Origin: Prochlorococcus sp. AG-402-O21
Lineage (GTDB): Bacteria > Cyanobacteriota > Cyanobacteriia > PCC-6307 > Cyanobiaceae
Reading direction: 5' to 3'
Assembly (NCBI GenBank): GCA_003216375.1
Contig: QCIZ01000007.1
Location: forward strand, 1 to 64,000
Length of the DNA: 64,000 bases
A program made the translations under genes and the position numbers. Below the pieces are notes generated by a model. It did no database searches. It was not told the origin of the DNA and worked only from the letters and a program-made list of their open reading frames with translations. Below, in pieces: positions 1-64,000 of this stretch. The first letter of the stretch is position 1, and each line of letters opens with the position of its first letter.

Positions 1-31
1 AACCGTTAAACTTTTCTGCTTCTGGAGTCAT
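1..31 (-). CDS. hli: High-light-inducible protein, N-terminal fragment (cut by window edge)
   Basis: The reverse strand reads MTPEAEKFNG before the window ends. This matches the start of the complete Hli at 9648-9755 (TPEAEKFNGWMAM). Hli proteins are one-helix chlorophyll-binding photoprotection proteins of the thylakoid. Only ten codons are visible. Confidence 0.7.
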   Translation of the reverse strand, partial: MTPEAEKFNG

Positions 32-283
32 GAAGAATACCAAGATGTGTATGTGAATAAATGTAAACTAATTGTTAACATACGTAAAGCATTGAAAGTA
101 CGGCTTGCCTCCTAAGAATGATATTCAGTTAAAAAGGCTACAAAAAAGTCAGTAATTACAGTAGCTTTGACTACACTAGTTTTGAAATTTCAAAAAAAAT
201 AAAATTTTCAAACAAATCAAAAAGCTCTAAAATAGTGTGACACCTGTGTGTATAAAATTAAGTTAAATTATTTTTTTTAGATC

Positions 284-556
284 TCAGTTATAAAAAAAGT
301 CAATTTCTTTAGCTTTTAATCCATCCCAACCAGCATTGATTAATCGTGTATTTAGAGTGTCTTGGTCAAAATGCTTGGATCCAGTTTTAACAATACGGTT
401 TCGCATTGATTTCTTAACTCCACTTCTTTTACGTGCATTTTCTTTATCCATGACTTCCCCATAAAGAGAAAGCATTTCTGAAGGAATAGGACTTCCATCT
501 AGATCTAATCCAGCTTGAATAGCGTTATCAATTGCATCTGGTCCAGAAAACTCCAC
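284..556 (-). CDS. Conserved-looking hypothetical protein, 90 aa
   Basis: I do not recognise a domain. The protein is soluble, with a basic stretch (ARKRSGVKKSMRNRIVK) near residues 41-57. The frame opens with GTG, but it stays open upstream and reads SPLRFFLVEFSG across the start, which looks like coding sequence. No ATG is available there before the stop, so either the start is non-standard or the 5' end has been altered. The next gene upstream on this strand starts 88 bp away. Confidence 0.6.
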   Translation of the reverse strand: MEFSGPDAIDNAIQAGLDLDGSPIPSEMLSLYGEVMDKENARKRSGVKKSMRNRIVKTGSKHFDQDTLNTRLINAGWDGLKAKEIDFFYN

Positions 557-643
557 AAGAAAAAAGCGTAATGGACTTATTCTCCTATCGCATCTACCGA
601 TTTCTGGAATTCTTAGTAGAAAGAAGAAACGTTGTGTGAAATT

Positions 644-1279
644 TTACTTTAAGCGATAAATAACTGAAAGATTATTTGCTGGCATATCGATAACGTTATC
701 AAGTTTAAATCCATTTTTAAATGCAATATCGTTAACGTTTTCTAAGTTGCGAACCCCCCAGAGCGGGTTTTGCATTTTTAGGGATTGATCAAAATTCAAA
801 TTACTTTCTGAAGTTTGCTTCTCTTTTCTTAAAAAAGGTCCATAGAGCATCAAAAAATTACATTGATCTAGATATTTCTTTGATTCTTCAAACAAAGATC
901 TTGTACAACTCCATGGTGAGATATGAATCATATTTATGCACACAATTCCTTTAATTAAAGCCCCAAGTCGATTGGTGATTGACCATGGACGAATTTCTAC
1001 ATCAAGATTAAGTGGTTCAGGCATTTTTGAATAAAGGCCCTCATGCATAATCCATGAATTAATACTTTTTCTATGTACTAATTCGGGATCACTAGTTTGC
1101 CAGGTAATTGATGGGAATTTTTTTTGAAAGAATACTCCGTGTTCTCCACTACCACTCGCTATTTCTAAAAGCAAACTATTAGGAGAAATATAATTGCTTA
1201 AAACTGCGGCGATGGACTCACGGTTCCTAATCGTAGCAGGAAAATTTAGGCGATAGTCGGGATTTATATTGTCCATCAT
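644..1279 (-). CDS. DUF938-family SAM-dependent methyltransferase-like protein
   Basis: The 211-aa protein carries the class I methyltransferase motif LEIASGSGEHGVFF at about residues 37-50 and the family-typical INMIHISPW region in the middle. This is the expected length for DUF938 proteins, whose substrate is unknown. Its ATG overlaps the stop of the zinc-ribbon gene 1276-1539 by four bases (ATGA), so the two are probably co-transcribed and translationally coupled. Confidence 0.8.
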   Translation of the reverse strand: MMDNINPDYRLNFPATIRNRESIAAVLSNYISPNSLLLEIASGSGEHGVFFQKKFPSITWQTSDPELVHRKSINSWIMHEGLYSKMPEPLNLDVEIRPWSITNRLGALIKGIVCINMIHISPWSCTRSLFEESKKYLDQCNFLMLYGPFLRKEKQTSESNLNFDQSLKMQNPLWGVRNLENVNDIAFKNGFKLDNVIDMPANNLSVIYRLK

Positions 1280-1539
1280 TTATCAATAGTTAATAGGACT
1301 AACGAATCTGAATTGTTTGGAAGTTTTTCCTTAGAAAAATCTTTAATAACAAAAATAATCATTATTACTAAAGGAGCTAAAAATGCGGATGCGGCAATTG
1401 CTCCAATAATTCGTCTTGAATTTAATAATGACTTTTTAACTAATGGGTCACCGCAGAGGCCACAAATTAAAATACCATCACTACTAGTTTTATGAAACTG
1501 ATAACGAGAAGAGCAGAAAGGGCAATAATATCGGCTCAT
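1276..1539 (-). CDS. Zinc-ribbon membrane protein, 87 aa
   Basis: CPFC at residues 6-9 and CGLCG about 20 residues later form a four-cysteine zinc ribbon. One hydrophobic segment follows (about residues 45-66). The protein is therefore likely membrane-anchored with a small metal-binding head. It is the first gene of a two-gene unit with the DUF938 methyltransferase. Partner unknown. Confidence 0.7.
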   Translation of the reverse strand: MSRYYCPFCSSRYQFHKTSSDGILICGLCGDPLVKKSLLNSRRIIGAIAASAFLAPLVIMIIFVIKDFSKEKLPNNSDSLVLLTIDK

Positions 1540-1627
1540 TTCTGATCTAACAAAAAAAATTTATCTATATTAAATATGCCTACCATTATAAAAAGCAAAC
1601 TAATTTGATTAAATGTAGGATTGAAAG

Positions 1628-2314
1628 ATGAGAGAAGAGAATGAGGTATCAAATCATCTTATAAGGAATCTTGATAGAATATCTCCAGAAAATTCTATCT
1701 TTAATTACAAATCTGGAAGCAAAGCCTTTGTATCATTAGGACAAGGAAATATTCGTGAATGGTTGGGAACATTTCTTCCAAATACAAGAATAATTATAGA
1801 ACCAAAAATCATTGGATCAATCATTGGTATTCAATATATCAATGGAGAATTAAACAAGGTAATAAATAAAAATAGTCAAGACATTACAGAAAGTATAAGC
1901 TCTATAAAAATTATTCCTAAAAGCCTACCGATTAAAAACAGAATAGAAATACAAGGAGTTCTATACGACTATAAAACAACATTAAATAAAAAAAATCAAA
2001 CTGAATTTGTAGAAATACAAAATAATAAATCACAGTCTAAAAGAGTAAAATTCTGCGCTTTTCAAATATGTCATTGCAATATTAATCATTATCAATCACT
2101 TCAAGAGTTAAAACATCTAAATTTTGAAATCCCACAAACTCAATTTACAAACTTCATTACAGATATCGAAATCTATCTTCAATGCTGGAGAGAGGGTAAG
2201 TTATTTACAAGCTATCCAACTGATGGACTAGTTTTGAAAATTAATTCAAGAAAATTGCAAAAGTATCTTGGAGGAAATAACATATCAACACCTTGGGCAT
2301 ACGAAGTAAATTAA
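1628..2314 (+). CDS. Degenerate NAD+-dependent DNA-ligase adenylation-domain-like protein
   Basis: The 228-aa protein follows the order of motifs in the LigA nucleotidyltransferase domain. These are IEPKIIG at residues 57-63 (LigA: EPKIDG, where K is the adenylated lysine), IEIQG at 106-110 (LigA: E-x-RGE), TDGLVLKIN at 198-206 (LigA: DGVVIKVN) and a terminal PWAYEV (LigA: PRWAIAYKF). Lys60 and Lys204 are kept, but the motif I Asp is Ile and the E-x-R-G-E motif lacks the Arg and last Glu. The OB, zinc, HhH and BRCT domains are absent. The assignment comes from motif reading. The protein is probably not an active ligase and may bind nucleotide or be decaying. Confidence 0.6.
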   Translation: MREENEVSNHLIRNLDRISPENSIFNYKSGSKAFVSLGQGNIREWLGTFLPNTRIIIEPKIIGSIIGIQYINGELNKVINKNSQDITESISSIKIIPKSLPIKNRIEIQGVLYDYKTTLNKKNQTEFVEIQNNKSQSKRVKFCAFQICHCNINHYQSLQELKHLNFEIPQTQFTNFITDIEIYLQCWREGKLFTSYPTDGLVLKINSRKLQKYLGGNNISTPWAYEVN

Positions 2315-2460
2315 TGATTGTTGTTACGATGCAAAAAGCATCACAAGTCATGGGAGGAGTAGATATCCTTTCCCCAATGGGATTAACCATCCTAACCATA
2401 GGAATACTATTTACAGTAGGTGTTCCACTAATAATGATTTTAAGAGGAAAGAAAGATTAA
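2314..2460 (+). CDS. Small single-span membrane protein, 48 aa
   Basis: The ATG shares its A with the TAA of the ligase-like gene, so translation is likely coupled. One hydrophobic segment (about residues 22-42) ends in the basic tail RGKKD. No family recognised. Confidence 0.65.
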   Translation: MIVVTMQKASQVMGGVDILSPMGLTILTIGILFTVGVPLIMILRGKKD

Positions 2461-2572
2461 GTTATTTTCACTGAAGTCTTTATCAAAAAAAAATTGAAAG
2501 TAACCAAACAAACAACTATAAAATAGGGATATAGATTAAACTCGTAAAAACAAACTTAAATACAAGAAAAAT

Positions 2573-3010
2573 ATGAATAAAGATATTAAAATTTTAATTA
2601 CTAATATGAAATACTTAATTAAGTCTAAACAAACCAGGCGATTTCATTTGAATTTGGTATTGCTATCAGGGTTACTCTTAGTACAATTGCAACAAACTAG
2701 ATCTGAAGAAATTTTTCTTAAATGTGTTGGTACATATGAAATAAATAGAGGTGCCCTAATTAAACCAGATTGGGAAACAAGTTATCTAACAATTAATCTA
2801 GATGGATTAATATCTACTGTTGAAGATAAAGGAATAAAAAAAGAAGGAAGGACATTGATTAGGCGTAATTTTTACACAGTTACGCACAGAGATAATAGAA
2901 ACAGCGTTAAGAATATCTACAAAATAAATGGAAATCATGGAACATACTCAGTTGAATCTCCTCAAAGGAATAGAACTTTGATAGGCACTTGTCAAAAAGG
3001 AAGAGGCTAA
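2573..3010 (+). CDS. Exported hypothetical protein, 145 aa
   Basis: A hydrophobic segment (LNLVLLSGLLLVQLQ) precedes TRSEE, which fits a long signal peptide. The start could be the internal Met12. The mature part has two cysteines and is rich in Thr, Asn and Arg. Small exported proteins of this layout are common in Prochlorococcus islands. Function unknown. Confidence 0.65.
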   Translation: MNKDIKILITNMKYLIKSKQTRRFHLNLVLLSGLLLVQLQQTRSEEIFLKCVGTYEINRGALIKPDWETSYLTINLDGLISTVEDKGIKKEGRTLIRRNFYTVTHRDNRNSVKNIYKINGNHGTYSVESPQRNRTLIGTCQKGRG

Positions 3011-3062
3011 AAAGATTGATTTAAAAACTTTAAAAGACATCTTCAATTATTTTCTAAATTGA

Positions 3063-3203
3063 TTAGTTATCACTTCTTTTACTTTGATCAAGTCCTTGGG
3101 CTCTGCGGTTTTTGGCAATACCTCCTACCCCAAGCACTAAAAAAATCACGTAAAAAAATACAGTAGAAATAATCGTAATGATACTAATCGTGGCGAGATT
3201 CAT
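3063..3203 (-). CDS. Small membrane protein, 46 aa
   Basis: One long hydrophobic helix (about residues 5-30) is followed by a basic, polar tail (NRRAQGLDQSKRSDN). The clean ATG-to-TAA frame and membrane-plus-charged-tail design resemble photosystem-sized accessory peptides, but I do not recognise it. Confidence 0.55.
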   Translation of the reverse strand: MNLATISIITIISTVFFYVIFLVLGVGGIAKNRRAQGLDQSKRSDN

Positions 3204-3262
3204 TAAAGAAATATTGATTTCATATGTTCTCTTAATCTAACAGGAAGTATCAATACAACACT

Positions 3263-3349
3263 TTAAGTAAAGACAACAGTAACGCTGCTGATCAGTATGG
3301 CGAAGGTAATAATGAAAAAAGGTAAAACCTGAATTTGATTGTTATCCAT
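3263..3349 (-). CDS. Tiny putative membrane peptide, 28 aa
   Basis: The frame MDNNQIQVLPFF is followed by a continuous hydrophobic run to the stop. An ATG three codons upstream is an alternative start. It is supported only by its composition and by the neighbouring small membrane genes. From here to 3528 I see nothing else. Confidence 0.4.
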   Translation of the reverse strand: MDNNQIQVLPFFIITFAILISSVTVVFT

Positions 3350-3527
3350 AAATATCATTTTTCTATACCGTAATAAAATCACAGAAGAGACGAGACGAAC
3401 AAGTAAGCAAAAACATTAGTAATAACCGACCTACCATTATTTTTTTGGTACAAAGCTATTGTTTAAGAAGACTTAAAGTATATAAATTAGTAGCTAGAAT
3501 AAAAAATCCTTTCAATCTTAAGTTGAT

Positions 3528-3821
3528 ATGTGGGTAAGCATAGATCTTTGCTTAGTACCAATAGGGGTCGGTGTCTCATTATCTCCATACATAAAGTCGT
3601 GCTTATCAATTATTGAGGAACACAAGCTCGAATATGAACTAGGTCCAAATGGAACAGCAATTGAGGGGGAGTGGGATCAAGTTTTTGAATGTGTAAAGAA
3701 ATGCCATGAGGCAGTTCATAGCAAAGGTGCTCCACGTATTTACACAACATTAAAAGTAAATACACGTACAGATAAGAAGCAATTATTTAAAGAAAAAGTG
3801 GAAAGCATAAGAGGCTCATAG
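3528..3821 (+). CDS. MTH1187/DUF77-family (thiamine-binding-like) protein
   Basis: The 97-aa protein has the layout of the MTH1187/YkoF-like family: a first strand WVSIDLCLVPIG, a central YELGPNGTAIEG, and a helix EVFECVKKCHEAVHSKGAPRI-type segment. Members are small ferredoxin-like oligomers, and some bind thiamine. The ligand here is not shown by sequence alone. Confidence 0.8.
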   Translation: MWVSIDLCLVPIGVGVSLSPYIKSCLSIIEEHKLEYELGPNGTAIEGEWDQVFECVKKCHEAVHSKGAPRIYTTLKVNTRTDKKQLFKEKVESIRGS

Positions 3822-3941
3822 CAAAAGGATTTAAAGCATTAAGAAAAGGTTTAAAACCCTAAAACAAAAGAAAGATCCCAACAATTACCCATGCATATCC
3901 AGAACTCTACTGATATAAAAGAAATACCAGCACGGTAATTA

Positions 3942-4043
3942 ATGACTATCTTTGCTCGTCTAAGTAGATCAGAAGTTATTCACGGAAGAGTCGCTATGTT
4001 TATCGTTGCTATCTGGTTATTCACAAATTATCTAATTCGTTAA
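3942..4043 (+). CDS. Very short Hli-like protein, 33 aa
   Basis: The frame contains EVIHGRVAM, matching the chlorophyll-binding ExxxGRxAM core of Hli/CAB helices, followed by a hydrophobic helix. It lacks the TGQIIPG tail of the other Hli proteins in the window. It is likely a one-helix pigment-binding or scaffold peptide. The next gene begins two bases after its stop. Confidence 0.6.
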   Translation: MTIFARLSRSEVIHGRVAMFIVAIWLFTNYLIR

Positions 4044-4045
4044 GA

Positions 4046-4180
4046 ATGGCTAACCCTATTAAAACTTGGTTTTTTGAATTAATCGAAGATGCAATAGGCA
4101 GTAAAGCCATGAAGCAATTTAAGGAAGAAGAAGAAAAAAAAGATAATCCAGAATCAAATGACGAGCCCAACCAAAATTAG
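4046..4180 (+). CDS. Acidic-tailed small protein, 44 aa
   Basis: The protein has an amphipathic N-terminus (IKTWFFELIEDAIG) and a highly charged tail (KEEEEKKDNPESNDEP). It follows the Hli-like gene by two bases, so the two probably form an operon. No family recognised. Confidence 0.55.
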   Translation: MANPIKTWFFELIEDAIGSKAMKQFKEEEEKKDNPESNDEPNQN

Positions 4181-4217
4181 ATGCTAATAAATCCTACTTA
4201 TTTAGATAGCCACAGAA

Positions 4218-4388
4218 TCAATCCCATTCAGCCGCAACGGCTCTTAAACCACTAGCAATAATCTCGTTGGGGCAATTGGTATCCTCCTTTAAGGCTTTAG
4301 CGGCAAGATGAACATTCTCCCAAAATAATGATACTGCTCCTATTTTTTGATCATCAGAGAATTTAAATTCCTCAAAAGCTTTTGGCAT
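4218..4388 (-). CDS. Hypothetical protein, 56 aa
   Basis: A compact soluble helical protein with clear coding texture (SDDQKIGAVSLFWENVHLA) and a single Cys. It is too short for domain assignment. It is the last of three consecutive small minus-strand genes (4791 down to 4218). Confidence 0.55.
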   Translation of the reverse strand: MPKAFEEFKFSDDQKIGAVSLFWENVHLAAKALKEDTNCPNEIIASGLRAVAAEWD

Positions 4389-4419
4389 TTTCCTGTTTTT
4401 TTAAGTTCTAGCAAAAAAT

Positions 4420-4572
4420 TCACTCGTCAACTTCAATTTTCACAGCTTCAATGTAATTATCTTTTTTATTGTCTGAATATAGTTTTCTAGTGATAAAAAC
4501 TGCAATGGTCGCTAAAAAAATAAAGCCAACACTTTGAACAAAATCTATATAGGTTGCCAAAAAATGACCCAT
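4420..4572 (-). CDS. Small membrane protein, 50 aa
   Basis: The hydrophobic helix FVQSVGFIFLATIAVFI is followed by a charged tail ending EVDE. It has clean start and stop codons and sits in a run of minus-strand small genes. Function unknown. Confidence 0.55.
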   Translation of the reverse strand: MGHFLATYIDFVQSVGFIFLATIAVFITRKLYSDNKKDNYIEAVKIEVDE

Positions 4573-4650
4573 TGGAAACTTGATTTTTTCAAATGTAGAG
4601 GAAAAAAATCAAAAGAGAAATTCAACAGCACAAAAGCAATAAACAGTAAC

Positions 4651-4791
4651 TTAATAATCTCTTGAAGCCAAATGACTTTCACCCAACAAGGTACCAGTAC
4701 CTAGATCAAAAACATTATCCAAATTAGATAACAACTCTTTTAATTCTTCTCCACTGATTCTTTTAATTTCTTGGTAAGTTTCTTTAGACAT
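4651..4791 (-). CDS. Hypothetical protein, 46 aa
   Basis: A soluble, leucine-rich amphipathic peptide (GEELKELLSNLDNVFDLG) with no cysteines. The texture is protein-like, but no family is recognised. Confidence 0.5.
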   Translation of the reverse strand: MSKETYQEIKRISGEELKELLSNLDNVFDLGTGTLLGESHLASRDY

Positions 4792-4976
4792 CGAAAATAC
4801 AAAATCAGATGCAAATTTAACAACTCCCAATCAGCTCAGAGACCGTAAAGACCGATAGGGGTAATTGCCTTTCGGCATACTTCAATAGAAAGAATAATGA
4901 TAATAATAAGCAAGGCTATATAAAAATTCCTAATCATTACCACTAACAAAATAACAATATCTATGAAAAATAGATG

Positions 4977-5640
4977 TTAAGTAATTATTCCTACACGCCT
5001 GGCAGTGGTTTGTTCTTATATTTTTTGAACTTCTCAGGACAACCTTCTTTTTATACTGAGCTTTAGAAGGTTGTTTCTTTGAATAAGAAACGTCAGTGCT
5101 CCCCCCCCAGAAGCCAATCAATTATCGCCCTTGGTAATTGATTGTCTGACGTATATCAATCCTAAAATTTCCTTTTCTTCAATGGTTCTGTAGGACCGTA
5201 CGTCTTAGGTAGGGAAACCGTAGAAATATCAAAACTCATTTAATTAGACATTTAAAAAGGGCCCGAGGGGGCCCTTTTTTCTTTACCGATTCTTTGGAAG
5301 CTTCTGGATATTGGTGGCCTGGGGCCAAGTGTCTAGTAGAAAGGCTTTTGTACTCCGTTAGGGCACCTAAACGATGCAGAGGAGTTTCGACTGAATTGAC
5401 GCACCTATATCATTGATCCTTGTCGCATCAGACGAATAGCCTACTTATTCATTGAGAATGTTGGAGCAGGAACCAGAATTCAGTTCGCTTCTCTTAAATA
5501 CTCAGGTGGAGTGTCGACCATCAATGGTGCCTCTGAGCTCAACAAAAGTATCTTTGCTCTATTCGCACCTCAACGCAATCAGCCTTAATGCCCATTGCAT
5601 TTCCACTTAACCTGGTCAAAAATAGTAAGTTTGGGGGTCT
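4977..5640 (+). repeat. Long direct repeat, copy 1 (~660 bp)
   Basis: This segment is repeated at 15871-16533 with a constant offset of 10,894 bases, no internal indels and three substitutions that I could find (one near 4997, two in 5546-5558). It contains a C8 run near 5101, a 25-codon reverse frame (5239 to 5162, starting MSFDISTVSLPKTYGP), a GC-rich bidirectional terminator, and a start-less forward frame ending at 5588 whose translation (FIENVGAGTRIQFASLKYSG) looks like a gene tail. The repeat ends abruptly on both sides in unrelated sequence. Confidence 0.9.
5254..5282. terminator. Bidirectional terminator inside repeat copy 1
   Basis: GGGCCC, a four-base loop and GGGCCC are flanked by A-runs on the left and T-runs on the right. 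It can therefore stop transcription from either side. The same structure recurs in copy 2. Confidence 0.75.
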
Positions 5641-5670
5641 AAGAATTTCATCTCAAATCAAAACTTCAAT

Positions 5671-6015
5671 ATGTCGAGACAACAAACAAGTAAACAAGAT
5701 CAAACAAGCATTTACGGAGAGATAGCTAAAGGGTGTAGAACTGATCCTCAAAAAATTGAATTTTTCGATTCATCTAAGGAAGCATTTTTCACTGATTCAA
5801 ATGAATCAACAAGCTCGGTTAATGAAGATATCCCAAAAGACTTAGACGACGGGTTTTACGTATACGAAAATATGAAAAAACTTAGTGAAACGGAGCTTGA
5901 AGAGTTAAAAAGTCTGACCTGGAAGAAATACCCAGAAAACTTTAAGATATTTTTATTCGATTTTTGCATCTTAAATGGCGATTCATATTCAAAATACTTC
6001 CTCGATTCAAGGTAG
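5671..6015 (+). CDS. Hypothetical protein, 114 aa
   Basis: A soluble, acidic protein. The N-terminal half is low complexity (Ser/Asn/Asp), and the C-terminal part (ETELEELKSLTWKKYPENF) is more structured and ends in aromatic-rich sequence. It begins 31 bases after repeat copy 1. No family recognised. Confidence 0.55.
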   Translation: MSRQQTSKQDQTSIYGEIAKGCRTDPQKIEFFDSSKEAFFTDSNESTSSVNEDIPKDLDDGFYVYENMKKLSETELEELKSLTWKKYPENFKIFLFDFCILNGDSYSKYFLDSR

Positions 6016-6213
6016 TTTTGCAATTTACTAATACACTCCCCTTAGTAAAGGAACACGATAATTTGCTGTTGTGGCATACGGAGAATTGATCTATCAAAGA
6101 CTATTTAAAGAGATCCAATAATATATTTTTTGGTTATGGACCATAAATATAATGCGTTATTGCAAGCAAGAAATGAGCTTTTAAATTGAAGAAATAACTT
6201 TATTTCTCACCTA

Positions 6214-6480
6214 ATGATTGAAACAACTGTATGTACATTTGATGTGAATGTACCTTACGATGAATAGGTCAGAAAGTTTGACAAGGACGAGGCTCAAGCC
6301 AGATCAGCAAAGGAATAAAGGTGATTTTCAGAGGTGTCAACAAAGACAATCCTGAAAAAGCGATAGTTATAGTTCAAGCTTTAAAGGGTGTCCTAGGGAA
6401 AAATATACATGAGAACATAGAAATATTTGAAAAAAAATGGTGCAGTTATGAATACTCCAGAACCTATTCTCTGGTCTTGA
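6214..6480 (+). pseudogene. Decayed copy of the DUF3764-like small protein family
   Basis: The frame begins MIETTVCTFDVNVPYDE, hits a stop, continues VRKFDKDEAQARSAKE, hits another stop, then resumes in a shifted frame as VIFRGVNKDNPEKAIVIVQ. This parallels the intact proteins at 51963-52241 and 28703-29011 (TVFTFKI..F.DWA..FDS, then PLYRGVSKDDPELVVVIHQ). There are at least two stops and one frame change. Confidence 0.75.
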
Positions 6481-6547
6481 GGATCCACACTGCTTAGGTA
6501 TAAATAAAGAATCAAATCTAAAGATTAGTCTCAATTAAATCTCAACA

Positions 6548-6817
6548 ATGATTAGAAATCTGTTTTTCTTACTCCTCGGAGCATTTAGCGGTCTTTGGTT
6601 TATATGGCCTCAAATCATTACGACCAAAGGTTGGGAATGCACAAAAGATGTTATTGCATCTTCTAATGAAGATCTAACAGATATGGAATCATTAATTGAA
6701 TCATTGCCAAACAGAATCAAATTAGGCTTGGCTGTTTCCCCTAGAACATTGTTAAAGAGAGAGAACCTTACTCGTATCGAGAAGCTCAGAATTGTTGGAG
6801 ATGCTTGCTTTAGATAA
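6548..6817 (+). CDS. Membrane-anchored hypothetical protein, 89 aa
   Basis: An N-terminal hydrophobic segment (LFFLLLGAFSGLWFIWP) is followed by a soluble domain with two cysteines (one near residue 31, one near the C-terminus). It may be an exported or anchored protein. The reverse-strand frame over it looks like a shadow. Function unknown. Confidence 0.55.
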   Translation: MIRNLFFLLLGAFSGLWFIWPQIITTKGWECTKDVIASSNEDLTDMESLIESLPNRIKLGLAVSPRTLLKRENLTRIEKLRIVGDACFR

Positions 6818-6872
6818 TTTAACAGCCTCAAGGAAAAATTATCATTATTATCATCAACAAAAAGTTGGCGTC

Positions 6873-7376
6873 TTAACTTATCAAAGCAATTGCTTCTTTT
6901 AATTCGTTCGCATGATTGATCTCATCCTGAGCAATTTCACGTATCCTCTGATCGTTTGGATTAACTGTTAGATACTTTGCATAAGTTTCATACGCATGTT
7001 CTTCAATTTTTATATTGATATCGTATGCATTTGATGGAGATAGCAAATAATAAAAAACCATTACCCAGTAATAGAAGAGCACTAAATGCCTAGCGAGAAA
7101 TCGATCAACCCAATATCTATTGCCGCTTCTTGATTCCATCTCCTCTAAATGCTCCGTCTCATTGATTGCTTGGTAGAAATGAGCCTTCATAAGCTTGTTG
7201 CTTAAAGGGGTCTTTAGACCAAGCGATTCTTGTAAATGCAAAACTGATAAGAATGCAAAATAAGGTGCTCTAGCAATTACCTCAAGAACCCAAAAACGTT
7301 GTATCGGTCTACCTTCGTAGATTCGATCAAGAATACTTACACTAAAATCTAAAACAAAAGAATTAAAATCTTTCAT
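6873..7376 (-). CDS. ptox: Plastoquinol terminal oxidase (alternative oxidase family)
   Basis: The 167-aa di-iron oxidase moves electrons from plastoquinol to oxygen, giving a water-water safety valve for photosynthesis. The metal ligands of the family are visible: Glu32 in LEVIAR, ETEH at 73-76 (Glu73, His76), the EEHAYETY region at 125-132, and EINH at 152-155 (Glu152, His155). Hydrophobic segments flank residues 36-48 and 95-112. It is monocistronic here, beside Hli and pigment-protection genes, which fits a light-stress role. PTOX is known from several Prochlorococcus and their phages. Confidence 0.9.
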   Translation of the reverse strand: MKDFNSFVLDFSVSILDRIYEGRPIQRFWVLEVIARAPYFAFLSVLHLQESLGLKTPLSNKLMKAHFYQAINETEHLEEMESRSGNRYWVDRFLARHLVLFYYWVMVFYYLLSPSNAYDINIKIEEHAYETYAKYLTVNPNDQRIREIAQDEINHANELKEAIALIS

Positions 7377-7494
7377 AATTCATTAACGCACTGTATAAGT
7401 ATAAATACGTAACAAACGAATATGAGTTATAACTTATTTATTTAACTATAGATAGAAACCGGAGCTGAATATGGAAGCAGGCCAATGATTAAAT

Positions 7495-7671
7495 CTATCT
7501 TGCTCGGACAGGCTGGTAAGCAGGAATCATCTTTCCTCCACCGAAATCGTCATCATCATCTGGAAGCGCTCTTGAAATTAGTTCTACGAGAACTAGAGCA
7601 GCAATAGGATAGAAGCACCATAAAACAGCTTTCCAGATGGGAAATGAGTCAACTAGCTGAAGCTCAGACAT
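7495..7671 (-). CDS. Small single-span protein with Asp-Gly motif, 58 aa
   Basis: A hydrophobic helix (AVLWCFYPIAALVLVELI) is followed by DDDDDFGGGKMIPAYQPV. The acidic run plus GGG-x-M and a following P-V is shared with the proteins at 10100-10276 (DDDDMDGGM) and 16968-17102 (DDDDDGGGMMRPV). It is a member of a local paralogous family of unknown function. Confidence 0.7.
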   Translation of the reverse strand: MSELQLVDSFPIWKAVLWCFYPIAALVLVELISRALPDDDDDFGGGKMIPAYQPVRAR

Positions 7672-7845
7672 GTATCAGAAAATTGTTTGGACAAACCTAA
7701 CTGATCTAAAAATATTTAGTGTTACGGTTAGCACGAAGTGAATGTTTATCTAATCGATACTTGTGTAAAAAACATTTCATGTTGTCTAAGTTTTCCACAG
7801 TCTCAGAGTGCTTAAACAACTCCAAGTTCTAAATAAAAAGCAATT

Positions 7846-8091
7846 CCAATAAAAAAGACCCTAGGTATGGTGTCCTACGGGCCTGGGTGATGGGGATCTT
7901 ATTTTTAACTGTTTTTCATCTAAATTGCAACCCCTACCATATCTGGTGTTAGAAAGATTAAAAAAACAGGAAAAAAGACCCATATCTGGAATTATTAGCT
8001 TGCGTAATATTTACAAAGCGAGTAGTATTTTTGAATTACTGGGTGATGGGGATCTCTCAGTATCTTCTCCCTCAAATTTGAGGGTTTTTTT
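7846..8091 (+). ncRNA. Candidate structured RNA, copy 1
   Basis: The first ~52 bases recur inverted at 24646-24697 with one mismatch. They hold a hairpin (CCCTAGG, loop, CCTACGGG) and the word CTGGGTGATGGGGAT. The same word returns at 8039-8054, followed by a terminator (CCCTCAAATTTGAGGG plus seven T). The other locus has the same order and nearly the same length, with an unrelated middle. A 68-codon frame at 7925-8131 runs across the terminator and is not credible as a gene. Confidence 0.55.
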
Positions 8092-8185
8092 ATGCCATGA
8101 ATTTCTGCACGTAATTTCTATGATGGATTAAGGCAAAATTAGTAAAAAACTGTTGTGATGCTTATTTTTTTCGCAAATCGAAAAG

Positions 8186-8398
8186 ATGGAACAATTAACT
8201 GATGCAATTGGCAATCCCACCGCACTCTTAGTAGAGAGAATTTTTTGGTTGGGGTTAGGAGCATTTTTAGGACTGGCAATAATTACTTCTTTACTAAGAG
8301 GATTAAAAGAAGGAAAAAATAAAACGACACCAGTTTCACCTGATCAACTAGAGAATCTTGCTAAAAAAGCGATCCAACAAAACAGTGATAGCAATTGA
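8186..8398 (+). CDS. Small membrane protein, 70 aa
   Basis: One hydrophobic segment (IFWLGLGAFLGLAIITSLL) is followed by a polar tail with a predicted helix (SPDQLENLAKKAIQQ). A clean ATG follows an A-rich leader. No family recognised. Confidence 0.65.
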   Translation: MEQLTDAIGNPTALLVERIFWLGLGAFLGLAIITSLLRGLKEGKNKTTPVSPDQLENLAKKAIQQNSDSN

Positions 8399-8688
8399 TA
8401 TTGCTTATCAGATATTTTTATAGCCACAAACAAATTTACTTATGGTAGTTGGGGCGAGAACCGTACAATCAGCTACCACTGATTAGATGATGGGCAAATA
8501 TACTTAATACATATTCACAAAAACAATGAAATTAGTTCCTTACATATTCATGGCTGTTGCTATCTTCTCAGAGGTTTCAACAATCGCTACAACACCTATT
8601 ATCTAACTGAATCTCATTAATTGAGTAATCAGACCTAACACGTTCGGGGGAATACCGACGTTAGATTGGATATAACTGTTTTACATTC

Positions 8689-8949
8689 ATGCTCAAAAAG
8701 ATATTTAGGGCTGCTAGTTTTTTAGCTTTGTCTATTTTTTTAGCTTTATCAACTCTCTTTTCAGGAATTAACCCTGTAGTGGCAGCGCAAATGGGTTCTG
8801 ATATGAATGAAGATAACTCTATGGGTATTGTGATCGAAGAGTCGAGTGATGCCTTGGATGGTTCGAAAACTAGTGCTGCCCCAGACCTTGGAGATGATCA
8901 AGCATTTCCTTTTATTCCAGGTTTTGGTAAAAATTCCGGTAAAGACTAA
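8689..8949 (+). CDS. Secreted acidic peptide with FPF-x-PG motif, 86 aa
   Basis: A signal peptide (residues 1-33, ending VVAA) is followed by an acidic mature part of ~50 residues ending DLGDDQAFPFIPGFGKN. The proteins at 17230-17475 and 20605-20865 share signal peptide, acidic middle and the D-x-FPF-x-P block. No cysteines. It is a candidate small exported family with unknown role. The 290 bp upstream hold only a weak 27-codon frame at 8527-8610. Confidence 0.7.
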   Translation: MLKKIFRAASFLALSIFLALSTLFSGINPVVAAQMGSDMNEDNSMGIVIEESSDALDGSKTSAAPDLGDDQAFPFIPGFGKNSGKD

Positions 8950-9050
8950 TTATCTTTTTGTTGAAAGTATTGATTGATAATAAATTACTATTTTTTTCGA
9001 AGGCTAGAAAAAATCCACAGATATAAGTGCTAATTAGCTAAACCATTTTC

Positions 9051-9155
9051 ATGGAAAAATGGGAATCAAAAATAATCATATTTATTATGTTTGCAGTGCT
9101 TGCCATTGGGTCAATCGCACCATTGATAAGGATGCTCAGTGAGCGTATTTCCTAA
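9051..9155 (+). CDS. Tiny membrane protein, 34 aa
   Basis: MEKWESK precedes a single hydrophobic helix and the polar end RMLSERIS. Clean start and stop. It lies two bases ahead of the damaged frame at 9158. Function unknown. Confidence 0.5.
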   Translation: MEKWESKIIIFIMFAVLAIGSIAPLIRMLSERIS

Positions 9156-9157
9156 GA

Positions 9158-9326
9158 ATGACTTTGCTTGGACAAGCTGAGATGATTGAAGGAATTATTC
9201 CTAACATGATTACTTTTAACAATTTTGCTAGTAAGTTTCTTATTTAAAAAAACTGTAAGATGGATTAATTGCTTGGGTGAAACAAAAAAATCTAGAGAAA
9301 AATCTCTAGATTTATATGAATATTAA
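9158..9326 (+). pseudogene. Frameshifted relative of the 61-aa membrane protein at 58744
   Basis: The first frame reads GQAEMIEGIIPNMITF and stops at 9247. The intact paralogue reads GEAQIIGGIVPNLIAF at the same place. The continuing hydrophobic helix and basic tail (LLTILLVSFLFKKTVRW) are found in another frame up to 9326. A single frame change explains the break. Confidence 0.5.
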
Positions 9327-9342
9327 TTTAATTTAGAGCTAT

Positions 9343-9639
9343 TTAAAATATGCCAGGGATTATTTGACCAGTAGTGATATAAGCGCCAAGTAAAGCAATC
9401 ATTCCAATCATTGCCCAACGGCCATTGGTCTTTTCTGCTTCTTCAGGATAGTTGGAATAGTTTTCAACTAATTGGGTTTGTACCTGGGTCGCAAACATGT
9501 TTTGCTTACCGTATTCAGTAATAATCTGGTTAGAAGCAGAACTGTAAGCTGGGATTCCTGTTGGATCAACTGATTGACCATCTGATTGATTATCAGTTGG
9601 ATCAATTGATTGATCAGAAACTGGGTTACTAGAAGTCAT
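9343..9639 (-). CDS. hli: High-light-inducible protein with extended N-terminus, 98 aa
   Basis: The C-terminal ~35 residues are a typical Hli helix: EEAEKTNGRWAMIGMI and TTGQIIPGIF. It binds chlorophyll and carotenoid in thylakoids under light stress. Residues 1-30 form a repetitive extension (SIDPT and SVDPT with QSDGQS). The middle part ITEYGKQN..F is shared with the Hli at 50683-50889, so these are close paralogues. It is followed at once by another hli gene upstream at 9648. Confidence 0.9.
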   Translation of the reverse strand: MTSSNPVSDQSIDPTDNQSDGQSVDPTGIPAYSSASNQIITEYGKQNMFATQVQTQLVENYSNYPEEAEKTNGRWAMIGMIALLGAYITTGQIIPGIF

Positions 9640-9647
9640 TTATTAAC

Positions 9648-9755
9648 CTAAAAAATGCCAGGAATGATTTGACCTGTTGTTGCGTAAGCACCGAAAGCAG
9701 CAATAAAGCCGATCATTGCCATCCAACCATTAAACTTTTCTGCTTCTGGAGTCAC
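9648..9755 (-). CDS. hli: Short high-light-inducible protein, 35 aa
   Basis: It reads TPEAEKFNGWMAMIGFI, then AAFGAYATTGQIIPGIF. The open frame continues upstream to 9887, but that extension (PWITNIASANNPDNFCC) does not look like Hli. GTG at 9753-9755 matches the start of the gene cut at the window edge (MTPEAEKFNG), so I place the start there. The usual Arg of NGRxAM is replaced (NGWMAM). Probably co-transcribed with 9343-9639. Confidence 0.8.
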   Translation of the reverse strand: MTPEAEKFNGWMAMIGFIAAFGAYATTGQIIPGIF

Positions 9756-9920
9756 GAGATTAATCTCAAATAATGCGCATGAATGTAAAGGAAAAGTAAA
9801 GGAATGTAAAGGGGGCACCCGTACACAGCAAAAGTTATCAGGGTTATTAGCTGAAGCAATATTTGTTATCCACGGTCTAAATAACAATTCAACTAACTTT
9901 GTTGGACTTAATTCAACTAG

Positions 9921-10097
9921 ATGGATTTAATACCGGGTGTTGTTCTTTTCTTTGGAGCCATTGGAACTGTGGCTTTACTTGGGTGGGACACTTTCCAAAA
10001 TCGTAAGCCAATTACAAAGGCTGAAATGCAGCAGGCACGTGGAACTAGAGCAGCTAAGCCACAACAAAAAAGAAGAGGTTTATTTAATAGAGGATAA
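9921..10097 (+). CDS. Small membrane protein with basic tail, 58 aa
   Basis: An N-terminal helix (IPGVVLFFGAIGTVALLG) is followed by a strongly basic tail rich in Gln/Lys/Arg (KPQQKRRGLFNRG). The next gene starts two bases after the stop, so the two form an operon. Function unknown. Confidence 0.65.
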   Translation: MDLIPGVVLFFGAIGTVALLGWDTFQNRKPITKAEMQQARGTRAAKPQQKRRGLFNRG

Positions 10098-10099
10098 TT

Positions 10100-10276
10100 A
10101 TGGGTGAAATTCAGACATACGCATCAAGCTCAGGAGATTTTAATCTCCTTTTCGTTCTAATTATTGTTGGGACTTATCTCCTTTATGAGGTTGGAAAAGC
10201 AATATTAGACAACAACGATGATGATGACATGGATGGAGGAATGACGATGCGTGTAGCAGATGGAGCACAGGCCTGA
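10100..10276 (+). CDS. Small single-span protein with Asp-Gly motif, 58 aa
   Basis: A hydrophobic helix (LLFVLIIVGTYLLYEVG) is followed by NNDDDDMDGGMTMRVADG. Same design as 7495-7671 and 16968-17102. It is second in a two-gene unit with 9921-10097. Confidence 0.7.
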   Translation: MGEIQTYASSSGDFNLLFVLIIVGTYLLYEVGKAILDNNDDDDMDGGMTMRVADGAQA

Positions 10277-10384
10277 ATTGACTACCTAAATAATATTTAC
10301 TCTTTAACTACAAAAACTTGTCATCCCTAAACAGGTTTAAGCGTGAATTGAATATATAATTACTTATGTAATTAATTAAAAATT

Positions 10385-10522
10385 TTGAGCGAAGAAAATA
10401 TCCAAAGAAAAATAGATTCTTTATTAAAAGAACTTCAGGAGAAGACAGGAGTTTCAGACGAGGAGATGGACGAATTTAAAAAAATAATGGATCTAGCAGA
10501 TTTTTCACAAGACCAAGAATAA
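10385..10522 (+). CDS. Small acidic helical protein, 45 aa
   Basis: The frame SEENIQRKIDSLLKELQEK..VSDEEMDEFKKIM is strongly helical and charged. The only start is TTG, directly after an upstream stop. No family recognised. Confidence 0.45.
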   Translation: MSEENIQRKIDSLLKELQEKTGVSDEEMDEFKKIMDLADFSQDQE

Positions 10523-10551
10523 TTTATGTATAAGTCGGGATGAATGAAGGT

Positions 10552-10704
10552 TTAGCGAGATGCGAGTTTTGACCAAATAAGCAGTACCAACAGGTTAAAC
10601 AATGCATATCCAACAGCAATTTGAAGTTGGTAAAAATAACCAACAATCGAAGAGGATCCCACAATGATCAAACTAGTAATAAAAATATCTCTTGAAAAAT
10701 TCAC
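10552..10704 (-). CDS. Small membrane protein, 50 aa
   Basis: Two hydrophobic segments (IFITSLIIVGSSSIVGYF and ALFNLLVLLIWSKL) are joined by a short polar turn. The start is GTG. Function unknown. Confidence 0.5.
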   Translation of the reverse strand: MNFSRDIFITSLIIVGSSSIVGYFYQLQIAVGYALFNLLVLLIWSKLASR

Positions 10705-10747
10705 CTAAAAAAATCAAGCACTATAAATATTCAGATTGAAAATAAAA

Positions 10748-10906
10748 TCAAGAAAGTCGTATTTGATTTTCAATCGAATAAGCATTGCTTGTGCAGGCCT
10801 CATTGCCTGTAACTTGAGAAACAGCAATAACGAGAAGACTTAGAGAACCAACCGCTAGAGAAATTGTTCTAATAGCACTAGCTTTCTTAGAGATTTTCTT
10901 GCTCAT
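10748..10906 (-). CDS. Small exported or anchored protein, 52 aa
   Basis: MSKKISKKASAIRT followed by a hydrophobic helix and VTGNEACTSNAYS looks like a signal anchor. The frame is open upstream to 10966, but the internal ATG at 10906 gives the basic N-terminus expected of an exported protein, so I use it. Confidence 0.55.
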   Translation of the reverse strand: MSKKISKKASAIRTISLAVGSLSLLVIAVSQVTGNEACTSNAYSIENQIRLS

Positions 10907-11055
10907 ATCAAAAAATCTTGATGTAATAAGAATATGATAACTATACAAGCATAAAAGAGTATCCATTGATACCTAGTAGAAATAATTACCTAAAAATTAT
11001 TAGAACAATTCTGAATAGAGCTAAATCAATTGGAAACTAGATTAAAATTAATTGT

Positions 11056-11388
11056 TTATTTACAAACTTGCGATGGTTGTTGGGAGCTTTCTTTTAACAG
11101 TTCAATCCAATCTTGCAAAGAATTTAATGAGTCAATATTCAATTGGTAATAAACCCATCTACCAGTTTGCCTATCGGTAATCAAACCTGCGTCTTTTAAA
11201 ACTTTTAAATGAAAAGATATTTTCGATTGCGCCAATCCAATTTCATTAATCAAATCACAAACACATCGCTCTCCTCCTGAAAGAGACTCAATGATTTGCA
11301 ATCGCAATGGATCAGATAAAGCTTTTAGCAATTTCCTGGCCATTGCATTTTCAAGAACTACTTCGCTCTTTATCGCTGTGGCCATCAC
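11056..11388 (-). CDS. arsR: ArsR/SmtB-family metalloregulator
   Basis: The 110-aa winged-helix repressor has the metal-site motif ERCVCDL at residues 40-46 (Cys42, Cys44), the recognition helix SKISFHLKVLKDAGLI and the wing RQTGRWVYYQL. One more Cys sits at residue 109. ArsR releases DNA when As(III) or a related thiophilic ion binds the cysteines. It is divergent from the gap1-arsJ pair. The shared 136-bp spacer holds the palindrome at 11457-11474, and two related palindromes lie in front of pstS. Confidence 0.9.
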   Translation of the reverse strand: MMATAIKSEVVLENAMARKLLKALSDPLRLQIIESLSGGERCVCDLINEIGLAQSKISFHLKVLKDAGLITDRQTGRWVYYQLNIDSLNSLQDWIELLKESSQQPSQVCK

Positions 11389-11456
11389 CGAAGGAAAAAT
11401 ATAATCACATGATAAAACAAACTTCAGAAAAGGCTTGCATCCACAAACCTCTATAC

Positions 11457-11474
11457 ATCAATATAAATTGATAT
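11457..11474. promoter_or_regulatory. Probable ArsR operator in the arsR/gap1 divergent promoter
   Basis: ATCAATATAAATTGATAT is an 18-bp inverted repeat in the spacer between arsR and gap1, 51 bp before the gap1 ATG. Two copies of the same pattern (ATCAATATnnnTTGATAT) lie upstream of pstS. ArsR/SmtB proteins bind imperfect palindromes of this kind. Confidence 0.75.
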
Positions 11475-11524
11475 GAGGAATCTTATCCTTATATTGATTC
11501 ACTCAATTAACTCAATTACAGGTT

Positions 11525-12550
11525 ATGCGAATCGGTATTAATGGTTTCGGTCGAATAGGACGACTTGTTCTAAGAGCGCTCTGGGGTAGAGAAAATATCG
11601 AGATTACACATATCAACGATCCATTAGGTGATGCAAAGGGAGCTGCGCATTTACTTGAATTTGATTCAGTGCATGGTCGTTGGAACAAAGCAATAAGCAA
11701 CGACCAAAACAACCTGAGTATTGAAGATCAACCAATATCTTTTTCAAAGGAAAGCGATTTTATAAAAGTCCCATGGAAGGAAAAAGGAATAGAACTAATT
11801 CTCGAATGTTCAGGAAAATTCAAAACCCCTCAAACATTAAATCCATATTTCGATACTCTTGGAATGAAAAGAGTTGTCGTTGCATGTCCTGTTAAAGGTG
11901 AAATACAGGGACAGGATGCTCTAAATATCGTCTACGGTATTAATCATGATTTATATGAGCCCAATAAACATCGCTTAGTAACAGCAGCATCCTGCACAAC
12001 TAATTGCTTAGCTCCAGTCGTGAAGGTCGTTAATCAAAGCTTTGGCATTAAGCATGGAAGCATCACTACACTCCATGACCTAACAAATACTCAGGTAATC
12101 GTTGATTCATTTAAGCCAGATTTAAGAAGAGCCAGAAGCGGATCACAAAGCTTAATTCCAACAACGACAGGATCAGCAAAAGCGATAGGGATGATATTCC
12201 CTGAATTACAAGGAAAATTAAATGGTCATGCAGTTCGAGTTCCTCTCCTCAATGGATCTTTAACTGATGCTGTATTTGAATTAGAGAAAGAGGTTACGCA
12301 AGAAGAAGTCAATCATGTGTTCAAAGAAGCCTCTGAAGGAGAGCTAAAAGGAATACTTGGTTACGAAGAAAAACCACTTGTCTCAATTGATTATGTCAAT
12401 GACTCAAGGAGTTCAATCATCGATGCGCCCTCAACCATGGTGATCAACAAAACTCAACTGAAAGTCTATATTTGGTATGACAATGAATGGGGGTATAGCT
12501 GTCGAATGGCAGATCTCGTATCACATGTAATAAAGCTAGAAAAAGAATAA
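11525..12550 (+). CDS. gap1: GAPDH, gap1/ArsJ-associated type
   Basis: The 341-aa protein has the NAD-binding start NGFGRIGR (residues 6-13), the active-site SCTTNC with Cys157, and His184. Just after His184 it reads TNTQVIVD, unlike the TGDQ-type loop of many glycolytic enzymes. It is co-directional with, and 9 bp before, an ArsJ-like permease and divergent from arsR. In characterised ars operons this GAPDH uses arsenate in place of phosphate to make unstable 1-arseno-3-phosphoglycerate, which ArsJ exports. That role here is inferred from gene order. It is unlikely to be the main Calvin-cycle enzyme. Confidence 0.85.
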
Positions 12551-12559
12551 AAATAAAGC

Positions 12560-13822
12560 ATGAAATTATCGTCATTACAGCAATATGGAATCGTAACGAC
12601 CAACTATTGGGCATTCACACTGACAGATGGTGCTCTAAGGATGCTAGTGATTTTTCACTTTCATAGCCTTGGATATACAACCTTAGAAATCGCATTCTTA
12701 TTCCTTTTTTACGAGTTCTTTGGCGTTATCACTAATCTCTATGGTGGATGGATTGGAGCAAGATATGGATTACGTCTAACACTATGGGTCGGGACTCTTT
12801 TACAAATCGGTGCCTTATTGATGTTGATACCAGTTTCGAGTGGTTGGTCGAAACTTTCGAGTGTCATTTATGTCATGGTTGCTCAAGCGATTAGTGGTAT
12901 AGCAAAAGATCTCAATAAGATGAGTGCTAAAAGTGCCATCAAAACTGTCGTTCCAGACTCCTCAGAAGAAGATGGTGGAAATAATCAATTATTTAAATGG
13001 GTAGCCATCTTAACTGGTTCAAAAAATGCACTCAAAGGAGTTGGCTTCTTTCTTGGTGGCCTTTTGCTTACAAGTTTTGGATTTAATAAAGCAGTTGAAT
13101 TAATGGCAATCGGTTTAGGTCTGTCATTTTTAATGACATTAATTTTGCCTGGAGATATTGGAAAGATGAAAAACAAACCAATCTTCAAAGACTTATTGTC
13201 TAAATCTCAAGGGATCAATGTCCTCTCTTTTGCACGATTTTTTCTCTTTGGGGCAAGAGACGTATGGTTCGTCGTAGCACTTCCTGTTTTTCTTGAAACG
13301 TATCTTAATTGGAATTTTTATGAGATTGGAGCTTTTCTAGGATTGTGGGTTATTGGTTATGGTTTTATTCAAGCGTTTGCGCCGTCTTTAAGAAATTTAT
13401 TGGGAAATAAAATAAGCCCAGGAGTTTCTTCTGTTCAATTCTGGAGCGCTGCCTTAACTGCAATACCAGCGCTAATAGCAATAGCACTATGGCGACAAAG
13501 CAATCCAGAAATAGCAATTACAGCTGGATTGATATTATTTGGGTTCATTTTTGCAATGAACTCATCAATACATTCTTATATGGTTCTTGCTTATACGGAC
13601 AAGGAAAACGTGAGTCTAAACGTCGGCTTCTATTACATGGCAAATGCGGCAGGGAGACTGATTGGTACTCTCCTATCAGGAGTTTTATTCATGCTTGGAG
13701 CTAATGCCTCTATAGGAATGCAACTATGTTTATGGTGTTCAAGCCTATTTGTATTTCTCTCATTGTTGACTAGTTTACGACTACCACCAGTTTCAAGTGC
13801 TATAGCTATTGGCAAATCCTAA
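12560..13822 (+). CDS. arsJ: ArsJ-like major-facilitator permease
   Basis: The 420-aa MFS protein has about 11-12 hydrophobic segments. It starts NYWAFTLTDGALRMLVIFHFHSLGY and has EFFGVITNLYGGWIGARYG after the first helices, the layout of ArsJ organoarsenical efflux permeases. It follows gap1 by 9 bp in a two-gene operon next to arsR. Predicted function: export of 1-arseno-3-phosphoglycerate, giving arsenate resistance when phosphate uptake brings in arsenate. The family call rests on sequence pattern and gene neighbourhood. Confidence 0.85.
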   Translation: MKLSSLQQYGIVTTNYWAFTLTDGALRMLVIFHFHSLGYTTLEIAFLFLFYEFFGVITNLYGGWIGARYGLRLTLWVGTLLQIGALLMLIPVSSGWSKLSSVIYVMVAQAISGIAKDLNKMSAKSAIKTVVPDSSEEDGGNNQLFKWVAILTGSKNALKGVGFFLGGLLLTSFGFNKAVELMAIGLGLSFLMTLILPGDIGKMKNKPIFKDLLSKSQGINVLSFARFFLFGARDVWFVVALPVFLETYLNWNFYEIGAFLGLWVIGYGFIQAFAPSLRNLLGNKISPGVSSVQFWSAALTAIPALIAIALWRQSNPEIAITAGLILFGFIFAMNSSIHSYMVLAYTDKENVSLNVGFYYMANAAGRLIGTLLSGVLFMLGANASIGMQLCLWCSSLFVFLSLLTSLRLPPVSSAIAIGKS

Positions 13823-13869
13823 GATCCCATATCAATTAAAAATTAATTAAATATCATGCGAAAGAAATA

Positions 13870-14067
13870 CTACTGAACCTCTGATTCTCGGTCATATTCA
13901 AGTCCAACTTCATTCATCCAAGCTGCTTTCGTTTTACAGTTTTTACCATGCTCGGCTAGATGTAATCCCTCAATCGAAATAAATAAAACTAGTAGAGAAA
14001 CTGGAATCCACCAGATGGGTGATCCAACTATTTCCTTCCAATTATTCATTGATTCTTTTTTTTTCAT
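13870..14067 (-). CDS. Small membrane protein, 65 aa
   Basis: A helix (IWWIPVSLLVLFISIEG) follows a basic start, and a charged tail with one Cys ends it. It lies between arsJ and the pstS terminator on the pstS strand. The second Met (MNNWKE) could be the start. Function unknown. Confidence 0.55.
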   Translation of the reverse strand: MKKKESMNNWKEIVGSPIWWIPVSLLVLFISIEGLHLAEHGKNCKTKAAWMNEVGLEYDRESEVQ

Positions 14068-14120
14068 ATTAAAGAGCTTTTTTTAAGCTTAAGTTAAGAA
14101 GTTACTAGCAAGCAAAAAAG

Positions 14121-14150
14121 ACAATAAAAAAGGAGGCTAATGCCTCCTTT
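14121..14150 (-). terminator. Rho-independent terminator of pstS
   Basis: AAAGGAGGC and GCCTCCTTT pair around a short loop, and the reverse strand continues with TTTTTTATT. It lies 20 bp beyond the pstS stop. Confidence 0.8.
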
Positions 14151-14170
14151 ATATGAGCATGAGGATTAAT

Positions 14171-15196
14171 TTATTTACCAATACGCTTAACAGCTGCACG
14201 AGACTTAGCAAGAATATCACCTTTAAGAGGTACAAAACCAAGAGAGGGAGCCTTAGCCTGGGCTTTATCACTAAGCAAGTAGTTAAGTGAATCTTTAATG
14301 GCATCAGTGTTTTTACCATTACCAGTTTCGTAAGCAAGAATCCATGTAAGGGTTGCGATTGGGTATGCACCCTTGGCCTTAGGGTTGGGATTTTTTCCGG
14401 CTAGATTTTTATCTAGTTGTATTTCATTAAGAGCAATCGCACCAGACTCAGTAGTTGGCTGTAAGAACTCTCCTGATAAATTCTGGAGAGCGGCTGCTTT
14501 GATTTCACCTCTTATATATGACTGGTTTACATAACCAATTGCACCAGGAGTGTTTCGAATAACGCCAGCGACACCAGCATTACCTTTACCACCAACACCA
14601 GCAGGCCAGGCGACAGATTTACCTGAACCTAAAGTCCAGGTCTTTGAGAAAGCTTGCATGGAATTTGTAAAAGCCTTCGTAGTACCCGAGCCATCAGAAC
14701 GATGCGCCCAAGTTAGTTTTCCTTCAGGGCAACCAACCTCTTTCCAGTTTGTAATTTTACCCATAGCAACACGAACTGCTTGCTCTTGAGTAAGTTTAAG
14801 ATCGCAATCGTAGTTATAACCAAAGGCAATAGTGCCACCAACCATTGGGATTTGAACTAATCCACGCGTCACTTTTGCAATATCTGTTGCTTTCATCGGA
14901 TCATCAGACGCACCAAAATTAACGGTTTCATCAATGAAAGCTTTGCGGCCAGAACCTGAACCAACAGCCTGATAGTTAACACGAGGTCCACGCTCTTTAG
15001 CTAAGTCAGAAAACCATCGAGTGTAGATTTTAGCGGGAAAAGAGGCTCCAGCTCCGCTGAGTCGATCACCCGCAAGGGCACTTCCTCCTGAGCCAAGAAT
15101 AATTAAAGAGGAAAGAATAATACTCTTCTTAGCAAAGCTCATCAAAGGTCTGCGACGTAAAAGCAATGGAAGCATAGAACGCGAAGGTACTGACAT
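14171..15196 (-). CDS. pstS: Phosphate ABC transporter substrate-binding protein
   Basis: The mature protein begins near LAGDRLSGAGASFPA and contains NYQAVGSGSGRKAFI, FGASDDPM and WAHRSDGSGTTKAF, the phosphate-binding signatures of PstS. It captures phosphate in the periplasm for PstCAB. No pstCAB genes are in this window. The longest frame starts at 15196, only two bases from a palindromic operator. The internal ATG at 15142 (MSFAKKSIILSS, a normal signal peptide ending SALAG) is the more likely start. The upstream operators suggest ArsR control rather than, or besides, PhoB. Confidence 0.93.
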   Translation of the reverse strand: MSVPSRSMLPLLLRRRPLMSFAKKSIILSSLIILGSGGSALAGDRLSGAGASFPAKIYTRWFSDLAKERGPRVNYQAVGSGSGRKAFIDETVNFGASDDPMKATDIAKVTRGLVQIPMVGGTIAFGYNYDCDLKLTQEQAVRVAMGKITNWKEVGCPEGKLTWAHRSDGSGTTKAFTNSMQAFSKTWTLGSGKSVAWPAGVGGKGNAGVAGVIRNTPGAIGYVNQSYIRGEIKAAALQNLSGEFLQPTTESGAIALNEIQLDKNLAGKNPNPKAKGAYPIATLTWILAYETGNGKNTDAIKDSLNYLLSDKAQAKAPSLGFVPLKGDILAKSRAAVKRIGK

Positions 15197-15198
15197 TA

Positions 15199-15235
15199 AT
15201 CAATATTAATTGATATAATCAATATAGCTTGATAT
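15199..15235. promoter_or_regulatory. Tandem ArsR-type palindromes upstream of pstS
   Basis: ATCAATATTAATTGATAT (15199-15216) and ATCAATATAGCTTGATAT (15218-15235) differ from the arsR/gap1 operator only in the central three bases. They lie one base apart. They would overlap the pstS promoter or leader. Confidence 0.75.
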
Positions 15236-15368
15236 AGAGCTTGCGGCAAAAACTAGTTCAAAATAAAAATATATTTTTATGGAGCGAAGCGGTAGATTCA
15301 CAAGCCATAATAGGATTGATGCTTGGTTGAAAATCAACCAATAGAACAATCAAGCATTTAATAATAAG

Positions 15369-15509
15369 TTGAAAAACAAAGTAAAATATCTTCTAATAAT
15401 CCTAGTCTTAATAATCGGCACATCTATATCTATTAGGCAATACAAAAACACATATCCAGATCCTAGTGAGAGAAAAGATTTATCTGTTAAAGGAATCTTT
15501 CTAGATTAA
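15369..15509 (+). CDS. Small membrane protein with TTG start, 46 aa
   Basis: After TTG the frame reads KNKVKYLLIILVLIIGTSIS and then a polar tail (RQYKNTYPDPSERKD). The basic-hydrophobic-polar order supports a real gene, but the start is weak. Confidence 0.45.
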   Translation: MKNKVKYLLIILVLIIGTSISIRQYKNTYPDPSERKDLSVKGIFLD

Positions 15510-15611
15510 AATGTAATGTTTACAAAAATATAAAACATAAATAAGGTTTAAGGGCATAAATTTAGACTAAAATAGATAAAGAGTGAAGGCTTGAAGAAAA
15601 GAGGAAACTAA

Positions 15612-15842
15612 ATGAGATGGCCACCGAATGCAGCTTGGACCTCAGCCGTAAAAAGAGAAGGTTATCGACATTTTGAAGTTAAAAGCTATGGAGGCAAAAA
15701 AGATGAACGGTGGGTAGAACTATTTCCAGTTAATAACAACGAAATTCTTATAAGAGTTCCATGGTCGGAATTAAAAACATACTCAAAATGGACGAGTGGA
15801 TGGCTTCAGTTGCCAAAAGATGAAGATTGCGATGGCAACTAA
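15612..15842 (+). CDS. Trp-rich small conserved protein (TIGR02450 type)
   Basis: MRWPPNAAWTSAVKREGYRH, then FEVKSYGGKKDERWVELFPV and VPWSELK..SKWTSGWLQL are the hallmarks of the TIGR02450 tryptophan-rich family, common in marine picocyanobacteria and some proteobacteria. It is soluble, with no catalytic residues known. It ends 29 bp before repeat copy 2. Confidence 0.85.
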   Translation: MRWPPNAAWTSAVKREGYRHFEVKSYGGKKDERWVELFPVNNNEILIRVPWSELKTYSKWTSGWLQLPKDEDCDGN

Positions 15843-15870
15843 TCTTTAAAGATAATAAAAAATAGTCATT

Positions 15871-16533
15871 TTAAGTAATTATTCCTACACGGCTGGCAGT
15901 GGTTTGTTCTTATATTTTTTGAACTTCTCAGGACAACCTTCTTTTTATACTGAGCTTTAGAAGGTTGTTTCTTTGAATAAGAAACGTCAGTGCTCCCCCC
16001 CCAGAAGCCAATCAATTATCGCCCTTGGTAATTGATTGTCTGACGTATATCAATCCTAAAATTTCCTTTTCTTCAATGGTTCTGTAGGACCGTACGTCTT
16101 AGGTAGGGAAACCGTAGAAATATCAAAACTCATTTAATTAGACATTTAAAAAGGGCCCGAGGGGGCCCTTTTTTCTTTACCGATTCTTTGGAAGCTTCTG
16201 GATATTGGTGGCCTGGGGCCAAGTGTCTAGTAGAAAGGCTTTTGTACTCCGTTAGGGCACCTAAACGATGCAGAGGAGTTTCGACTGAATTGACGCACCT
16301 ATATCATTGATCCTTGTCGCATCAGACGAATAGCCTACTTATTCATTGAGAATGTTGGAGCAGGAACCAGAATTCAGTTCGCTTCTCTTAAATACTCAGG
16401 TGGAGTGTCGACCATCAATGGTGCCTCTGAGCTCAACAAACGTATCTTGGCTCTATTCGCACCTCAACGCAATCAGCCTTAATGCCCATTGCATTTCCAC
16501 TTAACCTGGTCAAAAATAGTAAGTTTGGGGTCT
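15871..16533 (+). repeat. Long direct repeat, copy 2 (~660 bp)
   Basis: Second copy of 4977-5640. Differences seen are cggctgg here versus cgcctgg, and cgtatcttggc here versus agtatctttgc. It has the same C8 run, terminator and short frames. The two copies bracket 10.2 kb holding PTOX, hli and ars/pst genes. Confidence 0.9.
16148..16176. terminator. Bidirectional terminator inside repeat copy 2
   Basis: GGGCCC stem with A-run and T-run flanks, identical to that in copy 1. Confidence 0.75.
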
Positions 16534-16562
16534 AGCTAAGATCTAATCAATAAATCAAAAAC

Positions 16563-16757
16563 ATGAATCAGACTCCAGAGAAAGAGAAGGGAATGAGCTT
16601 TATTAAAAAAGCTGGTAAATGGGCTCCATTAGTTGGAGGAGCATGGATTGTTCTGAATATTGTTGTTCCATTAGCTCTTCTTCGTATTCCTGCAGTCCAA
16701 AAATACTTAGTAGTACTGGAGGACAAACTCCCTTTTGACATTCCAGGTATTGGTTAG
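16563..16757 (+). CDS. Small membrane protein, 64 aa
   Basis: A charged N-terminus (EKEKGMSFIKKAGKWAP) is followed by a helix (GGAWIVLNIVVPLALLRI) and a polar end. Its TAG is directly followed by the ATG of the next gene. It begins 30 bp after repeat copy 2. Confidence 0.65.
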   Translation: MNQTPEKEKGMSFIKKAGKWAPLVGGAWIVLNIVVPLALLRIPAVQKYLVVLEDKLPFDIPGIG

Positions 16758-16934
16758 ATGGCAACAGAGATTATTTGTTTTTTCTTGCTTGGTATTGCAG
16801 CACTGCTTCTAAATGCTGGACTCGACGCTCAAGTTCTTCCACTCTTTTGGCTAATTCTTCCATTAGTAATCAAATTAAGTTTCGACAATATAACCAGAAA
16901 GAAAGCACTCCTCTTCAACAAAAAAACGAAATAA
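16758..16934 (+). CDS. Small membrane protein, 58 aa
   Basis: Two hydrophobic stretches (ICFFLLGIAALLLNAG and LPLFWLILPLVIK) are followed by a basic tail. It abuts the preceding stop with no spacer. This frame is far more protein-like than the Ser-rich overlapping frame. Confidence 0.6.
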   Translation: MATEIICFFLLGIAALLLNAGLDAQVLPLFWLILPLVIKLSFDNITRKKALLFNKKTK

Positions 16935-16967
16935 GGGCTAAGGTCGTGAAAAATTAGCCGAAAAGCT

Positions 16968-17102
16968 TTGAACGAGTTACAAGCATTGACGCTATCAGGG
17001 GCATTAGCTGTATTTGCTATTACCTGGCTATTTTTTGGTTTTGGGGATGACGATGATGATGGAGGCGGAATGATGAGACCTGTCAGACAAAATGCAGATT
17101 AA
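16968..17102 (+). CDS. Small single-span protein with Asp-Gly motif, 44 aa
   Basis: After a TTG start it reads LSGALAVFAITWLFFGFG, then DDDDDGGGMMRPVRQ. It is the third member of the family with 7495-7671 and 10100-10276. The start is uncertain; no ATG is available before the upstream stop. Confidence 0.6.
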   Translation: MNELQALTLSGALAVFAITWLFFGFGDDDDDGGGMMRPVRQNAD

Positions 17103-17229
17103 AATCAGTTGCTAATTAGAAAGGGAAAAGCCTCGATTTGAAGAAGACATTCCAAGAGTATTTTTACAAGTCCTAAAGCTAATCAACCATCTGATCAAGC
17201 ATTAGCCTAAGTAATGAGAGCATGGGTAT

Positions 17230-17475
17230 ATGAAAAATTTTCTGACCAAATTAGCTTTATTCGTATTCATTGTTTTCTCTGGATTGAATAGTGCTGAGGC
17301 TGTAATACAAGGCTGGGTTCCACCAGAGGATTATGGAGAAGGTGACTCATATGAAATGGGAATGGAATCCGAAGAAGAAGCTGTAGGAATGGATTCACAA
17401 AGTGAAGAGTTGAGTATGGAGGATATTTTTGGGGATGAACAAGTTTTTCCTTTTCCACCTGGTCTAGGCAATTAA
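17230..17475 (+). CDS. Secreted acidic peptide with FPF-x-PG motif, 81 aa
   Basis: A signal peptide (KLALFVFIVFSGLNSAEA) precedes a Glu/Ser/Met-rich acidic part that ends DIFGDEQVFPFPPGLGN. Same design as 8689-8949. No cysteine or known binding motif. Confidence 0.7.
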   Translation: MKNFLTKLALFVFIVFSGLNSAEAVIQGWVPPEDYGEGDSYEMGMESEEEAVGMDSQSEELSMEDIFGDEQVFPFPPGLGN

Positions 17476-17545
17476 TCAAAAGGCAAACATTCGCTTTAGT
17501 AAGGTAGATGCAGATAACTATCTAACTTTTAAGTTTGTTGAACTA

Positions 17546-17956
17546 ATGGCAGCAATAAAAAAAGATTCAGAGCCTCTAGATAACTTATCCAGTCAAGAGA
17601 TAGAGGATATTGTTAGATCAAACGAAATCTTCGATCAAGAAAATGAAAGACTAATCAAAGAAGAAGAAATAGAGGCACAAAGATTTTCAAAGACAAAATC
17701 TACAAAAAGATTGCTTAGACGATTAAGAAGATCTCCACTTGAAGTGATAAATCGATCACTATTTTTTGTATTCATTGGTAGTTTTATCTTCTCCTTTGTC
17801 TCTGTTTACTCAATCAATAAATTGTGGTTTATCTTTTATGTCATCAGTGCCTTCTCATGTGTGTTATACACTCCCAATAGACAAGCCCTCAAGGAACTAA
17901 TTGCAGCATGGCCTAACATCGAAGATCTTTTAAAAAAAAGAAGTCTATGGAAATAA
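17546..17956 (+). CDS. Hypothetical membrane protein, 136 aa
   Basis: An acidic helical N-terminal half (QEIEDIVRSNEIFDQENERL) and a basic stretch (KRLLRRLRRSP, about residues 52-62) lead into two hydrophobic segments (about 70-110). The C-terminus is soluble. Possibly a peripheral thylakoid or membrane organiser. No family recognised. Confidence 0.65.
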   Translation: MAAIKKDSEPLDNLSSQEIEDIVRSNEIFDQENERLIKEEEIEAQRFSKTKSTKRLLRRLRRSPLEVINRSLFFVFIGSFIFSFVSVYSINKLWFIFYVISAFSCVLYTPNRQALKELIAAWPNIEDLLKKRSLWK

Positions 17957-18043
17957 ATTATTGAGACTTATAGGGCATAGATTTTAAAATTATTTTTTGA
18001 GCTTAGTCTGATCTATCCTAAATTCATAATTGATTAAAAGGTA

Positions 18044-18385
18044 ATGGATAAGAAAGGAGCCAAAGGGTACTGGATCTCAACTGCAAAGGTTATTAATCAA
18101 GAATTATTTAATGAATATGTCGAAAAAGTTGGACCATGGCTCAAAGAAAATGGTGGAGAGGTATTTGCGAAAGATACAGACCCAATAGGAAAAGAAAAAA
18201 CTGAAGATTCAAACCTAGCCGTCATTTGTGAATTCCCATCAATGCGAATAGCAGTAGAAGCTTATGAATCCAGTGAATATCAAGAGCTATCAAAGCTACG
18301 TACAGCCGCGACAGTTAATTCTACTTTCACAATCATGGAGGGAATGGACGAGGCTACAAAACTTAGAAGAGCAATGGGAATGTAG
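18044..18385 (+). CDS. DUF1330-family protein
   Basis: The 113-aa dimeric ferredoxin-like fold candidate has GYWISTAKV at the start, GGEVFAKDTDP in the middle and CEFPSMRIAVEAYESSEYQ, the DUF1330 hallmark helix. The protein at 62944-63324 has the same fold with an added membrane anchor. No enzymatic activity is known. Confidence 0.8.
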   Translation: MDKKGAKGYWISTAKVINQELFNEYVEKVGPWLKENGGEVFAKDTDPIGKEKTEDSNLAVICEFPSMRIAVEAYESSEYQELSKLRTAATVNSTFTIMEGMDEATKLRRAMGM

Positions 18386-18475
18386 ATAATGGCATCAGCC
18401 ACTTCACCATTCATTTCACATGGATGGATGAATTGAACTAATTCCTTACCGCATTAAAACTCAAGGAGGCATATT

Positions 18476-19327
18476 TTGATGAGTACTCAAAATAGAAGTG
18501 ACGATCCAGAACTAGTCAGGAAAAACCTTGAATTAATTATTAGTTCGAACAATTACCAATTAGCCCATGAAGATAGAGAGTTACTCAATAGTGATGAAAT
18601 GAGAGGAGTGCGAATGCTTCTAGAAATTAATAAACCAGAAAAAATCCTAGAAGAACAAAATATTTTATCAACAATCATCGTCTTTGGAGGAGCGAGCCTT
18701 ACCGATAAAAGCTCTATAAATAACAGACTTGAACTAGCGAAGAACTCTCTCACCAAAGATCCGAGCTCATCTGATTTACAGAGAGAAATAACACGTCTAA
18801 AGAATTTACAATCGATATCTCATTACTACGATTCGGCCAGAGAATTCGCAAAGATTGTCTCCAGACAAAACCAAAAAGAACACTGCAATTCACATGTAAT
18901 TGTCACTGGTGGCGGCCCAGGGATTATGGAGGCTGCCAACAGAGGCGCTTTTGATGCCGACTGTAAATCCATAGGTTTAAATATAAGTCTCCCAAACGAA
19001 CAACATCCCAATGCTTATATCACTCCTGGGCTTTGCTTCAAATTTAATTATTTCGCCTTACGAAAATTTCATTTTGTGATGCGATCAGTTGCAGCTGTCT
19101 TTTTCCCTGGGGGATTTGGAACATTTGATGAACTCTTTGAATTACTAACTCTTCGTCAAACAGGAATGAAAACACAAATCCCAATTATTCTATTTGGTCG
19201 AGATTATTGGTCGAAAGTGATCAACTTTCAATTTATTTCAGACCATGGACTTATCTCAGATGAGCACATGAATCTCTTTCAATACGCCGATAGTGCTTCA
19301 GAAGCATGGGACATTATCAAACAATAA
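18476..19327 (+). CDS. LOG-family Rossmann protein (phosphoribohydrolase-like)
   Basis: The 283-aa protein has GGGPGIMEAANRGA at 145-158 and PGGFGTFDE at 211-219, the nucleotide-binding and catalytic signatures of LOG proteins (formerly annotated as lysine decarboxylases). These hydrolyse nucleoside 5'-monophosphates to free bases. The N-terminal ~65 residues extend beyond the core, as in the larger cyanobacterial members. The following small gene starts 15 bp downstream. Confidence 0.85.
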   Translation: MMSTQNRSDDPELVRKNLELIISSNNYQLAHEDRELLNSDEMRGVRMLLEINKPEKILEEQNILSTIIVFGGASLTDKSSINNRLELAKNSLTKDPSSSDLQREITRLKNLQSISHYYDSAREFAKIVSRQNQKEHCNSHVIVTGGGPGIMEAANRGAFDADCKSIGLNISLPNEQHPNAYITPGLCFKFNYFALRKFHFVMRSVAAVFFPGGFGTFDELFELLTLRQTGMKTQIPIILFGRDYWSKVINFQFISDHGLISDEHMNLFQYADSASEAWDIIKQ

Positions 19328-19342
19328 AAGTATCATCTGATA

Positions 19343-19624
19343 ATGGATTGGAAAACATCACTAGATTGGTATTGTTCAGGCAACATTCTCGAGGAAGAGG
19401 ATATTGAGCTTTTAGAAAAACATTATCAACAGGTAATCAAAGAAATCGATACGAATCTCTCCCTTGAACTAGCTCCAAAACATATTTGTAATCAAACCAA
19501 TATTCCAGAGGGAAGTTCTTGGTTTACAGCAGTAGCAGTTGTACTTGATCGATTAAATCCTGTTAAGACTGGCAAGCCAAGAAGTTTAATCGTTGATCAA
19601 TTAAGAAGAAAGCAAAGCAGTTAA
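19343..19624 (+). CDS. Small conserved protein of the APKHIC/SSW family, 93 aa
   Basis: It contains APKHICNQTN..EGSSWFTAVAVVLD. The protein at 31535-31837 has APKHICEAAQ..EGSSWITCFASILD, and the one at 22687-22983 is a diverged third copy. Helical and soluble. Likely co-transcribed with the LOG gene. Its 3' end overlaps the convergent MAPEG gene by 24 bp. Confidence 0.7.
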   Translation: MDWKTSLDWYCSGNILEEEDIELLEKHYQQVIKEIDTNLSLELAPKHICNQTNIPEGSSWFTAVAVVLDRLNPVKTGKPRSLIVDQLRRKQSS

Positions 19625-20011
19625 GCCCTCTTTATACAAAAGAGTTGAACATAAAAGACCCGATGCCCAACAAAGTCCTCTAGCAGGAGGAAAATCCCCA
19701 ACATAAGCACTGATATAGATAAACCTCACAATTGGGTGAACCCACGCAGCTATTACGGCCACAGGAGAGACAACACCAGCAATAAGACATAGCAGACATG
19801 CAGGAGCGTGAAGAGTTATGCTCTCCCAGCAATTTTGATGACACCAAACAGCTCTTTTACCAAAATCGGGGAGCTCGTCAAACAAAGCCCTTGGAGCACT
19901 CATATTCTCAGCAGAATATCCAGCTTTGACTCGGCCATAGGTTAGCGGCCCAATTGAAAGCAAAACAACAACGACAGATAGGCAAAGGCTCCAAGCAAAA
20001 GCTGTTTCCAT
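19601..20011 (-). CDS. MAPEG-family membrane protein
   Basis: The 136-aa protein has four hydrophobic segments and the family motif GKRAVWCHQNCWESI followed by a helix, matching the R-A-x-x-N-x-x-E-x loop of MAPEG (membrane-associated eicosanoid and glutathione metabolism) proteins. Its substrate in cyanobacteria is unknown. Convergent overlap with 19343-19624. Confidence 0.8.
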   Translation of the reverse strand: METAFAWSLCLSVVVVLLSIGPLTYGRVKAGYSAENMSAPRALFDELPDFGKRAVWCHQNCWESITLHAPACLLCLIAGVVSPVAVIAAWVHPIVRFIYISAYVGDFPPARGLCWASGLLCSTLLYKEGLTALLSS

Positions 20012-20221
20012 GGAATAAAAAATGATATTTCGAGCCTAAGTGAGGCAGAGTCAAAATGAGGATTAAAGGTTGGGTTTCACCTGATAAGCCTAAAAGTTCG
20101 TTCAAATAAAATTTTCAAAAAGAAGATAAAAACACAATAATTAGTTAATAAGCTTGTTATTCTCTAGGAGTCATAAAGAGTTCTGCTCGACTAAATCATC
20201 CATTATCAAAGTAATCCAACC

Positions 20222-20386
20222 ATGGACTGGGATTCTGCAAAACAACATTGCAATGAGCGAAACTGGCAATGGTCATTGGAATTAATCAATCAGGCACAAA
20301 AGGAGATGGAAGAATTAGAGACAAAACTAAAAAAATGTGAGGATCAGCAGAAAGCTAATCGTTTATATAACGCCTGTAATTACTAA
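20222..20386 (+). CDS. Small coiled-coil protein, 54 aa
   Basis: It begins MDWDSAKQHCNERNWQW and continues into a charged helix with three cysteines in all. Its TAA overlaps the next ATG (TAATG), so the two are translationally coupled. Confidence 0.6.
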   Translation: MDWDSAKQHCNERNWQWSLELINQAQKEMEELETKLKKCEDQQKANRLYNACNY

Positions 20387-20592
20387 TGGAAGAAATGAGC
20401 GCAACAATAGTTCCATTGGGTTCACTTGCACTTTTATTTGCTGTAATATCAATCCTTGTGTTCTTTAGGAAGGCAAGTATCGCAAGACAAGCAGATGAGT
20501 CAATAAAAAATAGAATGGAGGCAAAAAGAAATGAAAAGATCGAATCTCTTGAAGAACAAAAAAAACGTTTAGAACTTTTGCTTAAAAAATAA
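20386..20592 (+). CDS. Membrane-anchored coiled-coil protein, 68 aa
   Basis: One helix (LGSLALLFAVISILVFF) is followed by a long charged coil (MEAKRNEKIESLEEQKKRL). Coupled to 20222-20386. Unknown function. Confidence 0.6.
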   Translation: MEEMSATIVPLGSLALLFAVISILVFFRKASIARQADESIKNRMEAKRNEKIESLEEQKKRLELLLKK

Positions 20593-20604
20593 AAAGGTAC
20601 GTAT

Positions 20605-20865
20605 TTACAAATTATCGTCGCTTATTTTGCCAATCCTTTTAATCGGATTAGATCCATCTCTATGATTCGCTGGATCAAATGGGAAATTTGTATCTGGCCC
20701 TAAAAGATCATCAATACTTTTGGCATCCATTGAGCCTTGATCATTTTTAATATCAACATCCGTTGTCATTAACACCGGCTGTGCTTCAACTGACTGGAAG
20801 CAAAAACTAACTACTAAAAATAGGGAAAGAAATAATCCAAAACAAGTTTTTATAACACTTTTCAT
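20605..20865 (-). CDS. Secreted peptide, FPF-motif relative, 86 aa
   Basis: A signal peptide from MKSVIKTC to SVEAQ is followed by an acidic part with DDLLGPDTNFPFDPANHRDG. The D-x-x-FPF-x-P block matches the ends of 8689-8949 and 17230-17475, but here ~20 more residues follow. The frame is open to 20895; the ATG at 20865 gives a normal signal peptide. Confidence 0.65.
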   Translation of the reverse strand: MKSVIKTCFGLFLSLFLVVSFCFQSVEAQPVLMTTDVDIKNDQGSMDAKSIDDLLGPDTNFPFDPANHRDGSNPIKRIGKISDDNL

Positions 20866-20928
20866 TGAGAAGTAAAAGATTAAATATTTGCTCAAGGAAA
20901 GTATATTTCCTTATTTTTCTTTCAACTA

Positions 20929-21090
20929 CTAGTCCTCAAAAATCAGACATGCAGGTGAGGAAGGATTTAAAGCACACTCTCTCTCCCAGTATGAAGCGAT
21001 CGCTGTCATTCCTCTTTTGACCGCCTCGTGTTTTCTACCTATGTCACCCATATTTTCTCTGGGGACACTAAATGAAGTTTGAAGTTTCAT
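20929..21090 (-). CDS. Small protein with NPSSPAC tail, 53 aa
   Basis: It ends ECALNPSSPACLIFED, nearly the same as the end of 38040-38213 (ECSINPSSPACLLFNN). The two conserved cysteines are spaced C-x9-C with a proline turn. The N-terminal parts differ. Likely a small family of unknown role. Confidence 0.65.
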   Translation of the reverse strand: MKLQTSFSVPRENMGDIGRKHEAVKRGMTAIASYWERECALNPSSPACLIFED

Positions 21091-21284
21091 AGTTTTCCTC
21101 TTCAATTAATCTCGGTATAAACCATCAAGAAGGCCTATGGCAAGTGAATTTATCCTCATCTTTCTCTTAAATTATTTTAGACTCATCAATTAAAATATTT
21201 TTAATCTGGGAAACTCAATTTTTGACATCTGATGAGCTGCTTAAAAAAAGCAAAATCAACCCAAGCAATTAAGGGTTATAACAA

Positions 21285-21419
21285 GTGACTTCAACAATAA
21301 TTTCAATAATGACATTAGGCATCGCTATTACAGGAATTTCAGCTTGGTGGGTCAGAACAACCCTCAAAGAGGGTAACAAGGCACTTGAAGAAAGCCAAAA
21401 AGAGAATCTAGACAATTAA
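21285..21419 (+). CDS. Small membrane protein with GTG start, 44 aa
   Basis: The helix IISIMTLGIAITGISAWW is followed by a charged tail (KEGNKALEESQKENLDN). The internal ATG nine codons in is a possible alternative start. Confidence 0.5.
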   Translation: MTSTIISIMTLGIAITGISAWWVRTTLKEGNKALEESQKENLDN

Positions 21420-21542
21420 CACTTTCATAGATTTAAGTACAAAGCAATGCATTGAGAAAAACATTTGAAAATCTAGTAAAAAAAGCACCTCCACTTAAAT
21501 AGTGGAGGTACTAAGAAACACATTCTTCAGACCAACTTAGAG

Positions 21543-21809
21543 TTACTTCTTATTAAGGGCACCCTTAACCTTTGTGGGAGACAAAGCCTTAAGTTCCTCT
21601 TTTATCTCATTTTGACGTTCATCAAGAACTTTAATACGAGCTTGATAGCTTTCTTCTAGTCTTTTTCTGGAGTCCTCGATGTCGTCGAGTTCCTCTTGAC
21701 GTTGATTACGCTTAAGCTCTTCAAGCTGACTATCAGAAACCACATAAACAGTTCTAGTAGGCGCAATTAAAGAATCAGAGAAAAAAGTGTCGAAGAGTGA
21801 AGTGTACAT
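21543..21809 (-). CDS. Coiled-coil protein, 88 aa
   Basis: MYTSLFDTFFSDSLIAP is followed by a long charged coil (residues ~30-78, rich in Glu/Arg/Lys/Gln) and the end KVKGALNKK. The open frame starts at 21830 with MYSERKV; the second Met is the more likely start. No known domain. Confidence 0.6.
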   Translation of the reverse strand: MYTSLFDTFFSDSLIAPTRTVYVVSDSQLEELKRNQRQEELDDIEDSRKRLEESYQARIKVLDERQNEIKEELKALSPTKVKGALNKK

Positions 21810-21985
21810 AACTTTTCTTTCGGAGTACACAACTACTCTGTCCTAAATTAATTTAGTTAGGGATGAGGCATACCGTAGAAACTGATTCGGTAAATACAAC
21901 TCACTTCGGTTGCTACTACTGAAAAGTTAGGTATACCGACCTCTAAAATTTTTCACAAAGCGTCTCTTGAAAGAGATACAAACTA

Positions 21986-22144
21986 ATGGCTACATATTCA
22001 CTCTTTCTTGGAATCCTCGTGATAATCATTTCGTGGAAAATTTACAATGACTGGGCTTCTGGTCTGGCAGGGTTTATTTATGGAGGCATCTTATTTTGGA
22101 GTATCAAATTATTTGTTGAACTCATTAAAACTTTATTTGGATAA
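21986..22144 (+). CDS. Small membrane protein, 52 aa
   Basis: Two hydrophobic segments are separated by KIYNDWASG. A clean ATG and stop. Unknown function. Confidence 0.55.
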   Translation: MATYSLFLGILVIIISWKIYNDWASGLAGFIYGGILFWSIKLFVELIKTLFG

Positions 22145-22165
22145 AAACTAATTTCGCTATTGAAA

Positions 22166-22321
22166 TTAAATAAAACTACTGAAACCATGTTTTAAGCCCC
22201 AAAAGATAGTCACCAAAATTGCTGACAAGGGTAGAGCGATGGCAAGTGTGATATTGATTGTTCTAAAAATCTTCCCAACTCCATTACTCGTATCTTTAGA
22301 AGGATCTACTATAAGTGGCAT
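22166..22321 (-). CDS. Small membrane protein, 51 aa
   Basis: A polar start (PLIVDPSKDTSNGVG) leads into one helix (ITLALAL-like segment near residues 22-42). It is convergent with 21986-22144, 21 bp apart. Unknown function. Confidence 0.5.
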   Translation of the reverse strand: MPLIVDPSKDTSNGVGKIFRTINITLAIALPLSAILVTIFWGLKHGFSSFI

Positions 22322-22400
22322 AGCGCATACGTATTTTTTTTATTTATAGGCACAATTTCCATTCAATTGGTTAGATTGTCGTAATTATCGAGACAGTCTC

Positions 22401-22616
22401 ATGTATTTATTAGGTCTTGGACTATTAGTTTTAAGCACTTGGTATCTGATGAAGCTATACACAAATTTCAATAACGATCCGATAGCAAAGAAAGAAATCG
22501 ACAATGCATGGCAAGAAGCAAAGAAAGAGGCGAAAGGTAAAAATCCTTTTGCTCAAGGAAGAATTAAAGAGGCTCTCAATGCATATAAAGCTGATATGAA
22601 TAAAAAAGACAACTAA
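22401..22616 (+). CDS. Membrane-anchored small protein, 71 aa
   Basis: An N-terminal helix (YLLGLGLLVLSTWYLMKL) is followed by a Lys/Ala-rich helical tail (QEAKKEAKGKNPFAQGRI). Unknown function. Confidence 0.6.
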   Translation: MYLLGLGLLVLSTWYLMKLYTNFNNDPIAKKEIDNAWQEAKKEAKGKNPFAQGRIKEALNAYKADMNKKDN

Positions 22617-22686
22617 AAGATAGAAAATCCAAAGAGACCAAAATATTTCTAATAAGTAGTTAAATTAGTTTTTTATAGATTAAGTA

Positions 22687-22983
22687 GTGACGCCCTCATT
22701 AGTTCTGATGGATTATGTAGACAGAAAGACATTGAATAACGAACAACTAGAATATCTCGAGCAAGTTTTAAAAGCATCAATTCAGAAATTGAAATTCACG
22801 GGTATCGAACCTGTAATTGCTAATAATGAAATATGTGATGCAGCTCTCATTTCCCAGGGTTCCTATGAAATAAGTTGTATTGCGTCCATACTTGATATGC
22901 TTCGGCCAACAGAAAAAAAAATGGAGCGCAAAAAAAAGGTATTCAACGCTCTATGCAATGCAGGTTTAATAGTTACTGATTAA
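22687..22983 (+). CDS. Diverged member of the APKHIC/SSW small-protein family, 98 aa
   Basis: It aligns with 19343-19624 and 31535-31837 in length and layout: the helix NNEQLEYLEQVLKASI, then NEICDAALISQGSYEISCIASILDMLRP. The cysteines and the ASILD block are kept, but APKHIC is lost. GTG start. Confidence 0.6.
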   Translation: MTPSLVLMDYVDRKTLNNEQLEYLEQVLKASIQKLKFTGIEPVIANNEICDAALISQGSYEISCIASILDMLRPTEKKMERKKKVFNALCNAGLIVTD

Positions 22984-23095
22984 AGAAAGAGACCTACCTG
23001 AGCAAACAGATCCAAATAAATATAAGCAAGATATCTACAAAAACACCAGTGAGAGGCATTGAACCTCTCATGCCGCCTGACGGTCTGGGGAAGCT

Positions 23096-23614
23096 TTATT
23101 TAGCAGCTTCAGGTGCTTTTCTGGCTTTGCGTGCACGTCTAGCAGGTCTACCAGCACTTGGCTTAACAACTGCAGAAACCTCAGCCTTAGCTTTGGCTGC
23201 AGCCTTTTTAGCTACAGGCTTTTTAGCTACTGCTTTCTTTGCTGTTGCCTTTTTAGCTACAGGCTTTTTAGCTACTGCTTTTTTAGCGGTGGTTTTTTTT
23301 GCAGCAGCAGCTTTGGGAGCAGAGCCTTTACGTGTGCGATGAGAAAGAATTAAAGCCCATTCATCAGCGCTAATATTTGCCGGCTTATTTCCATGAACCT
23401 CAGAAACTTTAGCTGCCTTTTCGATATCTTTAATTAGGTTTTTCCAAGAAGCTGCGTAACGTTTATCAGACTGAGATTTAGCACCGCTTTCAACAAGGGT
23501 TTCAACGACTTGAGAAGCAGTAACCTTCTTACGACGTCTGTTAAAGATCTCCTTTTGCAAGGTAGCAATCAAGGCATCACCTTTAGCACTAACTTTGATG
23601 GATAACTGAGACAT
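23096..23614 (-). CDS. Histone-H1-like lysine/alanine-repeat protein, 172 aa
   Basis: A conserved N-terminal domain of ~95 residues (MSQLSIKVSAKGDALIATLQ; RRRKKVTASQVVETLVESG) is followed by a tail of AKKPVAKKATAKKAV-type repeats and RRARKARKAPE. The N-domain is almost identical to that of 34014-34631. The tail resembles histone H1 and probably binds DNA or RNA. The tail repeats also create open frames on the opposite strand that are not genes. Confidence 0.8.
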   Translation of the reverse strand: MSQLSIKVSAKGDALIATLQKEIFNRRRKKVTASQVVETLVESGAKSQSDKRYAASWKNLIKDIEKAAKVSEVHGNKPANISADEWALILSHRTRKGSAPKAAAAKKTTAKKAVAKKPVAKKATAKKAVAKKPVAKKAAAKAKAEVSAVVKPSAGRPARRARKARKAPEAAK

Positions 23615-23627
23615 AACTCAATAATTA

Positions 23628-23660
23628 CTTTCTTAATACATCTATCACATATAGGGTATT
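23628..23660 (-). promoter_or_regulatory. Upstream element shared by the two H1-like genes
   Basis: Reading toward the gene, ATACCC..TATGTGATAGATGT lies here, and ATACCC..AATGTGCTAGATGT lies in the same place before the paralogue (34646-34680). The spacing to the start codons is similar. It is a likely common promoter or operator. Confidence 0.5.
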
Positions 23661-23890
23661 AAATTCAATAGTCAATGGTTAATCGACTACTAAATTTTCA
23701 TATATCTATCAATATCGATTAAAGTGACACCTTCAAATAAATGGATCTTGACTATAAAGCCATATCAAGTGGGCGAGACAAAAGCAAAAAACGAATATAA
23801 AAACAATGAAGTCAATAAAGCTAATAGACCTCATATGCTGATCAAAGATCGCATGGGAACACTAATAAGCGAATTGATCTATTCAAAGTG

Positions 23891-24255
23891 TCAGGCCACC
23901 TCTGGACACCAACCAATCTCTTTCACTTGTTGCCGCATATAAAGAAGACAACGTGAAATCAAATGGTCTCCATGAGGAATAAGACGACGATGAACATGAC
24001 ACGAAAGAATTGTTCTGCAATGCTTGTCGCTGGAATAATTGAGATATTGACATGTCACGCAAACGCAAGCTGAACATGTTTTTTTGAGAATCGCTTTCTC
24101 AAAGAATTACCACTCTTCTTCTTGACCGAAGATCTGATCGGAGCAAGTTTCTTTGGGGTGAGTCGTAGACATTGACCAATTCCAATAGGTTGGGCTACGG
24201 CAGATACCCATTCTTCAGCCTTAAAGACAGCATACGGAGACGCAGATAAAGTCAT
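23891..24255 (-). pseudogene. Split Cys-rich protein gene, copy 1 (needs -1 frame change)
   Basis: The first frame starts at 24255 (SPYAVFKAEEWVSAVAQPIG, QCLRLTPKK). The second frame ends at 23891 (CQYLNYSSDKHCRTIL, RLIPHGDHL, IGWCPEVA). Both halves match 57764-58128, which has exactly the same total length (365 nt, one short of a multiple of three). In copy 1 the second frame also has a TAA at 24106-24108, so a shift would have to occur after it, for example at the A7 run 24079-24085. Either a pseudogene or a recoded gene. Confidence 0.65.
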
Positions 24256-24454
24256 TTACCTTTAGCAGTACACATGTACTAGCAAGAATCAATAGGTAAT
24301 GTCAAGTCATATATTTCAAAGCATCTAAAATATGTCGCATGCAATACCAACAATCGAACAAACATGATGCTCAAACACGATGAATATTTCAAGGATATAA
24401 AGGCTAATTAAAAATAATTAAACGGATAGGTCCACCACAAAACAAAAAAGCAAT

Positions 24455-24697
24455 AAAAAAAGCCCTCATCTCATGAGGGCAAAATAAACTGCTGAAGGAT
24501 CCCCATCACCCAGCTTTTTAAAAATAATAATCAAATCAATCAGATTAGGCAACATTAAAGCACCATATGTTTTATCTCGGGCTTAAATGAACACTATCTA
24601 TAGGGGGGGGGGTTGATTTATACGGGAAATAGGGTTAGAAATAGTATCCCCATCACCCAGACCCGTAGGACACCATACCTAGGGTCTTTTTTATTGG
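24455..24697 (-). ncRNA. Candidate structured RNA, copy 2
   Basis: This is the reverse-strand counterpart of 7846-8091. It starts with the same ~52-bp hairpin block (24646-24697), has the second CTGGGTGATGGGGATC at 24498-24513, and ends in a terminator (GCCCTCATGAGATGAGGGC plus T-run, 24455-24480). The middle differs and carries a G10 run at 24603-24612. The rest of 24256-24970 holds nothing I can identify. Confidence 0.55.
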
Positions 24698-24970
24698 AAA
24701 ACCTTTTATAGAGGGATTTCGTCAATATTAAGCATATAGAAGCTGTGGAAAACTTTTGTTATTTGAATGAATTTGCGAGCCATAAAAATATGTCCTTACC
24801 TAAATCTTCGAAAAGTAGCTTATAAAGGTTTAAAAACGATTAATTGAAAAATCCTTCTCAATTAAGTAAAAAGGTTCTAAATCTTTTAATTGATAGGAAA
24901 AAGACAATTGGGATAAAGAAATTAAATCTATCGAATAAATCCAGTTGAAATCTTTATGTGATTACACAAA

Positions 24971-25831
24971 ATGATTGATCTCAAAAGAAATAGCAAAAAA
25001 GAACCAATTGAAGCCACAGGCCTTCGAAGTCGTAAGTCTTCTCTCTATAAGCCAAATCAACAAGAAGATTTCAAAATTAGTAGAGGTCGTTTCTCAAATT
25101 TTCTGACGTGTCAAAGGTGTTTTTATCTCGATAGGGTAAAAGGCCTTGATCCTCCTGGGACACCAGGTTGGACTCTCAATGAAACCACTGACCTATTACT
25201 AAAAAAAGAATTTGACGATTGCAGACAAAAGCAGGTTCCACACAGAATATTTGCATCTAATGGACTATCTCATGTTGTTCCATTTGATCATCCTGAAATA
25301 GATAACTGGAGAAACTCTCTTCATCGAGGACTAATGCATCGTTACAAGGATACCGGAATAATTTTGACTGGAGGTGTAGACGATATTTGGCAAGACACTA
25401 TTACAAGACAACTAATAATTGTGGATTACAAATCACAAGCAAAAAACGGACGAGTTGATAAGAAAGATTATTTAGAGGATCCTTTTCATGAGGCCTATAA
25501 AATTCAAATGGACTTTTATGCTTACTTACTCTCGGGGATGGGTTTTAGTGTTCATCCAATATCTTATTTTCTAGTTTGTAATGCAAAAAGGGATGAAGAT
25601 GAATTTAATAAGACCATGCGTTTTGATGAATATCTTGTTCCCTACAAATGGAGGAATGATTGGATAGAGAGCCGACTAGATGAAATGGTCACACTAATGA
25701 ATCAATCAGAGATTCCAGAATCAAATCCTTCATGCAAGAACTGCGCCTATGCGGATCAATATTCGAAAATACTATTTTCAGGAAATTCAAGTAAAAAAGA
25801 AATTACACAAGGAACTTTGCCATTATTTTAA
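24971..25831 (+). CDS. PD-(D/E)XK-family nuclease with Cys pairs
   Basis: The 286-aa protein has the RecB/Cas4-like core: GGVDDIW (Asp137), IVDYKS (Asp152, Lys154) and a QMDFYAYLL motif (Gln179). Cysteines at 47 and 50 (CQRC) and at 255 and 258 (CKNC) bracket the core, as in nucleases that hold an Fe-S cluster. No cas1/cas2 or repeats are nearby, so a CRISPR role is not supported. The SRAP gene follows 57 bp downstream, which suggests DNA repair. Confidence 0.8.
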   Translation: MIDLKRNSKKEPIEATGLRSRKSSLYKPNQQEDFKISRGRFSNFLTCQRCFYLDRVKGLDPPGTPGWTLNETTDLLLKKEFDDCRQKQVPHRIFASNGLSHVVPFDHPEIDNWRNSLHRGLMHRYKDTGIILTGGVDDIWQDTITRQLIIVDYKSQAKNGRVDKKDYLEDPFHEAYKIQMDFYAYLLSGMGFSVHPISYFLVCNAKRDEDEFNKTMRFDEYLVPYKWRNDWIESRLDEMVTLMNQSEIPESNPSCKNCAYADQYSKILFSGNSSKKEITQGTLPLF

Positions 25832-25888
25832 GAACGCTAATAGTTTTAAAGATGATTCTGATCAAAAAGCGTCTGAAGGATTAATGGG

Positions 25889-26527
25889 ATGTGCGGAAGA
25901 TATCAGCTATTAACAAAATTTATAAATTTACCAGATCTTTTAAAAAAAGATGTGCCAAGGGGATTGAGTCAAAATTATGAACCACAAATATTAATCAAAC
26001 CAGGTTCTCCAATTCTTGTTCTTAAGAATGAAGGTAAGACACAAACATCCATAATGCTATGGGGGTTTATATCTGAGTGGAGTAAAGACCCTTTTGACAA
26101 CACAAGGCCAAAGCCATTTAACGCGAGATCAGAAAGTGTTGAAGAGAAGAAACTTTTTCGTGCAAGCTGGAGGCATAAGAGATGTTTGATACCAGCCAGT
26201 GGTTTTCTAGAAAAAGGTCACCTAATAGGTAGAAAAGATTCTCAAACTTTCTGGTTAGGAGGACTTTGGAATCGTTGGATGTCTAAAGAAGGATGTGAAC
26301 TAGAGAGCTGTTGTGTGTTAACGACCGAACCAAATGATTTAGTCAAACAATTTCATAATCGTATGCCCGTTATTATTCCAAATGGGCTAGAAGAAGAATG
26401 GATCTCTTCAGTTAAAAATTCTCAAGACCTTAAAGCTTTAAAACCGCTAATGACTAAATGGGACCCAGAAGAATGGACAGCCGAGCCAATAAACAAACCT
26501 AATGCCGACCAATTATCCTTCCTATAA
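25889..26527 (+). CDS. SRAP-family protein (YedK/HMCES type)
   Basis: The 212-aa protein has the catalytic Cys2 in MCGRY (Met removed), NARSES (Asn78, Arg80), IPASGFLEK (Glu108) and FHNRMP (His156). SRAP proteins form a thiazolidine DNA-protein crosslink with abasic sites in single-stranded DNA and so protect replication. Co-directional with the PD-(D/E)XK nuclease. A terminator-like hairpin follows. Confidence 0.92.
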   Translation: MCGRYQLLTKFINLPDLLKKDVPRGLSQNYEPQILIKPGSPILVLKNEGKTQTSIMLWGFISEWSKDPFDNTRPKPFNARSESVEEKKLFRASWRHKRCLIPASGFLEKGHLIGRKDSQTFWLGGLWNRWMSKEGCELESCCVLTTEPNDLVKQFHNRMPVIIPNGLEEEWISSVKNSQDLKALKPLMTKWDPEEWTAEPINKPNADQLSFL

Positions 26528-26540
26528 AATCAAGACAAAA

Positions 26541-26563
26541 AAAAGGCTTATACAAGCCCTTTT
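26541..26563 (+). terminator. Terminator after the SRAP gene
   Basis: AAAAGGCTT, a short loop and AAGCCCTTTT lie just after the SRAP stop. A-rich and T-rich flanks could serve both strands. Confidence 0.55.
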
Positions 26564-26586
26564 ATACATTTTATAAGATCATGACT

Positions 26587-26760
26587 TCAATGATCGTGAT
26601 GCACTTCTGCCGAGCTAGGCATTTCATGGGCAGAAGACAATTTCTTCAATGATTGAGATCCACAAATAGCAGACAGAGCGATAACAACCAAGGATGCAGT
26701 GCTTAACAACTGAAGCACTATCGGGAGATGTGAATTAATTCTTTCTCTAAAGGTAGTCAT
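26587..26760 (-). CDS. Small His-ended membrane protein, 57 aa
   Basis: One helix (PIVLQLLSTASLVVIALSAI) is followed by a tail ending AEVHHDH. The His-rich end could bind metal, but there is no further evidence. The region 26761-27139 upstream shows no convincing gene. Confidence 0.55.
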   Translation of the reverse strand: MTTFRERINSHLPIVLQLLSTASLVVIALSAICGSQSLKKLSSAHEMPSSAEVHHDH

Positions 26761-27139
26761 TTGGGAAGTTAATTAACACTCCATTCAAACAAAAAGAATA
26801 AGCACCGTCCATAGCTTGAATATTATGAACTAAATAGCTAAAAGCAAAAAAATAAGCATAAATAAATTTAGTCCTACTGTTAAGAGTGATGTACTTGGTT
26901 TAACTTCATTAGCCAAAACTAGGGACTCACTCTCTTATTGATTTCTAATTATGACCTAAATATTTAAAAGTCTCATAAGATACATAACTAAAATTAGATA
27001 TTGAAAGAAAGCCCATAAATAAATAAATGTACAATCAAGCCAATGATTAACTCAAAACTACTCATGGCTGAAAAATTAATAAAGCCTAAAACCACTAGAC
27101 ATCAGATATCTGATTAAAATTAGCCAAACAAAATTAATT

Positions 27140-27646
27140 GTGATGGACAGAAATAAAATGGATCTTCCTTCTCTAGACAAGCTTAAAGAATTAGAAAAAA
27201 GCGCAAGAGTAGATGGGAGTGGCATTGAATTTGACTCACTATTAGGACTATGGAAATTTAATTCAGTTTGGAAGCAGGGATCAGATACAGAAGACACGAT
27301 TTCAAGCACTTTGCTACAGGTTCTTTCAGCCAGTCTAGAGTTGAAGAAAGATACACAGAATCCAGAAGAAGAGAAATTTACTATCGCCAACGCAATTAAA
27401 TTTGGATTACTAACCCTGAGATTCAGTGGCTACGCAAATTTAGAAAGGAAGCAGCCATTATTACCCTTTTCTTTTGATTGCATTCAAATAAAACTAGCTT
27501 CATTAACTATTCTAAAGAGATCTCTACCGGCACCGGATCAAAAGAAGAGGCCGTTTTTTGCATTAATAGCTATCGACAAAAATGGTAAGTGGTTGTCTGC
27601 AAGGGGAAAAGGCGGAGGACTTGCCCTATGGGTAAAAGATAAATAA
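27140..27646 (+). CDS. Conserved cyanobacterial-type hypothetical protein, 168 aa
   Basis: LLGLWKFNSVWKQG, LRFSGYANLERKQPLLPFSF and the end SARGKGGGLALWV are strong, ordered motifs with a beta-rich look, recalling PAP/fibrillin-like lipid-associated proteins, although I cannot place it there firmly. No membrane segment. The opposite-strand frame is a shadow. Confidence 0.7.
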   Translation: MMDRNKMDLPSLDKLKELEKSARVDGSGIEFDSLLGLWKFNSVWKQGSDTEDTISSTLLQVLSASLELKKDTQNPEEEKFTIANAIKFGLLTLRFSGYANLERKQPLLPFSFDCIQIKLASLTILKRSLPAPDQKKRPFFALIAIDKNGKWLSARGKGGGLALWVKDK

Positions 27647-27765
27647 GCAATCAGCTTTGAAATAACCTTAGATGTTTTTTTCAGGAAATTCTTCTAAGAA
27701 TATTTTTTAATAAACAAGTCTCGGTAAAAAATTTAAAAACAAAATGTTACTTAGACGTAATGACA

Positions 27766-27978
27766 TTAAGCGATAACTTTATTTCTTAGAGAAATCCTAT
27801 CAATAGAATTTGGATGCTCTCGTACAAATTTATTGAACTCAATAGCTAACTGTCTAGCTTCAAAAGCATCAATGGCATAAAACCCTAATTCATGTCTTTT
27901 GTTAGCTAAATCTCGGTAGCTAACAGCGTATCTTTTGCAGGATGTAATCGGTCTTGAAGACAATTTTTTAAATATCAA
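27766..27978 (-). CDS. Hypothetical protein, 70 aa
   Basis: A basic soluble protein (SSRPITSCKRYAVSYRDLAN, FEARQLAIEFNKFVREHP). It reads like a short phage- or island-type protein. No family recognised. The ~350 bp upstream (27979-28323) contain no supported gene. Confidence 0.5.
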   Translation of the reverse strand: MIFKKLSSRPITSCKRYAVSYRDLANKRHELGFYAIDAFEARQLAIEFNKFVREHPNSIDRISLRNKVIA

Positions 27979-28323
27979 CTATCTACATCCTAAAAACAAT
28001 GAAATAGTTCTGAAAGAAATCTACCGAACAATTTGGGATAGGAAACCGAATAAAAAAAGACATAATGCTTTTGAACAATTAGATGCCAAATAATATCTGA
28101 ACTAAATTCTTGATGAGGATCGTCGCAACGTATTTTAGCTAAATTGCATTTTTAAATTTGTATAAATTTTAAAAGGCTTGAAAATTACAAAGCACCTAAA
28201 TATTCAATTATTAGAAAATCTAATTACATTAATAATTTATACTTTATAGATTTGGTATTTCTCCCTACATACAAACATTAAGTAAAAGGGTAACTTTGAA
28301 AAAATTATTCAATTAATTAAAGT

Positions 28324-28404
28324 TATGACTTTAGATATTTACAAAGCGATTGTTAAAGCCTCCGAGCAAGGGAATTTATGGGGACTCAAACGAACTGATT
28401 ACTA
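28324..28404 (+). pseudogene. Truncated relative of the 44-aa protein at 60450
   Basis: MTLDIYKAIVKASEQGNLWG aligns with PDFYESILEASDKGELWG of 60450-60584, and the following KRTDY aligns with ENSDL, but a stop cuts the frame to 26 codons. Confidence 0.45.
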
Positions 28405-28407
28405 ACT

Positions 28408-28533
28408 ATGTTTAAATTCACCAAATTTAAGTTTATTCAACTCATTATATTATGGAATCTACCAATCCTAATTTTATTTATAGGAATAATCTCAATACCC
28501 ATGGAATTATCTGATTCAATTTCAATTTTTTAA
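28408..28533 (+). CDS. Small membrane protein of the WNLP family, 41 aa
   Basis: The helix IQLIILWNLPILILFIG resembles AKLIVLWNLPALLLLAG in 51173-51283 and AKFLALFCIPALILASG in 60593-60703. It follows the truncated frame by three bases. Confidence 0.55.
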   Translation: MFKFTKFKFIQLIILWNLPILILFIGIISIPMELSDSISIF

Positions 28534-28702
28534 CAACTCAGATCTATACACAAAAATTTTTTTTTGTAGTGACATAATTAATCGATAAATGTAAGCCTTA
28601 AAATCTAGATAAGCACTAGTTTTAAACAGCTTAAATGGCTAGAAATAGTAAAATCTGGTATTTGATCTTTGGCGATTCGATAAGTACACGACCCGTGTTT
28701 GA

Positions 28703-29011
28703 TTAAGCAGCTTTAAACTGAACACTGTTGTCGGTCCATGTCCAAGCAGACTTCTCCATTGTAGATAGATCAACTCTGTGGCTCGCCATCCAGTCTCCAT
28801 TGGCTTCTATAAATTTCTCAATATTCCCCTCTGGGTGCTGATGTATAACAATTATTTTTTGAGGGTCATCATCACTACAGCCTCTGTACAAAGGCTGAAT
28901 ATTAAACTCTCTATGCCTTCTGGAAGCTTCTTTGCTGTCGAAGATTGCAGCCCACTCATCAAAGGTGCTTTCAACCTTAAAAGTAAAAACTGAGGTGACA
29001 GTAGAAGACAT
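28703..29011 (-). CDS. DUF3764-like small protein, 102 aa
   Basis: It has TVTSVFTFKVESTFDEWAAI, FDSKEASRRHREFNIQPLYR and DDPQKIIVIHQHPEG. The same pattern is in 51963-52241, more distantly in 43581-43877, and in a decayed form at 6214-6480. It is probably a ferredoxin-like fold with one exposed acidic face. I assign DUF3764 from memory of the pattern. Confidence 0.7.
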   Translation of the reverse strand: MSSTVTSVFTFKVESTFDEWAAIFDSKEASRRHREFNIQPLYRGCSDDDPQKIIVIHQHPEGNIEKFIEANGDWMASHRVDLSTMEKSAWTWTDNSVQFKAA

Positions 29012-29114
29012 CTAAAATCTTTAATATGGCAAACGATACCCAAACAAAACAAAACTGACTAACAGTTGTTGTAAAAACTAGATAAATAAGAAAACTTTCT
29101 GCTAGAAATAGCTG

Positions 29115-29336
29115 ATGCAGATACCAAGAAAAACCCTAAAACGAGTCATCAACTTAATTGTTGTTCTAATCGTTGCCATTGTTGGGTTCATAAAAGTAAA
29201 GCACCCATTAAGTTATTTAATTGGAGTCCCTGTTACCAGTTGGGTCGTTTATCTTTTATGTAATGCCATGTGCACAGATATTCTTTTTGGAGAAAAATTA
29301 GGTTGTTCAGAAAAAAGTATTTACAAGGAGAACTAA
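29115..29336 (+). CDS. Small membrane protein, 73 aa
   Basis: Two hydrophobic segments (LIVVLIVAIVGFIKV and YLIGVPVTSWVVYLLC) are followed by a Cys-containing C-terminal tail (MCTDILFGEKLGC). Unknown function. Confidence 0.6.
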   Translation: MQIPRKTLKRVINLIVVLIVAIVGFIKVKHPLSYLIGVPVTSWVVYLLCNAMCTDILFGEKLGCSEKSIYKEN

Positions 29337-29492
29337 GCTAACTACGAATTAAAACTTTCTCAATCAGTGAAGAGAACCAGATATCCATAACCTGAAAAGT
29401 ACTTGCAAAGATAAACTCAAGTTAAGATAACGAATTAATCAAATATTACTCTTGATCACTGAACATAAAAAAATGATATTCGCTTTTCTCAG

Positions 29493-30410
29493 TTGGAAAT
29501 AATCTTTCTTTTAGCTGAATTAATACCATGTCTTTTAATAGGCTATTTACTAGGACGATTTAAAAAAGATTTATCCCTAACGATATCCCGTCCTTTAATG
29601 AGCTATGGAATTCCTATCAGCTTGATGGGGATATTACTTAAGTCTGGCCTTGAATTCCCTTTGATACAATCTGCGGCTTTAGCACTGGTAGCTATTGGCT
29701 TTTTAATGACTCTATTAAATTGCCTTCCTGGTATAAAAAACTTAATACCAAACAGATCTCTTCAATTAGGTAGTGCATTCGGAAATACTGGGTATTTCGG
29801 AATACCAGTTTCACTAGCACTGCTTCCAAATCATGCTTTGATTTACAGCATAGGTTTTGACCTTGGTGCGACATTGGTCATTTGGAGTATCGGTCCAATA
29901 CTGCTAACAGATCCTTCAAATGTTTTAAGTTCTAATAGATATTGGCAGAATTTCATAAAAGCAATCTTTAGAAGCCCTGCTGTAAAAGGGCTGATTGGCG
30001 CATTAATTGTTCATTCATCACCATGGAATGTACAAATAACAGCCTTACTATGGATACCTTCAAGGGTTGTAATTGTTTTAGCACTTGTAATAGTTGGAAT
30101 GCGTCTAAGTTGGCTGAGAAAAGCAAATCTCTCAAGAATAAAAATCCAAATAACATCCATAAAAAATGCTTTAATCATGAAACTGGTTGGATTGCCAGTC
30201 ATTATGTTGATCATTTCCTCAGCGATCAGATTACCCAACGTCATGCAAGAGGCTTTAGTACTTCAATCAGCTGCGCCAACAGCAATATCTGTCTTACTAA
30301 TATCCCAAGCAGCGTCAAGAGATGAAGAGGAAGCCACATCGCTTGTTGTCATAAGTACGATCATCGCGCTCATCTCAATCCCTGCTTGGTTGATGATTTT
30401 AAGATTGTAA
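29493..30410 (+). CDS. AEC-family (auxin efflux carrier-like) transporter
   Basis: The 305-aa protein has about ten hydrophobic segments. The start region IPCLLIGYLLGRF, the motif SAFGNTGYFGIPVSLALLP (typical N-T-G-x-x-G-x-P) and the inverted second half ending ISTIIALISIPAWL fit the PF03547 family. Bacterial members move small organic anions such as malonate or malate; the substrate here is unknown. It starts with TTG. Confidence 0.85.
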   Translation: MEIIFLLAELIPCLLIGYLLGRFKKDLSLTISRPLMSYGIPISLMGILLKSGLEFPLIQSAALALVAIGFLMTLLNCLPGIKNLIPNRSLQLGSAFGNTGYFGIPVSLALLPNHALIYSIGFDLGATLVIWSIGPILLTDPSNVLSSNRYWQNFIKAIFRSPAVKGLIGALIVHSSPWNVQITALLWIPSRVVIVLALVIVGMRLSWLRKANLSRIKIQITSIKNALIMKLVGLPVIMLIISSAIRLPNVMQEALVLQSAAPTAISVLLISQAASRDEEEATSLVVISTIIALISIPAWLMILRL

Positions 30411-30473
30411 AAAGTTAACAACTATCGCCTTTTAACTCAGTTTGTCTAAGTTGTAAGAAATACAATTTTTTTA

Positions 30474-30674
30474 ATGACCTCAGCTACAGCAACAAAAGCG
30501 ACAGCAAAGAAAACAGCGGCAGTAAAATCATCAGCAGTAAAATCTCAATCAATTTATTCATCAACCCAATCAAGATTTGCAAGTTCAAAGCTAATTCAAA
30601 ACCTAGGTTCATCTAATGATGGGGTTCAATTCGATTTTTCAAGTTCGTTAAGAACTGCATTTGGAAGGGACTAA
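30474..30674 (+). CDS. Ala/Lys/Ser-rich small protein, 66 aa
   Basis: The N-terminal TATKATAKKTAAVKSSAVKS resembles the basic tails of the H1-like proteins, and the C-terminal half is Ser-rich (GSSNDGVQFDFSSSLRTAFG). It may bind nucleic acid. First of a run of short co-directional genes. Confidence 0.55.
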   Translation: MTSATATKATAKKTAAVKSSAVKSQSIYSSTQSRFASSKLIQNLGSSNDGVQFDFSSSLRTAFGRD

Positions 30675-30680
30675 AAGAAT

Positions 30681-30776
30681 ATGGACCTTTTAAAAACACT
30701 TTTTACAATTGTTATATGTCTAGGTATTGGATGGGCAATCTCAAAAGGGATCATGCTTGGTTTGACTCATATTTAA
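30681..30776 (+). CDS. Tiny membrane protein, 31 aa
   Basis: A single helix (LFTIVICLGIGWAISKGIML) forms nearly the whole frame. It lies six bases after the previous stop. Confidence 0.5.
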   Translation: MDLLKTLFTIVICLGIGWAISKGIMLGLTHI

Positions 30777-30777
30777 T

Positions 30778-30941
30778 ATGCCTGAAGGATGGCATTCTAC
30801 AAATGAAGAACTTGAAGTGATAGAGGGTGCATGGATGCAAGTCAAGGTCGCATTCGAAAAAATAAAAGAGTAAACAACTGCAAAGAAAAATATATTTCAA
30901 ATATGCTTAACGAAATAGCAGATCATTATCAAGAAAATTAA
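30778..30941 (+). pseudogene. Decayed relative of the 54-aa protein at 57548
   Basis: The frame 30778-30873 reads NEELEVIEGAWMQVKVAFEK, matching KEREVMEAVWMQVKGACEK. After the stop, TTAKKN and, in another frame, MLNEIADHYQEN match the remainder (NAKDEHIRKMLKEMADRYY). A stop and a frame change separate the two parts. The first part could still be expressed alone. Confidence 0.55.
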
Positions 30942-31132
30942 TGGCTAAAGAATGGGAACCAAAAGAAGAACATCAAGCAGTTATTGCAAGGAGTATAGAG
31001 TTTATTTCTGATGAATTAGCTGAGTTACAAGAGGCTTTAAGGTGTCCAAATTCATTTATTGTTGAAATAGCTAATAGGGTAGTATCTGAATATAAAACAA
31101 ACCAAATCATCATTAGAAGAGATGAAGAATAA
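30941..31132 (+). CDS. Hypothetical protein, 63 aa
   Basis: A soluble, charged helical protein (EEHQAVIARSIEFISDELAE). Its stop directly abuts the next ATG. Confidence 0.55.
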   Translation: MAKEWEPKEEHQAVIARSIEFISDELAELQEALRCPNSFIVEIANRVVSEYKTNQIIIRRDEE

Positions 31133-31252
31133 ATGGAATTTCTGCAATCACATGATTTAAACCAATTGGGGCTTTGGACCCCTCTTATTGGAGGTATTCT
31201 TCTTTACGTTGGCTTAAATCTAAAAATCACTGAAGTTGATCCTAATGAGTAA
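31133..31252 (+). CDS. Tiny membrane protein, 39 aa
   Basis: MEFLQSHDLNQLG is followed by a helix (PLIGGILLYVGLNL) and an acidic end. No spacer after the previous stop, so probably the same transcript. Confidence 0.5.
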   Translation: MEFLQSHDLNQLGLWTPLIGGILLYVGLNLKITEVDPNE

Positions 31253-31313
31253 TCAATACATAAAAAATGAGTACAACGATAATAAAAGGTTCGATTTATT
31301 AGAATAGTTTGGG

Positions 31314-31505
31314 ATGAAACAAGGAACTCTTGAACTAATCTTTTTTGCTCTGATTTTCTTGAGTCTTCAATTTTGGTGGATAAGGATGACAATTAAAAAT
31401 GGTCGAACTGGAGAAGTAGATAAATGGGGGCAAAAAACAAACCCAAAAAAACTAAATGAATTGGAGAAAGTGAAGCAAGATTTAGAAAAACTTTTTCGAT
31501 CTTAG
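31314..31505 (+). CDS. Small membrane protein, 63 aa
   Basis: An N-terminal helix (LELIFFALIFLSLQFWWI) is followed by a basic and then coiled tail (LNELEKVKQDLEKLF). Unknown function. Confidence 0.55.
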   Translation: MKQGTLELIFFALIFLSLQFWWIRMTIKNGRTGEVDKWGQKTNPKKLNELEKVKQDLEKLFRS

Positions 31506-31534
31506 TTCTCAATACTACTAAAACTCTTTAAATA

Positions 31535-31837
31535 ATGAACTATCAAATTTTGCTTGAAAGCTACGCTGCTGGTGAATGTATTAATAAAGACGAAATATCA
31601 TTACTAGAATTAGAACTTGATTCTCAACTAGAATCTATTAAATTTTCTCGCACTCAAGGTTGTACAGAAAAAGCACCAAAGCACATTTGCGAGGCAGCTC
31701 AAGTTTGCGAAGGCAGTAGTTGGATCACCTGCTTTGCTTCAATACTAGATAAGACCAATCCCCTTTCTTTTGGGAATAAATCAAGAGGAGCAAAAGTCAT
31801 TGATGCACTTCTAGATAACAATTATTTAATGAATTAA
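31535..31837 (+). CDS. Small conserved protein of the APKHIC/SSW family, 100 aa
   Basis: Best-conserved sister of 19343-19624: YAAGECINKDEISLLELEL, APKHICEAAQVCEGSSWI and CFASILDKTNP. It carries five cysteines. Soluble, role unknown. Confidence 0.7.
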   Translation: MNYQILLESYAAGECINKDEISLLELELDSQLESIKFSRTQGCTEKAPKHICEAAQVCEGSSWITCFASILDKTNPLSFGNKSRGAKVIDALLDNNYLMN

Positions 31838-31896
31838 AATAGAAAAAACAATTAACAATTCATAATTAATAGATAAATTATTATTAAACAAATCCA

Positions 31897-32109
31897 ATGA
31901 GCAATAGTGAAAGTCGTGAAGAAAGGAAAAAACATTTTAAAAATCTCTCAAGTGCAGAAAGAAAAATATTGATTAGAAAGAAACTAGAAATGCAAGGTTT
32001 AACAGAGGGAAGCGGTGTGAGGGGAAAGGATCAATCTTCTTACGACAAAGAAGAAATGATAGATTTAATTCTATTAACAAGATGTTTTCAAAAGAATAAA
32101 TTTCAATAA
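31897..32109 (+). CDS. Basic hypothetical protein, 70 aa
   Basis: A highly charged N-terminus (ESREERKKHFKNLSSAERKI) and GVRGKDQSSYDKEEMIDLIL. It may bind nucleic acid. No family recognised. Confidence 0.5.
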   Translation: MSNSESREERKKHFKNLSSAERKILIRKKLEMQGLTEGSGVRGKDQSSYDKEEMIDLILLTRCFQKNKFQ

Positions 32110-32160
32110 CTCATCCAACCAAAATTTGTTTTACGAAGTTAGTCCCTGCAAAATGGTCAT

Positions 32161-32364
32161 ATGAATAAACCTATTAAAAAAAAGAAAATTACCTTTGCAA
32201 GGTTTGCTGTTCGTACTCTTGCTATTTCTGCAAGCACCCTCGCTCTATTTGATTTTCTAAAAGGAGACTATCAAGCTGGAGGGCTTCTAGCACTTGGATG
32301 GTTAACCATCGTGATCGGGGAGAAAAGGATGTTTAATGGGGAAAAGCCAAATGAAGAAACCTAA
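32161..32364 (+). CDS. Small membrane protein, 67 aa
   Basis: A basic start (NKPIKKKKITFARF) is followed by two hydrophobic segments (VRTLAISASTLALFDFL and GLLALGWLTIVIG). Positive-inside topology is likely. Confidence 0.6.
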   Translation: MNKPIKKKKITFARFAVRTLAISASTLALFDFLKGDYQAGGLLALGWLTIVIGEKRMFNGEKPNEET

Positions 32365-32501
32365 GAAAATTTCCAACTGTTAACTATCAATAAATAGATC
32401 TATAAAATTCATTCAGCTTTTATTCTCTATGCCACCATAAAAGAGGTAACAGTATATGAGACTTTAAATATTGAGGTATTTTATTCCACGCCATTAGTTC
32501 T

Positions 32502-32762
32502 ATGAGTGAGACAAAGAAAAATAAGAACTTCAATCTGACAGAAATGAAGTTCAAGTTTAATGATCTATTTACTGGAATTGCATTGATGTTGTGTGCATTT
32601 TTATGTGCGTTTAGCCTTGCACTAATTGCAATAAGGCTAGGGCCAATAGCTAAATGGGCTAATTATCAGACTATTTGTGTTGAACAAGAAAGTTTAAAAT
32701 CTCCAATCGAATGGGCGGTGCGTAAGTGCAATGGAAGGTCAAAAGTTTATCAAGTGAAGTGA
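32502..32762 (+). CDS. Membrane-anchored small protein with two extracytoplasmic Cys, 86 aa
   Basis: A polar start is followed by one long helix (LFTGIALMLCAFLCAFSLAL) and a tail with QTICVEQ..VRKCNGR. The two tail cysteines may pair. A strong terminator follows. Confidence 0.6.
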   Translation: MSETKKNKNFNLTEMKFKFNDLFTGIALMLCAFLCAFSLALIAIRLGPIAKWANYQTICVEQESLKSPIEWAVRKCNGRSKVYQVK

Positions 32763-32797
32763 AGGCAACTCAATTAAAGTTGAGTTGAGGCTTTTTA
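32763..32797 (+). terminator. Terminator after 32502-32762
   Basis: CAACTCAA, a five-base loop and TTGAGTTG lead to GGCTTTTTA. Confidence 0.75.
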
Positions 32798-32853
32798 CTA
32801 TTCAGAAGATAACGTTTTTCGCAAGAACCAATAACATCAAATCAATAGTTTGT

Positions 32854-33441
32854 TTAGAGCCAAAACAATAAAAACCCTGCCAAAAGTCCAGACATATGCC
32901 CTAACAAACTAATTCCAGGTAAGAATGACCAAATAATTCCTATACCTGTAAGCACAGAAATAGATTTAAATAATCTTGGATCTTTCTTTAGGTGACATCC
33001 TGTGAACAAAAATCTTTTCTTTCCATAAATTGTAGTCATTAGAATAAACGCGTCGATACCAAATAAAACACCACTAAAGCCAATGGCTAGAGACATAGGA
33101 TTTCTATAAATTAAAATATCTACGCACCAACAAATGAAAGCTTGGAGAGGCATTATCAATACAATAAAAGCCAGAAAGAAATAGTCACTTTGAAGGCTTA
33201 AAGATTTAAGAAAATATCTAGCTACGATGATTCCAGAGATATTTGCCAATAAATGATTAACATCACCATGAAAAAAATGGGATGTAATAATCCTGTATGG
33301 CTCATAAAACAAACGTCCAGACCAATAAGCAATGGAAGCCTTATCAATTATTCCAAATAAATCTGTTGCAAAGAAGCAAATAGTGCAAGCCAAAAAGGGG
33401 ACAAAATATTGCCAATCTTCTTTTGAAATCTTCTCAAGCAT
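32854..33441 (-). CDS. Rhomboid-family intramembrane serine protease
   Basis: The 195-aa protein has six hydrophobic segments and the catalytic set: HFFHGDVNHLLANISG (His55, Asn67), GFSG with Ser123, and GHMSG with His182. These form the Ser-His dyad that cuts transmembrane helices. It is short but complete relative to bacterial rhomboids. Confidence 0.88.
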   Translation of the reverse strand: MLEKISKEDWQYFVPFLACTICFFATDLFGIIDKASIAYWSGRLFYEPYRIITSHFFHGDVNHLLANISGIIVARYFLKSLSLQSDYFFLAFIVLIMPLQAFICWCVDILIYRNPMSLAIGFSGVLFGIDAFILMTTIYGKKRFLFTGCHLKKDPRLFKSISVLTGIGIIWSFLPGISLLGHMSGLLAGFLLFWL

Positions 33442-33613
33442 TCGTAAATAGATTTACCAATAATCCAATCGTACTTCGTGAATATGATCTATTGAAAAAC
33501 GAATAGGGCTAATTCTTTAACTATGTGAATAAGCTAAAATATTTACCTATCAAGAACATCACCATAAAGAAAAGGACTAAGGCCTAAGGTGAACAAATCT
33601 ATTATTGATATAA

Positions 33614-33940
33614 ATGAAAATTGATGTAAAAAAGAGACTAAATCTCAATAGTTATGAATGGTGGAGAAACCACCGAAGGTTTGTAACCCTTGGATTATTT
33701 CTTGCAATTTTTGCAGGCTATGTCAGAGGTCCTTCAGCGAAAGACTTCAAAGTGAATGATATTTGCGGACGTCTAAGCGCTGATTTAATTACAGGAGAAA
33801 AAGCTGCAAGAGAATTGAAATTAGGAAAGAAAAGAATCGATGGACTAGAAGGAGAGAAAGCTGATATTACTAATCACTACTACCATGCCAAGTACTACTG
33901 CCAAGGCTACACAAAAGGCAATGTAGGATTGGGATACTAA
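33614..33940 (+). CDS. Membrane-anchored hypothetical protein, 108 aa
   Basis: A basic N-terminus (YEWWRNHRRF) and one helix (VTLGLFLAIFAGYV) are followed by a soluble part with two cysteines (DICGRL, KYYCQGY). Recurrent type in marine picocyanobacteria; no function known. Confidence 0.6.
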   Translation: MKIDVKKRLNLNSYEWWRNHRRFVTLGLFLAIFAGYVRGPSAKDFKVNDICGRLSADLITGEKAARELKLGKKRIDGLEGEKADITNHYYHAKYYCQGYTKGNVGLGY

Positions 33941-34013
33941 TGACATCTTTACTAAAATAGCCAGAGAAAAGCATTGCACTTTTCAGGCCGCTTTAACGGA
34001 TCTGGCTTTTTGA

Positions 34014-34631
34014 CTAAGCTTTTACAGCTTTAAGACTAGCTTTTCTTGCACGCTTCGCAGGCCTTCCTGCTACAGCCTTAGATGCTCTCTTTGAAACTGA
34101 GTTTGCGCTTGAAGTTGCTTTTTTAGCTTGAGCAGAAGCTACTTTCTTAACTGCTGTTTTAACTTTAGAAGTCTTAACTTTTGCTTTTGCAGCGCTCTTG
34201 GCTGGAGCAGCTTTAGCTACTGCTTTCTTTGCAATTACTTTTTTAGCAGCAGTTTTTTTGACAGTGGCCTTTTTAGCAACAGTTTTCTTGACAGCAGCCT
34301 TTTTGGCTGAGGGTTTTGCTGAAACTTTTTTAGCACTCGTAGTCTTACGAGTACGGTGAGAGAGAATCAAAGCCCACTCATCAGCACTAACATTTGCAGG
34401 CTTATTACCATGGATCTCAGAAACTTTTGCAGCTTTCTCAATATCCTTTATTAAGTTTTTCCAAGAAGCAGCATAACGCTTATCAGATTGTGACTTAGCA
34501 CCGCTCTCTACAAGAGTTTCAACAACTTGTGATGCTGTTACTTTTTTTCTTCTTCGGTTAAAAATTTCCTTTTGAAGGGTAGCGATCATGGCTTCGCCTT
34601 TAGCGCTAACTTTGATACTTAATTGAGACAT
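34014..34631 (-). CDS. Histone-H1-like lysine/alanine-repeat protein, 205 aa
   Basis: Paralogue of 23096-23614. The first ~95 residues differ at only a few positions (GEAMIATLQ versus GDALIATLQ; SEIHGNKPANV versus SEVHGNKPANI). The tail is longer, with KKTVAKKATVKKTAAKK repeats and the ending GRPAKRARKAS. A nucleic-acid-binding role is likely. Gene and promoter were duplicated together. Confidence 0.8.
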   Translation of the reverse strand: MSQLSIKVSAKGEAMIATLQKEIFNRRRKKVTASQVVETLVESGAKSQSDKRYAASWKNLIKDIEKAAKVSEIHGNKPANVSADEWALILSHRTRKTTSAKKVSAKPSAKKAAVKKTVAKKATVKKTAAKKVIAKKAVAKAAPAKSAAKAKVKTSKVKTAVKKVASAQAKKATSSANSVSKRASKAVAGRPAKRARKASLKAVKA

Positions 34632-34645
34632 TGAATTAAGAATTA

Positions 34646-34680
34646 CCTATATACAACATCTAGCACATTGTGGGTATCCA
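34646..34680 (-). promoter_or_regulatory. Upstream element shared by the two H1-like genes
   Basis: Counterpart of 23628-23660: ATACCC, then ATGTGCTAGATGT toward the gene. The rest of 34632-34927 shows no gene. Confidence 0.45.
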
Positions 34681-34927
34681 AACCGAACAATCTATTTACA
34701 TGTAGATGTAAATAGTATTTGCATCTTATAAATTTACATAAAAAACTATTCATTTAAAGACAAAAGGAACACAAAAATTGAGTTATAGGCTTGTTTAGAA
34801 AATAGATCGATAAAGTCTCACTTAAGGAGAAAATGACTATCAAGAAGGAATTAAAGTTTTATTGATTTTCTAAAAAGTAAGCAAAAATCTCTATAAAACA
34901 CAAAAAACAAAAAATTCGAGCAACAAC

Positions 34928-35080
34928 CTAGCTATCTATTGAAAATGTTCTTTCTAATTTTGCTTTTATTTGCTTTAAAGACGGTTCTGAGACCTTGAGA
35001 ATTTTTTTATAAAAGCCAAAAAGTTTAAGACACGCCAAGGGAACAAATATTGTCAGTAGTAAGGTTTTAGTTGTAATCAT
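34928..35080 (-). CDS. Small exported or anchored protein, 50 aa
   Basis: An N-terminal helix (KTLLLTIFVPLACLKLFGF) leads into a basic amphipathic tail (KKILKVSEPSLKQIKAKLER). Clean ATG and TAG. Confidence 0.5.
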   Translation of the reverse strand: MITTKTLLLTIFVPLACLKLFGFYKKILKVSEPSLKQIKAKLERTFSIDS

Positions 35081-35210
35081 ATGAATGTTATAAGCCAAAT
35101 CAGCTAGAACCGCTCAAATATTACTTGTTAAACCTATATATAAACTCAATGTCTTTAGAAAATTTTAGTTAAAGTCAAGGTGTTAAGTAGGAATTAACCA
35201 ATTCAATAAA

Positions 35211-35963
35211 ATGCAAGATAGGAAGGATCTCAAAGCCCTTATTTACCAGGTAGCTGCAGCAACAGATAGAGGTCAAAGAATGAACGCGATGATTGCTCCC
35301 ATGTATCAAAATAAATTAGTAGAGATGAATAAATTAGTTGAAGATCTACTGCCCCTATCAGATGAAATAACTCAGAGTTCTATTGAAGGTGAATGGGAGC
35401 TTATTTACTCATCAGTTGAATTATTTAGAAGCTCTCCATTTTTTTTAGCCATTGAAAAGGCTTTAAACGACAAATCAAAAAGCGATTTATTTTTCAAGCT
35501 TCATCTTTTACAAGTTGGTTCATTTGGTCTGTCAACTATTGGAAGAGTCGGTCAATATCTCAATTTTAATAAAGGAGAAATGATCTCCACCTTTGATACC
35601 ACAATCTTTGGACTTACAACTATCCCAATCCTTGGGTGGTTCAAACTTCTGCCTACCTTTGGTGGTCGCGTCATAACTCTCGCTAAGGGGCTTCAACTAA
35701 AAGACAACATACTTTCTATGGAGTTAGAGAAGACTAAGGTGTCAGAGGTTGATGGTCTGGGAAAAATTCCATTTGTAAATTCCATTCTCATGGAAAGATG
35801 GTATCCAGTTAAAACCGTATGGAAACTTCTTCCATGGAATAAAGAAAATCCAAATTGTGAGATTAACGTGATCTATGTAGACGAAGATTTAAGAATCATT
35901 AGAGATATGCACGGAGCAATGTTTGTTTACATACGACCATCTATTCCTCTTCTAGACCAATAA
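35211..35963 (+). CDS. PAP/fibrillin-family protein
   Basis: The 250-aa protein has IEGEWELIYSSVELFRSSPF near residue 60, the family opening, then FDTTIFGLTTIPILGWFKLL and the ending DEDLRIIRDMHGAMFVYIR. Plastid-lipid-associated proteins bind lipophilic isoprenoids such as carotenoids and quinones at thylakoids. The CrtISO-like gene follows 105 bp downstream, which fits a pigment theme. Confidence 0.85.
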   Translation: MQDRKDLKALIYQVAAATDRGQRMNAMIAPMYQNKLVEMNKLVEDLLPLSDEITQSSIEGEWELIYSSVELFRSSPFFLAIEKALNDKSKSDLFFKLHLLQVGSFGLSTIGRVGQYLNFNKGEMISTFDTTIFGLTTIPILGWFKLLPTFGGRVITLAKGLQLKDNILSMELEKTKVSEVDGLGKIPFVNSILMERWYPVKTVWKLLPWNKENPNCEINVIYVDEDLRIIRDMHGAMFVYIRPSIPLLDQ

Positions 35964-36067
35964 AAAATATAAGCAAATTCCCTTCTCAAATACTGAATTC
36001 ACTGAAGCAATTCCGATGTATTTGTAGTAGAAACTCTAAAGAAGAAAAATTCCTTTAAAAAGAATAA

Positions 36068-37597
36068 ATGAAAAATCCAGAAGTAATAGTAATTGGAAGT
36101 GGTATAGGAGGATTATGTTGCGCAGGACTGCTAGCAAAAGCTGGTAAAAAAGTCCTAATTCTTGAGGCTCACTCAAAACCAGGAGGAGCCGCTCATGGTT
36201 TTCAGAAAGATGGATATACATTTGAATCTGGACCATCTCTTTGGAGCGGAATAGGTACTTGGCCTACGACAAATCCTTTAGGTCAAGTCCTAAAAGCTCT
36301 TAACCAAAAAGTTGAATTAATTAAATATCAGGATTGGAATGCTCAAATTCCAGAAGGTGACTACACGATTGGAGTTGGAGATAAAAGATTCCTTGATCAG
36401 ATCAATTCAATTAGCGGAAATGATGCCATTAAAGAATGGGAACATTTTATTCAAGTAATTAAACCAATTGGTGCAGCAGCCAATGCAATTCCCCTAATAG
36501 CGCTAAATCAAAACAAGGAAACTATTTTTCAGCTCTTAAGACGTAGTAAAACACTCTTCAATCACTTGAAATCTTTTAAATACCTTGGAGGTGCTTTTGG
36601 AAATTTAGTTGATGAACATCTTAAAGATCCATTTTTACGAAATTGGGTTGATTTACTTTGCTTTCTAATAAGCGGTTTATCCAAAGACGAAACGAATGCA
36701 GCTGCGATGGCAACCCTCTTTGATGATTGGTTTAAACCAGATGCCTACCTGGAATATCCAAAGGGAGGCAGTGAATCTATCGTTAAGGCTCTATTAAGTG
36801 GAATTTACTCATTTGGAGGCAAGCTTCAACTTAATTCAAAAGTTAGTCAGATAATTATAAAGAGGAATAAAGCAATCGGAATTGTGCTAAAAAATGGTGA
36901 GAAAATCTTTGCAGATCATATTGTTAGCAATGCCGATATTTGGAACACCCTTGATTTAATACCAAAAGAAATATCTCAAAAATGGAGAGAGGAAAGGTCC
37001 ACAACTCCAAAATGCAAGTCATTTCTTCATGTACATCTTGGGTTTAATGCAGAAGGTCTAGAAAATATTCCACTCCACTCAATATGGGTTGATGATTGGT
37101 CTAAAGGTATTACTACCGAAAGAAATGTAGTAGTTCTCTCTATACCATCGGCTTTGGATCCAACAATGTCACCCCCCAACAAACATATTCTTCACGGATA
37201 TACACCTGCTAATGAGCCTTGGGAAATATGGAAAAATCTTAAAATTGGTACAGAAGAATATGAAAGGACAAAAGAAGAGCGGTGCTCAGTCTTCTGGAAA
37301 CCAATTAAAAAATTGGTGCCAGATATAGAAGAAAGAATCGAAATAAAAATGCTAGGGACACCACTTACTCATCAAAGATTTCTAAATACTAAACATGGAA
37401 GTTACGGTCCAGCATTATCAGCTGCAGAAGGGCTTTTCCCAGGGAATAAAACTCCAATTAAAAATCTTTTAATGTGCGGTTCAAGTACATTCCCAGGGAT
37501 CGGTATTCCACCAGTCGCAGCCAGTGGCGCTATGGCCGCCACTACAATTCTTGGTTCCAAATTTCAAAGAGATCTAATCAAAAAGCTAGACATATAA
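36068..37597 (+). CDS. Carotenoid isomerase/desaturase-type FAD oxidoreductase
   Basis: The 509-aa protein has the FAD motif VIVIGSGIGGLCCAGLLAKA with EAHSKPGGAAHGF at the N-terminus and the C-terminal FAD motif LLMCGSSTFPGIGIPPVAASG. Size and motifs fit the CrtISO/CrtH and retinol-saturase-like branch of the phytoene-desaturase superfamily. The exact substrate (prolycopene or another polyene) cannot be set from sequence alone, so I give no symbol. Likely co-transcribed with the PAP/fibrillin gene. Confidence 0.85.
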   Translation: MKNPEVIVIGSGIGGLCCAGLLAKAGKKVLILEAHSKPGGAAHGFQKDGYTFESGPSLWSGIGTWPTTNPLGQVLKALNQKVELIKYQDWNAQIPEGDYTIGVGDKRFLDQINSISGNDAIKEWEHFIQVIKPIGAAANAIPLIALNQNKETIFQLLRRSKTLFNHLKSFKYLGGAFGNLVDEHLKDPFLRNWVDLLCFLISGLSKDETNAAAMATLFDDWFKPDAYLEYPKGGSESIVKALLSGIYSFGGKLQLNSKVSQIIIKRNKAIGIVLKNGEKIFADHIVSNADIWNTLDLIPKEISQKWREERSTTPKCKSFLHVHLGFNAEGLENIPLHSIWVDDWSKGITTERNVVVLSIPSALDPTMSPPNKHILHGYTPANEPWEIWKNLKIGTEEYERTKEERCSVFWKPIKKLVPDIEERIEIKMLGTPLTHQRFLNTKHGSYGPALSAAEGLFPGNKTPIKNLLMCGSSTFPGIGIPPVAASGAMAATTILGSKFQRDLIKKLDI

Positions 37598-37640
37598 GAA
37601 AACACCTATTGTTGATTGATAACATGAAAACACAAATCAA

Positions 37641-37904
37641 ATGAGCAACTCACTCAATAAAGCTTTTACAGGAGTAATCGCTCTAGCCCTGATTCTGATA
37701 GCTGTAGGTCGTATCCCATTTTCAAGAGAAAAAGAGCTATCAAATTTATGCAGGGAATACTACACAATGTACCTTAATCAGAATGACTACTCACTAAAAG
37801 AAAAACACACAAAGATCAAAGTTATTGCAAAGAAAACAGGTCTTAAAGCTGAGACAAATAATGTTGGTAACTTTTGTAATTCGTTCTATTTCAACCAAAG
37901 ATAG
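37641..37904 (+). CDS. Exported hypothetical protein, 87 aa
   Basis: A signal anchor (AFTGVIALALILIAVG) precedes a soluble part with cysteines in SNLCREYY and GNFCNSFY, which could pair. Probably distal in the same transcript as the oxidoreductase. Confidence 0.6.
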   Translation: MSNSLNKAFTGVIALALILIAVGRIPFSREKELSNLCREYYTMYLNQNDYSLKEKHTKIKVIAKKTGLKAETNNVGNFCNSFYFNQR

Positions 37905-38039
37905 ATTTTAAATAAGAATATAGAAAAGTTTTCTGAATACATTTATTTAATTTTTAATAGGAACAAATACATCCGTAATTATATCGATAGATTTAATATC
38001 AATTTAGTAGTTAAATAAGGATAGTAACGAGGAAAAATC

Positions 38040-38213
38040 ATGAAGAAAGAAACTTCATCAAATCTCCTTGAAAAAATTGATGTCGCTAAAGAAAGAATCA
38101 AGGAATTAGAAACAATGATTAATCATTGGGAAGGTATCGAAGTTGAAGGGTTTTGGGATGCTGAATGCTCTATAAATCCATCATCTCCGGCTTGTCTTCT
38201 CTTTAATAATTGA
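38040..38213 (+). CDS. Small protein with NPSSPAC tail, 57 aa
   Basis: A helical start (VAKERIKELETMINHW) is followed by GFWDAECSINPSSPACLLF. The tail matches 20929-21090; the helix matches the 26-aa peptide at 51581-51661 (AAEERIKELETLIKHL). It appears to join two modules that occur separately elsewhere. Confidence 0.65.
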   Translation: MKKETSSNLLEKIDVAKERIKELETMINHWEGIEVEGFWDAECSINPSSPACLLFNN

Positions 38214-38425
38214 CCTTCAATCGGTAAAACTTTAAGCCAGCTAGCAAATCAACTCAGATCAAAAGCTATTCTAATAGCCTTATTAGTGATTAAAAATTAA
38301 CTCAAAAACAAAAAGAATCACTTAATGGGACGCAAAGGTATTTTTCATTAACTGGTAAAATCTGCATTTTTAAACTCATGATTCACAAAAAAATTTTATA
38401 GAGTAAAAAAAATTGTAGATAAAAA

Positions 38426-38986
38426 ATGACGGAGCCATCAAAAGTCGTGTCATCCAGTGACTTTGATGATTGGTTTTCTTTGAACGACACTGTTATGGGA
38501 GGTTCAAGTAAGGCAGTTTGTAGATCTTCCTCAAAAGGCCTCTCCCTGGAAGGTGTTGTAGTTGAGGAAAAAGGAGGTTTTGTTAGTTGCAAATCTCCAA
38601 TATTTTCACCTGTTCTAAATTTATCCAACTATCAAGGTTTTGAATTAAAAATTGAAGGTAAAGGTCGAACTTTAAAATTTTGAGTGTCATGTAAATATGG
38701 AATTTTTGGATTAAGAGGATTTTTCTTAGACAAATCACCTGGTGGGCTCAGATGGGTAGCAGAAATAGAAACAAAAAGATTTGGGACAACAACAATAAAA
38801 GTACCTTTTGAAAGCCTTGAACCAACTGTTCTAGCAAAAAAAATTTCTTTACCAATTATTTTTAAATCAGAATCTATAACCCAATTTCAATTACTACATT
38901 CCAAATTTGGTAAACCAGGAGAATTGAATCCTGGCTTTAAGCCTGGCAAAATAAATTTTGTTTTACAATCGATTAGTGTCTATTAG
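38426..38986 (+). pseudogene. CIA30-family gene interrupted by an in-frame TGA
   Basis: The frame 38426-38683 (DFDDWFSLNDTVMGGSSKAV; LKIEGKGRTLKF) and the frame 38684-38986 (SCKYGIFGLRGFFLDK; GGLRWVAEIE) are the same reading frame separated by one TGA at 38681-38683. Together they give a ~186-residue protein of the complex-I intermediate-associated protein 30 family, with all motifs in order and no other lesion. CGA to TGA is the simplest explanation. Readthrough or use of the two halves cannot be excluded. Confidence 0.75.
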
Positions 38987-39193
38987 CACAATTAGAAAAA
39001 CAATATATGTATATTGTTGTGATTTGATAGGTAATAAAAATACAATGAATATTAAAAGTATTTCTCAAAAGATTGACCTTAAAACAAATTAAATCTATAA
39101 AAAACATTTTTTATTGTATATACTTCAAATACTTCAATTAATTCAGAAAAAATCCCTTCAATGGGATTGCTTTAAATATATAACCTCAATAAC

Positions 39194-40669
39194 ATGAATA
39201 ACAAAGACTTAGCACCGATATGTGGTTTTGAATTTGAAATTAATAAGTTAGTAAATAAGGAAAGAGATAGTAGACAATTCGAAGAAAAGTCAAGGTTAGA
39301 TAATGTGAATTCAGGATTTGCATGTGCCCTCCATATGCATCAACCGACAATTCCAGCAGGTGAGAATGGAAAGCTCATTTCACATTTGCAATATATGTTT
39401 GAGCACACTTCAGAAGGAGATAATCACAATGCCGAACCATTTGCTCAATGCTATAAACGATTGGCTCAAATCATTCCAAGCCTGATAGATGAAGGATATG
39501 ATCCCAAAATAATGCTTGATTACTCCGGCAATCTTCTTTGGGGAATCGAACAAATGGGTCGCGAGGATATCCTCAAATCGTTAAAACTCCTAGCGTGTGA
39601 TCAGACAGTTCAACCACATGTTGAATGGCTAGGAACCTTTTGGAGTCATGCTGTAGCCTCTTCGACTCCACCTTCTGACTTTAAATTGCAGATAACAGCC
39701 TGGCAACACCACTTCTCGTCATTATTTGGAGAAGATGCATTGCGTCGAGTAAATGGGTTCTCTCTTCCTGAGATGCATCTTCCAAACCATCCGGATGTTC
39801 TATTTCAGTTAATCAAAGCTCTTAAGGAATGTGGATATCGTTGGGTAATGGTTCAAGAACATAGTGTTCAAAATAGAGATGGCTCTAATCTAAGAGACGA
39901 GCAAAAATATATTCCCAATATGCTCAAAGCTCAGAGTAGTAATGGAGAGACCATCTCTATTCTTTCATTAGTAAAAACTCAAGGATCAGATACAAAGCTT
40001 GTTGGGCAAATGCAACCTTATTACCAGGCACTGGAGTTATCTAAACAGAAGTTAGGGCAACAGATTATTCCCACTCTTGTTTCCCAAATAGCTGACGGAG
40101 AAAATGGCGGAGTAATGATGAATGAATTTCCTCAAGCTTTTATTCAGGCTTATAAAAGAATTGGTCCAAAAACCGACATAAGTCCCACAATAGCTATGAA
40201 CGGATCTGAATACCTCGACTTCCTGGAGACTTTAAATATTGATGAAAATAATTATCCATTGATACAAGCAGTCGGTCAAGACAGAATATGGGAAAAAATC
40301 TCAGGGCCAATAACTCCTACTTTGGTTAAAAAAGCAATTAATGAATTAAAAGAGGAAGATCAATCTTTTTCTCTGAGTGGAGCCAGCTGGACTAACGATT
40401 TGAGTTGGGAAGATGGATATATAAATGTTTTAGAACCAATTTCAAAACTTAGTTCCTATTTTCACGAAACATTTGACCATTTATTAGTTCAAAATCCATC
40501 GTTAACAAAAACCCATGACTATCAAGAAGCTCTCCTATACCTTTTGCTATTAGAAACAAGCTGCTTCCGTTATTGGGGACAGGGAAAATGGACTGAATAT
40601 GCTAAAACAATCTTCAGAAAGGGTGAAGAGGTGATTAGAAACTTTGAAATTACAGCACAGAGCAGTTAA
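39194..40669 (+). CDS. Glycoside hydrolase family 57-type protein
   Basis: The 491-aa protein has the GH57 opening CALHMHQPTIPAG (HMHQP at 47-51), MLDYSGNLLWGIEQ, GFSLPEMHLPNHPD and GYRWVMVQEHSVQ. GH57 enzymes act on alpha-glucans with a retaining mechanism. The N-terminal ~40 residues precede the catalytic barrel. Activity on glycogen is plausible but untested. Confidence 0.85.
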   Translation: MNNKDLAPICGFEFEINKLVNKERDSRQFEEKSRLDNVNSGFACALHMHQPTIPAGENGKLISHLQYMFEHTSEGDNHNAEPFAQCYKRLAQIIPSLIDEGYDPKIMLDYSGNLLWGIEQMGREDILKSLKLLACDQTVQPHVEWLGTFWSHAVASSTPPSDFKLQITAWQHHFSSLFGEDALRRVNGFSLPEMHLPNHPDVLFQLIKALKECGYRWVMVQEHSVQNRDGSNLRDEQKYIPNMLKAQSSNGETISILSLVKTQGSDTKLVGQMQPYYQALELSKQKLGQQIIPTLVSQIADGENGGVMMNEFPQAFIQAYKRIGPKTDISPTIAMNGSEYLDFLETLNIDENNYPLIQAVGQDRIWEKISGPITPTLVKKAINELKEEDQSFSLSGASWTNDLSWEDGYINVLEPISKLSSYFHETFDHLLVQNPSLTKTHDYQEALLYLLLLETSCFRYWGQGKWTEYAKTIFRKGEEVIRNFEITAQSS

Positions 40670-40759
40670 TCAATTTTGCAAAGGCATCAATCAAGGAAAA
40701 GAAATAACTAGCAAAAAATAATTTTTTGGGTTAAGGTCACCAACCAAAGCTTTAATAAA

Positions 40760-40951
40760 ATGACTAGTACAAGTTTTGACAAAAATGGACTGGATAAAGC
40801 AGGTATTCATTGGATGCAATATCTTTCAATGACATCAATGTCATTGCTTATATTTCTCATAGCATTAGACAAAGCCGTTCCTAGCTTTCATCATTTTGTT
40901 TTAATTTCAATGGCCAAAGCAGGAATTATTTGTAATGGGATAGCTGGATAA
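40760..40951 (+). CDS. Small membrane protein, 63 aa
   Basis: A polar start is followed by a helix (LSMTSMSLLIFLIALDKAV) and a second moderately hydrophobic part with one Cys. Unknown function. Confidence 0.5.
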   Translation: MTSTSFDKNGLDKAGIHWMQYLSMTSMSLLIFLIALDKAVPSFHHFVLISMAKAGIICNGIAG

Positions 40952-40999
40952 CATACTTTGACAGATCAACTGATCTCGCCAAAGAAAAAATATTAAATT

Positions 41000-41134
41000 A
41001 TGAAAGGAAAAACCAATCCAGACAACGATGGTTACGATCCATCAGAGGAATACTTCAAAAAGAAAGGTGACGCATATGAAAATGAAACTGAAGAATATTT
41101 CCCTGAAGAAACCTCTAAGCCACCCCATTATTAA
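41000..41134 (+). CDS. Small acidic hydrophilic protein, 44 aa
   Basis: DNDGYDPSEEYFKKKGDAYE is followed by EEYFPEET. No hydrophobic segment; probably disordered. Confidence 0.5.
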   Translation: MKGKTNPDNDGYDPSEEYFKKKGDAYENETEEYFPEETSKPPHY

Positions 41135-41179
41135 GGCACCAAGAAAGGGCTGATTATAATTAAAATCAACTAATGATTA

Positions 41180-41350
41180 TTATCTATGTGAAATGTAGGT
41201 ACCTTCTGGATAGAGCCTTGAAATTGCATTAAATCGCTTTGATATTTGTCGTTCTTTGTCAATATTAACTTTACGATTAAGAACCAAAACGTTGTGAACC
41301 ATCCATAAAAAAAAGCCAACAAGCCAATACCAAGATATGGGATGAGCCAA
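41180..41350 (-). CDS. Small membrane protein with TTG start, 56 aa
   Basis: The helix SWYWLVGFFLWMVHNVLVLN is followed by a basic soluble tail (KERQISKRFNAISRLYPEGT). TTG at 41350 directly follows an upstream stop; an internal ATG would remove the helix. Confidence 0.5.
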   Translation of the reverse strand: MAHPISWYWLVGFFLWMVHNVLVLNRKVNIDKERQISKRFNAISRLYPEGTYISHR

Positions 41351-41729
41351 AATTTTTATATATCATCTAATTCTAAGATGGCAATTATGTCCGTTTTTTT
41401 CATAAGTATTTAAACCTTTTGTTATTACCCCAACATCAAAATTAGATTTTCAAAAAAGATTACTCAAGACTATTGCTCTTTTCACCACATCAACAGCTAA
41501 GCAGGACTAGGTAGAACTGCTCAAGTCATTTATTAAACATGAAAATATTTGGTATAAATCAAGCGAATGTATAGTTATTCATACTGGATTATTGATAGAC
41601 TTTTCGACCATTATTGCTCGCTAGATAAGAGAGTGTATTTAGGTCTCTAATTTGAGATTGAGATTCCAAAAGTTAATTGCATTATTAAAGAGCTGTTATT
41701 TTCTATAGTTATAATTTTTGGTGAACAAG
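41351..41729. other. Intergenic region without a supported gene
   Basis: AT-rich sequence. I see no frame with protein-like texture, and no hairpin with a T-run. Confidence 0.5.
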
Positions 41730-41888
41730 CTAGAAATATGAGCTTTTCAAATGCCTTTCCATACATATAGTTTGGCAATCGTTCTCTTCCGCACTGCTAG
41801 ATATTGAACAGTATGTTACACACTCAAGATAATCTTCAATTGGATCAACTTGGCCTTGAGACATTTTCTTAGCATCAATGGTATTCAT
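41730..41888 (-). CDS. Small twin-CX3C protein, 52 aa
   Basis: ECVTYCSISSSAEENDCQTI followed by C has two C-x3-C pairs 11 residues apart. This twin CX3C spacing resembles small disulphide-locked helical hairpins, such as the intermembrane Tim and CHCH-like proteins. The similarity is in spacing only. Soluble; no signal peptide seen. Confidence 0.55.
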   Translation of the reverse strand: MNTIDAKKMSQGQVDPIEDYLECVTYCSISSSAEENDCQTICMERHLKSSYF

Positions 41889-42127
41889 AAAAGTCTCCTA
41901 CAATTAGAGTTAATCTATCCTTTCTTTTTATTTTTTTCTATCGGTATTACTTACTAACTTATACGCATAAGAAAAGCTGATATATGAATCATATTTCAAC
42001 TAAAAAGTAATGGCGAAATAGGGATTAATCTTCGTTTTAATAGCTCAAATTAATAGTTATATTAAAAAAATCGGGTAATAAAAGAAAAGCTGTATGCAAC
42101 TAACTCAAAATTAAAATAATTTTTATA

Positions 42128-42307
42128 CTACTTTCTCAATTTTATTCTTATTCCTATTCTTTCTCGAATAGCTTTTATCGGAATCATATCTTTCATTTGA
42201 TCATCTATTTGCTTTCTAATTAAATTTCTAAATAATTGAGAAAGCAACACCAAACTAAAAAGAGATAATACAATGGTCCCCAATGCAATTAATGAAAAAG
42301 TATCCAT
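42128..42307 (-). CDS. Small membrane protein, 59 aa
   Basis: MDTFSLIALGTIVLSLFSLV leads into a basic C-terminal part (IRKQIDDQMKDMIPIKAIRE). The frame is open to 42370 but overlaps the next gene upstream; ATG 42307 lies two bases before the upstream gene's stop and gives a normal membrane start. Confidence 0.6.
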   Translation of the reverse strand: MDTFSLIALGTIVLSLFSLVLLSQLFRNLIRKQIDDQMKDMIPIKAIRERIGIRIKLRK

Positions 42308-42308
42308 T

Positions 42309-42572
42309 TCAAAGTTCTCTATATATTGCCCATTCATCACCATCAGCATTAACTTCAGAAAGCAAAGCAACAGCTATGTCGGACTGATCAGAGCGTTTAA
42401 CAATAATCTCTTTACCACCCATATATGGATCATTGAACTCTGATTTTGAACGGCTAGCCTCTAGCTGTTCAGATGGTGTCAAAACTTCAAGTATTTTAAT
42501 CCATATTTCATCATCTGAAGCGAAAGGAGGAACAGAAAATTTACTCGGGCTACTTTCTTTTTTTTTATCCAT
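42309..42572 (-). CDS. Hypothetical protein, 87 aa
   Basis: A polar, soluble protein: DDEIWIKILEVLTPSEQLEA, MGGKEIIVKRSDQSDIAVAL. Middle gene of a three-gene minus-strand run (42784 to 42128). Confidence 0.6.
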   Translation of the reverse strand: MDKKKESSPSKFSVPPFASDDEIWIKILEVLTPSEQLEASRSKSEFNDPYMGGKEIIVKRSDQSDIAVALLSEVNADGDEWAIYREL

Positions 42573-42577
42573 ATTAT

Positions 42578-42784
42578 TTAATTTTTAGCTTTAATCTCTT
42601 TAACTTCATTAATTAACCGCTCTTGTCTTTCAGGGGTAATAAATCCAAGAGATCCGCACTCATTAATATCTTGAATTGGATCTGATAGTCCATCGTGTTT
42701 CTCTAGCCATCCTTCAGTGCATCCTTTACATGCTAATTCATTTAATTCATTAGCCAAAGACTTGGCTTTCAAGCTATCCATCAA
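42578..42784 (-). CDS. Hypothetical protein with CKGC motif, 68 aa
   Basis: ELACKGCTEGWLEKHDG has a C-x2-C pair, and one more Cys lies in NECGSLG. The end is a charged helix (PERQERLINEVKEIK). First gene of the three-gene run. Confidence 0.6.
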   Translation of the reverse strand: MMDSLKAKSLANELNELACKGCTEGWLEKHDGLSDPIQDINECGSLGFITPERQERLINEVKEIKAKN

Positions 42785-42953
42785 TAAAAATTTAATTACT
42801 TCTTTCTTTCTACTCTACAGTCATTCGATAACTCAAGGAAAAAAAATTAATAGCCTTATTCAACAAAATTGTAAAGTTAGAAAATTTACACCTTATTAAT
42901 AGATAAGTGGAATCAAAGAAAATAAGAACCAAAACAATCTAGTTAGGAAGAAA

Positions 42954-43199
42954 TCATGCAGCTTCTTTTTTAAATTCCCGATAAATAGAAATGTCTATAG
43001 GTCTATTCACATCGGATTGAAAATCAACAATGTCTTGATAAATCTCATTAGGTAAAGGTTGCATTTCGCATCTTGAATAACATTTGCTGTAGTCATACTT
43101 TTTTACTGAAAACCTGTTGCTTAGGCGCTTAAAGATAGACAATGTCACAATGCAACTTGAGTTAGTTATATCGTTAGAAGCTGTAGATGCAATACGCAA
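42954..43199 (-). CDS. Hypothetical protein, 81 aa or shorter
   Basis: The C-terminal part MQPLPNEIYQDIVDFQSDVN is protein-like, and ATG at 43064 may be the true start. The upstream part is Ser/Cys-rich and less convincing. Confidence 0.4.
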   Translation of the reverse strand: MRIASTASNDITNSSCIVTLSIFKRLSNRFSVKKYDYSKCYSRCEMQPLPNEIYQDIVDFQSDVNRPIDISIYREFKKEAA

Positions 43200-43321
43200 A
43201 ACTACTAGCCTTCTCTATTAATTGAGTAAGTAGTTATTACTAATATTACTTTTTAGTAGCAGTTGCCACTTCATATCATTTTGTATAAAAAGCAAAATTT
43301 AAAAAGAGTTAAAAAAAAAAA

Positions 43322-43483
43322 ATGTCTTTATCTCCAAATGAGATGACTCCGTACATAAAAAAAATACAACAGAAATTTGATGAAGCACAATTGTTTTTAG
43401 TGAAAAATGGTTTTCACCAAGCCACAAAAGGGCTTTTACAAGACATCGAAAACGCTAACGGTATAAATAAAAAAACTAACTAA
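43322..43483 (+). CDS. Small helical protein, 53 aa
   Basis: MSLSPNEMTPYIKKIQQKFD is followed by a helix (LVKNGFHQATKGLLQDI). Clean frame with an A-rich leader. No family recognised. Confidence 0.55.
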   Translation: MSLSPNEMTPYIKKIQQKFDEAQLFLVKNGFHQATKGLLQDIENANGINKKTN

Positions 43484-43580
43484 CATCATCCCAGCTGATG
43501 AAAGCGAAAACAACAATGTCTGTAGGGACAAAAGTAAAATGGTAAACATATACATCCTCTAATATTCACTAACCCTTTCC

Positions 43581-43877
43581 ATGGCAACTGAAATCACTGT
43601 TTTAGACTTCAAGCTTAGTAATACTTTTTCAGAGTATTGCACTCATATGAATGCCCCAGAGCAGCAGGCGATGTTTAAAGAAATGGGTGTTAAAATTTTT
43701 TATATCGGTGAATGTATAGGAGACTCTAAAAGAGCAACTGTTATGTTTGAAGGACCAGAGAATGTTTTATATAACATTTTTATCAGTCCGGAAACAAAGC
43801 CTATTGTTGAGGCTTCTGGTCATATTTATGAAGAAACCAAAATCACAAGATGGATAAACAATTGTCCTAATTGCTAA
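43581..43877 (+). CDS. Distant DUF3764-like small protein, 98 aa
   Basis: TEITVLDFKLSNTFSEYCTH, then VKIFYIGECIGDSKRATVMF and EASGHIYEETKITRWI mirror 51963-52241 (TTVFTFKI..; IKPLYRGVSKDDPELVVVI; EATGHIYDSTVIT). It ends in CPNC, absent from the others. Confidence 0.65.
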   Translation: MATEITVLDFKLSNTFSEYCTHMNAPEQQAMFKEMGVKIFYIGECIGDSKRATVMFEGPENVLYNIFISPETKPIVEASGHIYEETKITRWINNCPNC

Positions 43878-43897
43878 TTTTTACGTGTTGAAGTTCG

Positions 43898-44047
43898 TCA
43901 AGTAATTGTATCTGGAATCATAGGTATTGAATGTTTTTTGCCGTCTGGGCTTACATATATATTCTCTTTCCCATATTCTGTATCAATGATTTTTTCAAAA
44001 TGAGTCCCCTTTGGAAGATGTAAAAAATATTTTTGTGCTCTGTTCAT
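43898..44047 (-). CDS. Hypothetical protein, 49 aa
   Basis: FLHLPKGTHFEKIIDTEYGK and SPDGKKHSIPMIPDT look like a small beta-rich soluble protein. Clean frame. Confidence 0.55.
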   Translation of the reverse strand: MNRAQKYFLHLPKGTHFEKIIDTEYGKENIYVSPDGKKHSIPMIPDTIT

Positions 44048-44127
44048 CTTATTTATACAGTTATTTAAAAATAACTAGCATTTTTACCAACGACAACATA
44101 TTGATTGTTTTATGAGAGTTTTGGTGG

Positions 44128-44460
44128 CTAAATATTTGATTTTTCTAAAGCAGTTAACAATCTTCCAACTCTAGTTCCATTAACTCCAAGATCGCCACCA
44201 CCATATCTTGATGCGGATTTGATTTGAATCTTCTTATCGATTTTTAAAATCTCCAAGTCGTCTGGAAATCTGAAAATCAAACTACGACAAACCCCTTTCC
44301 AATATTTATCATTAACCTCTAAAACTTTAGTTCTAGGAATTTCCTGGGCAATCCTAATAAGTTGCTCAAAGGTCTTGTCAACATCTTCAAATTCTTTTTG
44401 AAAAAAAACGCAATTAAACGGATTTAAACAGGGACTAAGACCTGATTTAGGATCTGGCAT
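44128..44460 (-). CDS. DUF1499-family protein
   Basis: The 110-aa protein has CLNPFNCV near the N-terminus, FRFPDDLEILKIDKKIQIKS and ASRYGGGDLGVNGTRV, the DUF1499 signature. No catalytic role is known. Confidence 0.85.
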   Translation of the reverse strand: MPDPKSGLSPCLNPFNCVFFQKEFEDVDKTFEQLIRIAQEIPRTKVLEVNDKYWKGVCRSLIFRFPDDLEILKIDKKIQIKSASRYGGGDLGVNGTRVGRLLTALEKSNI

Positions 44461-44618
44461 ATTTTCTATGAATTCACATATTGATCATGAGAAAAGTTTA
44501 TCCCCCGATTGGTCTTGTTTTTCAGAAATTTATTACTAAGTGATGTCTAGTTCTCCCTACCTAAAATGCCCGTGCAAAAACTATCCTTCGATTAAATTTA
44601 TAAAAACAATTTTTGAGC

Positions 44619-44714
44619 ATGACACGATTAGATAAAACAGGGATGATAATGATTGTTTTCAGTGTGGCCTCAACACTTCCTTATCAGTTTCATTATCTCT
44701 CTTCTATGAGTTGA
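44619..44714 (+). CDS. Tiny membrane peptide, 31 aa
   Basis: MTRLDKTGMIMIVFSVAST is followed by LPYQFHYLSS. Weakly supported by its basic start and helix. Confidence 0.35.
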   Translation: MTRLDKTGMIMIVFSVASTLPYQFHYLSSMS

Positions 44715-44720
44715 TACAGG

Positions 44721-45272
44721 TTAATCCCTCTCTCTATAGATAGTACTAATTAAAGGTCTATTGATTAAAGGCGGCTCATTTCCATATCCAATCCAAATAA
44801 AACCAATAATTTCCTCCTCACTTGAATTTATTTGTGCGATTTTATAGGTATTAGGGTCTTTAGTGATTTTTCCTGTTGACCACTTGCAACCAACATAATC
44901 GGCGACAAGTGAAAGCGACAGGTTTTGAATCGCGCAAGCACAAGCAGCATAATCTTCGAGTTTTTGAGCTTGATTATCAGTACATACTTGAGTGGCAATA
45001 AGCAAATGGGAAGGGTTAAGCATTTTTTCCTTTATTTTTTTTAAACTAGATTCATCTATTGACTTATTACCGAATTTCAGAGTCAGCTGTAATTGATATA
45101 GAAGTTCCCTTTTTTTTATCCCAATGTTGGTAAAACGCCATGGGAAAGTCCTTCTGTGACAGGGTGCCTGATTAGCTGCATCTATTGATTTTTGAATTAC
45201 TTCGCTAGGAACACTTTTTTTGGAAAAGATATGAATGGTCCTTCGTTTTTTAATTGCTTCAGCTATTTCCAT
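44721..45272 (-). CDS. Nitroreductase-family flavoprotein
   Basis: The 183-aa protein has the FMN-binding start KKRRTIHIF, AANQAPCHRRTFPWRF and ACACAIQNLSLSLVADYVGC with KWSTGKI, matching the nitroreductase fold. NAD(P)H-dependent reduction is expected; substrate unknown. Confidence 0.85.
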   Translation of the reverse strand: MEIAEAIKKRRTIHIFSKKSVPSEVIQKSIDAANQAPCHRRTFPWRFTNIGIKKRELLYQLQLTLKFGNKSIDESSLKKIKEKMLNPSHLLIATQVCTDNQAQKLEDYAACACAIQNLSLSLVADYVGCKWSTGKITKDPNTYKIAQINSSEEEIIGFIWIGYGNEPPLINRPLISTIYRERD

Positions 45273-45423
45273 GATTTTTTCTTGACGTTATTAACTACAC
45301 TATTAGCTTTAGTGAAAATTTTACAAAAAGTTTAGTTTAAAGACCTGTATAAATAAAAGTGTTTAAATCATCTCCAGCTTGAATCTCACATCTAAAAAAA
45401 AATGATTAGTTGAAAATCACTTA

Positions 45424-45693
45424 TTAAGCAACTTTGTCAAGAATTACATTTGATGGTTTTGAAAATAACGAGACGACTTGGCCCATGGGTGTCTTGAATA
45501 CGCGTTCGACAATTTCTCCATTATTGATAATTACCCTCGTATTCAAGGAACCAGAAGGTAGATTTACAGATCTTTTTTTTAGAAGAATTTCTAGCTCTGG
45601 ATAGTGATCATTAGGTTTAAGAACCTCTTTTAACTCAGGATGTAGATCTAAGATTGCGTCATCAAAGGCCTTAAACTTTTTCGTTAAAACCAT
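45424..45693 (-). CDS. Small protein of the LPSGS/GEIVERV family, 89 aa
   Basis: LPSGSLNTRVIINNGEIVER, then VFKTPMGQVVSLF is nearly the same as LPSGSMNTKVIVTEGEIVER, VYKTPKGEIISLF in 49066-49281. A small beta-sheet protein is likely. This copy carries an insertion (LEILLKKRSVN) before the conserved core. Confidence 0.7.
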   Translation of the reverse strand: MVLTKKFKAFDDAILDLHPELKEVLKPNDHYPELEILLKKRSVNLPSGSLNTRVIINNGEIVERVFKTPMGQVVSLFSKPSNVILDKVA

Positions 45694-45862
45694 ACTTTGA
45701 GAAAGCTGTTACTTATGACTTGTAACCTACTGATCTCATGACGTAAAGAGTATTTAAACTAAGATAGGGATAAACTTAATAAGACTTTAAATAAAGCTTT
45801 AATGAGCAATGAATAAATTCATATAATAAGTTTTACTGGTAGCTAAAAGTGAAAAATAGTCA

Positions 45863-46039
45863 TTAATATCTAGTAGCATCAATCACTCGCTGTTCATGAT
45901 GAGAAATAGACGTTACCTCAGTACTTCTGTCATTTAAAACTGACTGTGTAAAAACTGTAATAGCTGCAATACTTGGTGTAATAGGTAAAAACATGAACAA
46001 TGCCAACATACTACTGTTAGGTTTAAGTAATCTTTGCAT
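45863..46039 (-). CDS. Small exported protein, 58 aa
   Basis: A signal-type start (QRLLKPNSSMLALFMFLPIT) leads to a polar tail (DRSTEVTSISHHEQRVI). No cysteine. Unknown function. Confidence 0.55.
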   Translation of the reverse strand: MQRLLKPNSSMLALFMFLPITPSIAAITVFTQSVLNDRSTEVTSISHHEQRVIDATRY

Positions 46040-46117
46040 TAATAAATAAAGGATTTAATTATTATTCTCAACAACTTTTAGGTGATTTGCGTGTTCGGTT
46101 TCCCTTGAATAAAGCTA

Positions 46118-46315
46118 TTAGTTTGACCTGTAATACCATCTAAACACCTTTGGTCGTTTCCAGAGCATTGTATAAATAGCTTCAAGTGCCTTTTGAGTTT
46201 TAGGTAGCTTGCAACTAGGCCATGACTGTTGAGTAATCATTGTGATTATTTCGGAGTCATTATTATTTCTACATCGGATGCCACCTATAAAGCCAGAGTA
46301 ATAAAACTCAGGCAA
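46118..46315 (-). CDS. Hypothetical protein, 65 aa
   Basis: A basic, aromatic-rich protein (PKTQKALEAIYTMLWKRPKV) with two cysteines. No family recognised. It lies close after the terminator at 46371-46400. Confidence 0.45.
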   Translation of the reverse strand: MPEFYYSGFIGGIRCRNNNDSEIITMITQQSWPSCKLPKTQKALEAIYTMLWKRPKVFRWYYRSN

Positions 46316-46370
46316 AAATACATAGAACCAAAACTATTACTCAGCTAGATATATGTGGAGCCAATAAGCA

Positions 46371-46400
46371 TAAAAAAAAGGGGCAATTTATGCCCCTTTT
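46371..46400 (-). terminator. Terminator of the DUF4278 gene
   Basis: AAAAGGGGCA and TGCCCCTTTT pair around a short loop, and the reverse strand continues with eight T. Confidence 0.8.
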
Positions 46401-46414
46401 AGATCACCTTTGAA

Positions 46415-46585
46415 TTACTTTTGGTATGTATTACCTCTGTAAGTTAAGGATGCTTGCATCTGCTTTTTAGCTTCTGCCTGCCTAGATGTGTAGACGTTAC
46501 TTCTGTAACTAAGTTCTACAACTTTTTTTGGAGTAGCTTCTTTATGTTGAAGGTACTCTTTGCCTCTGTAAGTAAGAACAGTCAT
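46415..46585 (-). CDS. DUF4278-family protein with YRG repeats
   Basis: The 56-aa protein has three copies of the LxYRGxxY pattern: LTYRGKEY, LSYRSNVY and LTYRGNTY. This is the DUF4278 signature common in cyanobacteria. The region 46586-46885 upstream has no gene I can support. Confidence 0.8.
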   Translation of the reverse strand: MTVLTYRGKEYLQHKEATPKKVVELSYRSNVYTSRQAEAKKQMQASLTYRGNTYQK

Positions 46586-46885
46586 TGCTCTTTCTCGTAG
46601 TGCTCAAGACCCCGTTCCATGTCTCGAGTCTTACTGCAGCTTAAAATTTAGCTGAACGTGTATCAAAAATAACAGAAATTATCTTTAAACGATGTTCCTC
46701 GTGATACATAAAGCAGTGAATTAAGTAGTGTTAACCGAAATAGTTGCATTTCTTACTAAAAAACACCTTTAAATCACTAAAAAAGTTAATTATTTATCCT
46801 CTTCTTTTTCTTTCTTAAACTAAACCAACCTTCCCCTTTCCCCTCCTCTTACAAAAGTCATTAAAGCACAAAAAAAGGATCCAAA

Positions 46886-47116
46886 ATGGCAAAGATTGTC
46901 AAAGTAATTAACGGCTTAAAACCAGATGAAGCAATATTTAGAAAAATTGAATCAAATGCTTCCATAACACTTCAAGAAGGTAAACCATTCAGTAACCACA
47001 CAAAAGCCTCGTTATTTAATACCCAGTTTCTAAAAACTACTATCACTATTAAATTGATCAAAAGAAGCATGAATAAACGAAGTTTTGGATCCTCTATCCC
47101 CATAAATCTATTGTAA
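46886..47116 (+). CDS. Hypothetical basic protein, 76 aa
   Basis: An AAAGGATCC leader, a possible ribosome-binding site, precedes ATG. The protein is basic (TITIKLIKRSMNKRSFG) and has low resemblance to anything known. Confidence 0.4.
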   Translation: MAKIVKVINGLKPDEAIFRKIESNASITLQEGKPFSNHTKASLFNTQFLKTTITIKLIKRSMNKRSFGSSIPINLL

Positions 47117-47209
47117 TTAAGTTTTTGTTAGGCAAGGCCATTTACAAAGATGTTAACAATTATGGGGCTACAGGAAGTTGGTAAGGAGTTAATAGAGTAT
47201 GTATGATTT

Positions 47210-47467
47210 TCAATCCGCTTTAAAAGGCCTACCACCTTTACTTAAATAATCCATATATTTATCAGATTCTTTGAGGTAATAATTCCTGCTTTGACCAATA
47301 TATCTAGCTTCAATTAAGAGATCCGTAACTTCAGGCCAAAAAGATTCAGGGACCAACTCAAGAGGGTTAATTGCACTTGGATTCCAATTCAACTCAGTCA
47401 AAAATAGAAACCAAATCGACTTGCACTTAATGAAATCAGATAAACAATCTGAATTAAAATTATTCAT
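47210..47467 (-). CDS. Hypothetical protein, 85 aa
   Basis: SIWFLFLTELNWNPSAINPL and ELVPESFWPEVTDLLIEARY suggest a small helical protein. It starts inside the end of purT (eight-base overlap), so the two are co-transcribed. Confidence 0.6.
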   Translation of the reverse strand: MNNFNSDCLSDFIKCKSIWFLFLTELNWNPSAINPLELVPESFWPEVTDLLIEARYIGQSRNYYLKESDKYMDYLSKGGRPFKAD

Positions 47468-48629
47468 TTATAAATTGGACTGATTGAGCTGCTTTGTCAG
47501 CTTTGATTTTTGCCTCATCGATGGTTTCTGCATTTGCTACAGCTACTCCCATTCGACGACCTTCAGTAGAGCTCGGCTTGCCAAATATAAATACACCTGT
47601 ATTCGGTTGACTTAAGGCATCTTCAAGTCCCGTAAAAGCTATGTTTGTAGTTTTCTTGGAAGCCAAAATCACTCTGCTCGCAGAAGCTTCATGACAAACT
47701 ATTTCTGGAATTGGGATACCTAAAACAGCTCTAAGGTGTAATTCAAACTCATTTAAATTTTGGCTAATCAAAGTTACTAAGCCTGTGTCATGTGGTCTTG
47801 GTGACAGCTCTGAAAAAATCACCTCCTCACCCCTAATAAAAAATTCAACGCCAAACAAACCAACTCCACCAAGATTATCAGTGACACATTTGGCTATCTT
47901 TTGAGCCTTATCTAAAACACTTTCAGTTAAAGTAGCTGGTTGCCAACTACATTGATAATCTCCATTCTTTTGCTCATGTCCTATCGGTTCACAAAATAAT
48001 GTTTTACCATTAAATTGTCTAATAGTTAATAAAGTAATTTCTAAATCAAAATCAATAAATTCCTCTAATATAATTTTATTTGATTTACCTCTTGATTTTT
48101 CAATAGCCAAATCCCAAGCCTGGACTAAATCATTTTTATTATTAACTAAGCTTTGTCCTTTACCTGAAGAACTCATAACTGGCTTAATTAATAAAGGATA
48201 ACCAATCGCATCTGCACAAAAATTAAGTTCGGATTGATTCATCGCATAACTAAATTTTGCAGTTCTTATATTTAATTCGTTAGCAGCTAAATCTCTGATT
48301 TTATCTCTATTCATAGTTATCGCAGTAGCTCTAGCATTTGGTATTACTGTTATTTTTTGTTCGATTTCCTTTAATACATCAACTGCAAGAGCCTCAATTT
48401 CAGGAATAATTATATCAGGATTACATTTATATATCACTTCTTTTAATTCACTACCATTATTCATATTTAATACTTCAACTTGATCAGCTATCTGCATGGC
48501 TGGCGCATCATTATATCTGTCACATGCAATAACATAACAACCTAATCTTTTTGCTGCAATTGCCACCTCTTTCCCTAATTCTCCGCTACCTAAAAGCAAT
48601 ATTTTCTTTGGAAAAACGTTCATAATCAT
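47460..48629 (-). CDS. purT: Formate-dependent GAR transformylase
   Basis: The 389-aa ATP-grasp enzyme makes formyl-GAR from glycinamide ribotide, formate and ATP in purine synthesis. The N-terminal ILLLGSGELGKEVAIAAKRL, the ATP-grasp motif IGYPLLIKPVMSSSGKGQS, and FFIRGEEVIFSELSPRPHDT with LVTLISQNLNEFELHLRA are PurT signatures, and the length is normal. MIMN gives two adjacent starts. Confidence 0.95.
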   Translation of the reverse strand: MIMNVFPKKILLLGSGELGKEVAIAAKRLGCYVIACDRYNDAPAMQIADQVEVLNMNNGSELKEVIYKCNPDIIIPEIEALAVDVLKEIEQKITVIPNARATAITMNRDKIRDLAANELNIRTAKFSYAMNQSELNFCADAIGYPLLIKPVMSSSGKGQSLVNNKNDLVQAWDLAIEKSRGKSNKIILEEFIDFDLEITLLTIRQFNGKTLFCEPIGHEQKNGDYQCSWQPATLTESVLDKAQKIAKCVTDNLGGVGLFGVEFFIRGEEVIFSELSPRPHDTGLVTLISQNLNEFELHLRAVLGIPIPEIVCHEASASRVILASKKTTNIAFTGLEDALSQPNTGVFIFGKPSSTEGRRMGVAVANAETIDEAKIKADKAAQSVQFINE

Positions 48630-49065
48630 ATCTATAGGTCAAAAATATAAATTAATATAATATCTCTTAAACAGAATTAATAATAAAAAAAAGAAGTAGA
48701 AATTAACAGAGACACTGAAAGGGAAAAATTATTCTTAATACAACAGAGCGATTTTTGTTGATGGATAAAATCAATTGATCATTCGCGATTGTTTTTCGAC
48801 TCAATAAGATAGAAGAATGATATTTCCACCACAACAAGTAATTTTTGGATAACTACTTTTGAGTACTGCAATGGTATTGATTTTGGACATTAGGTAGAAC
48901 CCTTTTTAAAACAATGAAAACAAGCTTATAAAAGCAATTCCTAATCCAAAAAGCATATCCAATTTTTCACGTTAGTCCTATAAATAGCTGATTAGCTATA
49001 CAAGCTCTTTACGAGTAGAGAAAAGTTAGTTAAAAGAAAGTAATAACTTCGACTTATTTATTGGA
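48630..49065. other. Intergenic region without a supported gene
   Basis: About 435 bp of AT-rich sequence. It should contain the purT promoter and the promoter for 49066. No protein-like frame or clear hairpin seen. Confidence 0.5.
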
Positions 49066-49281
49066 ATGGTTGCCAAGAAGAAAATTAAAGACTTCAAGGA
49101 TTTGGATCAGTTCCCAGATTTAAAAGAAGCTCTAGTACCAGCTATTAAGACATTGCCCTCAGGTTCAATGAATACTAAAGTAATCGTTACTGAAGGCGAA
49201 ATTGTAGAGAGAGTTTATAAAACACCAAAAGGTGAAATTATATCTCTTTTCGCAAATGACTTATCTGAACAAGCTGCCTAA
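49066..49281 (+). CDS. Small protein of the LPSGS/GEIVERV family, 71 aa
   Basis: It has FKDLDQFPDLKEALVPAIKT and then the conserved core LPSGSMNTKVIV..GEIVER. Sister of 45424-45693, lacking its internal insertion. Confidence 0.7.
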   Translation: MVAKKKIKDFKDLDQFPDLKEALVPAIKTLPSGSMNTKVIVTEGEIVERVYKTPKGEIISLFANDLSEQAA

Positions 49282-49424
49282 ATTTTCTTGTTAAAATCAA
49301 TTATTTTAGTATTTCTCCATAGAAAAGGTTGGATCATAATGTCAGAACAACAAGAAAAGATGGCAAAGAAAACATCCAATATTGAGCAGATCTGTAATCC
49401 TAGTTTATTGTTTTTAATTGATCA

Positions 49425-49817
49425 ATGTCTTCTAAAGAAGAAATCCTGTCCATCCTAGAAGCCTTTGCCTCAACAGAGAGAATGGGATCATTTTTTTTAT
49501 ACAATGCAACCCCAGACTTTTTATTTATAAGACCAAGCGGAAATCCCATTGACGCGAAAGGTTTTCAAGAGATGTGGTCCTCAGGAGATCTTGTATTACA
49601 AAGCGCAGAAGTCACAAAGGTGCACAAATTTGAACTCTTAGGTTCAAATGCTGCAATGTGCGTTTTCACCCTAGGTTCAAAATTTACTTATAAAGGGACT
49701 CAAAATGATGACCTCCCTACAGTAACTTCTATTTTTAAAAAGATTGATGAGAAATGGAAAGTAGCGTGGATGCAAAGATCTTCAGGCCAGTCAGATATGA
49801 CTTTGTGGAACGACTAA
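49425..49817 (+). CDS. NTF2/SnoaL-like protein (DUF3804 type)
   Basis: The 130-aa protein shows a cone-shaped NTF2-like layout: ILEAFASTERMGSFFLYNAT, FIRPSGNPIDAKGFQEMW, CVFTLGSKFTYKGTQNDDLP and IDEKWKVAWMQRSSG. A binding or isomerase-like role cannot be told apart. The DUF number is my best recollection. Confidence 0.7.
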   Translation: MSSKEEILSILEAFASTERMGSFFLYNATPDFLFIRPSGNPIDAKGFQEMWSSGDLVLQSAEVTKVHKFELLGSNAAMCVFTLGSKFTYKGTQNDDLPTVTSIFKKIDEKWKVAWMQRSSGQSDMTLWND

Positions 49818-49931
49818 TTTATATTTCCTTCTTAATGGTTAAGTATTCGTAAATTCTATTTATATCCTTACGTCTGAAGTAATCATTGAACAAGATAGAT
49901 AATTTAAAAGAGAAACAGTTAATAGTCGTAA

Positions 49932-50108
49932 ATGCAAGAAAAGCCAGATGTTGAAGAGCTGATTGCAGATTCAATGACATTGCTCTTAATTAGAGCCCAA
50001 AAGCTACCTAAAAGGGAAAGACTAGCAATTGCTCAAGAGTTTAGAGAATGGCTTAATGGTAGTTGCAAAGTAGAAGATATATTGATCCTAGATACAAGAA
50101 TCAAATAG
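49932..50108 (+). CDS. Small helical protein, 58 aa
   Basis: DVEELIADSMTLLLIRAQKL and ERLAIAQEFREWLNG form two amphipathic helices. Clean ATG and TAG. No family recognised. Confidence 0.6.
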   Translation: MQEKPDVEELIADSMTLLLIRAQKLPKRERLAIAQEFREWLNGSCKVEDILILDTRIK

Positions 50109-50192
50109 TAATAACTACATCCAGTTGACAATCATCAATATTACTGAATTAATTACATTGCGTTAATCACGCGCTAATCAAACAAAAAACCA

Positions 50193-50237
50193 TTAAAAAA
50201 AGCCTCTCCCGTAATGACAGAGAAGAGGCCTTTTTTT
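50193..50237 (-). terminator. Terminator of the hli array
   Basis: On the reverse strand, AAGGCCTCTTC pairs with the GAGAGGCTT side and is followed by a T-run. It lies 20 bp after the last hli stop. Confidence 0.75.
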
Positions 50238-50257
50238 ATTAGATTTAAAAGTTAGGT

Positions 50258-50383
50258 CTATACAATACCTGGGATGATCCAGCCTGTTATTCCGTAGTTA
50301 ATTACAGCTGCAAAGAAGCCCATCATCGCTAGGCGGCCGTTCATTTGCTCGGCAGTTTTCCAATAGTTAGTTTCTTTGTTCAT
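50258..50383 (-). CDS. hli: High-light-inducible protein, 41 aa (array gene 4)
   Basis: ETNYWKTAEQMNGRLAMMGF and GITGWIIPGIV are the Hli helix and tail. The start overlaps the previous stop by one base (TAATG). Last gene of a four-gene array. Confidence 0.9.
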   Translation of the reverse strand: MNKETNYWKTAEQMNGRLAMMGFFAAVINYGITGWIIPGIV

Positions 50384-50529
50384 TACACGAAACCTGGAAT
50401 GATTTGGCCGGTTGTTAGGTATGCGCCAATAAGAGCTAAGCAGCCAACAGATGCAGCGAGACCATTGAGTCGTTCAGCAATGACTTTGCCTTCTTCTACT
50501 CTTGGAGTTTCTGTGGTTTGGTTTTTCAT
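50383..50529 (-). CDS. hli: High-light-inducible protein, 48 aa (array gene 3)
   Basis: VIAERLNGLAASVGCLALIG and TTGQIIPGFV. The core ExLNGxAA deviates from NGRxAM. One-base stop/start overlaps on both sides. Confidence 0.88.
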   Translation of the reverse strand: MKNQTTETPRVEEGKVIAERLNGLAASVGCLALIGAYLTTGQIIPGFV

Positions 50530-50648
50530 TAAACGACACCTGGGATAAGTTGACCGGTTGTTAGGTAGATACCTGTTAGCAGAACGAATGCCATCATGGC
50601 TGGTCTGCCGATGCTTCTTTCTAGAATTGTTTTGTTAGATGGTTGCAT
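50529..50648 (-). CDS. hli: High-light-inducible protein, 39 aa (array gene 2)
   Basis: TILERSIGRPAMMAFVLLTG and TTGQLIPGVV. The core ERSIGRPAM keeps Glu and Arg, with Ile in place of Asn. Translationally coupled to the next gene. Confidence 0.88.
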   Translation of the reverse strand: MQPSNKTILERSIGRPAMMAFVLLTGIYLTTGQLIPGVV

Positions 50649-50682
50649 TGTTTTTAGTAGTTACTTATTAGTAGTTATTGGC

Positions 50683-50889
50683 TTAGAAAATTCCAGGAAT
50701 GATTTGACCTGTTGAGAAGTATGAAACTAAAAGACTGATCATGCCGATCATTGCCCAACGACCATTAGTCTTTTCTGCTTCCTCTGGATAGCTGGTGTAG
50801 TCCTCTACAAGCTGAGGCTGTGTTTCACGGCCAAAGATGTTTTGCTTGCCGTACTCAGTGATTACCTGAGAAGAAGATGAACTTGTCAT
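50683..50889 (-). CDS. hli: High-light-inducible protein, 68 aa (array gene 1)
   Basis: It starts MTSSSSSQVITEYGKQN and ends with EEAEKTNGRWAMIGMI and STGQIIPGIF. Closest paralogue is 9343-9639. The frame is open to 51000, but the upstream part is not Hli-like, so ATG 50889 is chosen. The array resembles the hli6-hli9 cluster known in Prochlorococcus and carried by cyanophages. Confidence 0.88.
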   Translation of the reverse strand: MTSSSSSQVITEYGKQNIFGRETQPQLVEDYTSYPEEAEKTNGRWAMIGMISLLVSYFSTGQIIPGIF

Positions 50890-51070
50890 TACTGGAATTG
50901 CGTTGATGTGAATGAATGTAAAGTATGAATTTTCTAAACGGAAGATACGGTCGGGTACGGCTTCTTCTAATCCTGAACAGCTTTCAACCTCAAATACCAA
51001 CTACATCAACTCATTAGAGAGATATTGATCCAATGATTAGATCTATTGATAACCCTCATAAGTATAAATA

Positions 51071-51099
51071 GCCCGAACTGGTTAGCCCTACTTCAACCG
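51071..51099 (+). promoter_or_regulatory. Repeated upstream element GCCCGAnCTGGTTAGCCCTAC
   Basis: The first 21 bases, GCCCGAACTGGTTAGCCCTA followed by C, match the reverse of 60798-60826 at all but one position. Its core AGCCCTACCyrAACCG also begins the candidate RNAs at 54429 and 59599. It lies 74 bp before 51173. The other copy lies 95 bp before a paralogous gene. Confidence 0.55.
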
Positions 51100-51172
51100 T
51101 CCTACCCCTATTGAGAGCTTCTATTTATATTTCACTCATCTTTTTTAAACCACCTAGACCAAACTTTTAGTC

Positions 51173-51283
51173 ATGCTTGCAATTAACAAAACTACTGCTG
51201 CAAAACTAATCGTTCTCTGGAATCTTCCTGCACTTCTTTTATTAGCTGGTGCTTATGAAATTGGTACAACCGTATTTGCTTAA
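51173..51283 (+). CDS. Small membrane protein of the WNLP family, 36 aa
   Basis: TTAAKLIVLWNLPALLLLAG is a single helix. Relatives are 28408-28533 and 60593-60703. First of four short co-directional genes divergent from the hli array. Confidence 0.65.
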   Translation: MLAINKTTAAKLIVLWNLPALLLLAGAYEIGTTVFA

Positions 51284-51289
51284 CTAACA

Positions 51290-51454
51290 ATGACATCATC
51301 TGATAACAGCCCAAAGAATTGGTCCGAGTGGAACAGCACAAAGCATTTCACTGATTATTCGAGAGATTCAGGAACAGGCAAATTTGTTCGCTTTACGATT
51401 GCAGCCTTACTCTTCGTTCCTGTTGGTTTCCTTGCTTACATGACTACTATCTAA
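51290..51454 (+). CDS. Small C-anchored membrane protein, 54 aa
   Basis: A polar N-terminal half (NWSEWNSTKHFTDYSRDSGT) is followed by a helix near the end (FTIAALLFVPVGFLAYM). Seven bases after the previous stop. Confidence 0.6.
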   Translation: MTSSDNSPKNWSEWNSTKHFTDYSRDSGTGKFVRFTIAALLFVPVGFLAYMTTI

Positions 51455-51460
51455 AAGCAA

Positions 51461-51577
51461 ATGACTTCAACGAACACTACTAGAAATAACAGAAGATTCG
51501 GTAAAGTGATTGTATACGGCATAGCTACAAAATTATCAATCTTTTTTGTACTTCTTATTTATATGATGAGGGCTTAA
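51461..51577 (+). CDS. Small C-anchored membrane protein, 38 aa
   Basis: TSTNTTRNNRRFGKVIVYG leads into a short helix (KLSIFFVLLIYMM). Six bases after the previous stop. Confidence 0.6.
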   Translation: MTSTNTTRNNRRFGKVIVYGIATKLSIFFVLLIYMMRA

Positions 51578-51580
51578 ATC

Positions 51581-51661
51581 ATGACAAGACAAGAAAAAAT
51601 AAAAGCCGCTGAAGAGAGGATCAAAGAATTAGAAACTCTCATAAAGCATTTAAAAAAGTAG
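51581..51661 (+). CDS. Helical micropeptide, 26 aa
   Basis: KIKAAEERIKELETLIKHL matches the N-terminal helix of 38040-38213. Three bases after the previous stop, in the same run. Confidence 0.5.
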   Translation: MTRQEKIKAAEERIKELETLIKHLKK

Positions 51662-51693
51662 AATTTATTCTTAGGTTATCCAATAACAAGAAT

Positions 51694-51957
51694 CTACACA
51701 GGTCCTTCAAGCTTATAAACAATATCTTTGCAGTTATTAATTTTGTCCCATTCTCTAGCGAAGGGATTATCGAGTATTTTTGCAAAAGCTTCTAAGCTTG
51801 TGACGTTATAGAAAGAATGTGATTTATGATTATTGATTTTGTTTAGCTTGTAGTCAATAACAACTCCATCTCCATATTCTTTGACAAACTTTTCAATAGT
51901 TTCTTCGTAGTACTCAAAGGAGCAGTCAAAAGTACATACAATAAATAGTTTTTCCAT
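51694..51957 (-). CDS. Hypothetical protein, 87 aa
   Basis: LFIVCTFDCSFEYYEETIEK, EAFAKILDNPFAREWDKINN. It is size-matched to, and directly follows, the DUF3764-like gene (five bases), so the two may be functionally linked. No family recognised. Confidence 0.6.
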   Translation of the reverse strand: MEKLFIVCTFDCSFEYYEETIEKFVKEYGDGVVIDYKLNKINNHKSHSFYNVTSLEAFAKILDNPFAREWDKINNCKDIVYKLEGPV

Positions 51958-51962
51958 TTCTC

Positions 51963-52241
51963 TTAACCTGCTAAGTAACTCGTAATAACGGTTGAATCAT
52001 ATATATGACCTGTAGCTTCAACAGCTTCTCTACTTGCTTCAAAAAAAGCTTTTGCAATACCCTCTTCTGCTTGATGGATCACTACAACTAATTCAGGATC
52101 ATCTTTACTAACACCTCTGTATAAAGGTTTTATTGAGTTAGCCTCGTGCATTGCAACAACCTCCGGGCTATCAAATCCCTTAGCCCAATCTGCAAACGGA
52201 ACAGAAATCTTGAAAGTAAATACTGTAGTCTCCTGAGCCAT
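51963..52241 (-). CDS. DUF3764-like small protein, 92 aa
   Basis: TTVFTFKISVPFADWAKGFD, IKPLYRGVSKDDPELVVVIH and GHIYDSTVITSYLAG. It is the most regular member of the four-copy family in this window. No cysteine or clear active site. Confidence 0.72.
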   Translation of the reverse strand: MAQETTVFTFKISVPFADWAKGFDSPEVVAMHEANSIKPLYRGVSKDDPELVVVIHQAEEGIAKAFFEASREAVEATGHIYDSTVITSYLAG

Positions 52242-52401
52242 CCAAAATAATTATAAGTCAACAGAGCATCGCATATATCTTCTGGATTTTCTAGACGGGA
52301 GGACATCCTTTTAGGCTCTACTGACAAAAGTATTTTTCAAAACTAATCTCATTCACATGTACTTGATCGAGGTAAGCTATTGCTGACGGCATGATTGGTA
52401 T

Positions 52402-52935
52402 ATGGGGATTCGGAATGTTCTACGAATTGGTCATCCGGCATTGCGCAGACGCGCGGAAGAAGTCCCTGATGACTGGTTTGGCAGTCAACGTCTACAGGAA
52501 CTAATAGACGATCTGTTCGATACTAAATTGGCTTGTTCTGGAGCAGGGCTAGCTGCACCGCAGATCGATGAACCTTGGAGGGTTCTTGTAGTTGGTATGG
52601 ACCACAATCCTCGATACCCCGATGCTCCTCCTTTACCTGAACTTGTATTGATCAATCCTGTTCTCAAATCAATTGGGAAGGAATTGATATCTGGTTGGGA
52701 GGGTTGCCTAAGCGTGCCTGGCTTGCGCGGTGAGGTGGAGCGGTGGCAACGTATTCAGCTAAAATGGCAAGACCGAGAAGGGGCTTCCCATACAGAAGAA
52801 ATGCAAGATTTCCATGCCCGAGTCGTTCAGCATGAGAACGATCACTTGGATGGTGTGCTTTTCCCTGACCGTCTTACCAGTCCACTAGCATTTGGATTTA
52901 CGGATGAGCTTCAGGCTCATGGGCGGATTCCTTAA
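52402..52935 (+). CDS. def: Peptide deformylase
   Basis: The 177-aa protein has all three PDF motifs: GAGLAAPQ at 47-54, EGCLSVPG at 100-107 (Cys102) and HENDH at 144-148 (His144, Glu145, His148). It removes the formyl group from new polypeptides, using Fe2+ or Zn2+. Base composition is clearly richer in G and C (roughly half by eye) than the surroundings, with Arg CGC/CGG codons, so the gene looks recently acquired. A housekeeping def gene is expected elsewhere in the genome. Confidence 0.92.
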   Translation: MGIRNVLRIGHPALRRRAEEVPDDWFGSQRLQELIDDLFDTKLACSGAGLAAPQIDEPWRVLVVGMDHNPRYPDAPPLPELVLINPVLKSIGKELISGWEGCLSVPGLRGEVERWQRIQLKWQDREGASHTEEMQDFHARVVQHENDHLDGVLFPDRLTSPLAFGFTDELQAHGRIP

Positions 52936-52982
52936 GCCTTATGTTTTTTCTTTAGTAAAGGTTCAAGTAGACAGCGTTGCCT

Positions 52983-53390
52983 CTAATTCCAGCCAAAACA
53001 ATATTTTTTTCTTATCTTTAACTTAGTTTCCGTATCACCTTCGCTGCTAATACAGGTCTTAAAGGCTTTGAGAATTAGTGAGTGCTTCTCTTCTAGATCG
53101 AGTTCTCGATAACTGCATTGAGTACCAGCAGTAGAAGGGAAGTATTTATATTTTTCATCTGGAGCTTCTGGAAATAAATAAGTTATTGGCCAGGAATATT
53201 GATCTTCACCATGTCCATCTAATTTCAGTCCTCTACCAAACTTAGCGATTTCTACAAGGTGCTTAGGCTTGCCATCTTTGCAACGAACTTCTATTCCATC
53301 CTGATAAGAGGGGTAGTAATAGATTCCAGCATTAACAGGTACAGCAATTCCAAATATTAACGGTACAAGTAGTAGGCGTTTCATTCTCAT
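52983..53390 (-). CDS. Secreted hypothetical protein, 135 aa
   Basis: A signal peptide (KRLLLVPLIFGIAVPVNA) is followed by a soluble domain with four cysteines (VRCKDG, TQCSYRE, KTCISS, KYCFGW), which could form two disulphides. It follows 53399-53899 by eight bases in the same orientation. Confidence 0.65.
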   Translation of the reverse strand: MRMKRLLLVPLIFGIAVPVNAGIYYYPSYQDGIEVRCKDGKPKHLVEIAKFGRGLKLDGHGEDQYSWPITYLFPEAPDEKYKYFPSTAGTQCSYRELDLEEKHSLILKAFKTCISSEGDTETKLKIRKKYCFGWN

Positions 53391-53398
53391 ACAGATAG

Positions 53399-53899
53399 TT
53401 ATCCAGAAGATTTAACTTGTCCCATTTGCAAACCAGTTAATTTAATTAATTCTTTTTGAAGTTTTTTTGCTGTTCTCTTATTTAAAAATCTAAAACTCTG
53501 AACGTAATTTAAACCATCATCTTGTTGTCCCATAACTGTAAAAAAGACATTTTTCCCATTACCTAATCTTGCACCTGTTTTCCCTCCTCCAAACACACCA
53601 ACCGCCAATGCCACTGGACAAAATACTCCAGTCATACAAGCTGCAGTACCAACAGCCAATCCAACCGTACCTCCAGCCGCACCTCCAGTAGCACCTGAAA
53701 CAAGGTTGTATTCATCTCCACCTCTATACCATTGAGTAATTTTTTCTTTTGCTATGAAGCCTTGAGGACCAGCCAAACCAGTTTCATTAATAGTTATTTG
53801 ACAATCATTGTTATTGCAGAGTGCATCATAGGTGTCTGCAATCGCGGCGGTAGGTGAAAAAAGCCCAGCAGTCAGGGCGACAAATAAAAGGCGGCGCAT
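53399..53899 (-). CDS. Secreted glycine-zipper protein, 166 aa
   Basis: A signal peptide (RRLLFVALTAGLFSPTAAIA) and a central Gly/Ala-rich segment (GATGGAAGGTVGLAVGTAAC) resemble membrane-active glycine-zipper domains. A charged C-terminal helix follows (NKRTAKKLQKELIKLTG). Four cysteines. Probably co-transcribed with the next secreted protein. Confidence 0.65.
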   Translation of the reverse strand: MRRLLFVALTAGLFSPTAAIADTYDALCNNNDCQITINETGLAGPQGFIAKEKITQWYRGGDEYNLVSGATGGAAGGTVGLAVGTAACMTGVFCPVALAVGVFGGGKTGARLGNGKNVFFTVMGQQDDGLNYVQSFRFLNKRTAKKLQKELIKLTGLQMGQVKSSG

Positions 53900-54164
53900 A
53901 AATTAACGAGTCGAAGTCGTAGAAATCGTTGTTTCTCTCTCGGCATTAAAGCATTTTTCAAAGAAATGACATCTATTACATTCGTTTTCGAATAGCTTTG
54001 TGCCAAGCTCATGATTCCTCTATTTCTTTTTGTCAGGGAGTTAGATATCAATAAAAATCAGAATTAACAGCTATAGAAAATACGGTCTGAATTAGAAAAA
54101 GATCGGTGATATTACGGCGTTAGTCATACAACAGTTAGGAGAAAGTCAATGGCTTGAGGACTAG

Positions 54165-54440
54165 GCAAAAGAAAACCCCCACGATGGAGGGTTAACTAAA
54201 ACTGTGTGAGGAAGTTTTTTGAAGAAAAAAAACTGAACATTCCACCCCTCGGGTTCTCAATAAAAAGTGCATACCTAATGAACTTTTATTGGATTAGCGA
54301 AGAGAGGACAGGATTTCGACGACCGTCCCCCGATCTGGCTTGATGATGTATCCGTATTACGCCATCAGCTCTTCATTAATTTAATAAGAACTTATTTAGT
54401 CCTGATGTTCGGTTCGGGTAGGGCTTTCCAAACTTTGCTT
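54165..54440 (-). ncRNA. Candidate structured RNA, second family, copy 1
   Basis: Read on the reverse strand, it begins AAAGCCCTACCCGAACCGAA, then CATCAGGACT, a TGATG/CATCA stem, a GGACGG..CCxGTCC stem with loop TCGTCGAAAT, the TTCGCTAAT block, and ends in a terminator (AACCCTCCA, TGGGGGTT, T-run at 54165-54193). Almost the same order is at 59383-59610. No protein frame follows the conserved blocks. The rest of 53900-54164 is empty. Confidence 0.55.
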
Positions 54441-54678
54441 GTTCTTTGGGTTGATTTTCGCCTATATATGTTATTGAGGCCAAACCTCATCAAGACATAA
54501 TTGACTTCATATAGTACGAGTCGATTAATAACCCCTTTAGTTATTGGAATTTCTAGAGGGGTTTCTTGTTGGTTATTTTAATTCCTGCTCAATTTCTTTT
54601 TGCCAATTTTTTTCTCATGGTTTTCAACCATTGGAAGGAAGTTACTTAGTGCCCTTCAGTAGGAGATTCAAGTCTTTT

Positions 54679-54819
54679 CTATACTTCTGCCTCGAAGGTG
54701 CAAACTATCTCTTTAACCTCTTCACCATGCACAAATTTAATTTCGCCAGTATCTACATTTGCGACTTGGGAAAGAGTCGGGGCTAATGGATCCCTAGCAC
54801 CTCCAACAAATGAGAGGAC
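54679..54819 (-). pseudogene. Start-less coding remnant
   Basis: The frame GGARDPLAPTLSQVANVDTG, EIKFVHGEEVKEIVCTFEAE reads like a conserved small protein, but no ATG, GTG or TTG lies between the upstream TAA (54820-54822) and the conserved part. Probably a 5'-truncated gene. The forward frame over the same bases is a shadow. Confidence 0.45.
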
Positions 54820-54931
54820 TTACGCAGTAAATAAAGAAGATCTTTTTCTAGGTCCAATGACAAAAAAGTAGCGGTTAATCCATTTACGTTTAGTTGTTTT
54901 TGCTAGCTATTAATTAGATATTCAATAAGTC

Positions 54932-55195
54932 ATGTTCTTTAAAAGTAGTGATGTTCATATAAGCAATCCTTTCAAACTGTATTGGAAAAAAAACTGGACT
55001 TTTCAAATAGTTCACATGGAAGGTGGTATTCATATTGAAGCTAAAGGACTAGGTATTTCTATAAGAGCCCCTTTCAAACCAAATGATAATCCAATGATTG
55101 CAGCAGATAGTTTAATTCTTAGAGAAGAGAAAAATAGAAGATCCTTATATAACTCTTGGAAACTTAAGAGAAGTAATCAAAAACTACACATGTAA
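54932..55195 (+). CDS. Hypothetical protein, 87 aa
   Basis: A basic soluble protein (PFKLYWKKNWTFQIVHMEGG, EEKNRRSLYNSWKLKRSNQK), likely beta-strands followed by a helix. No family recognised. Confidence 0.5.
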   Translation: MFFKSSDVHISNPFKLYWKKNWTFQIVHMEGGIHIEAKGLGISIRAPFKPNDNPMIAADSLILREEKNRRSLYNSWKLKRSNQKLHM

Positions 55196-55301
55196 AAGAT
55201 TTCAATGTTTTTTAAGCTATAGTTATTTTTTGCTTAATATTGCTTTATTTGACCGCAATTTGTCCGCATATTTAAAATAAATAAAAGGTAACTCTGACAA
55301 A

Positions 55302-56021
55302 ATGGCTACCAGAATAAATAAATATTTAAGTGAAGTTGGTTACTGCTCTAGAAGAGTCGCAGATAGACTAATTGAAGAAGGGAAAGTAGCCATTAATGGT
55401 AAAATTCCAGAAATGGGTGCCAAGGTTAAGGAAGGTGATCAAGTAAAAGTTGACGGTCAAAGAATAAAAAAATCTACGAAACAAAAAATATACTTAGCCT
55501 TTAATAAGCCTGTTGGGATTGTTTGCACAACCGATAGAAGAGTAGAACAGGACAACATTATAGATTTCATTAAATATCCTACAAGAATTTTTCCTATTGG
55601 AAGATTGGATAAGCCCAGTGAGGGATTGATTTTTTTAACTAACGATGGAGATATCGTAAATAAAATACTCAGAGCAAGAAATAATCATGAAAAAGAATAC
55701 ATTGTAAGCGTTAATCGTCCGATTAATAGAGACTTTATTCAAAGTATGAGTAATGGAGTTGAAATATTAGAAACAATAACTAAGGATTGTTTCGTACAAC
55801 AATTGGGGGCAAAAAAATTTAAAATTATACTAACTCAAGGACTTAACCGTCAGATTAGGAGAATGTGTGAGTCATTAGGCTACAGAGTACAATCATTAAA
55901 GCGTGTAAGAATTATGAATATTAAGTTAGACGTACCAACAGGAAAATATCGCGAATTCACCAAAGAAGAACTATTAGAATTAAATGGATTACTCGAAAAC
56001 TCTTCAAAAACATTTGACTAA
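55302..56021 (+). CDS. rluF: 23S rRNA pseudouridine synthase, RluF type
   Basis: The 239-aa protein has an N-terminal S4 RNA-binding domain (TRINKYLSEVGYCSRRVADR), the catalytic GRLDKPSEGLIFLTNDGD with Asp103, and the RluF-specific course GVEILETITKDC and GLNRQIRRMCESLGYRVQSL. It isomerises uridine in 23S rRNA (U2604 in E. coli). Length matches a minimal RluF. Confidence 0.88.
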   Translation: MATRINKYLSEVGYCSRRVADRLIEEGKVAINGKIPEMGAKVKEGDQVKVDGQRIKKSTKQKIYLAFNKPVGIVCTTDRRVEQDNIIDFIKYPTRIFPIGRLDKPSEGLIFLTNDGDIVNKILRARNNHEKEYIVSVNRPINRDFIQSMSNGVEILETITKDCFVQQLGAKKFKIILTQGLNRQIRRMCESLGYRVQSLKRVRIMNIKLDVPTGKYREFTKEELLELNGLLENSSKTFD

Positions 56022-56081
56022 TCATATATTCCCTCTTTTTTAGCTTAATGAGATTACGTTTGTACGCATTTTATCCGCTTT

Positions 56082-56270
56082 CGATGCGGACAGAATTTAC
56101 TGAACAAAAAAGAGACTTGTTTATTGCTTGAGGTTGAAGTAACGGACACGCCTGTGGGAGGAGATCCTGTCAAGTTTGGTACTGGTGATTTAGTTCTCTT
56201 CCCCGCAGGAATGGACTGTAGATGGAATGTTCATAAAGCGGTACGCAAGTATTATCGATTTGGTGATTAA
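56082..56270 (+). pseudogene. C-terminal remnant of a cupin (DUF861/Cupin_3) gene
   Basis: NKKETCLLLEVEVTDTPVGG, then FGTGDLVLFPAGMDCRWNVH and KAVRKYYRFGD are the strands of a Cupin_3 protein. No start codon or N-terminal strands precede it in frame. The stop at 56268-56270 is intact. Confidence 0.65.
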
Positions 56271-56303
56271 ACTAGGTAACCACTTTCAAATTTGATAAAA
56301 CAC

Positions 56304-56390
56304 ATGTCTAAAGTTATTGCAATAGGAATTGTTGCGATCTTTATCCTTTCTGCTTTTGCAGGTTTATTCGGGACTCTTTTAGCAAGTTAA
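56304..56390 (+). CDS. Tiny membrane protein, 28 aa
   Basis: MSKVIAIGIVAIFILSAFAG is a single helix. Start of a run of six short plus-strand genes to 57306. Confidence 0.45.
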   Translation: MSKVIAIGIVAIFILSAFAGLFGTLLAS

Positions 56391-56401
56391 TCAATCTCGT
56401 C

Positions 56402-56575
56402 ATGATTTATAAAATCGTTAGGCATGATAAAGAATCTGATGATATTACTGACCAATCATTTAGCAGCTATGACGAGGCATACGATCTATTAGAAGAAATA
56501 TATTCCGATGTTTGTTGTTCTGATGCTGATTATGGGGACCGTCCCTATTATGAAATTATTGAGGTAGAAGAATGA
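56402..56575 (+). CDS. Acidic hypothetical protein, 57 aa
   Basis: MIYKIVRHDKESDDITDQSF, AYDLLEEIYSDVCCSDADYG and a PYYEIIEVEE end. Small beta-helix-beta appearance. Overlaps the next start by four bases (ATGA). Confidence 0.6.
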   Translation: MIYKIVRHDKESDDITDQSFSSYDEAYDLLEEIYSDVCCSDADYGDRPYYEIIEVEE

Positions 56576-56712
56576 AACTTATAGATAGGCATAAGCAGCT
56601 AATTGCTTGGTATCAAAAGAAGCTTGGTCTGACTGATTATGGATTACTTTGGCTTGTCTTTTTTAAAGGAGTTTTTTTAGCTCTAGTACTAGAAAGATTG
56701 ATTGTTCACTAG
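56572..56712 (+). CDS. Small membrane protein, 46 aa
   Basis: A basic N-terminus (DRHKQLIAWYQKKLG) is followed by a helix (GLLWLVFFKGVFLALVLE). Four-base overlap before it; the next ATG directly abuts its stop. Confidence 0.6.
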   Translation: MKLIDRHKQLIAWYQKKLGLTDYGLLWLVFFKGVFLALVLERLIVH

Positions 56713-56919
56713 ATGTTTAATCAAGACGCTCTTTTGGAATATTTGAGTTCACCTGAGGGGATTAATACAATTATTGTTGGAATTATTTTAGTTGGAGCTA
56801 TTAACGCAATTTTTATAACTTACAGCGTTAGGAGTACTTATGGAGCTGCTAAAACAGAAAGAGAAAAACTAAAAATTCAACAAGCTAAAATCGATAAATT
56901 ATTTCCTAAAAAGGAATAG
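56713..56919 (+). CDS. Small membrane protein with coiled tail, 68 aa
   Basis: The helix GINTIIVGIILVGAINAIFI is followed by a charged tail (KTEREKLKIQQAKIDKLF). Same transcript as its neighbours. Confidence 0.6.
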   Translation: MFNQDALLEYLSSPEGINTIIVGIILVGAINAIFITYSVRSTYGAAKTEREKLKIQQAKIDKLFPKKE

Positions 56920-56924
56920 CATAT

Positions 56925-57110
56925 ATGCCTCTTTTAAGACTATGGAGAAGAACATCAAGAGGCAGACGTCTCAATATTAAGCGTGTCATCTTATTTCCCG
57001 TAATCGTTTATTCAGCGTATATTTTCATTGATAGCTTTATGCCTGTTTTTATGGTTGGGTTTATAGTTTGGTTACTATATAGCTGGACTGGTAAACGGCG
57101 ATTTTGGTAA
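56925..57110 (+). CDS. Small membrane protein with Arg-rich start, 61 aa
   Basis: LLRLWRRTSRGRRLNIKR precedes two hydrophobic segments. Five bases after the previous stop. Confidence 0.6.
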   Translation: MPLLRLWRRTSRGRRLNIKRVILFPVIVYSAYIFIDSFMPVFMVGFIVWLLYSWTGKRRFW

Positions 57111-57141
57111 TGAAACAACCAAGTACATAGGGACTCATATA

Positions 57142-57306
57142 ATGAAGATAATCTTTTTGTTTGCTATTCTTTGTAGTCTTACATTCCCAAGTGTTCGAAT
57201 AACCCTTGCAGCTTTATTAGAGAGTACGTCTGATTATTTATATGATTCAGCAAAAAAGGAAAAGACTTTTATTCCCTATTGGTTGAAGAAAGTTCGAGAT
57301 GATTAA
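57142..57306 (+). CDS. Small exported protein, 54 aa
   Basis: A signal-type start (KIIFLFAILCSLTFPSVRIT) leads to a soluble tail (KEKTFIPYWLKKVRDD). It overlaps the convergent gene 57303-57509 by four bases. Confidence 0.55.
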   Translation: MKIIFLFAILCSLTFPSVRITLAALLESTSDYLYDSAKKEKTFIPYWLKKVRDD

Positions 57307-57509
57307 TTATTTTTTCTTTCGTTTTCAAACTTTTGTTTGATCTCATCCATAGTTAGTTCAAATCCATTCAGCTTCTTATAAGCCTGTTGATAATCCTTCT
57401 TGCAGTAGTCGATAACATGCTCAAGGTACTTGTCAGGGTCTTCTTCGCACCTGGCTCTCTCAAATATGTAGAACATAATCTCATCTAATATTTCAGGTCT
57501 GCATTTCAT
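57303..57509 (-). CDS. Hypothetical protein, 68 aa
   Basis: A charged helical soluble protein (EILDEIMFYIFERARCEEDP, YLEHVIDYCKKDYQQAYKKL). Two cysteines. No family recognised. Confidence 0.55.
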   Translation of the reverse strand: MKCRPEILDEIMFYIFERARCEEDPDKYLEHVIDYCKKDYQQAYKKLNGFELTMDEIKQKFENERKNN

Positions 57510-57547
57510 TGAGTTTTAAGAATTCAATTTCCTTTATTATCTCTTGT

Positions 57548-57712
57548 ATGAAATCATCTACCTGGAAACCGACTAAAAAAGAACGGGAAGTAATGGAAGC
57601 AGTTTGGATGCAGGTTAAAGGTGCATGCGAGAAATTAAAAGAAGAAACCAATGCCAAAGATGAGCACATCAGAAAAATGCTCAAAGAGATGGCTGATCGT
57701 TATTACTCATAA
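57548..57712 (+). CDS. Small helical protein, 54 aa
   Basis: STWKPTKKEREVMEAVWMQV, then KDEHIRKMLKEMADRYYS. A decayed relative lies at 30778-30941. The frame extends to 57509, but the ATG at 57548 matches the start of the relative. Confidence 0.6.
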   Translation: MKSSTWKPTKKEREVMEAVWMQVKGACEKLKEETNAKDEHIRKMLKEMADRYYS

Positions 57713-57763
57713 ATAATCTTAAAAGCACTCACAGGTACTTAAAAGCTCTTACATGTCAGAGGT

Positions 57764-58128
57764 CTATGCCGCCTCGGGACACCATCCAATCTTATTCTCG
57801 AGTCGCTGCATCCAACACTGACACTTTGAAGTCAGGTGTTCTCCATGAGGAATAAGACGTTGATGTAGATGACAGGTAAGAATGGTTCTGCAATGCCTGT
57901 CGCAGGAATAATTGAAATGTTGACATGTCATGCAAACGCTAGCTGAACGTGTGTGTTTAAGACTGTCTTCTTCGAGATAGTCCCACTCCTCTGCTGGGTT
58001 GTAACGCTTCTGGGGTAGAACTTTTTGGGTGCGATACGGAGACATTGCCTTAATCCAATAGGTTCTGCTACCACTGAATTCCAATCTGATGCACGAAAAA
58101 CGGCATAGGGTGAGGACGTTGGAGCCAT
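57764..58128 (-). CDS. Split Cys-rich protein gene, copy 2 (two frames, -1 shift)
   Basis: Frame 1 from 58128 reads SPYAVFRASDWNSVVAEPIG, QCLRIAPKK. Frame 2, open from 58084 to 57764, reads NPAEEWDYLEEDSLKHTRSA, VCMTCQHFNYSCDRHCRTIL, RLIPHGEHL and IGWCPEAA. Only a -1 change joins them into ~121 residues, and neither frame has another stop in the needed part. Many Cys and His (CMTC, C..HC, C.LH) suggest a metal-binding domain. Total length, 365 nt, equals that of 23891-24255. Confidence 0.65.
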
Positions 58129-58464
58129 ATGTCTGTAGCAGTACACCTGTACTAGCAAAATTAAGGAGGTGTTGTCAAGTGGTTCTTTAATGGATTAATT
58201 GCTTATGAAATAAACAGTACATATGCGGTGAGATCTAAGTGTCTTTGGTTTCTATTTGGTTAGAGTTGATTAGACGAGTTTTTGGAAAATCACTCCTTAT
58301 TAGAAGGGGAATAATTCTTTTTCTCTAAAAAGATTAGTCACAACAGAAGTAAAAACTTATTTAAAATTTTTAAGTTTTTTATAAATTGGGTATTTCTTTC
58401 AGGTAGTAAAAATCAATGTCTTTAGCGAATCTAGTTATGTCGAAATCTAATCTTTCTCCCAACT
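58129..58464. other. Intergenic region without a supported gene
   Basis: AT-rich, with no protein-like frame. It presumably holds the promoters of the two flanking genes. Confidence 0.5.
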
Positions 58465-58683
58465 ATGCCTTTCGCGCTTATTTCTGGAACTGGTAATTGG
58501 GTTCCTTCTCATTCCCTTCTTTACATTGTTTTGATCGTAGGGGCGCTCCTTACAGCTGGAGTCGCTATGTCAGCTTTTTCATTTTACGAAGATTATTATT
58601 GGGGGGATGAGGATTTTAGAGATCAGCTTAGGTTTCATCCTTCAAATAGGAATTCATCCAATCAAAAGACTAGAAAGGTCTAA
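58465..58683 (+). CDS. Small membrane protein, 72 aa
   Basis: A helix (LLYIVLIVGALLTAGVAMSA) is followed by an acidic aromatic part (FYEDYYWGDEDFRDQLRF) and a basic end. Unknown function. Confidence 0.6.
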   Translation: MPFALISGTGNWVPSHSLLYIVLIVGALLTAGVAMSAFSFYEDYYWGDEDFRDQLRFHPSNRNSSNQKTRKV

Positions 58684-58743
58684 ACAGGATTTAAAAATAC
58701 AAGTAGACGTTCATATTCCTCAGTCCTTTGCCATGATGGATAA

Positions 58744-58929
58744 ATGAGTTTCGCTGATAACTGGGCAAGGGTTTTTGTTGTGATTACGTTTCTGACTTTT
58801 GGAGAAGCTCAAATTATTGGTGGAATCGTTCCGAACCTTATTGCTTTTAGCTTGTTTCTTGGAGCGATTGGATATTTTGCTTTAACTGGGAAAATGGCTA
58901 AGATGTTTGGCTGGAAAAACAAGAAATAA
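58744..58929 (+). CDS. Small membrane protein, 61 aa
   Basis: RVFVVITFLTFGEAQIIGGI and a second helix (LFLGAIGYFALTGKM), ending in basic GWKNKK. The frameshifted relative is at 9158-9326. Confidence 0.6.
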   Translation: MSFADNWARVFVVITFLTFGEAQIIGGIVPNLIAFSLFLGAIGYFALTGKMAKMFGWKNKK

Positions 58930-58945
58930 CATATATAGAAATTAC

Positions 58946-59010
58946 GGCTGGAGTTAAAAATTGTGGGATTTATGGAGTGAGTCCTACTACTACAACTTGG
59001 CGTTGGTCTA
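58946..59010 (+). pseudogene. Remnant of a helix-turn-helix segment
   Basis: GGCTGGAGTT, then TTTATGGAGTGAGTCCTACT align with the intact micro-frame at 61993-62085 (GCTGGAGTTGG, TCTATGGAGTAAGTCCTAC). A few bases are missing, which breaks the frame. Coding sense would be IYGVSPTT. Confidence 0.5.
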
Positions 59011-59014
59011 TTGA

Positions 59015-59113
59015 TTAGTAACGAGCGTAAAGATCAAACAGAATCCCACCAATAAACTCACCTAGTCCGAACCATGACTTCTTCTTTGTTTGTGCTTGAG
59101 TAGATGTGGTCAT
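59015..59113 (-). CDS. Tiny protein, 32 aa
   Basis: TTSTQAQTKKKSWFGLGEFI followed by GGILFDLYARY. Its start overlaps the previous stop (TAATG). Confidence 0.5.
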   Translation of the reverse strand: MTTSTQAQTKKKSWFGLGEFIGGILFDLYARY

Positions 59114-59220
59114 TACATACATTGGCGAAGTCTATTAACAAGGATTGTTGAAAAGCCAATAAACAATCCAGCAGGTATGGCCAAGCTTGCAATAATTGTT
59201 GCTTCGTTGATTCCGTACAT
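59113..59220 (-). CDS. Tiny membrane protein, 35 aa
   Basis: MYGINEATIIASLAIPAGLF and a short basic end (NRLRQCM). Coupled to 59015-59113 by a one-base overlap. The stretch 59221-59382 shows nothing. Confidence 0.5.
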   Translation of the reverse strand: MYGINEATIIASLAIPAGLFIGFSTILVNRLRQCM

Positions 59221-59382
59221 AATTTTCAAGCGTTGGCGTTAGCTTTGTTTAGTCGTAGTTTTAAATAAAAATTGTTTAATGGCTCCTTTATGGAAAGTAT
59301 TTTTCCGTAGAACTCTTCGCAATGTTGGAGTAACGGCTTGAAAGGATTCATGTCCATTTTTTTAGTCCTAAACGATTACTGA

Positions 59383-59610
59383 AGAAGAAAACCCCCACGT
59401 TGGAGGGTTAACTAATGGTTTTGATTACAAAAAAAGTACAGCCCTAATGAACTTTTAATGAATTAGCGAAGGGAGGACTGGGATTTCGACGACCGTCCCC
59501 CGCTCTAGCTTGATGATGCTTCTGTATCACGCCATCAATATGAATTTAGTTTAAAAGTGATTTATTGAGTCCTGATGTTCGGTTTAGGTAGGGCTATCCA
59601 ACCTTTTCTT
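59383..59610 (-). ncRNA. Candidate structured RNA, second family, copy 2
   Basis: Same succession of blocks as 54165-54440 on the reverse strand: 5' ATAGCCCTACCTAAACCGAA, CATCAGGACTC, the TGATG/CATCA stem, the GGACGGTCGTCGAAATCCCA block, TTCGCTAATTCATTAAAAGT, and a terminator at 59383-59409. It is shorter because a spacer near the terminator is missing. Confidence 0.55.
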
Positions 59611-59695
59611 TAGTTCATGGCCTTCTCAACATCTTCCTCTTTAAAGAACAACCTTATTTTAAAAACTGTGGTGTAATAAATTTTTCTAATTTTAA

Positions 59696-60001
59696 TTGAT
59701 GCAAACTTACGTAGTTCATTGGCAGTTTCCTAATCAAGAAGCACATATAAAAGGCTGTGATGCATTTGCTGAATATCTTGAAGGTGGTGCTGAGTATGAC
59801 AAATTTGAAGGTTTTGAGGTCGTTCTTAGAGTTGTAAATCCTGAGGGTGCGAACGGATGGGAAATCGTTAAAGCCTCAGATCACAAAGCCGTTTGGAAAT
59901 CTTGTCATCCTTGGTGTGCTGGATTTGGAGTTGATATTGAAGTGATTCCAGTACTTACAGATAGTGAGTTTCTAGAGGTTCACAACGAGATCAAGTCGTA
60001 A
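59696..60001 (+). CDS. DUF3303-family protein
   Basis: The 101-aa protein has TYVVHWQFPNQEAHIKGCDA, FEGFEVVLRVVNPEGANGWE and WCAGFGVDIEVIPVLTD, the DUF3303 pattern. The paralogue at 61321-61644 is 1.3 kb away. Function unknown. Confidence 0.78.
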   Translation: MMQTYVVHWQFPNQEAHIKGCDAFAEYLEGGAEYDKFEGFEVVLRVVNPEGANGWEIVKASDHKAVWKSCHPWCAGFGVDIEVIPVLTDSEFLEVHNEIKS

Positions 60002-60013
60002 AACTTTCTTGCC

Positions 60014-60040
60014 AAATAAAAATGGGGGCCAATGCCCCCA
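60014..60040 (-). terminator. Terminator of 60059-60211
   Basis: TGGGGGCAT and GGCCCCCA pair, and the reverse strand then reads TTTTTATTTGG. It lies 19 bp past the stop. Confidence 0.65.
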
Positions 60041-60058
60041 AGTAAATCGACTGTCGAC

Positions 60059-60211
60059 CTAGTAAGTATTTAAGTCGAATTTTGATTCAGTAGCCTTAAC
60101 TGGAATTGGATTATTTGCTAAAGAATCATCTCCTGAGGAGGCTTGAAAAATAACTCCAGCTCCACCTATCAATAAAACTGCGAACATGATTGCGTGATAT
60201 GCAGTAAACAT
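60059..60211 (-). CDS. Small membrane or exported protein, 50 aa
   Basis: A hydrophobic start (YHAIMFAVLLIGGAGVIFQA) and a polar tail (NPIPVKATESKFDLNTY). Unknown function. Confidence 0.6.
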   Translation of the reverse strand: MFTAYHAIMFAVLLIGGAGVIFQASSGDDSLANNPIPVKATESKFDLNTY

Positions 60212-60280
60212 TTTCTAAAACCTATACTTATAAAAATCTAATCAGTTGAGATATAGCAGTGATGTAGTAAAAAGCGAATG

Positions 60281-60326
60281 TTTCTGGGGTGTTTCTGCTA
60301 CTACTGCCAGGAGTGGTCAGTGGCTT
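60281..60326 (+). pseudogene. Remnant of a helix-turn-helix segment
   Basis: TCTGGGGTGTTTCTGCTACT, then GCCAGGAGTGGTCAG aligns with 62857-62893 (TGGTGTACGTCCTACTGCTG, TTAGGAGGTGGTCAG). Only the second helix region (GVSATTA) is legible. Confidence 0.4.
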
Positions 60327-60331
60327 AAAAA

Positions 60332-60463
60332 TTAGAGTTTCACCAAGTAGGAAACAAACCAAGCGGCAAAAATAATTTTTCCAAAAATTAGATATGGAAC
60401 GAACTTAAAAGCCTTCTTTTCGAATGCTGCTTTGTCAAATGCTGGTTTATCAGTTGAAGTCAT
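60332..60463 (-). CDS. Small membrane protein, 43 aa
   Basis: TSTDKPAFDKAAFEKKAFKF is followed by a helix (YLIFGKIIFAAWFVSYLV). It starts inside the end of 60450-60584 (14-base overlap). Confidence 0.6.
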   Translation of the reverse strand: MTSTDKPAFDKAAFEKKAFKFVPYLIFGKIIFAAWFVSYLVKL

Positions 60464-60584
60464 GAGAAAGAAGCAACTGAATTTCTAGCGGGGTTAAATC
60501 ACTATTTTCTATTCCCCAAAGTTCTCCCTTGTCTGAAGCTTCAAGAATGGATTCGTAAAAATCAGGTGAAAAATTTTTAGGCAT
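60450..60584 (-). CDS. Small acidic protein, 44 aa
   Basis: PDFYESILEASDKGELWGIE and NSDLTPLEIQLLLSHD. A truncated relative is at 28324-28404. Soluble. Confidence 0.55.
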   Translation of the reverse strand: MPKNFSPDFYESILEASDKGELWGIENSDLTPLEIQLLLSHDFN

Positions 60585-60592
60585 TATGCAAA

Positions 60593-60703
60593 TTAAACTA
60601 TTACAGAAGTAGCAACATCAATGGACCCTGATGCAAGGATTAGCGCAGGGATACAAAAAAGAGCTAGAAATTTAGCTGCTGAAGAATTATTGATTGAAGT
60701 CAT
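60593..60703 (-). CDS. Small membrane protein of the WNLP family, 36 aa
   Basis: SSAAKFLALFCIPALILASG and then SIDVATSVIV align with 51173-51283. Both genes are preceded by the same upstream element. Confidence 0.55.
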   Translation of the reverse strand: MTSINNSSAAKFLALFCIPALILASGSIDVATSVIV

Positions 60704-60797
60704 GGCGGTAAAGGGTGAAGGTTTTCGGCTAAACAAGGATTAAAAATTCCAATCGCCGTTGTTCTAAGATAAAAATCATCTTTCTACTACCGTTGTT

Positions 60798-60826
60798 CGG
60801 TTTAGGTAGGGCTAACCAGATCGGGC
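60798..60826 (-). promoter_or_regulatory. Repeated upstream element, copy near 60.8 kb
   Basis: Reverse reading GCCCGATCTGGTTAGCCCTA, then CCTAAACCG, matching 51071-51099. It lies 95 bp before the start of 60593-60703. No other feature is seen between 60704 and 60986. Confidence 0.55.
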
Positions 60827-60986
60827 GTTAAAAGGGAGTTTTACTGATGACTATCTAAGAAACCGTACTTGAAGATCATTTCAGTTGTTCTCATTAACTT
60901 GTTAGGTTGATTATACGTTCGCTCCATCTTTGTGGGGTGCATCAAATGGAAGTAGGGAACGGGATTTCCAGTAATTTAAAAAAGCC

Positions 60987-61151
60987 ATGAACAACCTAGT
61001 TCTAACGAAAAAGCGCATCAAAAAGTTAGAGCGGCTTCACGCTGCTCAACTTACAACATTTAAGAAGGGAGTATTTACTTCTTACAAACCTTCAGTTTTT
61101 GAAGAAAGACAAAATCAAGCTCGTAATGAGGTCGCAGCGAAAGTTTCTTGA
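60987..61151 (+). CDS. Basic helical protein, 54 aa
   Basis: MNNLVLTKKRIKKLERLHAA and YKPSVFEERQNQARNEVAAK. Highly charged; may bind nucleic acid. A terminator follows at 61195. Confidence 0.55.
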   Translation: MNNLVLTKKRIKKLERLHAAQLTTFKKGVFTSYKPSVFEERQNQARNEVAAKVS

Positions 61152-61194
61152 TCAAGGATTGAATCCTTAACAGCCGATCGTTATCGGAAACAGA

Positions 61195-61219
61195 GGGCTG
61201 ACTTAGGTCAGCCCTTTTT
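61195..61219 (+). terminator. Terminator after 60987-61151
   Basis: GGGCTGACTTAGGTCAGCCC followed by TTTTT. Almost the same sequence ends the gene at 61321-61644. Confidence 0.85.
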
Positions 61220-61320
61220 ATTCAATAGAGCTGACAAGATGTTTAGTCCCACACGTTGATTCCATTTGATACATCGAAATTGGAAGGAGTATGTAATCCT
61301 TTAATTTCAGTTTTCTAAAT

Positions 61321-61644
61321 TTGATGGCTTACTACCACGTCCACGGTTTAATTCCTGACACGCTTGCTCAATCAGAGGGTTATCAATTATTTGAGCAATA
61401 TATTGCCAATGGAGCACCAAAAGATAACTTCGATGGCTTTGAACTAATCAGTAGAGTTCATGCTCCACAAACAGGGGAAGTATTTGTTACCTGCAAGGCT
61501 GAGAACCATTTAAAGGTGGCCGAACATTTTGCTATTTGGAGAGCAAAATTTGGTGTTGAGTGGGACGTTAAGCCAGTTTTTAATGATGAAGAAGTTATCA
61601 AAAGGAATAAGCAAGTTGCTGAAGAAATAGCAGCTATGGGCTAA
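61321..61644 (+). CDS. DUF3303-family protein
   Basis: The 107-aa protein has AYYHVHGLIPDTLAQSEGYQ, FDGFELISRVHAPQTGEVFV and WRAKFGVEWDVKPVFNDEEV, closely parallel to 59696-60001. Dimeric ferredoxin-like fold expected. Confidence 0.78.
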   Translation: MMAYYHVHGLIPDTLAQSEGYQLFEQYIANGAPKDNFDGFELISRVHAPQTGEVFVTCKAENHLKVAEHFAIWRAKFGVEWDVKPVFNDEEVIKRNKQVAEEIAAMG

Positions 61645-61703
61645 TTCAGTATTAAGCAAATAATTTATCTGAGGAGTATTTTTTAATACTTCAAAAATGA
61701 ATT

Positions 61704-61729
61704 GGGCTGACTTAGGTCAGTCCTTTTTT
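61704..61729 (+). terminator. Terminator after 61321-61644
   Basis: GGGCTGACTTAGGTCAGTCC followed by TTTTTT. Nearly identical to 61195-61219. Confidence 0.85.
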
Positions 61730-61743
61730 ATTTTCTAGCCAAG

Positions 61744-61944
61744 TCAACTATTTAGTTCGAAACCCCATATTAGAAAAATCAAGCCTAAAGCCATAGTCAC
61801 AATTGGAGCATAAGGATATCGACTCATTTGGTATTTGGTAGGCCAAGGTGACCAAGAGAAAAGCCTTTCTTCTCTACTTACCTTTTTCTGTTTTGAAGCT
61901 TTTGGAGGTAATCCAAGTTCTTTTCTTCTCTTTGCTTCTCCCAT
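61744..61944 (-). CDS. DUF2839-family protein
   Basis: The 66-aa protein begins MGEAKRRKELGLPPK, the DUF2839 signature, and ends in one hydrophobic helix (APIVTMALGLIFLIWGF). Common in cyanobacteria and plastids. Function unknown. Confidence 0.82.
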   Translation of the reverse strand: MGEAKRRKELGLPPKASKQKKVSREERLFSWSPWPTKYQMSRYPYAPIVTMALGLIFLIWGFELNS

Positions 61945-61992
61945 CGATTATTTGAATGAAACCAAAATAATAAGAGTTCCTCAATCAGATTG

Positions 61993-62085
61993 ATGAAAAA
62001 AGATTTAACAGATATAGGTTACAGCTGGAGTTGGAGAAAGATTGCACAAATCTATGGAGTAAGTCCTACGACAGTTGGAAGTTGA
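61993..62085 (+). CDS. Helix-turn-helix micropeptide or remnant, 30 aa
   Basis: SWSWRKIAQIYGVSPTTVGS has the K-I-A-x-x-Y-G-V-S-x-x-T-V pattern of Hin/Tc3-type helix-turn-helix segments. Broken relatives lie at 58946, 60281 and 62841, so this is more likely the best-kept fragment of a lost DNA-binding gene than a full protein. Confidence 0.45.
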   Translation: MKKDLTDIGYSWSWRKIAQIYGVSPTTVGS

Positions 62086-62098
62086 AGTTTAATACTCA

Positions 62099-62698
62099 CT
62101 AACTGCTTAATTTGCCAGAAGCGTGCAGTTCAGCTAATTCTGAGTAACCACCAATAAATTCTTCATCTATAAAAATTTGAGGAAAGCTCGAATAATTACT
62201 TCTTTTATGAAGAGAATTAAAATCATCATCATTTTCGATCACTTTTATTTCATGTGGTATTTGTAATGTTCTCAGCATCCGAAGAGCTCTCGAGGACCAT
62301 GGACAATCTGGAAGTATAAATATTTCAACTGTTGGTTGATTAGTATTAACTTCTTTTTTATTTATAGTTTCTTCAAGAAATCCTATTAATAAGTCAGCGC
62401 CTTTAAGTATTATCGTTCCCTCCTCTAGGTGACCGGCCCATACCTTGCATTCTCCATCTGAAAGGCTTATATGAAGATGACATTTGTTTGGTGATATTGT
62501 TCCATTTAAGGCTATTATTTCTAGATGATTCTCAACTGTAGTAACTTGTCCTTTCCCCGGACATTGAAATTTAGCTATAGATAAATTACCTACCACACTC
62601 AAAACATATCCAAATTTATTCTCTTTCATCGCCAGAGCTTGAAGACTATTCAGAAGATCACTTCCAGATTCAAGTTGTAATGTCTTTGGATAAATCAA
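62099..62698 (-). CDS. PPC (DUF296) domain fused to glutaredoxin
   Basis: Residues 1-110 form a PPC domain: SVVGNLSIAKFQCPGKG, LNGTISPNKCHLHISLSDGE and WAGHLEEG. Residues ~120-199 form a glutaredoxin with CPWS at 132-135, SSFPQIFID at 170-178 and GGYSEL at 183-188. The active site has only the first Cys (C-x-x-S). PPC domains bind DNA or ligands; glutaredoxin gives redox or Fe-S chemistry. The frame is continuous, so the fusion is real in this sequence. Confidence 0.85.
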   Translation of the reverse strand: MIYPKTLQLESGSDLLNSLQALAMKENKFGYVLSVVGNLSIAKFQCPGKGQVTTVENHLEIIALNGTISPNKCHLHISLSDGECKVWAGHLEEGTIILKGADLLIGFLEETINKKEVNTNQPTVEIFILPDCPWSSRALRMLRTLQIPHEIKVIENDDDFNSLHKRSNYSSFPQIFIDEEFIGGYSELAELHASGKLSS

Positions 62699-62840
62699 AT
62701 TTCAAGAATAATCCCAAAAAATATTATCCTCTTGTTTGGAAGTTTTTGAGTTTATGGAGTTTTTGTAAAAATATGATTGAAGCGATAAGAGTTTCATAAA
62801 ACCTTTCTAGCAAATCTAGTTCATCTCATCTTCTTGCTGT

Positions 62841-62905
62841 AACCAAATTGCCCCTGACATATGTGGTGTACGTCCTACTGCTGTTAGGAGGTGGTCAGTT
62901 CAGTA
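62841..62905 (+). pseudogene. Remnant of a helix-turn-helix segment
   Basis: Reads QIAPDICGVRPTAVRRWSVQ in one frame, equivalent to KIAQIYGVSPTTV plus an RRWSVQ end. No start codon; flanked by non-coding sequence. Confidence 0.5.
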
Positions 62906-62943
62906 ATAAGCCGATATTCTGCCAATGATCTTTAAAAATTCAA

Positions 62944-63324
62944 ATGAAGAAAACTGCGATTGTAGGTGTTGTTGCAGCGGCCATAGGGCTTGCTGTAGGT
63001 TCTCAACTTCCTAAATCTGGTACTGCGGGATATGCCGTAATTACAGGAACCACAAAAGATAGAGAAGCAGCTAAAGAGTATTTTCAAAACGTTAATCAAT
63101 TCACTAAAGAATGTGGTTTTACAACCTTGGTATTAGATAGAAATACAGATATACGAGAAGGAAATAAGAGAGGAGATGGTGGTCCTCTAACTGTTATTGC
63201 AAGACATCCAAAGGGTAAGGATGCAGTAATTAAATGCTACGAATCTGATGAATATCAAAGGCTAAAAGCAATACGAGCACCTCATACCAATTGGAATTTC
63301 CGACTAACAGAAGGAAAACTATAA
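62944..63324 (+). CDS. DUF1330-like protein with N-terminal anchor
   Basis: Residues 5-22 form a hydrophobic anchor or signal (AIVGVVAAAIGLAVGSQL). The rest has GYAVITGTTKDREAAKEYFQ, VIARHPKGKDAVIKCYESDE and YQRLKAIR, as in 18044-18385. It would act outside the cytoplasm or at the membrane, unlike its soluble relative. Confidence 0.75.
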   Translation: MKKTAIVGVVAAAIGLAVGSQLPKSGTAGYAVITGTTKDREAAKEYFQNVNQFTKECGFTTLVLDRNTDIREGNKRGDGGPLTVIARHPKGKDAVIKCYESDEYQRLKAIRAPHTNWNFRLTEGKL

Positions 63325-63348
63325 ATAAAAGGGGGCAGTTAGCCCCCT
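63325..63348 (-). terminator. Terminator of the HupE/UreJ gene
   Basis: AGGGGGCTAACTGCCCCCT on the reverse strand, then TTTATTTAT. It can also end 62944-63324. Confidence 0.65.
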
Positions 63349-63404
63349 AAAAAATCGACTGTCAAACGAGCTTTTAGTTTACAAGCAACAATCATCTCCA
63401 AGAC

Positions 63405-64000
63405 TTAAGGGATTACAGCAACCCAAGAGAAAGCAAGTCCTATTCCTATCCAAATCCCTGCAAATAAATTGCGACCATTCAATCCAAATTTATCAATAAC
63501 TGATTGAGTAGATTGTGTGACCAGTAAAAGTAAGAATAGTTGTGCAAGAAGAAGTCCTAAAAAGTAACCAATCAACGGTGTGGGTTCTGCACCAACGATG
63601 GTGCTTCCAAGTAAGTAGCCATGTAATGAAAACATTGGCAAAAGCCATTTAGTGCTAACAAGATTCAGAACAATTAAGCCCTCTACAGCCAAAGTTAGAG
63701 AGACAAGTCCTTCTGCCCAAGGAGCTACTAAATCAGGCAACGGCTGCAGTTGAACTAATGCACTTCCAGCTAATCCAAGAGCTAAAAGAGGGAAAATCCA
63801 TTTAATAGATCTCTTTAATCCCACCAGTGCGATTCCTAACATAAAAAGCAAATGATCAGGTCCAAGCAATGGATGACCAATACCACTAAGGAGAGCCTGC
63901 CAACCTGAAAGATCAGTACTCTCTCCCATTCCAAAAGGATGATGAGCTAAAACTGTGCTAGAAAAAAAGGTAAGTAATAAAAATAATGGAGTTAAAACTG
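63405..64000 (-). CDS. HupE/UreJ-family metal transporter (5' end beyond window)
   Basis: The frame is open to the window edge. Upstream of the first ATG (63929) it reads TPLFLLLTFFSSTVLAHHPF, a signal peptide followed by the His-rich motif, so the true start lies beyond 64000. GHPLLGPDHLLFMLGIALVG and FSLHGYLLGS carry the family's HP-x5-DH nickel/cobalt motif. About six further hydrophobic segments. It probably imports Ni2+ or Co2+. Confidence 0.85.
   Translation of the reverse strand, partial: VLTPLFLLLTFFSSTVLAHHPFGMGESTDLSGWQALLSGIGHPLLGPDHLLFMLGIALVGLKRSIKWIFPLLALGLAGSALVQLQPLPDLVAPWAEGLVSLTLAVEGLIVLNLVSTKWLLPMFSLHGYLLGSTIVGAEPTPLIGYFLGLLLAQLFLLLLVTQSTQSVIDKFGLNGRNLFAGIWIGIGLAFSWVAVIP

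Follow-up and report, generated by a model that had tools for sequence, protein, structure and literature searches.

A duplicated, probably SOS-controlled pair of same-strand overlapping genes in Prochlorococcus

We analyzed a 64-kb stretch of a 1.76-Mb Prochlorococcus genome (hereafter the window) and found that two 365-nt blocks within it are very probably duplicates of an SOS-controlled pair of same-strand overlapping genes, and that one duplicate is decaying to its first gene alone. In each block the upstream frame is ORF A (66 aa), which starts at the first base; the second, Cys/His-rich frame is ORF B (93 aa), which lies at -1 to A. In the mechanism that we propose, DNA damage would lead to the removal of LexA, and one short-leader mRNA would then be made from each locus. 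Translation of A would begin at the first AUG and that of B at an internal AUG, and no frameshift would be needed to make B. After duplication of the pair, copy 2 would have retained an open A and a B under strong selection, and copy 1 would have kept A while its B decayed. In the genome as it stands, A is the gene of copy 1, alongside a dying B, and B is the gene of copy 2, with A open.

Results

Two copies of the A/B locus lie on the minus strand

Both blocks are on the minus strand, with copy 1 running from 24255 to 23891 and copy 2 from 58128 to 57764. As the original prediction stated, the two copies have a conserved N-terminal frame in common (SPYAVF.A..W...A.PIG..QCLR..PKK), followed by a Cys/His-rich frame at -1. 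Their resemblance is far above chance and continues upstream across a TTGACA element and a LexA-type box. The features of the two loci are as follows.

58173..58178, minus strand: -35-like TTGACA of copy 2, with equal spacing to the LexA box in both copies
58140..58153, minus strand: LexA box of copy 2, AGTACAGGTGTACT, a perfect match that overlaps the expected -10 region
57928..58128, minus strand: ORF A of copy 2, 66 aa, MAPTSSPYAVFRASDW...HVQLAFA, with its ATG at 58128; none of 23 orthologues has a stop
57764..58045, minus strand: ORF B of copy 2, 93 aa, Cys/His-rich, MSPYRTQKVLPQKR...GWCPEAA, with an internal ATG at 58045, at -1 to A
24300..24305, minus strand: -35-like TTGACA of copy 1, in common with copy 2
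24267..24280, minus strand: LexA box of copy 1, AGTACATGTGTACT, a perfect match
24055..24255, minus strand: ORF A of copy 1, 66 aa, MTLSASPYAVFKAEEW...HVQLAFA, intact here and in 24 of 24 orthologues
23891..24172, minus strand: ORF B of copy 1, a decaying pseudogene of the Cys/His protein, with a neutral B-only part and broken in 14 of 24 orthologues
24107..24109, minus strand: TAA that interrupts ORF B of copy 1, read in the sequence
24079..24085, minus strand: AAAAAAA run of copy 1, present in most copy 1 orthologues and absent from copy 2 orthologues

It had also been claimed that both copies need a frame change. This is incorrect for copy 2: its own ATG at 58045 opens a -1 frame that runs uninterrupted to a stop at 57764. 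In copy 1, B has the equivalent ATG, at 24172, and the frame is broken by the TAA at 24107-24109, not by an indel.

The A/B arrangement is kept across many genera. Of 400 family genomes, 342 had B-frame relatives and 100 had A-frame relatives; this sample includes many fragmentary assemblies, some of them single-cell, in which a few stops may be errors. The window's own genome also has a stand-alone B paralogue without A (L003, contig 31), and a fragment of B (L004) lies beyond the window on contig 7, at 87885-87983.

A LexA-type box sits at the promoter of both copies

The window contains only two perfect matches to AGTACNNNTGTACT, each upstream of one copy. When one mismatch was allowed, there were six matches compared to 0.56 expected, the palindromic site being counted on both strands. 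Among the one-mismatch sites are 21824-21837 and 57122-57135. The box lies 24-25 nt 5' of ORF A, and across the family 101 of 106 loci had a box upstream of A at a near-fixed distance. Like members of the cyanobacterial LexA (SOS) regulon, both loci have a box that fits the consensus AGTACWNWTGTACT (PMC3091678), and the box is located at the predicted promoter. From this arrangement we infer that the A/B loci are regulated by LexA in vivo. The available portions of the literature on the cyanobacterial LexA regulon name neither A nor B; in Synechococcus, genes of unknown function are among those induced by mitomycin, according to one report (PMC3744912).

Selection maintains each frame

The original prediction proposed an alignment of homologues, scored for synonymous bias, as a check on the split. 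We assigned orthologues to sets by best query and length and compared parsimony changes on the orthologue trees with a neutral expectation, an approximate measure in which related sequences are not independent. As anticipated, the homologues revealed a split that is old, conserved and selected in both frames, with constraint in the A frame on the 5' side and in the B frame on the 3' side. For copy 2 orthologues (n = 23), the ratio of observed to expected changes in the B-only part was 0.57 for nonsynonymous and 2.38 for synonymous changes, and the A frame was without a stop in all of them. For copy 1 orthologues (n = 24), A was constrained both in its unique 5' part (AN 0.52, AS 2.41) and inside the overlap (wA 0.45, p 0.0006). 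The B-only part of this set evolved neutrally (BN 0.95, BS 1.14), with 14 stop-related changes vs 13.2 expected, and B was broken in 14 of the 24 loci and A in none. In two sets from other genera, the 5' side was strongly constrained in A and the 3' side in B. Collectively, these tests indicate that A and B are each maintained.

We then consider the overlap itself. A-frame stop changes within it numbered 4 compared to 28.9 expected (four sets). Both frames were constrained in set A34 (wA 0.69, p 0.035; wB 0.43, p 1e-6) and in set A5 (wA 0.71, p 0.013; wB 0.76, p 0.041). For the pairing with B, constraint on both overlapping frames is family-wide and is weak within the copy 2 orthologues alone. 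Past nt ~104, the A tail of sets that keep B had wA values of 0.85-0.98, which were not significant, and is merely kept free of stops. B of copy 1 tended to survive where copy 2 was missing, a trend (Fisher p 0.10) based on genome counts made by hand.

ORF B has a conserved start of its own

The ATG of B straddles two codons of A, taking its A from the end of a Gln codon and its TG from the Cys codon that follows (CA/ATG/Y), and B overlaps the last ~38 codons of A. Of the 94 loci with an intact A, about 90 have this ATG, at nt 80 or 83 of A. The Gln codon at this site is CAA in 89 cases and CAG in 2. The other Gln codons upstream in A are mostly CAA as well, which makes this bias weak evidence alone, and we used a tree-based count of base changes in its place. 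In four orthologue sets, no change was counted at the first base of the B ATG, which is silent in A; comparable two-fold sites in the A frame had changed on average 3.25, 4.67, 0.67 and 1.40 times in those sets. At two loci in which B is ruined (L183 and L187), its ATG has been lost too. Stand-alone homologues of B without A (e.g., L003, L083 and L086) begin at an alignable Met, and in the B tree a single branch separates the proteins with A from those without it (support 93/84). The internal ATG is preceded by a weak Shine-Dalgarno sequence at most.

In one orthologue of copy 2 (L166), an indel has shifted the A frame and B is intact, the pattern expected if B is independent of A.

An unrelated partner overlaps A in Synechococcus

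Weak matches to A in Synechococcus led to a LexA-type box at an equal distance and an A-like ORF (MAPSSPYAPFKAEEWM...WIQGDLFQ). At loci L189-L218, from Synechococcus and other Prochlorococcaceae, the LexA box is followed by an A-like ORF that is overlapped at -1 by a DUF1651 gene (PF07864; E 5e-21 for one Prochlorococcaceae member of the pairing). DUF1651 is unrelated to the window's ORF B. In all 17 loci of the Synechococcus set its ATG lies at nt 77 of A, over an A/TG codon junction, and the constrained frame switches at this ATG. Both frames of this overlap are constrained: the observed-to-expected ratio was 0.47 for changes that are nonsynonymous in both, 0.94 for those silent in A and changing in the partner, and 2.24 for those changing in A and silent in the partner. 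The occurrence of A with DUF1651 or alone in Synechococcus argues that the pairing with B is younger, or less widespread, than the A module with its internal -1 start. DUF1651 genes have been reported to be among the host genes that respond to phage infection (PMC5490813).

We also considered whether B of the window is itself a DUF1651 protein and rejected this assignment: B has no PF07864 match, and the Synechococcus-type partner alone matches the family.

Separate starts are favored over a frameshift

An alternative to independent initiation is a programmed -1 shift that joins the N-terminal part of A to B, most likely at A_AAG at nt ~101-107 or, in copy 1, at A_AAA_AAA at nt 170. Two sets have a feature that this model would explain, in that the constrained frame changes near nt 105 and not at the B ATG, and an A_AAG tetramer, the most shift-prone in E. 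coli (PMC4066793), is present there. The tetramer is found in most loci, at nt 98-107, without one fixed context. The change near nt 105 reflects a lack of B-frame conservation at B codons 2-8 in these sets, a finding compatible with an overlap or a frameshift alike. The heptamers offer the model less. Of the two slip sites put forward originally, the A_AAA_AAA run of copy 1 is real and falls past the TAA, which counts for a shift, but outside the copy 1 orthologues it is not common; the C_TTA_AAC of copy 2 is not a canonical X_XXY_YYZ heptamer. Copy 2 and its orthologues, a few divergent ones excepted, have no canonical heptamer in the A frame, and no heptamer is conserved in place across the loci. 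Sequences 3' of the candidate sites had no stimulatory fold when compared with shuffles (mean z 0.22, -0.69, -0.96 and -0.05, for structures without pseudoknots).

The biology of the two ORFs also argues against a shift. The B ATG is more conserved than A requires, A is open to its end and outlives B, each ORF occurs alone, and the DUF1651 domain begins at its ATG. We found no in-frame A-B fusion among the A loci examined. Furthermore, the B domain of copy 1 is neutral, so that shifting into it would restore no selected sequence. We therefore consider the programmed shift raised by the original prediction improbable. Separate starts are favored by the conservation of the ATG, by an A tail that stays open and by the survival of A and B independently of each other, and both ORFs are likely to be translated from separate AUGs.

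Also very unlikely, in our view, is a model in which B is the sole real gene and A acts as a leader or upstream ORF through its translation rather than its product, for example by setting B expression. The A tail, with its little amino-acid constraint where B is kept, is what such a leader would look like, but the N-terminal codons of A are strongly constrained (nonsynonymous changes at 0.48 and synonymous at 2.55 of expectation), and A is retained as a conserved protein at loci that have lost B or in which B is decaying. Finally, the proposal that an ancestral gene was broken by a frameshift and then copied, leaving two pseudogenes, draws on the stop in copy 1 B and the further stops gathered by its orthologues but is scarcely credible: it is contradicted by purifying selection on copy 2 B and copy 1 A, by the open A of copy 2 and by an arrangement conserved in many genera, and selection, which keeps each frame in at least one orthologue set, excludes an inherited broken gene.

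The A and B proteins

B has five invariant residues (Cys38, Cys41, Cys58, Cys75 and His70), which suggest that the protein probably binds metal. Scans of A and B against Pfam, NCBIfam and PHROGs gave no match above cut-off, the AlphaFold model of B (pLDDT 46.5) was too weak for a structure search, and a search of viral contigs recovered no relative of B. Two PDB profile matches of B, to starch synthase 4 (E 0.014, over a C.TC..F motif, and weak) and to a penicillinase repressor (E 0.85), were taken as chance.

ORF A is predicted to be a 66-aa basic protein. It is intact at five loci in which B is ruined (L181, L183 and L186-L188), and A-like ORFs without either partner are present at L149-L156, all of which end near (I/V)QG(D/E)LF and have a LexA-type box upstream. 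Stand-alone A of Synechococcus keeps SPYAxFxAE(D/E)W and QGDLF. The beta-clamp-binding pentapeptide has the consensus QL[SD]LF, and the C-terminus of Synechococcus A (QGDLF/QEDLF) is close to it. The conserved N-terminal motif and this tail suggest that A may have a role at the replication fork. This role is only a lead, since A of the window ends in QLAFA, which does not fit the motif.

A more far-reaching proposal, which we regard as rather unlikely, is that A is an undescribed SOS-induced clamp-binding micro-protein and that its gene is a mobile 5' module, consisting of the LexA box, the A start and the internal ATG. Such a module would capture unrelated -1 genes (DUF1651, the Cys/His protein) under SOS control, and the overlaps would later be resolved by duplication and loss.

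Discussion

Our analysis favors a duplicated overlapping gene pair, in which A and B each have their own start and each can exist alone, as same-strand overlapping genes do. In bacteria, long same-strand overlaps for which selection has been shown in both frames are uncommon. The A/B locus resembles known cases of overprinting in having two frames that each encode a selected protein, a long overlap and an internal start. It differs from them in that a module with a LexA box, A, is paired with two unrelated partners, B and DUF1651, through the same kind of internal ATG, and in that an A/B duplicate is resolving the overlap by loss of one gene. The DUF1651 genes (PF07864) are like B in overlapping A, in Synechococcus and some other Prochlorococcaceae, whereas B of the window reaches no Pfam family cut-off. 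With genes that use a programmed -1 frameshift (IS elements and the dnaX type), the locus has in common the -1 offset of its frames and the A_AAG or A7 sequence of some copies; unlike them, it has no conserved heptamer or structure, B has its own start, and the products are found alone.

The overlap occurs widely among very abundant marine cyanobacteria, lies behind a putative DNA-damage switch, involves two unrelated partners and has one duplicate in decay. These features allow direct tests of how overlapping genes arise and how their overlaps are resolved. What appeared to be a frameshift becomes two proteins, which gene finders may merge or miss.

A 14-mer, TCCCCATCACCCAG, is present twice in the window, at 24500-24513 and 24647-24660, about 150 bases apart, and a run of ten G (24603-24612) lies between the two sites.
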